IMG/VR virus record: IMGVR_UViG_3300026484_000299
Location: 1 to 28,555 of that record
DNA length: 28,555 nt
DNA from: a virus
Direction: 5' to 3' (one strand)
Shown here: piece by piece, positions 1-28,555 of the stretch
Position numbering within the stretch: position 1 is the stretch's first letter
Layout of the letters: the number at the start of each line of letters is the position of its first letter
Notes under the pieces: model-generated
Database searches by the model: none
The model's input: the letters and a program-made list of their open reading frames with translations, nothing else
What the model was told of the DNA's origin: nothing
Position numbers and translations under genes: made by a program

Positions 1-98
1 GTTCTATTATACACATATCGAACTGCTCCAATTTGAGAAGATATAGTTTGCTTTTGTTCTTTGTTTGGATAAAGTCTTACTTTTACAGCTTTTAACAT
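1..98 (-). CDS. tnpB: TnpB (OrfB) of an IS200/IS605 element, N-terminal part only
   Basis: The first 32 residues are visible before the gene leaves the window. They begin MLKAVKVRLYPNKEQKQ and end near AVRYVYN, the conserved N-terminal region of TnpB/OrfB proteins of IS200/IS605 elements. TnpB is an RNA-guided RuvC-type endonuclease that helps keep the element in the genome; it is not the transposase. The ATG at 98-96 has a good ribosome binding site (AAAGGAGA) about 5 bases upstream on the minus strand. The gene diverges from tnpA, with an 88-bp intergenic region (99-186) that must hold both promoters. The RuvC motifs and zinc ribbon lie outside the window, so whether the protein is intact cannot be judged. 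Confidence 0.85.
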   Translation of the reverse strand, partial: MLKAVKVRLYPNKEQKQTISSQIGAVRYVYNR

Positions 99-186
99 AT
101 CTTCTCCTTTTTTAATTGGTGTGTATTCAAATATGTTACTATTTTTTCGCTAATATGTCAATATTAAATTAAAAGGTGTATGATAT

Positions 187-594
187 ATGGATATACAGAA
201 ATCAAGACACGCAACTCATCTTCTTCATGCTCATTTAGTATTTGTAACTAAATATAGATACAACATCTTAACAAAAGAACATATAGACTATATGGGTAAA
301 ATCTTTAAAGAAACTATTGAAGAGATGGGAGGAACTTTACAAGAGTTTGATGGCGAAAGAAATCATGTTCATTTACTCATTCAATATCCACCTAAACACT
401 CTATATCATTAATTGTAAACAATTTAAAAGGTCGTTCTAGTAGATTACTTAGAAGAGATATGCCAAATATTAAAGAAAGATATTGGGGTAATGGTTCTGC
501 ATTATGGCATAGAAGCTATTTTGCTGGTAGTGTTGGGGGTGCTACACTTGATGTTGTTAAACAATATATACAACAGCAAGATACTCCGAACTAA
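187..594 (+). CDS. tnpA: TnpA, IS200/IS605-family Y1 transposase
   Basis: This 135-residue protein has the normal length for the family. It is a single-domain HUH transposase that cuts and joins single-stranded DNA at subterminal hairpins, acting as a dimer. The HUH motif is His60-Val-His62 within NHVHLL, and the catalytic tyrosine is Tyr127 in VVKQYIQQQ. The conserved early segment HLVFVTKYR is also present. The ATG at 187 follows a weak AAAAGGTG site. All visible catalytic residues are present, so the protein is probably active. The gene diverges from tnpB, as in the IS605/IS608 arrangement. Its stop codon is 13 bases from the end hairpin of the element. Confidence 0.95.
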   Translation: MDIQKSRHATHLLHAHLVFVTKYRYNILTKEHIDYMGKIFKETIEEMGGTLQEFDGERNHVHLLIQYPPKHSISLIVNNLKGRSSRLLRRDMPNIKERYWGNGSALWHRSYFAGSVGGATLDVVKQYIQQQDTPN

Positions 595-606
595 TACCGC
601 TTATAT

Positions 607-626
607 CCACCCCCTAAAGGAGGTGG
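607..626. repeat. Subterminal hairpin of the IS element
   Basis: CCACCCCC and GGAGGTGG form an 8-bp stem with one mismatch around a TAAA loop. TnpA of this family recognises such imperfect hairpins as folded single strands. The right arm also reads AAGGAGGTG (617-625), a nearly perfect Shine-Dalgarno sequence, 8 bases before the CTG at 634 in the terminase frame. Confidence 0.75.
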
Positions 627-630
627 TTTT

Positions 631-1143
631 ACGCTGTTTGATGATAAATCTGTTCGTCAAATAGCAACCGAGAACGGTATCACTCACGGTGCTATTCAGC
701 GACGTACTAAAAAAGAGGGATGGCTTAGAGTTGATATAAATGATATTATCAAAGATAAAGCTCTTGTAGGGAAAAAATCTATTCTAGGACCAGTTGCACG
801 TCGAAAAGTAAAAGAGATCATTGAAATATTAGGTGAACATATCTCACCACTAGATGAACCCTTGATAGCAATATTTGCTAAAAGTTATGAAACCTGGATT
901 GAATGCCAGTTGGAACTAGACCAAGATGGAGCAACAGCAGTGAGTTCCAAAGGTGGTTCTTACATCTCAGCTATGAAAAATGTTTCAAAGATGGAGGAGA
1001 AGACTTTGATTAATTTAGCTAATCAATTAGGATTATCTATCTCAGCACGTAAGAGAATGGGACTTAATACCAAATTTGACCAGCAAAGTAATTCATTATT
1101 CGATATAGGCAAGGAAATCGGGGAGCTTAAATTAGATGTGTAA
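631..1143 (+). pseudogene. Phage terminase small subunit, P27 family, 5' end removed by IS insertion
   Basis: The reading frame is open from the IS end to the stop at 1143. It starts with a helix-turn-helix-like segment (KSVRQIATENGITHGAIQRR) and continues to a C-terminal domain typical of P27 small terminases: DEPLIAIFAKSYETW, a Gly-rich connection, then NLANQLGLSISARKRMGL. The small subunit binds phage packaging DNA and brings it to the large subunit encoded next. No ordinary start codon exists at the 5' end. The first in-frame TTG is at 862, which would discard the DNA-binding part, and a CTG at 634 follows the Shine-Dalgarno-like arm of the IS hairpin. The frame is the same as that of tnpA, separated by its TAA at 592. 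The missing N-terminus, probably 10-30 residues, should lie on the other side of the IS. The gene is either dead or rescued by the unusual start. Confidence 0.8.
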
Positions 1144-1178
1144 AATTCAAAAAGCTGATTACCGTATATGTTAATTAA

Positions 1179-2840
1179 ATGAAGAAGGCTTATTATGAAA
1201 AAACATTTACAAGACACCTCTCTGATTTAAAGAATGTTGCCACCAAACAGAGAGACGATATAAGATTTAATAAGAAAATGGGGATAGCATATATCGTTAT
1301 CATAGAGAAATTAAAACATTTTGAGGGTGAACTAGCTGGTCAGTCTGTAAAGTTGGAGGATTGGCAACGAAAGGCACTTGCTATATGCTTTGGTTGGCAA
1401 AAGAAACGCTTAGATAAAGATGGAAAACCTCTCTTGAGAGATGGTAAGGAACAGTGGGTAAGACGATTTAATACAGCCTTTTGGTTCTTGAGTCGTAAAA
1501 ATGGTAAATCTCTTCTAGCATCTGGTGTAGGTGTAGCCGAATCTATCCTCACTCAAGAGAAAGGAAACCAAATCGTATGCTTTGCAACCAAAAAAGACCA
1601 AGCAAAAATTGTATGGAACGGTTGTTCAAAGATGGTTCAATCAAATAAAGAGCTTAAAAATAATTCAAATATTGCCTACTCCGTGATAGATATTGCACCA
1701 ACCAATACGACTATTAAAACATTAGGTCGCGACTCAAAAAATGAAGATGGTCTTAATGTTGGTTTTGCAATAGGTGATGAGATACACGCTCACCCCGATA
1801 GAACGATGATAGAAGTTATCCGTTCCTCTCAGGGTGCAAGAGTCCAACCTATGATGTTTTATATAACAACAGCAGGATTTGACACGGCATCGGTAGGATT
1901 TACAGAGTATGAGTATGCCAAAAAGGTTATGGATGGCGATATTGAAGATGATAACTATTTTGCATTTATATGCGAACTAGATGAAGATGATGACCCATTT
2001 GATGAAACTGTTTGGTACAAAGCAAATCCAAACTTAGGTATCTCAAAAACATGGGACTATATGCGAATTCAAGCTAAAGAGGCAAAACAAAGAACTGAAA
2101 CACTCAATAACTTCTTAGTAAAAGATTTAAACAGATGGGTGAATGCGTCTGAACATTTTATTAAGCGTGAAGATTGGGAAAAATGTGGAGTGGATGAGAT
2201 AGATTTGTCTCAAGCAACAGGTATTCTTTTAGGATTAGATTTGTCAAGAACCGATGACTTTACAGCAGTAGCAAAAACTTATCTTCTACCAAATAACCGT
2301 TTTCATACAACTCAGCATTATTATATACCAAAAGATAATGTAGATAAAAGAGCCACTGAATTAAGAATTCCTCTTCAAAAATGGATTTTAGAGGGTCTTA
2401 TAACAGCAACACCCGGACCAACGATTGATTATGACTATATACAAAAAGATATATTAAAAGATATAGAAGATGGTGTGAAAGAGTTATGCTATGACCCATA
2501 CAGTGCGGTAACATTGATTTCAAACATAGAGAAAGAAAGTGCATTCGATGGGTGCATACAGATAAGACAGGGGTATTTAACTATCAGTGAACCAACATTT
2601 AACTTTAGAGACTATATAAAAAGTGGTGCATTAACCCACGATAGAAACCCAGTAACAAGATGGATGGTTTCAAATATGTCAGTGGTCAATGATGCAAATG
2701 GAAATATAAAACCCGACAAAACCAAAGCAAACCGAAAGATAGATGGATGTGCAGCTATCATAAACACACTAGCTCGTGCTATCGCTTATGAACCAGAGGA
2801 AGAAAATATTTATGAAATCCGTGGGGTTAGGAGGGTTTAG
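1179..2840 (+). CDS. terL: Phage terminase large subunit (HK97-type TerL)
   Basis: The motor-nuclease cuts concatemeric phage DNA and pumps it into the prohead using ATP. The 553 residues have the usual length and domain order. The N-terminal ATPase has a Walker A-type loop SRKNGKS (Lys110) and a Walker B motif GFAIGDEIH (Asp200, Glu201). The C-terminal RNase H-like nuclease has acidic residues in LGLDLSRTDDF (Asp354), CYDPYSA and KIDGCAAI. The start at 1179 is the first ATG in frame but has no clear ribosome binding site, so translation may be coupled to the small terminase ending 35 bases upstream. All catalytic motifs seem present, so this gene itself is not visibly damaged although its partner is. 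Confidence 0.93.
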   Translation: MKKAYYEKTFTRHLSDLKNVATKQRDDIRFNKKMGIAYIVIIEKLKHFEGELAGQSVKLEDWQRKALAICFGWQKKRLDKDGKPLLRDGKEQWVRRFNTAFWFLSRKNGKSLLASGVGVAESILTQEKGNQIVCFATKKDQAKIVWNGCSKMVQSNKELKNNSNIAYSVIDIAPTNTTIKTLGRDSKNEDGLNVGFAIGDEIHAHPDRTMIEVIRSSQGARVQPMMFYITTAGFDTASVGFTEYEYAKKVMDGDIEDDNYFAFICELDEDDDPFDETVWYKANPNLGISKTWDYMRIQAKEAKQRTETLNNFLVKDLNRWVNASEHFIKREDWEKCGVDEIDLSQATGILLGLDLSRTDDFTAVAKTYLLPNNRFHTTQHYYIPKDNVDKRATELRIPLQKWILEGLITATPGPTIDYDYIQKDILKDIEDGVKELCYDPYSAVTLISNIEKESAFDGCIQIRQGYLTISEPTFNFRDYIKSGALTHDRNPVTRWMVSNMSVVNDANGNIKPDKTKANRKIDGCAAIINTLARAIAYEPEEENIYEIRGVRRV

Positions 2841-2907
2841 CGTTTTTGAAATGTTTGTGAAAGTACAAATCGGTGGCTCAAAAAAATTAAAAACAACTTA
2901 AATTTTC

Positions 2908-2935
2908 ACAACAAGGTCACGCCACGCAATGTTTT
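2908..2935 (+). promoter_or_regulatory. 28-bp conserved box before the head genes, copy 1
   Basis: The sequence from 2908 to 2935, which includes AAGGTCACGCCACGCAATG, is identical over 28 bases to 10629-10656. It contains a tandem CACGC-CACGC. A -10-like TATATA (2957-2962) lies 22 bases after the box and the next gene starts at 2971. Both copies precede a block of virion genes after a non-coding gap, so a late promoter or activator-binding site is the simplest reading. The repeat is seen directly; the function is inferred. Confidence 0.55.
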
Positions 2936-2970
2936 CGTAATTTGTTAATAAATTTGTATATAGTCCCCTT

Positions 2971-3168
2971 ATGCAAATTTTTAAATACATAACAGCCCTT
3001 TATATCTTTTTCGCATTGTTACTTTTAGCTTTAGCAACAGCAGTAGCTATTTCGTATGAGCCATTTACGAACTATGCTTACTCTTTTGCTCTGGTTCTTC
3101 ACTCGTTTGCTATCTTTTATGCTTATATTCTTGCATTACAAAAAGGAGTAAACGATGAACTTTATTAA
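2971..3168 (+). CDS. Small membrane protein before the portal gene
   Basis: I do not recognise the family. The 65-residue product has two hydrophobic segments (about residues 5-28 and 36-57) joined by a short loop containing SYEPFTNYAY, and a short charged tail, so it is probably a two-helix inner membrane protein. The gene overlaps the portal start by 14 bases, and its 3' end holds the portal ribosome binding site (AAAAAGGAG), so the two are likely translated together. It has no good ribosome binding site of its own. As the first gene after the 28-bp box it could be made very close to the transcription start. Possible roles such as holin-like or superinfection exclusion protein are guesses. 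Confidence 0.6.
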   Translation: MQIFKYITALYIFFALLLLALATAVAISYEPFTNYAYSFALVLHSFAIFYAYILALQKGVNDELY

Positions 3169-4360
3169 AAATATGATGAATTATGATAGAAAAGCTAATA
3201 TATCTCAAGCTTCAAATGGCATAGGTCGAAGTGTTCTCTTAGGTGGTTCTTCAATAACAGCTGATAATGCCCAAAAAATAGCTACTGTATTATCTTGTAT
3301 TAATATAAAGGCTAATGCACTAGCCGTTATCCCTATTAAAATATATAAAAGAACAGCAGAGGGAAAAATAGAAGATAGAGAAAATCCCCTTTATAATTTA
3401 CTTAAATATGAACCAAACCCAAACCTTATAGCATCACTTTATAAAAAAATAATATCTCAAGACTTAGACCTTAGAGGAAATCACTACTCTCAAATCATAC
3501 GAAATGGTTTAGGGGAAGTTGTAGCACTCTATCCTTTGGTCGCAGATAAGATGGAGATAGCCTTTCTTGATGGAAAGAAAATCTTTAAATATGAAAATGC
3601 AGTTATCAAAAATAGTAAGATAATGCACCTCTACGATATACCAGATAACACAGGATTAAAAGGTATCTCTCGTATAGAATATGTAAAAGAGACTCTTGAT
3701 TTTGCAAATTCTACCTCTAAACATGGAAATAAACTTTTCAAAAACTCAGCGATGCCAACAGGTTCTTTTGAGATGGACGGTTCATTGTCTCAAGATGCTC
3801 ACAATCGTTTAAGAGATGATTTAGAGTTAAGTTATAGTGGTGCGTCCAATGCAGGAAACACTTTGCTACTTGAACAGGGTTTATCATTTAAACCTCTTAC
3901 TCTTTCAAATTCTGATTCAGAGTGGTTAGAATCTCGTAAATTTAACCGTGAAGAGTTATGCGCTATCTTTGGTGTTCCTAGCTCTATGATAAACGATACT
4001 GCAAATGTAGCTTATGGAAATCTCGAACAGAAATATTTAGAGTTCTATACAGGAACTGTCTTCCCACTTACAACAATAGCCGAAGAACAGTTTCGCTTAT
4101 CTCTCCTTACTCCAAAACAGAAACTTACAACAGTTATCAAGTTTAAATATAACACGATGCTTAGAGTAGATGCAGATACAAGAGCAAAATATTATAAAGC
4201 ACGTTTTGATATGGGTTCTATATCTCCAAATGAGATTAGAGCCTATGAAGATGAAGCAAGTTTTGAAGATGGTGATGAACACTATGTTCAACTCAATCTT
4301 TCAACAGTTAAAAATATAAATAATGGAGGAGGTAAAAAAGATGAACATAATAACAATTGA
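3155..4360 (+). CDS. Phage portal protein, HK97 family
   Basis: Portal proteins form the dodecameric ring at one capsid vertex through which DNA enters and leaves and to which the terminase and tail connect. The 401-residue length fits the HK97 portal family. Typical features are the N-terminal segment TVLSCINIKANALAVIPIKI, the PNPNLIASLYKKIISQDLDL region, the GLKGISRIEYVKETL segment and the conserved NREELCAIFGVPSSMI region in the C-terminal half. The ATG at 3155 follows AAAAAGGAG at good spacing. The 3' end overlaps the protease start at 4341 by 20 bases. The C-terminus is basic and Asn-rich (KKDEHNNN). Confidence 0.93.
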   Translation: MNFIKNMMNYDRKANISQASNGIGRSVLLGGSSITADNAQKIATVLSCINIKANALAVIPIKIYKRTAEGKIEDRENPLYNLLKYEPNPNLIASLYKKIISQDLDLRGNHYSQIIRNGLGEVVALYPLVADKMEIAFLDGKKIFKYENAVIKNSKIMHLYDIPDNTGLKGISRIEYVKETLDFANSTSKHGNKLFKNSAMPTGSFEMDGSLSQDAHNRLRDDLELSYSGASNAGNTLLLEQGLSFKPLTLSNSDSEWLESRKFNREELCAIFGVPSSMINDTANVAYGNLEQKYLEFYTGTVFPLTTIAEEQFRLSLLTPKQKLTTVIKFKYNTMLRVDADTRAKYYKARFDMGSISPNEIRAYEDEASFEDGDEHYVQLNLSTVKNINNGGGKKDEHNNN

Positions 4361-5036
4361 TGGTCAGATAGGCAGCTGGGAAGTGGACGCTCAAGAGATT
4401 ATTCAAAATATTAACAATATGAGTGGAGATATTACAGTTCACTTAAATTCAGTCGGTGGAAGTGTTATAGATGGTATCTCTATCTATAATGCTCTCAAAG
4501 AGTATGACAAAGGAACTGTAACCGTAGAGATAGGCGCAGTTGCTGCAAGTATCGCATCTTATATCGCATTAGCTGGTGATAAGGTCGTAGCAAAAACAAA
4601 CTCTACTTTCATGATTCATCTTGCATGGTTACCTGCCGTGGGTAACTATATAGATTTACGAAAAACAGCAGATATTAGTGAGGGCTTATCCTCTATCATC
4701 GCTAACGCTTATGTAGCCAAAACAGGTATGCAAAAGAGTGAAGCTATCGCATTGATGGAACAAGAAAGCTTTTTCTTTGGTGCAGAGATGATGGAAGCTA
4801 AGTTTGTCGATGAGATAGTGACTATTGAAGCATCAACAACAAAAGCCGAAGCATTCGCACTCTCATTAGAGAGTTTAAAAGCGTGTAATAGTGCGATTTA
4901 TGAGCACCATAAAGAGCTAGACTTTGAAGCAGTTGCAAAACTTCTTCCTCAACCACAGATGAAAATAGACCTTTCAGAACAAGAAAAAAGAGAGAGATCT
5001 ATCCAAATATTACAAAAGGAAACAGAATGTCACTAG
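4341..5036 (+). CDS. ClpP-type prohead maturation protease
   Basis: This is a serine protease of the ClpP/crotonase-like fold that cleaves capsid scaffolding (delta) regions during head maturation. The start is taken at ATG 4341, giving 231 residues, because GGAGGAGG at 4325-4332 is an excellent ribosome binding site for it; an upstream in-frame ATG at 4323 would leave that site inside the gene. From 4341, the substrate-strand motif is NSVGGSVIDGISIYNAL, the probable catalytic serine is Ser70 in GAVAASIASYI and the probable histidine is His93 in FMIHLAW; the acid is probably in the following DLRKTADIS region. The 3' end overlaps the capsid gene by 10 bases. Position between portal and capsid is standard for HK97-like phages. 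Confidence 0.92.
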   Translation: MNIITIDGQIGSWEVDAQEIIQNINNMSGDITVHLNSVGGSVIDGISIYNALKEYDKGTVTVEIGAVAASIASYIALAGDKVVAKTNSTFMIHLAWLPAVGNYIDLRKTADISEGLSSIIANAYVAKTGMQKSEAIALMEQESFFFGAEMMEAKFVDEIVTIEASTTKAEAFALSLESLKACNSAIYEHHKELDFEAVAKLLPQPQMKIDLSEQEKRERSIQILQKETECH

Positions 5037-6172
5037 AACAACTAAGAAATACAAGAGCCGAAGCACTAGAGGCTATGAAAACATTTAACGATGCAAATGC
5101 AACGATGACACCAGAACAAGTAGTTGAGTTTACAGCACTTCAAGCAAAGTTTGATAAAGCAAATAGAGATGTAAAACTAGAAGAGGCACAAGATAAATTA
5201 AGACAAGATGTTGAAGACATAATCCCAACAACTCCAAACGTTGCTGGTGCAAATGCTGAATATACAACAAGCTTTGATAGCTATTTAGCTGGTCAAAATA
5301 TGTTAGATGCAGTAGCTTCAATGACTGAGGGTATTGATGTTGATGGTGGTTATATCGTTCCAGAGTCTTATCAAAAAACAGTAGTTATGAAACTAAATAC
5401 ATTAAGTGCCACTCGTAGCATCTCTACCGTGATAGGAACAGATTCTACTCGTAATATTCCAACAGAGGGTGATGCTCCTACTTTTGAATGGGTAGAAGAA
5501 ACAGGTGCTTATGGAGAAACAAAAACTACATTTGGCAACAAACAGTTAGGGGCGTGGAAACTAGGTGGTATCATCAAAGTATCAGAGGAACTTTTACAAG
5601 ATAATAAAATTAATTTTGATTCTTATATGGCTGGTCAGATAGCAAGAGGGATAGACAAAGCTGAAGCTCCAGCATTCGCAGTAGGGGATGGTGTAAATAA
5701 ACCAAAAGGATATGTAATCTCTTCTCCAGTAGGTGCTAGTTCTACAACTTCAGCAGTTGATGCTGTAACAGCTGATGAGCTTATTGATATTTACTATGAC
5801 TTAAAAGAGGAGTATCGCCAACGTTCTAAATGGAGAATGACAGATAAAACAGAAAAAGAGATAAGAAAACTCAAAGATAGTGATGGTAATTATATTTATG
5901 GCAAAGCACTTGCTGAAGCTGAACGTGCAACTCTTTTAGGTCGTGCTATTGTTATAGACAACTCTATGCCAGAGATGGGTGCAGGAAATAAATTTATAGT
6001 TTTAGGTGATTTTGCATCATTTCAAATTGGTGACCGTGGTTCTATGTCTGTTCAAAGATTAAATGAGCTTTATGCAGGAAACGGTATGGTAGGTTTCAAA
6101 GTTCATAAACGTGTTGATGCAAAAGTTATTATCGAAGAGGCATTTAATGCTGGTAAAAATGCAGACAAATAA
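5027..6172 (+). CDS. Major capsid protein, HK97 fold
   Basis: This 381-residue protein is the shell subunit. The first about 75 residues are charged, helix-forming sequence (LRNTRAEALEAMKTF to LRQDVEDII), the expected delta/scaffold domain removed by the protease upstream. The shell domain follows and carries the family pattern GGYIVPESYQKTV, an N-arm/E-loop region with TFEWVEETGAY, GGIIKVSEELL, and a C-terminal part with IVLGDFASFQIGDRG and KVHKRVDAKV. A GDGVNKPKGY segment is typical of the family. The ATG at 5027 overlaps the protease end and follows an AAAAGGAAACAG-type site, suggesting translational coupling. Confidence 0.94.
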   Translation: MSLEQLRNTRAEALEAMKTFNDANATMTPEQVVEFTALQAKFDKANRDVKLEEAQDKLRQDVEDIIPTTPNVAGANAEYTTSFDSYLAGQNMLDAVASMTEGIDVDGGYIVPESYQKTVVMKLNTLSATRSISTVIGTDSTRNIPTEGDAPTFEWVEETGAYGETKTTFGNKQLGAWKLGGIIKVSEELLQDNKINFDSYMAGQIARGIDKAEAPAFAVGDGVNKPKGYVISSPVGASSTTSAVDAVTADELIDIYYDLKEEYRQRSKWRMTDKTEKEIRKLKDSDGNYIYGKALAEAERATLLGRAIVIDNSMPEMGAGNKFIVLGDFASFQIGDRGSMSVQRLNELYAGNGMVGFKVHKRVDAKVIIEEAFNAGKNADK

Positions 6173-6186
6173 CATAGAGATATAAG

Positions 6187-6732
6187 ATGCAGTTAGTTCA
6201 GATAGTAGAACCAACAAAAACAACAGTTACTCTCATAGAAGCAAAAGCTTTTTTGAGAGTGCTAAGTGAAGATGATGATGCACTGATTACCGATATTATA
6301 GATTCAGCGCAGGAACACACTCAAGATATTTTAAACAGACAACTAGAAAGAGCCACTTATGAGCTATATGCAGATGATTTTATATCTAAACTACCAAAAA
6401 ATCCCATAAGTTCAGTTGATAAGATTGAATATATGAACTCTCAAGGTGATTATGTTGAACTTGATAGCAGTTCCTATTATATTTATGAAAAAAATGGTCT
6501 CTCCTATATAGATTACTATATAATTCCAAGTGCAAAAGCACATCAAAAAGCTATAAAAATAACTTTCACTTGTGGATATAGTAAAGTTCCATCACCTATA
6601 AAATCTTATATGAGAGTGAAGATAGCGACCTATTACGAACATCGTGAAGAGTATGTTATAGGTGTAAATATATCTACATTTAACAACGATTTTATAAACA
6701 ATCTTATCAAATCATACAGAGTAAGACCGTGA
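6187..6732 (+). CDS. Head-tail connector (HK97 gp6-like)
   Basis: This 181-residue product resembles the gp6/adaptor family, whose ring sits beneath the portal and accepts the head-closure protein. The characteristic N-terminal opening is VTLIEAKAFLRVLSEDDDALITDIIDSAQEHTQDILNR in two helices, quoted here only as landmarks around residues 14-50; the middle has the conserved Pro-Ile-Ser-Ser-Val turn (LPKNPISSVDKIEY), and the end has ATYYEHRE. The gene lies 14 bases after the capsid gene and overlaps the next start by 4 bases. Position and pattern agree with a connector. Confidence 0.85.
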   Translation: MQLVQIVEPTKTTVTLIEAKAFLRVLSEDDDALITDIIDSAQEHTQDILNRQLERATYELYADDFISKLPKNPISSVDKIEYMNSQGDYVELDSSSYYIYEKNGLSYIDYYIIPSAKAHQKAIKITFTCGYSKVPSPIKSYMRVKIATYYEHREEYVIGVNISTFNNDFINNLIKSYRVRP

Positions 6733-7052
6733 GAACTGCATCTCTAAGGCATAAAGTAAGGTTTCAAGAGTTAGGAACTGATACAGATGATTTCGGAGAA
6801 CCATCTAGTGAGTGGGAAGATATTGAACAACCCTATCAATACGTTCAGATTATCCCACTCAATGGGTCAGAGAAATATCAAAGTAAGCATTTAAACGCCG
6901 AAGTAAATCATAAAATCCGTATGAGATACAGAGCAGGTTTAAATTCTAGTATGAGAGTGGTTTATGGGGAAAGAATATTTGAAATAGATGCTGTTTTGAA
7001 TGTTTATGAGAGAGATAGGGAGTTGCATATTATGGTTGTGGAGGTTGTTTGA
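6729..7052 (+). CDS. Head closure protein (SPP1 gp16 / HK97 gp7-like)
   Basis: The 107 residues match small head-tail adaptors: the opening SLRHKVRFQELGTDTDDFGEPSSEW is the usual start of this family, followed by a beta-rich body with ADVNHKIRMRYR-like sequence (here AEVNHKIRMRYRAGL) and RIFEIDAVLNV near the end. These proteins plug the connector after packaging and offer a platform for the tail. The GTG start at 6729 overlaps the previous stop (GTGA). This is the last head gene; the next virion gene does not appear until 10729, across the accessory block. Confidence 0.85.
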   Translation: MRTASLRHKVRFQELGTDTDDFGEPSSEWEDIEQPYQYVQIIPLNGSEKYQSKHLNAEVNHKIRMRYRAGLNSSMRVVYGERIFEIDAVLNVYERDRELHIMVVEVV

Positions 7053-7081
7053 TACTAATAGTGTTTTTTTTTAATAAAATA

Positions 7082-7090
7082 TGCTATACT
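7082..7090 (+). promoter_or_regulatory. Extended -10 promoter for the structured RNA
   Basis: TGCTATACT carries an extended TGn and the hexamer TATACT (7085-7090), after an AT-rich stretch with a run of nine T (7064-7072). Transcription would begin near 7097, just before the first hairpin of the RNA. There is no clear -35 element, as is common in Campylobacterota. Confidence 0.5.
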
Positions 7091-7096
7091 TCAATC

Positions 7097-7486
7097 AAGA
7101 AGTTGGTCTTCTGATATAAAACCATCGGAGTTCGTTTTGGACGTCACGCTAAGGATTGCATCTGCAAGGCATTAGCCAACACCCGTAAACCGTGCTAGTA
7201 ATTGGTCTAGCACACTCTTAATGTCGTGAAGCGGGGTTACGACCAGTACATAAGTTTACTTATGTTAGCCCTTGATGGTTTTCAACTGCTATCGTCCTGC
7301 TTCCATCTTTATCGCGATTAGGGATTGTGAGACACGCTTACTTGATTTATCAGGTTTGTTTACCCGTTCGGAGGTTTAAAGTGTTCTTGCCCCTTGTCCT
7401 TTTAATCAGATTCTTTTATGAATGGAGATATTAATTATGCAAGATTTAACAAGAGTATAAGAATTTGCCTAAAAGGCAGATTCTTT
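7097..7486 (+). ncRNA. Structured non-coding RNA, HEARO / IscB-IsrB omega-RNA-like
   Basis: No protein-coding frame covers this stretch, which is richer in GC than its surroundings and full of local helices. Stems seen: 7098-7102 with 7108-7112; 7130-7133 with 7139-7142; GCTAA 7148-7152 with TTAGC 7172-7176, enclosing TTGC/GCAA; GTGCTAG 7192-7198 with CTAGCAC 7207-7213; GTCGT 7223-7227 with ACGAC 7239-7243; CATAAG 7249-7254 with CTTATG 7259-7264; GATGG 7274-7278 with CCATC 7303-7307. Single-stranded segments such as ACACCCGTAAACC look conserved. Length (about 330 before the ORF), order and a downstream start codon with ribosome binding site fit HEARO RNAs, the guide-scaffold RNAs of IscB and IsrB nucleases. 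The RNA character is fairly sure; the family name is from pattern memory and unverified. The 5' leader (about 7097-7125) would hold the guide. Confidence 0.5.
7437..7460 (+). pseudogene. Seven-codon ORF, possible remnant of an iscB/isrB start
   Basis: ATG at 7437 follows GGAG (7424-7427) at ideal spacing, but the frame reads only MQDLTRV before TAA at 7458-7460, where the hairpin begins. IscB and IsrB proteins commonly open with a few residues and then (R)VFVLD...KPLMP, so this could be the very beginning of such a gene with the rest deleted up to the right-end hairpin. Alternatively it is a short leader peptide. Seven residues are too few to prove homology. Confidence 0.35.
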
Positions 7487-7490
7487 ATTT
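7459..7490 (+). terminator. Strong hairpin ending the structured RNA
   Basis: AAGAATTTGCC (7459-7469) pairs with GGCAGATTCTT (7475-7485) over 11 base pairs, one of them G-U, with a TAAAA loop, followed by TATTTAT. It fits an intrinsic terminator for rightward transcription. It may also be the right-end hairpin of a transposon. The stop codon of the leftward ORF at 7485 abuts it, so it could serve both directions. Confidence 0.7.
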
Positions 7491-7657
7491 ATCCGTATTA
7501 TCCCTTTTTTCTTTCGGTTCTACTATCCAAAAATGTTCATATAACCATCTGAATGATGCCCCAAAATTTTTGTCTTTATGCTCGTTCACTCTATGTTCAA
7601 TATAGTCTTTATCCCTTGTGGTATCTCTTCATCAAACACTATATCTTTGTAACTCAT
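7485..7657 (-). pseudogene. Small leftward phage gene with one frameshift
   Basis: An ATG at 7657-7655 with AAAGGA upstream opens a frame reading MSYKDIVFDEEIPQG, which then runs out after 23 residues. One base back (at about 7612-7616, CAAGGGATAAAG) a second frame continues to a stop at 7485, reading DKDYIEHRVNEHKDKNF and FRWLYEHFWIVEPKEK. The joined product would be about 57 residues, without a family I recognise. The two halves look like one gene broken by a single-base deletion; no classical slippery heptamer is present, so programmed frameshifting is less likely. A sequencing error is possible. Confidence 0.4.
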
Positions 7658-7816
7658 TTTAAATTTTCCTTTTACATTATTTTTATATATATTAAGATAT
7701 ACTTTTACTTAACAGACTTCTTCTGTATTGTTAAAGACCATTGGAAATGAGCGACTTGTATCGTTTATGGGATGAAAACTCTCGATACCCTTAAAATTGT
7801 AGCAGTTTTTGGTCTG
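7658..7816. other. Non-coding stretch with three hairpins between leftward genes
   Basis: I see no gene on either strand. Inverted repeats are TTAACA 7709-7714 with TGTTAA 7729-7734 (an alternative pairs ACAGA with TCTGT inside it), GTATCG 7758-7763 with CGATAC 7783-7788, and the hairpin at 7799-7820 at the end of the nuclease gene. The left edge is the leader of the broken gene. A small RNA or an mRNA-processing region is possible. Confidence 0.4.
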
Positions 7817-7820
7817 CTAC
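7799..7820 (-). terminator. Hairpin at the end of the PBECR-like gene
   Basis: GTAGCAG and CTGCTAC form a perfect 7-bp stem with an 8-base loop and include the stop codon of the leftward gene. The following leftward sequence (AATTTTAAG) has only a weak T tract, so termination may be partial. Confidence 0.4.
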
Positions 7821-8227
7821 ACTACTTCATATAAAGTTTTCAAACTTAATACTTTCTTCATGCTAAGATTTAACTTCACTATTTTCACTTTTCTATCTTT
7901 AAGTTGTTTTGTAAATGTAAAACAAGGTATTTTTTTACCTGTTTGTGCCTCTTTGGTTGTGGTTCTGTCAATATTCTTAAATTTATTTAAGTAGTAATGA
8001 ATTTTACAAATATGCTCAATATCATTTGGATGTTCATTTTCAATATGTCTTATTTCATCACTATGGATACTACATCTATAACCTTTCAAGTCAATAAAGT
8101 GTCGTTTCCAAGCGATAGAAATAGTCTTTTCAGTAATCTTAAAAGTAAACTCTTCGGCATATTGTCTATCTTCTAATGATTTTTTAACCAATTCACAAAT
8201 TTTTGCTTCTATCTCTATATCAAGCAC
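7817..8227 (-). CDS. PBECR-like nuclease (Barnase/EndoU/ColicinE5-D/RelE-like), candidate toxin
   Basis: The 136-residue product has an N-terminal charged part and a C-terminal domain with the pattern HSDEIRHIENEHPNDIEHI, a spacer with NKFKNID, a beta strand KVKIVKLN and the ending KKVLSLKTLYEVV. This order (His-x3-RHI-x3-H, then strand-rich region, then KxLxLxTxY) is what I know from phage-Barnase-EndoU-ColicinE5/D-RelE-like (PBECR) domains, metal-independent RNase-type domains usually found inside phage polyvalent proteins. Here the domain stands nearly alone. The GTG start directly follows the stop of the HTH gene (TAG-GTG) with GGGGGATGG as ribosome binding site, so the two are coupled. 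The likely catalytic residues are the histidines and the final Thr/Tyr; this is inferred. A toxin or host-takeover nuclease are both possible. Confidence 0.5.
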   Translation of the reverse strand: MLDIEIEAKICELVKKSLEDRQYAEEFTFKITEKTISIAWKRHFIDLKGYRCSIHSDEIRHIENEHPNDIEHICKIHYYLNKFKNIDRTTTKEAQTGKKIPCFTFTKQLKDRKVKIVKLNLSMKKVLSLKTLYEVV

Positions 8228-8431
8228 CTAACCATCCCCCCTCTGCCTATCACTCAACTCCTTCAACTCAATACAATTCTTAATCATATCAAGACTAATA
8301 TCATTCTTTTTACAAAATGCACCTATTTTTACATACTCCAAGAGAACAGGATGATTTTTTTTCCATTGTTTAATAGTACCTTCACTTTTAGCTAAGTCTT
8401 CTGCAATTTCTTTATATGTAATATTTTTCAT
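8228..8431 (-). CDS. Small helix-turn-helix DNA-binding protein
   Basis: The 67-residue protein has an N-terminal HTH: TYKEIAEDLAKSEGTIKQWKK (about residues 5-25), followed by a helical part with FCKKNDISLDMIKNCIEL. It is the first gene of the leftward unit and sits opposite the rightward operon, across a spacer with two similar palindromes, so it is probably the local repressor, perhaps also an antitoxin to the nuclease it is coupled to. The -10 hexamer TATAAT ends 7 bases before the A of the ATG, so the mRNA may begin at the start codon itself. It is unlike a full-length CI repressor, having no cleavage domain. Confidence 0.65.
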   Translation of the reverse strand: MKNITYKEIAEDLAKSEGTIKQWKKNHPVLLEYVKIGAFCKKNDISLDMIKNCIELKELSDRQRGDG

Positions 8432-8437
8432 AAGATT

Positions 8438-8443
8438 ATTATA
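8438..8443 (-). promoter_or_regulatory. -10 hexamer for the leftward HTH gene (predicted leaderless mRNA)
   Basis: On the minus strand, TATAAT runs from 8443 to 8438. With a normal 6-base gap, transcription would begin at 8431, which is the A of the ATG. No Shine-Dalgarno sequence is seen. The large palindrome at 8475-8504 lies upstream at about -44 to -73. Confidence 0.5.
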
Positions 8444-8474
8444 ACAAACATACTTTAAATATAATCCTAATAAC

Positions 8475-8504
8475 TATAAAAGTGATATATATATTACTTT
8501 TATA
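8475..8504. promoter_or_regulatory. 30-bp palindrome, likely operator 1
   Basis: TATAAAAGTGATATA is followed at once by its near-perfect inverse TATATTACTTTTATA; 14 of 15 positions pair. The same core (AAAAGTGATATATATAT) recurs at 8544. Two such palindromes in a 149-bp divergent promoter region suggest binding sites for a dimeric regulator, most simply the HTH protein encoded alongside. Confidence 0.55.
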
Positions 8505-8528
8505 AGTTTTGATTAATATTATATATAT

Positions 8529-8534
8529 TATACT
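8529..8534 (+). promoter_or_regulatory. -10 hexamer for the rightward operon
   Basis: TATACT lies 47 bases before the ATG at 8581; a TTGATT at 8509-8514 could be a -35 but the 14-base gap is short. The second palindrome covers the probable transcription start, where bound protein would block transcription. Confidence 0.4.
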
Positions 8535-8543
8535 TCTTCTATC

Positions 8544-8565
8544 AAAAGTGATATATATATAACTT
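8544..8565. promoter_or_regulatory. Palindrome, likely operator 2
   Basis: AAAAGTGATATATATATAACTT contains the inverse halves AAGTGATATA and TATATAACTT with one mismatch pair. It matches the core of the palindrome at 8475-8504 and ends 2 bases before the AAAAGG ribosome binding site of the gene at 8581, the usual place of a repressor site. Confidence 0.5.
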
Positions 8566-8580
8566 AAAAGGAAACAAACA

Positions 8581-9279
8581 ATGTCCATATTAAAAAAATC
8601 ATTTAAAATCAGTTTCACTCAAGTACCAAACGAAATTATTAACGATATAAATGTATCACTTAAAGCTAAAGGTCTCTATCTCTATATGGTTTCAAAACCT
8701 GATAACTGGGAATTTTCTTTATTGGGTATGGTCTCTCAATTAAAAGAGGGAAAAACTGCTTTATTAGCAATAATGAATGAACTTATCAAATTTGGCTATA
8801 TGGAAAAGATAAAAAATAGAGTTAATGGAAGACAATCGGTAAATGACTATATTTTACATTTAGAACCTACTAAGTCCCTAAAACAGTCTGAGTATCAAAA
8901 TGAGAGTCAGAAAGAAAGAGTTAGTTTTTCAAACTCTGAAAATAAGAGTACAAGTAATACTATACCAAGTAATAAAGAAAAAAGTAATACGGAGGGAGTA
9001 AAGGAGACCCCTAACCCAAACCCAAAGAAAAGTTTTTTAAGAGAGGATATTTTAACATTTGTAGATATGAAATATTATCTAGTAGCTCATAGAGAAGATA
9101 AACAAGGTAATCAGCATATCTTTGCTTTTGATGATAGAACTGTTTCAATCAGTTCTAAAGGTATCCCTTACTTTAGAGATGCTGAACAAGCAAACCTTGA
9201 TTATAGCCAATCAGACAGATTTTATAGAGAGTGTCTTAGTCGTAAAGATTTAATTATAAATCATATCAATCAAATTTAA
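8581..9279 (+). CDS. Winged-helix phage replication-initiator-like protein
   Basis: The first about 95 of 232 residues form a winged-helix domain seen in phage and plasmid replication proteins (RepA N-terminus/DnaD-like): FTQVPNEIINDINVSLKAKG, LYLYMVSKPDNWEFS, LLAIMNELIKFGYMEK and a basic wing with NRVNGRQSVNDYIL. A Ser/Asn/Lys-rich linker (about 100-150) and a second small domain (ILTFVDMKYYLVAHRED to INHINQI) follow. The protein may start phage DNA replication or act as a transcription factor; I cannot decide. The start follows AAAAGGAAACAAACA. It opens the three-gene operon running to 10294, with operator 2 just upstream, so it is probably repressed in the lysogen. Confidence 0.6.
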   Translation: MSILKKSFKISFTQVPNEIINDINVSLKAKGLYLYMVSKPDNWEFSLLGMVSQLKEGKTALLAIMNELIKFGYMEKIKNRVNGRQSVNDYILHLEPTKSLKQSEYQNESQKERVSFSNSENKSTSNTIPSNKEKSNTEGVKETPNPNPKKSFLREDILTFVDMKYYLVAHREDKQGNQHIFAFDDRTVSISSKGIPYFRDAEQANLDYSQSDRFYRECLSRKDLIINHINQI

Positions 9280-9291
9280 AAGGAAAACAAA

Positions 9292-10044
9292 ATGCAAGAA
9301 TTAATAGAGATAAATGTAAACACAATAGGTACTGAAGCAGTAAATTCAGTTAATGCAAGAGAGATACATAGTTATCTAGGAGTTAAAACAAAGTTTAGTA
9401 TGTGGATTGATAGAGCTATTAAAAAATATGATTTTATCAAAGGTGAAGATTATGTAGTAATTATCACGGATCCCAAAAGTGGGAAGCGTGATTTTATTGT
9501 AACAATGGATATGGCAAAAGAACTTTCTATGCTTGAGAATAACACAAAAGGTAAAGAGACGAGAAAGTATTTTCTCAAAATGGAAGAAAAGGTTAAATCT
9601 CAACTCCAAACACCAACACCACCAACAGATATAAACCTAGTTCTTCTTGATATGCTGAAAAATCAACAACGCCAAACAGATGCTTTGCTAGATTTAACGG
9701 CATCAGTTGTAAAGTTGGTGGAAAATAAAACAGTAGTTCCAAAGATGAATGTGGTGCAACTAGAGGGTTCAAGAAAATTAGATAGTGTAGAAAAATATAC
9801 ACTAAGAAACGCTGTTCAAATAATAGCTGTAAAACTTAGCAAAAGACATGGTGTTAGTAAAAGTAGTATCATTCCTGGTATTTGGGTAAAACTGAAAGAA
9901 CATTTTGAGGTATTTGATTATTCAGATTTAAAATCAGAACAATTAATGGTGATTGGAGGTTGGTTAGATGAGTATGATATTGTGGATCATAGTAAAGGTT
10001 TTATTGTTGCAGAGGGTGCTATTCCGATGAAAGAGGAGAGTTAA
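9292..10044 (+). CDS. AntA/AntB-type phage antirepressor
   Basis: Residues about 10-105 match the AntA/AntB N-terminal domain: VNAREIHSYLGVKTKFSMWI, DFIKGEDYVVI, the DPKSGKRDFIVTMDMAKELSM stretch and KGKETRKYFLKMEEK. These antirepressors inactivate phage repressors and promote lytic growth. The C-terminal half, after a Pro/Thr-rich linker at 105-115, is helical and has a possible DNA-binding part (VSKSSIIPGIWVKLKEHF) near 210-230. The gene is 12 bases downstream of the previous gene and has the ribosome binding site AAAAGGAAAAC. Its presence in an operon facing the HTH repressor suggests a local lysis-lysogeny switch inside the virion gene cluster. Confidence 0.8.
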   Translation: MQELIEINVNTIGTEAVNSVNAREIHSYLGVKTKFSMWIDRAIKKYDFIKGEDYVVIITDPKSGKRDFIVTMDMAKELSMLENNTKGKETRKYFLKMEEKVKSQLQTPTPPTDINLVLLDMLKNQQRQTDALLDLTASVVKLVENKTVVPKMNVVQLEGSRKLDSVEKYTLRNAVQIIAVKLSKRHGVSKSSIIPGIWVKLKEHFEVFDYSDLKSEQLMVIGGWLDEYDIVDHSKGFIVAEGAIPMKEES

Positions 10045-10045
10045 A

Positions 10046-10294
10046 ATGAACACATTAGACAATATGCTCAAAGCACATAACTCTATGTTCGGTATTCTCC
10101 TACTCTTAAAAAACTCAAAAGTAGAGTTAGAATCTTCTGAACTAGCAGGAGTAATAGATATTCTTTTCTCTCAAAGTGAAAAAATGGAGGAATATATCTA
10201 CTCTTTGAAAATAGATAAATTTGATGATACAGATGATATAAGTAAAAAAACAAAAAATATTAAAAAACTTTTGAAACGTGCAAGGGTTGGTTAG
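10046..10294 (+). CDS. Small helical protein of unknown function, last gene of the operon
   Basis: I do not recognise this 82-residue protein. It seems wholly helical: NTLDNMLKAHNSMFGILLLLKNSKVELES, an acidic middle (KFDDTDDISKKTKN) and a basic tail (KKLLKRARVG). There is no membrane segment and no cysteine. The ATG follows the antirepressor stop by one base and is served by GAGGAGAG in the antirepressor 3' end, so the two are co-translated and may work together. Confidence 0.6.
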   Translation: MNTLDNMLKAHNSMFGILLLLKNSKVELESSELAGVIDILFSQSEKMEEYIYSLKIDKFDDTDDISKKTKNIKKLLKRARVG

Positions 10295-10310
10295 CCCCTC
10301 GCACACAGGA

Positions 10311-10516
10311 TTACTTTATAAAAGCTAAGACTATATAGACTGTTGCTATTATTAAATATCCTACCATGTGGCTGTTGAATTCTGGCAAGAGATTCTCCGA
10401 TACCAATCTTACCCCATAACCCAACCATCTAAAAAATAGACCAAAAAAAAACCCCACCACTCACTAAAGAGCGATAGAGCTTAACTGATATAGGTCTCTT
10501 GCCAGACTTACTTCAT
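10311..10516 (-). pseudogene. Broken leftward gene for a small membrane protein
   Basis: On the minus strand an open frame from 10460 to the stop at 10311 gives 49 residues with two hydrophobic parts (VVGFFFGLFFRWLGYGV and MVGYLIIATVYIVLAFIK). It has only a GTG, immediately after a stop, as possible start and no ribosome binding site. In the next frame upstream, KRPISVKLYRSLVSGG is open and would join it through a run of nine T (10443-10451) by a one-base shift. An ATG at 10516 is again out of frame by one base. The whole looks like a decayed gene of about 65 codons. It converges on the antirepressor operon. Confidence 0.35.
10382..10505. repeat. Perfect 11-bp inverted repeat around the broken membrane gene
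   Basis: CTGGCAAGAGA at 10382-10392 is repeated as TCTCTTGCCAG at 10495-10505, enclosing 102 bases. The rest of the 434-bp gap between 10295 and 10728 holds no further gene that I can support, only the broken leftward gene and the 28-bp box. Confidence 0.45.
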
Positions 10517-10628
10517 TCCACACACAAAGCACCACACTTTGATAAGAACATTATAACATAATATTAAAAACACCACTATACTAATTAAAAAATAAACCCC
10601 CTTAAATACACAAATCCCCCCAAATTTT

Positions 10629-10656
10629 ACAACAAGGTCACGCCACGCAATGTTTT
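10629..10656 (+). promoter_or_regulatory. 28-bp conserved box before the tail genes, copy 2
   Basis: This is identical over 28 bases to 2908-2935, and the match continues loosely into the following AT-rich stretch and on to a CCTCTTA/CCCCTTA. A -10-like TATTGT with an upstream TG (10678-10685) lies 24 bases after the box. The tail operon starts at 10729. A shared late promoter is the simplest interpretation. Confidence 0.55.
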
Positions 10657-10728
10657 TGCATTTTATTACTTAAAAACTGTATTGTTCCTCTTAGTTAAAA
10701 AAATTATCGTTTAGAGAGGCTTTAAATA

Positions 10729-11220
10729 ATGGTTGATGTTCAAGTCCAAGGAATGAATGAGTTACTAGCAAATTTGAGAATTATTCCCGAACGTATTCAA
10801 AAAAATGTTTTAACAGGTGGTGTAAGAGCTAGTGCAAAACCTATCATTGCTAAAGCTAGAAGTTTAGTACCTAAAGACACTGGAACTCTTAAAAAAAGTA
10901 TAGGTGTAACTAAGTTTAGACCTAGAAATAGAAACTTTGTATGGTTTCAAGTTTCTCCTAGAATAAGTGATTCAAATGATTGGTGGTATGCTCATTTAAT
11001 CGAGTTTGGAACTTATGCAAAAAGAGTAAAACCGCTTAGTCGTGCAACACATTACGGCGGTGAAAGAGCTTTCAAAAGAAATGCACTTATAGCGAAAGGA
11101 TTTGGGATAGTTCCATCTGCCTTTATGCGAAAAGCCTACGAACAAGAGGGAGATAACACGATCAGTTTTTTAAAAAATTATATGAGAGAAAGAATCCCTA
11201 GAGAACTAGCAAACTTATGA
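10729..11220 (+). CDS. HK97 gp10-like tail completion protein
   Basis: The 163-residue sequence has the family landmarks: a start VQGMNELLANLRIIPERI, the segment SLVPKDTGTLKKSIGV, a central WWYAHLIEFGTYAKR (the conserved aromatic-His-x-x-Glu-Phe-Gly-Thr motif) and FMRKAYEQE near the end. HK97 gp10-like proteins join the tail tube to the head closure protein. It opens the tail module, 3.7 kb after the head closure gene that normally lies beside it. The next gene overlaps it by 4 bases. Confidence 0.88.
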   Translation: MVDVQVQGMNELLANLRIIPERIQKNVLTGGVRASAKPIIAKARSLVPKDTGTLKKSIGVTKFRPRNRNFVWFQVSPRISDSNDWWYAHLIEFGTYAKRVKPLSRATHYGGERAFKRNALIAKGFGIVPSAFMRKAYEQEGDNTISFLKNYMRERIPRELANL

Positions 11221-11549
11221 TAGAAAAAAAACTATACAGCTCCCTTAAAGAGGTATGTGAGAGAACTTATCCCGTTATATTTCCTCAAGATATAGTGTTT
11301 CCTGCAATTATTTACTATGTGATTGATGATAGTGCAAACCAAGCAACAAATGGAAACTTGATGAATAGAGATGTTCGCTTTCAAGTGGATGTTTACTCTC
11401 ATAGTTATAGTGAGTCCAAAACTCTCAAGGAGGAAATAGTATTTAAAGTCCTAGAACTAAACGGAGGGTCTATCTCCTCCCAAGATTTGTACGATAGAGA
11501 TGAGAAACTGCATAGACAGTTAATAGATTTTAAAATTAAAAGGATATAA
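11217..11549 (+). CDS. DUF3168 tail terminator-type protein
   Basis: The 110 residues fit the DUF3168/tail terminator family that caps the growing tail tube: an N-terminal helix IEKKLYSSLKEVCERTYPVIFP, the conserved FPAIIYYVIDDSA segment, an RFQVDVYSHSYSESKTL strand-helix unit, and a final strand RQLIDFKIKRI. The ATG lies in the ATGA overlap with the previous gene. Order (gp10-like, DUF3168, major tail) is the standard siphovirus order. Confidence 0.8.
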   Translation: MIEKKLYSSLKEVCERTYPVIFPQDIVFPAIIYYVIDDSANQATNGNLMNRDVRFQVDVYSHSYSESKTLKEEIVFKVLELNGGSISSQDLYDRDEKLHRQLIDFKIKRI

Positions 11550-11551
11550 AA

Positions 11552-11971
11552 ATGGCAATACCAACAGCAAACCATATAGTAAGAGTAAACGATAAAGTAG
11601 CAGGTGACCTAATCAGCTTAGGAAATATGAAACTAAAAAGACCTGTAAAAGAGTACGTAGCTATCAATACAGGAAACGTAACATTAGCAACAGGTTTTGC
11701 AACAGTTGATCCTATATCTTTGAGTATAGAGTATGACCCAGCAGATGCAGAGGGTGCAGGAGAGTTAGAAAAATCTTTCTTAACATCAGATAAAGTAAAA
11801 TTTGAGATAGAACTATCAAACAAAGCAACAGCAGATGGGAATGGTTCAACTTATACATGGGAAGGTTGTGTAGTAACAGATTTTGAGATAGCTCAAGAAG
11901 AAAATGCTTTAGTTATTGCAACATTTACAGTAACAGTTGCTGGTCTTCCAGAAGTAGCGGTGGCATCATAA
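11552..11971 (+). CDS. Major tail (tube) protein
   Basis: The 139 residues are beta-rich with a short start (MAIPTANHIVRVNDKVAG), as in phage tail tube proteins. The middle part contains DPISLSIEYDPADAEGAGELEKSF and the end a Thr/Val-rich strand (EENALVIATFTVTVAGLPEVA). Hexameric rings of this protein would form the tube assembled along the tape measure. Good ribosome binding site AAAAGGATAT. Identification rests on position and pattern; sequence similarity in this class is weak. Confidence 0.75.
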   Translation: MAIPTANHIVRVNDKVAGDLISLGNMKLKRPVKEYVAINTGNVTLATGFATVDPISLSIEYDPADAEGAGELEKSFLTSDKVKFEIELSNKATADGNGSTYTWEGCVVTDFEIAQEENALVIATFTVTVAGLPEVAVAS

Positions 11972-12456
11972 TGAAAATAAATTTACAATATGAAATCACA
12001 ATCGAAATCGTTGAGGGTTCTAAAGAGAAAGAGAGCTTAAAAGTAATTTACACTCAAGGAACTAAAGCTCAAAAAGCCCAACAAAAAGAGGGTTTACGTG
12101 AGTATCAAGCACTGCATCGTAATATTCGCAAAATCTCTTCAAAATATGCACTTTTTTCTAAGAAACTAACACTTTTAGAAACTTTGAAAGAAACTAAACA
12201 ATCTTTACAAGTTGTAGAAGATTTAGAGGTTCTCTCTCAAAAAATACAAAAAAATGAAGATAAATTAGAAAAACTTATTGGAAATGATGAAGAGGCATTT
12301 TTTGAATCATTAGCCAAAATAAAATTTGAGCATTTAGTATCTGGTGCTGATAAAGGGAAACTTGCTAAATATGCTGAACAAAAAGGCTATATAAATATTT
12401 TAGCTAGTCTTGAGAGTGCAAAGGCTGAACTAGAAAAAAAGCCATCTGGAAAATAG
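11971..12456 (+). CDS. Tail assembly chaperone, short form (gpG-like)
   Basis: This 161-residue, highly charged helical protein overlaps the major tail gene by one base (TAATG) and precedes the tape measure gene, the position of the tail assembly chaperone that coats the tape measure during tail building. Shortly before its end the mRNA has AAAAAAG, at which a fraction of ribosomes would shift to the -1 frame and make the long form. The C-terminus of the short form is ELEKKPSGK. Confidence 0.8.
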   Translation: MKINLQYEITIEIVEGSKEKESLKVIYTQGTKAQKAQQKEGLREYQALHRNIRKISSKYALFSKKLTLLETLKETKQSLQVVEDLEVLSQKIQKNEDKLEKLIGNDEEAFFESLAKIKFEHLVSGADKGKLAKYAEQKGYINILASLESAKAELEKKPSGK

Positions 12457-12761
12457 CAAACTATCTCCGTTCAGATGCTGATGCAGATACGCTTCAGCCA
12501 TTTGAACACTACCTAGCAAAAATAGCTTCACAATGTGAATATGAGTATGGAGCTATGGGTAGAGTTGGTTATTTATATGATTCAGTAAAAGACCAAATAA
12601 GATGGCATAAGTTGAGTGTAAAACATTACACAAAACTTATCTCAAACATAGGTCAAGTGATGGCTCTTCGTGATGAAGATTATGAAAAAGAGCGAGTAAA
12701 ACAGATGAAAGTATCAAATATTGATACTCAAAACAGTTTATTAAGTTTATTTGGAGGCTAA
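11971..12761 (+). CDS. Tail assembly chaperone, frameshifted long form (gpGT-like)
   Basis: Reading 11971-12441 and then from 12441 in the -1 frame gives about 263 residues. The shifted part continues AIWKIANYLRSDADADTLQ, EHYLAKIASQCEYEYGAMG, and ends with SLLSLFGG at 12761; no independent start with a good ribosome binding site is seen before the ATG at 12555. In lambda-like phages, gpGT is the minor product whose T domain recruits the major tail protein. The arrangement (overlap, slippery site, second ORF, tape measure next) is the usual one. Confidence 0.8.
12435..12441 (+). promoter_or_regulatory. Slippery heptamer for -1 frameshifting
   Basis: A-AAA-AAG in phase with the short form is a classical bacterial -1 slippery sequence. 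AAAGG at 12420-12424 lies 10 bases upstream, the position of the stimulating internal Shine-Dalgarno in E. coli dnaX. The -1 frame is open for 106 further codons with protein-like sequence. Confidence 0.8.
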
Positions 12762-12764
12762 ATT

Positions 12765-15700
12765 ATGAGTAGAAGTGTAGGAACAGTTGTTATAGATATT
12801 TTGGCAGATACAACACGGCTTATAGATGGTATGAATAGAGCTGAAAGAGGTATCGAAAATAGTATCTCTGCAATGCGTAGAAGTATCTTAACTCTTGGAA
12901 CTGCTTATGCAACATTAGGAACTATCCACGCCTTAGACGGTATGCTTCATGAAACCATAGATGCAACCGATGCCGTAGGTAAACTTAGTGAAAAACTAGG
13001 AATGCTTCCAAATGAACTTTCAGGTTTAGAGTATGCTGCAAGTTTTGCAAATGTAAGTATGGGAGAGTTGAATTCTTCACTTAGTTCTATGATTAGACGT
13101 ACTCAAAATTTTGAAAGAGATGGTACAGGTGCAGCAGCCAAAGCGATGAAAGCACTTGGCATAGATGTCAAAACTGCAAGAAGAGAGTTCACAGATACAA
13201 ATACAACTTTTTTATATCTTCTTGACAGTATAGCAAAAGTTGGAGATGAAACAAAGAGAACAGCCATAGCACAAGATATATTTTCAAAAAGTGCAGCAAC
13301 AGTTGTAAGACTTGCGAATATGGGTTCAGCAAGTTTGATGTCATTAGCAGATGAGGGTAAAAAACTAGGTATTGTTATTAAAGATGATATGTATGTTAAT
13401 TCTGCTCTTTATAATGATGAACTTAATAAGTTTAATGCACATATTACTGGAATAAAGATTAATTTAGTAAATGATTTTTTACCTGCACTGCTTGATACAT
13501 CAACAGCGATGAATGAATTTTTAAAGAATGATGGTTTGGACAAAATAGCTATTGCTGGTGGATTGTTTGCAACTGCAGGAGTTGGAGTTAGTGCATATTT
13601 TGGTGCAATGGGTATTCTTAACACTGTTACTGCATCTCAAACAGCTTTAACACTAGCACAAACAGCAACAGCAACAATACAAACAGAAGCTCAACGACTT
13701 GGAACTTTTGCAGTAGAAACAAGAACTTTAGCAGATAATGTAAATACACATGGTGTTTTAAATAATACGATAGCAACAAGCGCACAGATAAGAGCATTAA
13801 ATTCATCTGCTCTTTCGGCAGAACAAGCAGCTTTAGCACAAGCACAACTTTCTTATGCTTCAGCAACAGCTACGGGGGCAATGGTTACAAGAACAGTTGC
13901 AACAGAAGCTGCAACTATTGCAACGAAAGCCTTAGGTATGGCAACGAGAGCATTACCTTTTGTCGCAGTTGCCGCAGGAGCTTATGCTTTATATACAATT
14001 GTAAGTGATACAGTAGATATTTACAATAATCAAGCTGAAGCTATGAAGAATTTAGCAAAGGTTCAAGCAGGGTTTACAGGAGATGGTTATCTTTCTGATT
14101 TAAAATATGATGAGTCAGTAAAACAACTCTCATCTGCATTTGATACTATGGAAGCTAGGGAAAAAGCATATCTAGCTATGAGTGGTACACACTATGAAGT
14201 TTATTATAAAAAACTTTATGATGATTCAAAATCTACTTATGAAAAAATAGAAAAAACAGTTGTAGAATATTCCAATAAAACTTTTAAAGCCAAAGAGAAA
14301 AATGCTAAAAAATCTCTTGAAATTTTAGAGTTTAGTGATGATTTATTAGGTTTTGAGGAAGATATAGAATTTACACTAAAACGTGAACAAGTATTAAGAG
14401 AAGAAAATTTAAGACTGACTGATAAAACAGCTGATATAGAAAAAAAACGAGAAAAAGAAAGACTAGCAAACATCAAAGCAATTCTAGGTGAAAAAATATC
14501 CCTAACGGACCAATTAAAGAGATTGGGTAAATCAGAATTAGAGATAAGAGAACTAGATATTTTACTTATTGATAAATCTAATCGAGCCATTCAGAGAAAG
14601 ATATGGGCTAAAGAAGATGAGTTAGATTTAGCTAAAAAACTAAAAGATGAAGATGAGAAAAGATTTGAAGCATTTGCAGAAGCATCATTGCTTGAAGGAA
14701 ATATTGGTTTTGATGATGTTGAAGTAGATGCAACCTTTCAAGACTGGGGCGACACTCTAAACTCTTCTATCTCTAATGCTTTAGTAGATGCAATAACCGA
14801 TGGTAATGTAATGGGAGCAGTTAAAGGATTAGGAGCTTCCATCTCTGCATCAATGATTCAGTCATCATCAGCAAATCTCGTAGCAGGTGGTTCACAGTTG
14901 GCATCAGCAGGTGGTGCTATGTCTATGGGTGGAGTGTATGGTTTAGCAGCAGGTGTCGGAATGACAGCACTAAGTTCATTATTTGGAGGGAAAGATAAAG
15001 AGCGAATATCAGCCGAAGAAAGAGCTACAAAATCTTTTAATGAGTTCCTCGATGGGCTAGATAAAGCTAGTGATGCACTTCTTGGATTTGGTAATGTTGG
15101 TACTGATATTGAGAATACAATTAGTGCGATTGAAAATGAAATGCTACATCAACGTAGTGTAGCAGAAAAAGCGATTGAACTATCTTTTCCAGACTGGACA
15201 GATGAAGATAAAAAATACGGTGTAGAATCGTCACTAGAAGCGAATATCTATTATCAAAAAGTTTTAGAAGAATTTAGCACTTACTTATCCGAAAACATAA
15301 GTGACTACCTATCAGTAGAGGGCTTAGATAAATCACAGTTAGAAAAACTTGCAGGTATTCCTACTGATGGTATAGCTGAGTTTAATATCGAACTTGAAAA
15401 AGCGAACACAAAAGCAAGAGTTCAAGCCGAAGAGATAAAAGCTTTACAGCAACAAAAAGATAAAACCGCAGAAGAGATAGATGAAGAAGTTAAAGCATAT
15501 ATGCTATTGCACGGAACAGCTGAAACTTTGACAAATGATTATATCTTGCAGTCTAAAAATGCTAAAATATACTTAGATGCTCTTGATGAATTAGAAAAAG
15601 CTAGAAAAGATGAGTTTGATACTTTAACCGAAGATTTAGAACTCCTAAATGCCAAAGATGATGCTACACGATTAAAAATAGAACACGATAGAGTTTTAGC

Positions 15701-18347
15701 TGATTTAGCCGATGATGCTAATAAAAATCTACAAAAAGAGATATGGGCTAAAGAAAAACTAAATGCTTTAACAGCTACTTCAAATGTAAATATGAAGTCC
15801 TTTACAGATAGTTTCAAAACACCAACTGAATTATTACAAGATATGATTAGTGATATTCCAAATGAAAATCCAGACAATGTTTATAAAAATGCACGTGGGA
15901 TAACTATTGCTAAAAACTATGAAGATTTAGATGCACTAGCTATTAAATTATCGACTGATTTTGATAAATTAACTGATACTGATTTAGCTTTACTTAATGC
16001 CAACAAATCTTTAATTGATAGTAATGAAGATATTGCAAAAGCAAAAGCAAAAACTAAAGAACTAGAAGATATTGCAAAAGAAAAAGAAAAAACAAGACGA
16101 TCCTTATCGGACGAATTGGAACTTTTAAATGCGGTTGATAATTCTGAAAAAACAAATATTGAGAGAAAGAGAGCATTAGCACTTTTAACAGATAGTGTTA
16201 ATATAAATCTACAACAAGATATTTATACAAGAAAAGATGAGATACAAGCATTGGAAGATGCGACAAAAGCACGAGAATCTGAATTGGTTGTTATACAAGA
16301 GACAAGAGATGCACAGATGCAACTTGCTTTAATCTCTCAAAATGCTCAACAAGCTCAAACTGATTTTTATATGTCTCAAATGGCTAATACTTTAACTTGG
16401 ACTTCACGAAATGAAACTTTAGAAGATACAGCGAATAGATTATCTAACACTTTAGGGATAGAACTAGCAGATAGTTTAAGTGGAGTAGAACTTTTAGCGA
16501 TAGAGTTAGCAGGGGAAAATGGAGCATTAAGTAATTCTAGTTTGGAGCTTTTAGAGTCAAACGAAGCCCTTATTTTAAGTAATCTTGAAATGAAAGATGA
16601 AACACTAGCAAATAATGCAGAGCTTATAAAAAGTAATAGAGATGTAGCTATATCTATGAAAGAGGGAATTATAAACTCACTTCAAGGGGTAATAGACTCT
16701 CTAGGAAGTTCTGATAGCAAATCCTCTGTTATAGGTTTTAACAGTGCTATGACATCTCTTTTAAGTGCTACTGATGATGCCACAAGAGAATTATCAATAC
16801 AAGCACTATCTTCAAATGTTAGCTCATTATCTGATACAAAAAACTTTACGTCTAGTGTAAATATGATTTATGCTCAAGCAATGGCAAAAGCTCAACTTTC
16901 AAAAGTAAAAACAAGTGAAGAAAAAGAGCTAAACATACTTCAAGTCACTCAAAATCTAGTAGATGAAGTAGGGAAATATTCTTTATCCTTAACAGATAGC
17001 ATAAAAGCAACAGCAACTTTAAGCGATGCAAACCAAATTAATGCTTTACTGCTTGGTGGGTATCAGTTGAATTTAGGGGCTGATGAAGATACAACTATAT
17101 CAGATATGGAAGAGGTATTAAAAACAACATTTAACTGGAACGAAGATAATATGCCTGATGCTATCAAAACATTGAGTGATGATGGCACACTAACAGTAGC
17201 TTATGATTTAGATGCAGATGCTAAGGCTGATTTACACCTTACTTTTGCTGATAACTTATTAACATCTATTACTGAAAGTACAAATGGTTTATTAACAAAA
17301 GATGAGATGACAGCACTAGGATTAGCAACAGATACGTCTGTTATAGCAAATAGTACAGATGGGTTAGCAAAAGATATAACACTTAAAGGTTCGGCTGAAA
17401 ATTCTATCGCCTCATACCTCAAATCTCTAGTTGAATTACAAGCGTCTCTAGTTGAGAAAGATACTAAGGGATTTAGCTCTACTTATTCTTATGGAGCAGG
17501 TTACAACTTAGGAAGTCAAGAGCTATCTGATTTCGTAAAAGCGAGTGGAACAACAGATAGTAGTGTCTATGATTTTGTAAATTCGCTTGAAATAACAGGA
17601 AGTAAAAAAGAAGATTTCAACTCTCTTATGAATAAACTAGATGTAGATGAAGACTCTTATACTTATGATGAAAATAGTGTATATGCAAAAGCAATGAGTG
17701 GATTAAGTGCTGGTGGGTTTTTAAGTGAAGATGCTTTAGGAGCTTATAATAATATAAAAAGTTCTGCTGATAAAAGAGCTGAAAATATAGAACTTGCAAA
17801 AGATTACAAACCTACCATTGATGGCTATTATTCTGCTATGGAAAGTATTGCGGATGGATTACAAACAGTATATAATATTTATGGAGGGAAAGATTCAGGA
17901 AAGAAAAGAGCTTCTTGGCTTGAAAATGGAGATGAATCTGAAAAGACTTTATCGGCATTTTATAGTCTAAGTATTCCTACTGATATATATTCTAGTGTAG
18001 AGGACTTAACAGAACAGCTATCTTCTTATTCAAAATTGCATACAAAATATGAGCTTAAAGCAGAAAATTTAAAAACAAAAAATGTTACAGGTTTTTCATC
18101 TGGTGGTTACACAGGCGATGGTGGAATATATGATATAGCAGGTGTTGTCCATAAAGGGGAATATGTCGTTGATGCTCCAACAACACAAGATTTAGGTTTA
18201 AACAATAATAACGGTGGTGTCTTCAAAGAGATAGTAGATGAGATTAAAAAAACAAATGAAAAGATGGAAGCACAAAATAAAGTTCTAGTGCAACAAGCCA
18301 ACGAAATAAGAACAATGAGAAAAGAGATTGAGGACCAATCAGCATGA
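12765..18347 (+). CDS. Tape measure protein, 1860 residues
   Basis: The protein runs inside the tail and sets its length; by the usual relation of about 0.15 nm per residue, the tail would be near 280 nm (inferred). The N-terminus is typical (GTVVIDILADTTRLIDGMNRAE). Hydrophobic parts lie at about 395-410 (ALPFVAVAAGAYALYTIV) and 700-740 (Gly/Ala-rich). Long alternating helices fill the rest, and the C-terminus has the common GGYTGDGGIYDIAGVVHKGE motif followed by a coiled coil. An internal element occurs about three times (near residues 590-630, 955-1005 and 1115-1165), each with an ELxLLNA or ELDILLID start and an IWAK or IYTR end. GGAGG precedes the ATG, and the end overlaps the next gene in ATGA. 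Confidence 0.93.
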   Translation: MSRSVGTVVIDILADTTRLIDGMNRAERGIENSISAMRRSILTLGTAYATLGTIHALDGMLHETIDATDAVGKLSEKLGMLPNELSGLEYAASFANVSMGELNSSLSSMIRRTQNFERDGTGAAAKAMKALGIDVKTARREFTDTNTTFLYLLDSIAKVGDETKRTAIAQDIFSKSAATVVRLANMGSASLMSLADEGKKLGIVIKDDMYVNSALYNDELNKFNAHITGIKINLVNDFLPALLDTSTAMNEFLKNDGLDKIAIAGGLFATAGVGVSAYFGAMGILNTVTASQTALTLAQTATATIQTEAQRLGTFAVETRTLADNVNTHGVLNNTIATSAQIRALNSSALSAEQAALAQAQLSYASATATGAMVTRTVATEAATIATKALGMATRALPFVAVAAGAYALYTIVSDTVDIYNNQAEAMKNLAKVQAGFTGDGYLSDLKYDESVKQLSSAFDTMEAREKAYLAMSGTHYEVYYKKLYDDSKSTYEKIEKTVVEYSNKTFKAKEKNAKKSLEILEFSDDLLGFEEDIEFTLKREQVLREENLRLTDKTADIEKKREKERLANIKAILGEKISLTDQLKRLGKSELEIRELDILLIDKSNRAIQRKIWAKEDELDLAKKLKDEDEKRFEAFAEASLLEGNIGFDDVEVDATFQDWGDTLNSSISNALVDAITDGNVMGAVKGLGASISASMIQSSSANLVAGGSQLASAGGAMSMGGVYGLAAGVGMTALSSLFGGKDKERISAEERATKSFNEFLDGLDKASDALLGFGNVGTDIENTISAIENEMLHQRSVAEKAIELSFPDWTDEDKKYGVESSLEANIYYQKVLEEFSTYLSENISDYLSVEGLDKSQLEKLAGIPTDGIAEFNIELEKANTKARVQAEEIKALQQQKDKTAEEIDEEVKAYMLLHGTAETLTNDYILQSKNAKIYLDALDELEKARKDEFDTLTEDLELLNAKDDATRLKIEHDRVLADLADDANKNLQKEIWAKEKLNALTATSNVNMKSFTDSFKTPTELLQDMISDIPNENPDNVYKNARGITIAKNYEDLDALAIKLSTDFDKLTDTDLALLNANKSLIDSNEDIAKAKAKTKELEDIAKEKEKTRRSLSDELELLNAVDNSEKTNIERKRALALLTDSVNINLQQDIYTRKDEIQALEDATKARESELVVIQETRDAQMQLALISQNAQQAQTDFYMSQMANTLTWTSRNETLEDTANRLSNTLGIELADSLSGVELLAIELAGENGALSNSSLELLESNEALILSNLEMKDETLANNAELIKSNRDVAISMKEGIINSLQGVIDSLGSSDSKSSVIGFNSAMTSLLSATDDATRELSIQALSSNVSSLSDTKNFTSSVNMIYAQAMAKAQLSKVKTSEEKELNILQVTQNLVDEVGKYSLSLTDSIKATATLSDANQINALLLGGYQLNLGADEDTTISDMEEVLKTTFNWNEDNMPDAIKTLSDDGTLTVAYDLDADAKADLHLTFADNLLTSITESTNGLLTKDEMTALGLATDTSVIANSTDGLAKDITLKGSAENSIASYLKSLVELQASLVEKDTKGFSSTYSYGAGYNLGSQELSDFVKASGTTDSSVYDFVNSLEITGSKKEDFNSLMNKLDVDEDSYTYDENSVYAKAMSGLSAGGFLSEDALGAYNNIKSSADKRAENIELAKDYKPTIDGYYSAMESIADGLQTVYNIYGGKDSGKKRASWLENGDESEKTLSAFYSLSIPTDIYSSVEDLTEQLSSYSKLHTKYELKAENLKTKNVTGFSSGGYTGDGGIYDIAGVVHKGEYVVDAPTTQDLGLNNNNGGVFKEIVDEIKKTNEKMEAQNKVLVQQANEIRTMRKEIEDQSA

Positions 18348-19258
18348 TAATAGCACCTAAACAAAATGTAAATATCCTTGATAGTAATATAAATATTATA
18401 GAAGAAAATATAACTGTTTATGATGATGAAATAACTTACAATGCAGGGGATTTAGTTCAATTAAATGCAAATATAAATAGAAAATATAAAGCAGTACAAG
18501 AGGCTACTATTAGTCCTATTGATGATGTAAATTTTATTACAGGTATTGGAACTTTTTGGATCGATTTTGGTGCAACTAACTATAAAAGAGCATTTGATGC
18601 TCTTGGTTCTTCGAAAACTACACAGACAGATTTAATATATTATAAATTTAAAACATCTGATGTAGATGTACTTTATCTTGCAGGGCTATCTGCAATGACT
18701 GTTAGAGTAAAAATAACAAATATGGATAATGATGATGTTATCTTAGATGAAACATCTCTGACATCTTCAAGAGACGTGGGTGATTGGTTCGATTGGACCT
18801 ATAGTGTTCCCGAAAAAAACTCAATTTTTTATAAAATATTACCAATGGCTTACAATACAGAGATGGAACTATGGATAGAATCTCCAAATGAGATTGTAGA
18901 AGTAGCGCATATAGTTTTTGGGCGAAGTAAGCGTTATGGATTAACGATTACAGAACCTAAACCAGTTAGTTCAAGACGAAGTTTAACTTCAAAGGTAAGA
19001 GATGAATTCGGAAATATTGTTACGAGAAGAAAAGCAAAATATAGAAGAATGAGTATAACTTGTTTGATAGAAGCAAAAGAACAAGATGCAATAGAAGAGA
19101 GATTAAACTCTATCTCCGATACACCGTGTGTTTTTGTTGGAGATGAGAAAGATGGAGGCTATAAAGCACTTTCTATTTTTGGAGAGCTAAAAGACCACGA
19201 TATGCCTATTAGTTTGCATACGACTACCTATCAACTTGAAGTTGAGGGTTATATTTAA
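18344..19258 (+). CDS. Distal tail / baseplate-type protein
   Basis: I recognise this only in part. The 304-residue protein comes directly after the tape measure, where the distal tail protein usually lies, and starts in the ATGA overlap. Residues about 25-50 (ITYNAGDLVQLNANINRKYKAVQ) resemble short carbohydrate-binding or tail-tip segments. The end has a beta-rich part with LHTTTYQLEVEGYI. No enzyme motif is visible. A minor tail or baseplate hub protein is equally possible. Confidence 0.55.
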   Translation: MIIAPKQNVNILDSNINIIEENITVYDDEITYNAGDLVQLNANINRKYKAVQEATISPIDDVNFITGIGTFWIDFGATNYKRAFDALGSSKTTQTDLIYYKFKTSDVDVLYLAGLSAMTVRVKITNMDNDDVILDETSLTSSRDVGDWFDWTYSVPEKNSIFYKILPMAYNTEMELWIESPNEIVEVAHIVFGRSKRYGLTITEPKPVSSRRSLTSKVRDEFGNIVTRRKAKYRRMSITCLIEAKEQDAIEERLNSISDTPCVFVGDEKDGGYKALSIFGELKDHDMPISLHTTTYQLEVEGYI

Positions 19259-19276
19259 AATAAAAGGAGAGTGAAA

Positions 19277-22200
19277 ATGAGTATTCCACAAGTTAAAAAT
19301 TTTGATAGTAGTAAAATTCCTGAAGAAGGAACACCAGAATTTCGGGAAAATGCTTCTTATGTTTGGACTACTATCCCTAGTGTAATTTATAGTATGAACA
19401 ACAGTATAAATTCTTTAAATTCTGCCATTCATACGATAAGTATAAATACAATTAATTCTTCATCATATATGAACAGAGCAGAAACAGCAGCATTAAAAGC
19501 ATCGGCATCGGCACTAAGAGCAGAATCAGCAGCACCTTGGGATAATGAAGTTTCCTACAATAAAGTCGCATCAGATTTGATAACAAAAGAAAATCTATTA
19601 GCTACGCACCCTTTCAATGGTTACATACACGAAAAGCAAGATATGAGATTTGAAACATCAACTAGCAATATACTTAGTGTTGCTAATATGAATGACTCAT
19701 ATATTGTAGATGGTAAAGTAGTTGGTACATTGGGTGAAGAGTTGGTTGTTAATGGTACTTTTGAAACAGTGGCTGATGGAGAAGTTGGTTATGATAACGG
19801 AGATGGTACTGTTGATGGGTATGCATCAGATAGTAATATCTCAATAGAAAATAACCAATTAAAAATACTGAATAATGACAGCTACCAATTTACTAAATTT
19901 GAGCTTACTGGACTTGCTAAAGGGACTTACCATCTTGAACTAAATGTAAACGATATTGATTCTGGTTTATACTCAGTGTATAATTACACAAAGGCAGAAT
20001 ATTTTGCTAATCAGCAAAGTGTGTTTGGACTATGTAAATATATCTTTAGGTTAGGAGATAATGAGACTTCTATAATGGTTGGATTAAGAGGTCACAACAC
20101 TACAAACACTGCGGTCTCTTTCGACAACATCTCAGTTCGTGAAATATCTACAATAGACCTAAACACAACTAATAATAGAGATGGTTTTAATGGAATGGGA
20201 GATAACTCATTTATTCCAAATGTAAAAGTAGTAGGATTTGACCCTATCAGTACAGGTTCTATCAGTGGTAACAGAGTAGCAGTAGATGCACAGATAGGAG
20301 TGTTAGATAATATATCAGCTCAAACAGCAAACACTAGAATTAAATGTAGAGTTAATCCTACAACTAATGGTATCAAAATAGAGGTATTAAATAAAAGTGA
20401 TAGCGATGCAGTAGTTAGAACTCAAACAGTAGATGGTACTGATGCCGAAACATTAACATTTACATTACCAGTAAATGATGATGGATATAAAGTTAAGGCT
20501 ACTAAAATCACTAACGACGGCGTAGATGATGATATTGATGAAGATATACAAGTTACTTCTGAAGTTAGTACAGGATTAGTTGTTGATGGTAGAGTTAAGC
20601 GAGGGGATTATGTAGTTGTTGATAAGGAAGAGTTGGTTACTAATGGTACTTTTGATAATGGCATAAGTGGATGGAGTGGTACTGGAGATTTGTCGTATGA
20701 TAGTGCTAAAAAGGCTATTTATGTTGATAGAGATGGTGACTCTTGGGGAAATATAAATAAAACCTTAGTAACTTTAAAAGCAGGAGTGACGTATGTTGTA
20801 AAGGTAAATGTGTTGTCATTGTCACACCAAGTAAGTGCATATATCAATGCTGACCTAAGTGTAGATATAACTACAACTACTGGTGAGTATACTGTACTTT
20901 TTACTCCTATAACAGATAGCAATAGCATTTCAATAAATCCTAGTGGCAACCCAGAGGCTAATTGTACTATCAATAACATCTCAATACAATTAGCAGATGA
21001 CATCTACAAAGCTACAGAAGATACAGATAATGGATATAGTCTAGCATCAAGTAAATTCAAAGCTCAATCATATATCTCTAATCAAATCTTTGTAGGTCTA
21101 AAACAAGATGGTACGTACACACAAGAAATACTAATGACCGATGCTTTTGCTAAAGAAAGTACAACTGAAACTTTAACTAATAATGGATTTAGTTCTTTAG
21201 GTAGAGGTTTGTTTTCTAAAGGTGGTGATGTTATAACTCCTATTGGTAGATTTCAGACTTTAAATAAAGGTGCATATCATCCTATGCTCAGTAAATATGG
21301 GTGTGCTACGTGGAGAAATACTGAGGAATATGCTTGGGCATTTACTTGGTATTCAGATAATGCAAACAATGATATGCCTAAAGAAAGTGTAAGTGATTGT
21401 TTCAATGATTCTGCGACAAATAATATAAGGTATGATGGAGCAGTAAGGGATTCTACAAAAAGTGGTCACCCACAAGGTAAATTCTTCGACATCATATACG
21501 AATCACAATGGCTAGATATGCGATATTCTTCAACTAAAACAAACTTACACGATACAGCTAGTAAAGTGTTTAATGATGGAGTAAGTGGTAAGGGTGGAGT
21601 TTGTGATACTTTAGGATTAACTAGACTACCTACTGAACCCTATAAACAACAACACGAGTATATAGAAGATGGTACATTAATTTATCTGCCAATCACTCAA
21701 ACAAAAGAGCAGTTTGTAACCGACCTAATAGGAAGACCAAATGACTATAATAATTCAGATGCCGATGCAACACAAGGTGATGATGGTACAGTAGATGCAG
21801 ATGCTAAAGTATGGAATGATACTGAAAAGTTAATGTATAAAGCGTTGAATGATGGTGTGAATGTAGATGATGCAGTAAGTGGTAATGCTGACTATGAAGA
21901 GATACATACAGGCTATCCACAGATTTTAAAAGATAAGTTAGCTAGTGGTTCTACTGTTGTTGGGATTAATCCACTTTTAGTCTCAAGTTCTGGGGAGGAC
22001 TTGACAGTAGGCGACAAGGTAATTAAATACTCAAGAAAGGTAATCACTGTTCATGAATCCCCATATAATATTGACAATGGTGTCTGGACTGGTGGTATTC
22101 CATTTATAGATAGTATCAACAATTTAAGGAATAGTGGACATGCTTTTCCTGTAGGTACTCACACAGGTATTGAAAACTACACAGCTTCAATCCCAGTAGC

Positions 22201-22774
22201 TACAATACAAGACCCTAAACAAGTTGATTATGTATTAGAGAAGTATATCGCTAGTAACAGCCACGATGTTGAACTTGGAAATAATATCATAGGACTAATT
22301 GGAGTAGGCACAGGTACAGATAATCCTAAAATAAATGTAATAGGCGATACTGTTTTAAATAAAGATGGCGTAATAGTTACGAGTCCTACACATAACACTA
22401 TTGCACTAGATAATACGGGAGACAAAGCATCTAAAGCATTTCTAACAATAGCTAGTGATAGTGTTGGAGAACTTTATGCACAATGGATATTAGAAGAGTT
22501 ATCGACAGGTTGGGATGGTGTAAGCCAATTTGAAGATGATGTTACAGATGATTTAGATGTAGATACCGTATATCAGGAGCAAGACTCAAAATTGTTGTAT
22601 AGAGCATTAGCAACTAAGATTACAATATCAGATGAGGATACTTGGGAAACCCCTATAAATGGAGATGACAACGAGTTCGAGCAACTTACAAATGGAATTA
22701 TTACAGATTTGAACGGGAACACAGCTAGAACAGTAGTAGCAAGTACACCTCTTAATCTACTAAAACAAGGATAA
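19277..22774 (+). CDS. Large tail fibre / receptor-binding protein with two repeated jelly-roll-like modules
   Basis: The start is set at ATG 19277, since AAAGGAG (19263-19269) is correctly placed for it and too close for the in-frame GTG at 19271; the product has 1165 residues. The N-terminal 80 residues are helical with RAETAALKASASALRAESAAP, a likely trimeric attachment coil. Two modules begin alike: ELVVNGTFETV (about residue 155) and ELVTNGTFDNG (about 455), each followed by a Gly/Asp-rich stretch and strands, as in CBM4/9-type sugar-binding domains. The C-terminal 550 residues contain WAFTWYSDNAN and many short strands that I cannot assign. It probably recognises the host surface. Confidence 0.65.
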   Translation: MSIPQVKNFDSSKIPEEGTPEFRENASYVWTTIPSVIYSMNNSINSLNSAIHTISINTINSSSYMNRAETAALKASASALRAESAAPWDNEVSYNKVASDLITKENLLATHPFNGYIHEKQDMRFETSTSNILSVANMNDSYIVDGKVVGTLGEELVVNGTFETVADGEVGYDNGDGTVDGYASDSNISIENNQLKILNNDSYQFTKFELTGLAKGTYHLELNVNDIDSGLYSVYNYTKAEYFANQQSVFGLCKYIFRLGDNETSIMVGLRGHNTTNTAVSFDNISVREISTIDLNTTNNRDGFNGMGDNSFIPNVKVVGFDPISTGSISGNRVAVDAQIGVLDNISAQTANTRIKCRVNPTTNGIKIEVLNKSDSDAVVRTQTVDGTDAETLTFTLPVNDDGYKVKATKITNDGVDDDIDEDIQVTSEVSTGLVVDGRVKRGDYVVVDKEELVTNGTFDNGISGWSGTGDLSYDSAKKAIYVDRDGDSWGNINKTLVTLKAGVTYVVKVNVLSLSHQVSAYINADLSVDITTTTGEYTVLFTPITDSNSISINPSGNPEANCTINNISIQLADDIYKATEDTDNGYSLASSKFKAQSYISNQIFVGLKQDGTYTQEILMTDAFAKESTTETLTNNGFSSLGRGLFSKGGDVITPIGRFQTLNKGAYHPMLSKYGCATWRNTEEYAWAFTWYSDNANNDMPKESVSDCFNDSATNNIRYDGAVRDSTKSGHPQGKFFDIIYESQWLDMRYSSTKTNLHDTASKVFNDGVSGKGGVCDTLGLTRLPTEPYKQQHEYIEDGTLIYLPITQTKEQFVTDLIGRPNDYNNSDADATQGDDGTVDADAKVWNDTEKLMYKALNDGVNVDDAVSGNADYEEIHTGYPQILKDKLASGSTVVGINPLLVSSSGEDLTVGDKVIKYSRKVITVHESPYNIDNGVWTGGIPFIDSINNLRNSGHAFPVGTHTGIENYTASIPVATIQDPKQVDYVLEKYIASNSHDVELGNNIIGLIGVGTGTDNPKINVIGDTVLNKDGVIVTSPTHNTIALDNTGDKASKAFLTIASDSVGELYAQWILEELSTGWDGVSQFEDDVTDDLDVDTVYQEQDSKLLYRALATKITISDEDTWETPINGDDNEFEQLTNGIITDLNGNTARTVVASTPLNLLKQG

Positions 22775-22784
22775 GGATAAAGTA

Positions 22785-23372
22785 ATGACTAAATTAGAAA
22801 AAATAAAACTAGCTCTTAGTAAAAATAAGATAAGTGGTGCGAAAGCACTGCTTACAGAGATGTATCTAGTAGAAGATAAAACAGAGTTTTTAAAAGTGTT
22901 GAATGATGAGTATGAGTTATTATTTCCTACAACAAGAGAGATGAGTGATGATGAAAACTTTTTAACTTTTGAAGAGTATAAAAATGAAACAAGAGTTATA
23001 AGTGAAGCAGTAGAAGCTACTTATGATGAACAAGGTTTAGAGCTTACGCCTTTTATAGCAGAAATTGTGGAAGAGGTAAGACCTTATGTTGCTTTAGAAG
23101 TTGTAGATAGAGTAAATTCGTACATAAGAAATGCAACTATGCCTAAATCAGTAACAGCTAGACAATGCCGATTAGCTTTATTGCAAATTGGATTATTAGA
23201 TACTGTAAAAGATGCTATTGAAAACGGAACAGATGAAGCTTTAAAAATTGAGTGGGAATATGCAACAAAAGTTAGTAGAAATTGGAATAGTTTAATCGAA
23301 CTAACAACAGCGTTGGGAATTTCAAAAGATGAATTAGATGATTTATTTATATTAGCTGGGTCAATCAAATAG
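22785..23372 (+). CDS. Tail-fibre-associated phage protein, unknown function
   Basis: The 195-residue protein follows the tail fibre by 10 bases and could be a fibre assembly or tail-tip accessory protein. The C-terminal 70 residues contain ARQCRLALLQIGLLDTV and EWEYATKVSRNW, a pattern I know from conserved phage proteins in which the first part is (S/T)ARQxRLAL and the second xEWEYAxxVxR. The N-terminal part is acidic and helical (FLKVLNDEYELLFPTTREM). No enzyme residues are seen. Confidence 0.55.
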   Translation: MTKLEKIKLALSKNKISGAKALLTEMYLVEDKTEFLKVLNDEYELLFPTTREMSDDENFLTFEEYKNETRVISEAVEATYDEQGLELTPFIAEIVEEVRPYVALEVVDRVNSYIRNATMPKSVTARQCRLALLQIGLLDTVKDAIENGTDEALKIEWEYATKVSRNWNSLIELTTALGISKDELDDLFILAGSIK

Positions 23373-23374
23373 CT

Positions 23375-23761
23375 ATGTTTGAAGAAAAATACATAAATCT
23401 AAAAGTAAATATAGATGGAGAAAAGAGAACAACTCTATCTCCCATTACTTTTGAAACAAAGCAGTATAAAATAGTAGTTCCTAAAGGTTTTATAACAGAC
23501 CTTGGGAGTATACCAATTATGTTACAGCCCATTTTTCCTAAAGATGGTAAGGCAATGTTTGGCTACATTTTACACGATTATCTTTATCAGATGGGTTTGT
23601 TTACAAGAGATGAAAGTGATGATATATTAGAAGATGCTATGCACTCTCTAGGAGTGTCTTATTTCAGAGGAAAAAGTGTCCGAATAGGATTAAAAATTGG
23701 CGGTCAAAAGGCTTGGAATGAGCATCGTGAAATTGAAAAATTATTTTTCAAAACAGCATAA
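23375..23761 (+). CDS. DUF1353 phage protein
   Basis: The 128 residues have the DUF1353 pattern: VVPKGFITDLGSIP (residues about 34-47), the HDYLYQMG segment (about 70) and FRGKSVRIGLKIGGQKAW near the end. It is a small phage protein with unknown role, often located between tail fibre and lysis genes, as here. The ATG follows the stop of the preceding gene by two bases, with no strong ribosome binding site, so coupled translation is likely. Confidence 0.8.
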   Translation: MFEEKYINLKVNIDGEKRTTLSPITFETKQYKIVVPKGFITDLGSIPIMLQPIFPKDGKAMFGYILHDYLYQMGLFTRDESDDILEDAMHSLGVSYFRGKSVRIGLKIGGQKAWNEHREIEKLFFKTA

Positions 23762-23772
23762 AGGATTGATAT

Positions 23773-24111
23773 ATGCAGATAGATTTAACAACAGAATTTA
23801 TAGGAATAGTTATAGTGGTACTTGGAATATTTGGGAAAATGTATTTAGACCATTTTAAATTAGCAGAGTTAAAAATACTAACAGGGTTAGCTGTTACACG
23901 AATTGCAGACTTAGAACGTAAAGAGATTTCTTTTAGTAAAGATCTACAGTTATCCTATGTCTCTCTCAGCTATCTACAAGAGAAATATTTAGATAGTGTC
24001 GCTATAAACGGAGAACTTGAACATATAGAAAAGATATTTGCATCAGAAATGAAGCATATAACAGATAAATTAGATGAGATTTTTGCATTTATAAAAAAAG
24101 GAGATGATTAA
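23773..24111 (+). CDS. Single-pass membrane, coiled-coil protein of the lysis cassette
   Basis: The 112-residue product has one N-terminal hydrophobic helix (about residues 8-25, EFIGIVIVVLGIFGKMYL), then a charged helical part with heptad-like spacing (HIEKIFASEMKHITDKL). Its place directly before the lysozyme, sharing a base with it (TAATG), suggests a holin-like or spanin-like protein. It lacks a lipobox and has a single segment, so a class III-type holin, a type-I spanin or an XhlA-like protein all remain open. Confidence 0.55.
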   Translation: MQIDLTTEFIGIVIVVLGIFGKMYLDHFKLAELKILTGLAVTRIADLERKEISFSKDLQLSYVSLSYLQEKYLDSVAINGELEHIEKIFASEMKHITDKLDEIFAFIKKGDD

Positions 24112-24503
24112 TGAACTTATTAAACAACATAAAAGAAAACGAGGGTTTCAGAAGTGAGGTTTATCAGGATAGCTTAGGTTTTGATACTATCGGCTTTGGA
24201 ACAAAGATGCCTCTTGATCAAGATGAGGCTGAATTGATATTAAAACATAGACTTAACAAAAAGATAAAGCATCTTCAAAAAGAAAAGATTTTTGTGGTAA
24301 ATCTTAATAATGATAAGCAGGAAGTTCTCTATGAGATGGCTTATCAGTTGGGTGTGGGTGGTTTATTAAAATTTAAGCGTATGTGGAGTGCTTTGAAAAG
24401 TGCAGATTTTGAAGAGGCTAGTAAAGAGATGTTAGATAGTCGCTGGGCTAGACAGACTCCTGCTAGAGCTAAGAGATTGGCTGAGAGAATGAGGGCTTGT
24501 TAA
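24111..24503 (+). CDS. T4-type phage lysozyme (endolysin, GH24)
   Basis: This 130-residue endolysin cleaves the peptidoglycan glycan chain. The catalytic triad is Glu11, Asp20 and Thr26, at the same residue numbers as in T4 lysozyme: KENEGFR, YQDSLGF and DTIGFGT. The C-terminal helix bundle has QLGVGGLLKFKRMW and the usual RWARQTPARAKRLAERM. It is slightly shorter than T4 lysozyme (164). There is no signal sequence, so export through a holin is expected. It is the last phage gene before the tRNA. Confidence 0.93.
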   Translation: MNLLNNIKENEGFRSEVYQDSLGFDTIGFGTKMPLDQDEAELILKHRLNKKIKHLQKEKIFVVNLNNDKQEVLYEMAYQLGVGGLLKFKRMWSALKSADFEEASKEMLDSRWARQTPARAKRLAERMRAC

Positions 24504-24632
24504 ATAGGGGAAAAAGAGGATATTTTTACTACTGATACTATCAGTAAAATTGTCAGTAAAAAGCTATAAATATTACTGATAGTTTGTTGATTTTTTCTTT
24601 TTAAGTCCCTATTTTAGGGGTTATTAAGACTA
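24504..24632. repeat. Non-coding phage end with inverted and direct repeats
   Basis: TACTGATA-C-TATCAGTA (24530-24546) is a perfect palindrome. ACTATCAGTAA (24537-24547) is also inverted at 24573-24583 with a T-rich tail, so it could end the late transcript. TCAGTAAAA occurs twice (24541, 24553). CCCTA-TTT-TAGGG is at 24607-24619. Repeats of this type next to a tRNA could be integrase arm sites or a terminator; neither can be proven here. Confidence 0.5.
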
Positions 24633-24716
24633 TGGTACCAGAGATGGGATTTGAACCCACAAGCCCGAAGGCGGCGGATTTTGAATCCGCTATGTATACC
24701 GTTCCATCACTCTGGC
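24633..24716 (-). tRNA. tRNA-Leu (anticodon CAA)
   Basis: The minus strand folds as a class II tRNA: acceptor GCCAGAG with CTCTGGT (first pair G-U), anticodon stem GCGGA/TCCGC with loop TTCAAAA and anticodon CAA, a long variable arm GCC-TTCG-GGC, T arm with GTTCAAAT, discriminator A and an encoded CCA. The 3' end points to the prophage. Prophages commonly integrate into tRNA 3' ends, so this is probably attR; the matching copy would be outside the window at the far left. Confidence 0.93.
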
Positions 24717-24733
24717 TAGTTATGAAGAATGAC

Positions 24734-24764
24734 ATTGTAACCATAACTTCCTTAAATATTTCAA
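24734..24764 (-). promoter_or_regulatory. Promoter of tRNA-Leu
   Basis: On the minus strand TTGAAA (24764-24759) and TACAAT (24739-24734) are separated by 19 bases, giving a start near 24727, 11 bases before the tRNA. It diverges from flgL. Confidence 0.4.
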
Positions 24765-24780
24765 ATTTCTACATAGAAAT
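24765..24780. repeat. Perfect palindrome between the tRNA and flgL promoters
   Basis: ATTTCTA-CA-TAGAAAT is a 16-bp inverted repeat. It borders the tRNA -35 and overlaps the flgL -35 region, so it could be an operator or a small hairpin. Confidence 0.4.
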
Positions 24781-24796
24781 ACTTTTTTGTCGATAT
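24770..24796 (+). promoter_or_regulatory. Sigma28-like flagellar promoter of flgL
   Basis: TACA (24770-24773), 15 bases, then GTCGATAT (24789-24796) resembles the flagellar TAAA-N15-GCCGATAA signal. A sigma70-like TATAAT (24794-24799) overlaps it. Late flagellar genes of this phylum often use sigma28. Confidence 0.5.
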
Positions 24797-24838
24797 AATT
24801 AGAATAATATAAAAATATATTTATTGTGGAGGTATATT

Positions 24839-26929
24839 ATGAGAGTAACGTCTAGTATGTATTACGAAAATCTGTATGGAACTAATAACTCTAAAATTCA
24901 ATCAAAGTTTTTTGATGTAAATAAACAGATAGCATCTGGTCTTTCTATTCAATATGCAAGTGATGATGTTGCTACTTTTTCTCAAACGATGAGACTTGAT
25001 AACGAGATTACTGTTCTTCAGCAGATTAAAAGTAGTACAGATAATGGATATAAAATATCTAATCAGACAGATATTGTTTTAAATGAGTTTGAAACATCTG
25101 TGACAAAGATGCGTACTCTTATGATTTCTGCTTCTAATGGAACAAATGATGAAACATCTATGGATGCTATTGCTGCTGAGCTTAGAGGAATAGAGGAGCA
25201 TTTAGTTTCACTGGCAAACACTTCTATAAATGGACAATTTCTTTTTTCAGGGTCGGCTACGAATGTAAAACCGATTAGTGAAGATGGAACATACAATGGA
25301 AATGATATAACATTACACTCATTTTTAGGTTCAAATAAAGAACAAGCTTATAATTTATCAGGAACAGAACTATTTTTAGGTGAAGAAACAGCAGTTAAAC
25401 GTAAAGTGACTACAAATATTATAAATCCAAATCTAATATCAAAATATAAAATACTGCAAACAAGTACGAATACAGATGGTGTAAAAGCATTAAGTGCTTC
25501 TAGCACTATTCGTGAGCTTATGGGCGATACAGATAATAGTACAGCAACTTCAAATCAACATTTTTTCTATGTAAGAGGTGTTGAAAGCGATGGTACAGCA
25601 TTTAATAGTAAAATTGAGATGCAAGATAGAAATAAAATAGAGGATTTACTTGATAAAATAGGAAGTGCTTATGGAAATACATCAAATGTACAATCTGTAA
25701 ATGTAACAATAAATTCTTACGGACAGATAGAAGTAGAAGATAAACTTAACGGATCTTCAAAACTTGATTTTCATATAGTTGGTGCAGTTGATTTTAGTGG
25801 TGGTGGAAAAGCTGATGTTTTAAAAATTTCTGATTTAGATGATGGAGAAACTAACTTTGATGAGATAATAAATCCAACAGTAACACCTCAATTATATGTA
25901 AAAGAGTTTGTACGTTCTCCTTTTTCATCTGCCAATAGTGATATTCAAAATATAGATGCTCTTTTATATGACCAAACACAGTTTACTAAAAATGGCTCAA
26001 AACTCTCTTCAAATGTTTCTCAGATAGTTAAAGGAACAAATGAATTTGCTTCTGCTTCTTCAAAATTAAGAGATGTGGCAGACTTATCGCAAACAAATGT
26101 AAATACATTAGATGGAACTTCATTTAATTTTACAGGGTCGAGTATTAGTGGTAGAAATTTTGATGTACAATTTGATATGAAAAGTAGTGTAAATGGTGGT
26201 TCTTCTTTTACCGTAGATGGAACAGCATATACAATTTTTGATATGGGTACACCCCGTAGTGCAACAGATTCTGATGATATGACATATCAACAGTTAATGA
26301 ATGTTGTTAATATGGTTATGACAGATACATTACCAGCAGATGATACAGTAGAGAGTTTTGATAAAGCGATAACGACAGCAAGTTTCTTAGGTGAAACCGT
26401 ATTAAGTGATGATGGTAAACTTTCTTTTGATGAATTAAATGCTATTGGAGATACTAGAGCAACATTGTCTATGTATGATTCAAACAGTGGAGATTTCTTA
26501 AAACCAGCAAGTGTTCTCTCTTTTAACTCCAATAATGCACTTACTATTAGTGATGCAAAAACAGATTTTTTTAAAACTATTGATGATGTTATTAGTTCAG
26601 TGGAAAACTATAAAACTATAGCAAATGCGAATGTAATTGGTGGAGATATGAGAAATATAGGTATGGAACATTCAATTCAAAGTTTGGATAATATTTATGA
26701 CCATATCTTAAAATCACACTCTAAGGTTGGTGCGCAATCAAATTCATTGTCAGCATCTCTTGAAAGAACAGAACTTTTAGAAATTTCAACAATGACATTG
26801 CGTTCATCTGTTGTTGATACAGATTTAGCAAAAGCATCGTTAGAATTAACACAAATTACACTTAACTATGAGGCGATGCTTTCAACTGTTGGAAAAGTTT
26901 CAAAATTGAGTTTACTTAACTATTTATAG
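24839..26929 (+). CDS. flgL: Flagellar hook-associated protein 3 (FlgL)
   Basis: FlgL forms the second junction between hook and filament and is exported by the flagellar type III system. The start is ATG 24839, giving 696 residues, since GGAGG (24827-24831) fits it; the in-frame TTG at 24824 is rejected. The N-terminal flagellin-like coiled coil is typical: RVTSSMYYENLYGTNNSK, then QIASGLSIQYASDDV with Asn/Asp-rich landmarks, and the C-terminal partner ends SLELTQITLNYEAMLSTVGKVSKLSLLNYL (landmark region 665-696). A large variable part of about 500 residues lies between, as in long FlgL proteins of Campylobacterota. It is a chromosomal gene and belongs to no phage operon. Confidence 0.93.
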   Translation: MRVTSSMYYENLYGTNNSKIQSKFFDVNKQIASGLSIQYASDDVATFSQTMRLDNEITVLQQIKSSTDNGYKISNQTDIVLNEFETSVTKMRTLMISASNGTNDETSMDAIAAELRGIEEHLVSLANTSINGQFLFSGSATNVKPISEDGTYNGNDITLHSFLGSNKEQAYNLSGTELFLGEETAVKRKVTTNIINPNLISKYKILQTSTNTDGVKALSASSTIRELMGDTDNSTATSNQHFFYVRGVESDGTAFNSKIEMQDRNKIEDLLDKIGSAYGNTSNVQSVNVTINSYGQIEVEDKLNGSSKLDFHIVGAVDFSGGGKADVLKISDLDDGETNFDEIINPTVTPQLYVKEFVRSPFSSANSDIQNIDALLYDQTQFTKNGSKLSSNVSQIVKGTNEFASASSKLRDVADLSQTNVNTLDGTSFNFTGSSISGRNFDVQFDMKSSVNGGSSFTVDGTAYTIFDMGTPRSATDSDDMTYQQLMNVVNMVMTDTLPADDTVESFDKAITTASFLGETVLSDDGKLSFDELNAIGDTRATLSMYDSNSGDFLKPASVLSFNSNNALTISDAKTDFFKTIDDVISSVENYKTIANANVIGGDMRNIGMEHSIQSLDNIYDHILKSHSKVGAQSNSLSASLERTELLEISTMTLRSSVVDTDLAKASLELTQITLNYEAMLSTVGKVSKLSLLNYL

Positions 26930-26943
26930 GCTATATATTTCGC

Positions 26944-26949
26944 TATAAT
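26944..26949 (+). promoter_or_regulatory. -10 hexamer before ftsK
   Basis: TATAAT lies 30 bases before the TTG start, after a T-rich stretch of the type used by the Campylobacterota housekeeping sigma factor; no -35 is seen. Confidence 0.4.
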
Positions 26950-26979
26950 TCTTTTAAATTTTTTTAAAGGAATTATAAC

Positions 26980-28555
26980 TTGAAAGACACATTATTTATA
27001 ATATTAGTTGCTATTCTTGTTTATTTAGGAATATCTACATTTTTTGGGGAAAGTGGATTAATGGGTAGTTTTGGTACTACTTTTTCACTTTTAAATCAGC
27101 GTTACTTTGGATATATATCATATATATATATATTTATACTTATATTACCAATCTATATTTTATATAAAAAACCGAATTTTACTTTTAGAACATTAGAGGC
27201 ACTAATAGCTCTATTTTTACTATTTTTCTCTGCTCTTTTAGCACAAGCATTAGTTACGGACAGCGATTTAAGTGGTAAGATAGGTTCAGATTTTATGAAC
27301 TCTTTAGCTCCTTCTATCGGTATTTTCGGTGTATGGATGTTTTTACTTATTATTGTTTTTATAGCAACACTTATCTTGTTAGATAAAACGGCTAAAGAAC
27401 TTATTGCATTGATTCAAAATCCTTTGAAGAAAAAAAGTTCAACACCAACATTTTTCAATCATACACATCAAACAAATCATAAAGAATTAATTGTTCCTCA
27501 AGAGGAGATTATAGAAACTTCTATCTCTAATGTTACAGAAGAAAAAGAGGAGATAATTGTAACAAAAGAGGATGATTCTATAGAAGCAGTTATAAAAGAG
27601 GAAAAAGAGATAATTATTATTGAACCGATAAAGGCTCAAGAGATTGAAGTAGTTGAGGAAGTAGTAGTTAAAGAAGAGAAGATAGTTATAGAACAGGTGG
27701 AAGAGCAAATTAAAATTGAAGAGTCAGAAGAGATAGTTTTAGTAATAGATGAAACACCTGAACTTATAGAGATAGATATTCCAGAAGAAGAGGAAGTTGT
27801 AGAAGAAGAAAAACTTGAAGAGATTCTTGCTGTTGAAGAAGAGAAAGTTTTTGATGAGTCTAATTTCAGAGAGGAAGAACCTGTTATAGAAGAAAAAATA
27901 GTTGAGATTGAAGATACACCAACTGTTGTTGAAGAGAGAGCGCAAGAAATTGAAGTTGAAAAAAATGAAGAAGAGAAAGTTTCTGTTATGGTAAGTGAAT
28001 TAGAAGAAAATACACAACTTCTTGTAGATACGATAGAAAAAGGGGAGGTTGAAAAACCTAATAACTTTATTTTACCATCAGTTGATATTTTACAAGTAGG
28101 GGACAAGACTTCTCACTCTATGGATGAAGCTGAACTTGATGCAAAGATAGCTGTTCTTATAGAAAAATTAGCACACTTTAAAATAAATGGCGATGTAGTC
28201 CGTACGTATGCAGGTCCTGTTGTTTCAACATTTGAGTTTAAACCAGCATCAAATGTAAAAGTAAGTAAAATTTTAAACCTTCAAGATGATTTAGCGATGG
28301 CACTTTCTGCTGAAACTATACGTATTCAAGCCCCTATTCCAGGTAAGGATGTTGTAGGGATTGAGATACCAAATGCAACCGTAGATACGATATATCTTCG
28401 TGAACTTTTAGATTCTAAACTGTTTAAAGAGTCCTCTTCTCCTCTTACAATAGCATTAGGAAAAGATATAGTTGGAAAGCCTTTTGTAACAGATTTACGT
28501 AAACTTCCACATCTTCTTATCGCAGGAACAACGGGAAGTGGTAAAAGCGTTGGTA
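26980..28555 (+). CDS. ftsK: DNA translocase FtsK, N-terminal part (cut by window end)
   Basis: FtsK couples cell division to chromosome segregation: the N-terminus anchors at the septum and the motor domain pumps DNA. The TTG start follows AAAGGAATT. Four membrane helices lie at about residues 3-22, 45-65, 72-95 and 112-138. A very acidic linker of about 170 residues (many Glu-Glu-Lys and Val-Val-Glu units) follows, then the start of the motor with HFKINGDVVRTYAGPVVS and SAETIRIQAPIPGKDVVG. The Walker A loop GTTGSGKSVG is the last motif visible. The walker B, Arg finger and gamma DNA-reading domain are outside. flgL-ftsK adjacency also exists in C. jejuni. Confidence 0.92.
   Translation, partial: MKDTLFIILVAILVYLGISTFFGESGLMGSFGTTFSLLNQRYFGYISYIYIFILILPIYILYKKPNFTFRTLEALIALFLLFFSALLAQALVTDSDLSGKIGSDFMNSLAPSIGIFGVWMFLLIIVFIATLILLDKTAKELIALIQNPLKKKSSTPTFFNHTHQTNHKELIVPQEEIIETSISNVTEEKEEIIVTKEDDSIEAVIKEEKEIIIIEPIKAQEIEVVEEVVVKEEKIVIEQVEEQIKIEESEEIVLVIDETPELIEIDIPEEEEVVEEEKLEEILAVEEEKVFDESNFREEEPVIEEKIVEIEDTPTVVEERAQEIEVEKNEEEKVSVMVSELEENTQLLVDTIEKGEVEKPNNFILPSVDILQVGDKTSHSMDEAELDAKIAVLIEKLAHFKINGDVVRTYAGPVVSTFEFKPASNVKVSKILNLQDDLAMALSAETIRIQAPIPGKDVVGIEIPNATVDTIYLRELLDSKLFKESSSPLTIALGKDIVGKPFVTDLRKLPHLLIAGTTGSGKSVG

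What the first reader, a model, noticed from the sequence alone, without database searches (positions are those of the whole stretch)
7097..7486. Orphan omega-RNA-like (HEARO) locus in a prophage, with the nuclease gene deleted to seven codons
Seen: a non-coding stretch with at least seven local helices, an extended -10 promoter just upstream, and a good ribosome binding site with ATG at its 3' end. The ORF reads MQDLTRV and stops exactly at an 11-bp hairpin. Known: HEARO RNAs are guide scaffolds for IscB/IsrB and lie directly upstream of the nuclease gene, whose product often begins with a few residues followed by RVFVLD. Inferred: this is such a locus after internal deletion, leaving an RNA with a fixed 5' leader that could work with a nuclease encoded elsewhere or have a new regulatory role in the phage.
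Basis: partly seen in the sequence, partly recalled or inferred. Interest (0 to 1): 0.75.

Follow-up and report, generated by a model that had tools for sequence, protein, structure and literature searches.

The report
Orphan RNA antitoxin array in prophage
A prophage of a Campylobacterota-type bacterium carries, in one non-coding stretch, two unrelated folded RNAs that elsewhere sit beside genes for small toxin-like proteins (one family predicted to be RNA-cutting enzymes), so the phage seems to have kept the antidotes without their poisons, possibly as protection against toxins of its host or of rival elements.

Summary
The structured non-coding locus is real, but it is not HEARO/omega-RNA: no Rfam hit even at E<=10, and no IscB/IsrB gene was seen beside any relative. 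It contains two RNA families unknown to Rfam 15. RNA-A (7093-7215) occurs in 16 of 397 sampled Campylobacterota genomes, in plasmids and in phages; RNA-B (7226-7308) in 5 of 397. Covariation is strong for both. Each family has its own convergent partner gene, whose stop codon touches the RNA's 3' end: a solo PBECR3 (predicted BECR-fold RNase) for RNA-A, an unnamed 134-145 aa protein for RNA-B. In a protein-driven search 9 of 9 full-length clade members lay beside RNA-A, while half the RNA-A places lacked the protein. RNA and protein distances correlate (Mantel r 0.79). At 7709-7822 the window holds a second, divergent RNA-A beside its own PBECR3 gene (7817-8227). The flagged locus is therefore an orphan tandem of RNA-A and RNA-B ending in a terminator; related phages show intact and truncated partner genes. 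Most likely these are type III-like RNA antitoxins and the orphan array neutralises toxins encoded elsewhere. Four RNA-A/PBECR3 pairs lie inside type I-F cas operons. Antitoxin activity is inferred, not shown.

The parts
7082..7090 (+). extended -10 promoter element TGCTATACT, about 6 nt before the 5' end of RNA-A1
   Evidence: read from sequence; TATAAT-like boxes stand at the same place before RNA-A in L063, L065, L066, L076 and others
7093..7215 (+). RNA-A1: leader hairpin, conserved core TAAAACCATCGGAGTTCGTTTTGGACGT, arm GCTA..TAGC, ACACCCGTAA, 3' hairpin with GGTC loop; no adjacent partner gene
   Evidence: alignment A3 and consensus structure; three two-sided and no one-sided pair changes against L006; nearest protein-linked relatives are phage RNAs L007 and L183
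7226..7308 (+). RNA-B: three-way-junction RNA (GAAGCGGGGTTACGACCAGTAC..CTGCTATCGTCCTGCTTCC); no adjacent partner gene
   Evidence: model R2 built from 4 sequences, 97.7 bits here; covariation over 9 distinct sequences
7313..7400 (+). possible third RNA module (RNA-C); status open
   Evidence: local fold -22.2 kcal/mol, z -1.3; no credible relatives found
7437..7460 (+). mini-ORF MQDLTRV
   Evidence: sequence; not part of RNA-A or RNA-B; probably chance
7459..7485 (+). intrinsic-terminator-like hairpin ending the array
   Evidence: 12-pair stem, z -5.3
7709..7822 (+). RNA-A2: divergent RNA-A paired with the resident PBECR3 gene; its own -10 TATACT at 7698-7703
   Evidence: R1 hit, E 1e-8, not in the training set
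7817..8227 (-). PBECR3-like predicted endoribonuclease, 136 aa, convergent with RNA-A2, stop codon inside its 3' hairpin
   Evidence: Pfam PF18812 E 3.9e-6, 27.2 bits against a cut-off of 30; clade alignment A2 with invariant R60 H61 H66 D69 T131; AF2 model pLDDT 82

Best explanation
RNA-A and RNA-B are two families of small folded RNAs that act as antitoxins of small proteins encoded convergently at their 3' ends: a solo PBECR3 (BECR-fold endoribonuclease) for RNA-A and 'protein B' for RNA-B. The RNA folds into a compact structure and is expected to bind and block the enzyme, as in type III toxin-antitoxin systems, but from its own promoter on the opposite strand and as a single copy instead of a repeat array upstream of the toxin. 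The flagged locus 7093-7486 is an orphan tandem: one predicted transcript starting near 7096 carries RNA-A1 and RNA-B (perhaps a third module) and stops at the hairpin 7459-7485. Its own partner genes are gone; the phage probably keeps it to neutralise PBECR3-type and protein-B-type toxins of the host (some sit in type I-F cas operons) or of competing mobile elements. The complete pair RNA-A2/PBECR3 next to it (7709-8227) is the phage's own module. Shown here: two conserved covarying RNA families, their obligate pairing with the two protein families, RNA kept after loss of the protein gene. Inferred: nuclease activity, toxicity, inhibition by the RNA, counter-toxin role of the orphan array.
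For: RNA-A: 18/23 pairs with two-sided changes, 0/500 shuffles; RNA-B 9/25 pairs. G-U pairs such as UA/UG in six sequences place the RNA on the strand opposite the protein gene, and TATAAT-like boxes precede it. Pairing: protein-driven search in 397 genomes found 9 full-length members of the clade, all directly convergent with an RNA-A place; the same genomes hold 18 RNA-A places, 9 without the protein; the one non-adjacent protein hit is a 46-aa fragment. Viral protein-driven searches: 2/2 PBECR3 loci beside RNA-A, 3/3 protein-B loci beside RNA-B (two of them near-identical). RNA and protein distances correlate, r 0.79, 0/5000 permutations, 18 loci. Partner loss with RNA kept: intact gene in L007 and L183; only the C-terminal remnant in L006, L068, L009; L144 lacks the gene that syntenic L143 has. 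RNA-A1 is 0.17 from the L007 RNA but 0.48 from resident RNA-A2, so it does not look like the antidote of the resident protein. RNA-A1 differs from L006 in three base pairs, all changed on both sides. The two kinds of cassette occupy the same phage slot, next to the terminase gene and a small gene (L007/L009 against L039/L180). BECR assignment: Pfam PF18812 (L076 over the cut-off), H/T residues expected for PBECR (PMC5512222); best though weak structural neighbours include CdiA-CT toxins, MqsR and BrnT (Z 2.5-3.6).
Against: No expression, toxicity or binding data. Toxin status rests on the Pfam family and fold; protein B has no family hit and a poor model (pLDDT 47). Structural matches are weak (Foldseek none below E 0.1; VIA Z under 4). 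The wider PBECR3 family, mostly in large polyvalent proteins, lacks RNA-A in the 30 best loci, so the RNA is not needed by PBECR3 domains in general. Correlated RNA/protein distances also follow from plain co-inheritance. RNA-C has no relatives. Orphan RNAs could be decaying remnants, though their pairs are kept (93% against 94-99% in protein-linked ones).
Confidence: 0.66

Rival explanations
1. The RNA is a required cofactor or guide of the nuclease (as omega-RNA or crRNA are), not an inhibitor; orphan copies would work with nucleases encoded in trans.
For: Obligate pairing and co-divergence fit a cofactor equally well; AbiF shows that one ncRNA can bind and control its nuclease (PMC12373285).
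Against: No variable guide-like segment of fixed length is evident in the alignments; partner-less RNAs are as common as pairs (9 of 18 places) and keep their pairs, which is easier for an inhibitor than for a cofactor; BECR RNases elsewhere need no RNA cofactor (established knowledge).
Confidence: 0.14
2. The RNA is a regulator of the partner gene's mRNA: an antisense transcript, or a shared convergent 3' structure, controlling expression (type I-like or transcriptional interference).
For: Convergent geometry; the 3' hairpin overlaps the stop codon.
Against: The overlap is only about 5-25 nt while the most invariant part of RNA-A lies outside it; in several RNA-B loci overlap is nearly nil; the structure is kept when the gene is gone.
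Confidence: 0.1
3. The locus is a decaying relic of one or two such cassettes with no present function.
For: Partner genes are gone; a frameshifted small ORF follows (7657-7488, minus).
Against: All pair changes of RNA-A1 against L006 are compensatory; RNA-A and RNA-B stand in tandem between a promoter and a strong terminator; orphan RNA-A and RNA-B also occur in a 111-kb phage contig and together in genome G354.
Confidence: 0.08
4. HEARO/omega-RNA with a deleted IscB/IsrB gene.
For: Structured non-coding RNA upstream of a short ORF; an IS200-type TnpA lies in the window (187-594).
Against: No HEARO match at E<=10; relatives lie beside PBECR3 or protein B, not IscB; no RRXRR domain in 12 records.
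Confidence: 0.02

Closest known systems
Type III toxin-antitoxin systems (ToxIN, CptIN, TenpIN, AbiQ)
   Same: Small folded RNA paired with a predicted endoribonuclease; found on phages, plasmids and chromosomes.
   Different: Here the RNA is convergent with the gene, has its own promoter and is a single copy; type III loci are one operon with a tandem-repeat RNA upstream and a terminator before the toxin gene (PMC5086642). The protein family also differs (PBECR3 against ToxN-like).
Phage PhiTE pseudo-ToxI (RNA antitoxin mimic)
   Same: A phage-borne RNA without toxin that counters a host RNase toxin (PMC3475682).
   Different: PhiTE carries repeats of a single antitoxin; the window joins two unrelated RNA families in one array.
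AbiF with its ncRNA (abiF motif, RF03085)
   Same: Phage-borne RNase plus ncRNA of about 100 nt.
   Different: HEPN enzyme; the ncRNA lies upstream in the same direction (PMC12373285).
PBECR domains of phages (PBECR3, PF18812)
   Same: Protein family of the RNA-A partner; solo versions were already noted in phages (PMC5512222).
   Different: No RNA partner turned up in the passages read there; the RNA-linked members form a solo clade (A2), plus one polyvalent case with the RNA antisense inside the gene (L146).
CreTA (CRISPR-regulated toxin-antitoxin)
   Same: Toxin-antitoxin pair beside type I cas genes.
   Different: CreT is an RNA toxin repressed through a crRNA-like guide and Cascade (PMC9458426 abstract); RNA-A is not made of CRISPR repeats and the predicted toxin is a protein.

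Membership tests
HEARO / omega-RNA (RF02033) | match to the family's covariance model | tested here: not met
   no match at E<=10 over 6900-7650 nor at gathering over the window
HEARO / omega-RNA (RF02033) | IscB/IsrB gene directly downstream in relatives | tested here: not met
   relatives have convergent PBECR3 or protein B, or no partner; no RRXRR domain in 12 records, a search without a positive control
Type III toxin-antitoxin | RNA antitoxin paired with an endoribonuclease gene | tested here: inconclusive
   pairing shown; nuclease and antitoxin activity only predicted
Type III toxin-antitoxin | RNA upstream of the toxin in one operon, tandem repeats, terminator between them | tested here: not met
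   convergent, own promoter, single copy; definition from PMC5086642
Type III toxin-antitoxin | RNA binds and blocks the protein | not testable with these tools
   needs binding and toxicity assays
PBECR3 (PF18812), for ORF 7817-8227 | profile match over the curated cut-off | tested here: inconclusive
   window protein 27.2 bits against 30; clade member L076 31.1
[quoted passage not shown]
   H61, H66 and T131 invariant in alignment A2; which residue is catalytic is not shown
PBECR3 (PF18812), for ORF 7817-8227 | BECR fold | tested here: inconclusive
   AF2 pLDDT 82; best structural neighbours include CdiA-CT, MqsR and BrnT but Z is below 4
CreTA | antitoxin gene made of CRISPR-repeat-like sequence acting through Cascade | not tested
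   no repeat comparison was run; RNA-A also occurs at loci without cas genes

The most novel reading that the evidence does not exclude
Phages and their hosts carry composite arrays in which unrelated RNA antitoxins, each specific to a different toxin family, are strung on one transcript as a multivalent shield; the cognate RNase toxins include ones built into type I-F cas operons of Campylobacterota, where they may punish phages that disable CRISPR, and the phage array disarms them.
Probability: 0.22. Interest if true: 0.92.

Novelty: new variant of a known kind. Interest (0 to 1): 0.74.

Why it matters
It would add two RNA families absent from Rfam 15 and a convergent, non-operonic layout to RNA-protein toxin-antitoxin systems, give an RNA partner to part of the PBECR family, whose targets are unknown, and provide a natural case of a phage holding several unrelated RNA antidotes in tandem without their toxins. 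The recurrent placement of the RNA-A/PBECR3 pair between cas1, cas2-3 and csy1 makes a CRISPR-guarding role directly testable.

Tried and rejected
HEARO/IscB: rejected. GOLLD/ROOL-like large phage RNA: considered because RNA-A lies in larger non-coding stretches of big phages; no Rfam match in 15 loci and no tRNA genes beside them. First genome pattern had an off-by-one spacing and found nothing, repaired. RNA-C relatives: only short AT-rich matches. Protein B fold: model too poor to use; profile comparison of PBECR3 with protein B not significant (hhalign probability 2%), so their likeness (R/K-H-I-x3-H and a similar helix-strand order) is only suggestive. RNA-A in the wider PBECR3 family: absent from the 30 best loci. 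The frameshifted ORF 7657-7488(-) has no relative in the phage collection or in the loci fetched. Solved-structure sequence search gave nothing useful. PADLOC has no model for PBECR3-clade or protein-B members.

Full report
OBSERVATION. Overall folding energy is only slightly better than shuffled sequence, so helices alone would be weak evidence.

NOT HEARO. cmscan with 4227 Rfam families gave no HEARO hit up to E 10. BLASTN against plasmids found two separate pieces with relatives: 7109-7208 in Arcobacter cloacae and Sulfurospirillum diekertiae, 7225-7306 in Aliarcobacter cibarius. None of these places was annotated as a gene under the match.

TWO RNA FAMILIES. Pattern scans of viral and genome contigs gave about 20 RNA-A loci and further RNA-B loci. 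RNA-A alignment A3 has a common structure of 23 pairs, 14 with compensatory changes; on the 26 model matches, which add new genome loci, 18/23 pairs change on both sides and 93% of cells pair, against 71% in shuffles (that alignment is fitted to the model, and it holds one weak second hit in L116 and one at E 8e-4 in L117). The long-range helix changes from CGG/CCG to GATAG/CTATC in one subgroup and to CAG/CTG in L183 (alignment). RNA-B is a three-way junction with 9/25 pairs changing on both sides. Frequent G-U alternatives in the given direction (e.g. UA/UG) show which strand is the RNA, and TATAAT-like boxes lie just upstream. RNA-A2 at window 7709-7822 was found by the model at E 1e-8 without being in the training set.

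PARTNERS. In Campylobacterota loci RNA-A faces a convergent ORF of about 135 aa whose stop codon lies in the 3' hairpin. It is a PBECR3-like protein (PF18812). To avoid bias from RNA-driven collection, the protein profile A2 was run over the same 397 genomes: 9 full-length places, 9 of 9 adjacent to RNA-A; the tenth hit is a 46-aa fragment. The reverse does not hold: 18 RNA-A places, 9 without the protein (the weakest two, G270 and G215, are doubtful). Viral protein-driven searches gave 2/2 and 3/3 pairings. In G145 (L146) RNA-A lies antisense inside a 1760-codon open frame of polyvalent type, directly after its PBECR domain. RNA-B faces another protein (L004 4079-4483, L039 8680-9096, L164 1583-2020, L167 1573-2007, L180 2501-2929) ending in a conserved strand such as LVVT-YRK. 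RNA-A and PBECR3 distances correlate, r 0.79.

WHAT THE FLAGGED LOCUS IS. It joins RNA-A1 and RNA-B, neither with its partner gene. L006 (and L068) have RNA-A in the same slot, after the head-completion gene, with only the C-terminal remnant of PBECR3; L009 shows the same loss elsewhere; L007 and L183 keep the gene. RNA-A1 is close to the RNAs of L007/L183 and far from the resident RNA-A2, so it is unlikely to be the partner of the resident PBECR3. Between RNA-A1 and L006 exactly three pairs differ, all on both sides: the fold has been held although the gene is missing. Other partner-less cases: RNA-A and RNA-B in one 111-kb phage contig, RNA-A in five further phage contigs where it is followed by other shared non-coding blocks, and RNA-A plus RNA-B 119 nt apart in genome G354 with a truncated protein B.

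MECHANISM. The asymmetry (protein never alone, RNA often alone), the predicted RNase fold and the co-divergence fit RNA antitoxins that bind the enzyme, the type III principle; the layout is new to me and not in the type III review read here. Orphan RNAs are best explained as counter-toxins, for which PhiTE pseudo-ToxI is the precedent. All functional steps are inference.

CRISPR LINK. In L066 and L078 the pair lies between cas2-3 and csy1, in L073 and L076 between cas1 and cas2-3 (in L073 only an N-terminal stub resembling cas2-3, read by eye, follows; it has no Pfam match) of type I-F operons (Cas1 in L066 and Cas3 in L078 read by eye). The protein gene runs with the cas genes, the RNA against them. 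This recurs in 4 of about 11 RNA-driven genomic loci and is not explained by chance insertion in any obvious way, but no functional test was possible.

LIMITS. No transcript data; RNA-C unproven; protein B without known family; literature search covered open-access papers only, so a description elsewhere cannot be excluded. Rfam 15, Pfam descriptions and the papers read do not mention an RNA partner of PBECR3.

Noticed in passing
L066:1934-2458, L073:1040-1564, L076:5752-6279, L078:6963-7490: RNA-A/PBECR3 pairs sit inside type I-F CRISPR-cas operons, at two different gene borders (cas1/cas2-3 and cas2-3/csy1), with the protein gene in the cas direction.
   Followed up: partly
L146:1501-1632 (minus): An RNA-A copy with a TATACT box lies antisense within the open frame of a large polyvalent phage protein, just after its PBECR domain: an RNA overprinted on coding sequence.
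   Followed up: partly
L011, L015, L017 and L008, L013, downstream of RNA-A: Other conserved non-coding blocks follow RNA-A in large phages (e.g. 82% over 56 nt between L015 and L017; 79% over 58 nt between L008 and L013); they may be further RNA modules.
   Followed up: partly
window 7488-7657 (minus): Small frameshifted ORF (MSYKDIVFDEEIPQGI..KDYIEHRVNEHKDKNFGASFRWLYEHFWIVEPKEKRDNTDK) whose stop abuts the array's terminator, the same geometry as the RNA partners; no relatives found.
   Followed up: partly
L039:7874-8671: Next to the RNA-B/protein-B pair in a phage lies a TIR protein (PF10137; PADLOC candidate system PDC-S35).
   Followed up: no
window 187-594 (+): Lone IS200-type Y1 transposase (PF01797) near the left end of the record.
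   Followed up: no
window 24633-24716 (minus) and 24824-26929 (+): tRNA-Leu (CAA) followed by a flagellar hook-associated-like gene: probably the prophage's right boundary, with host DNA beyond it.
   Followed up: no
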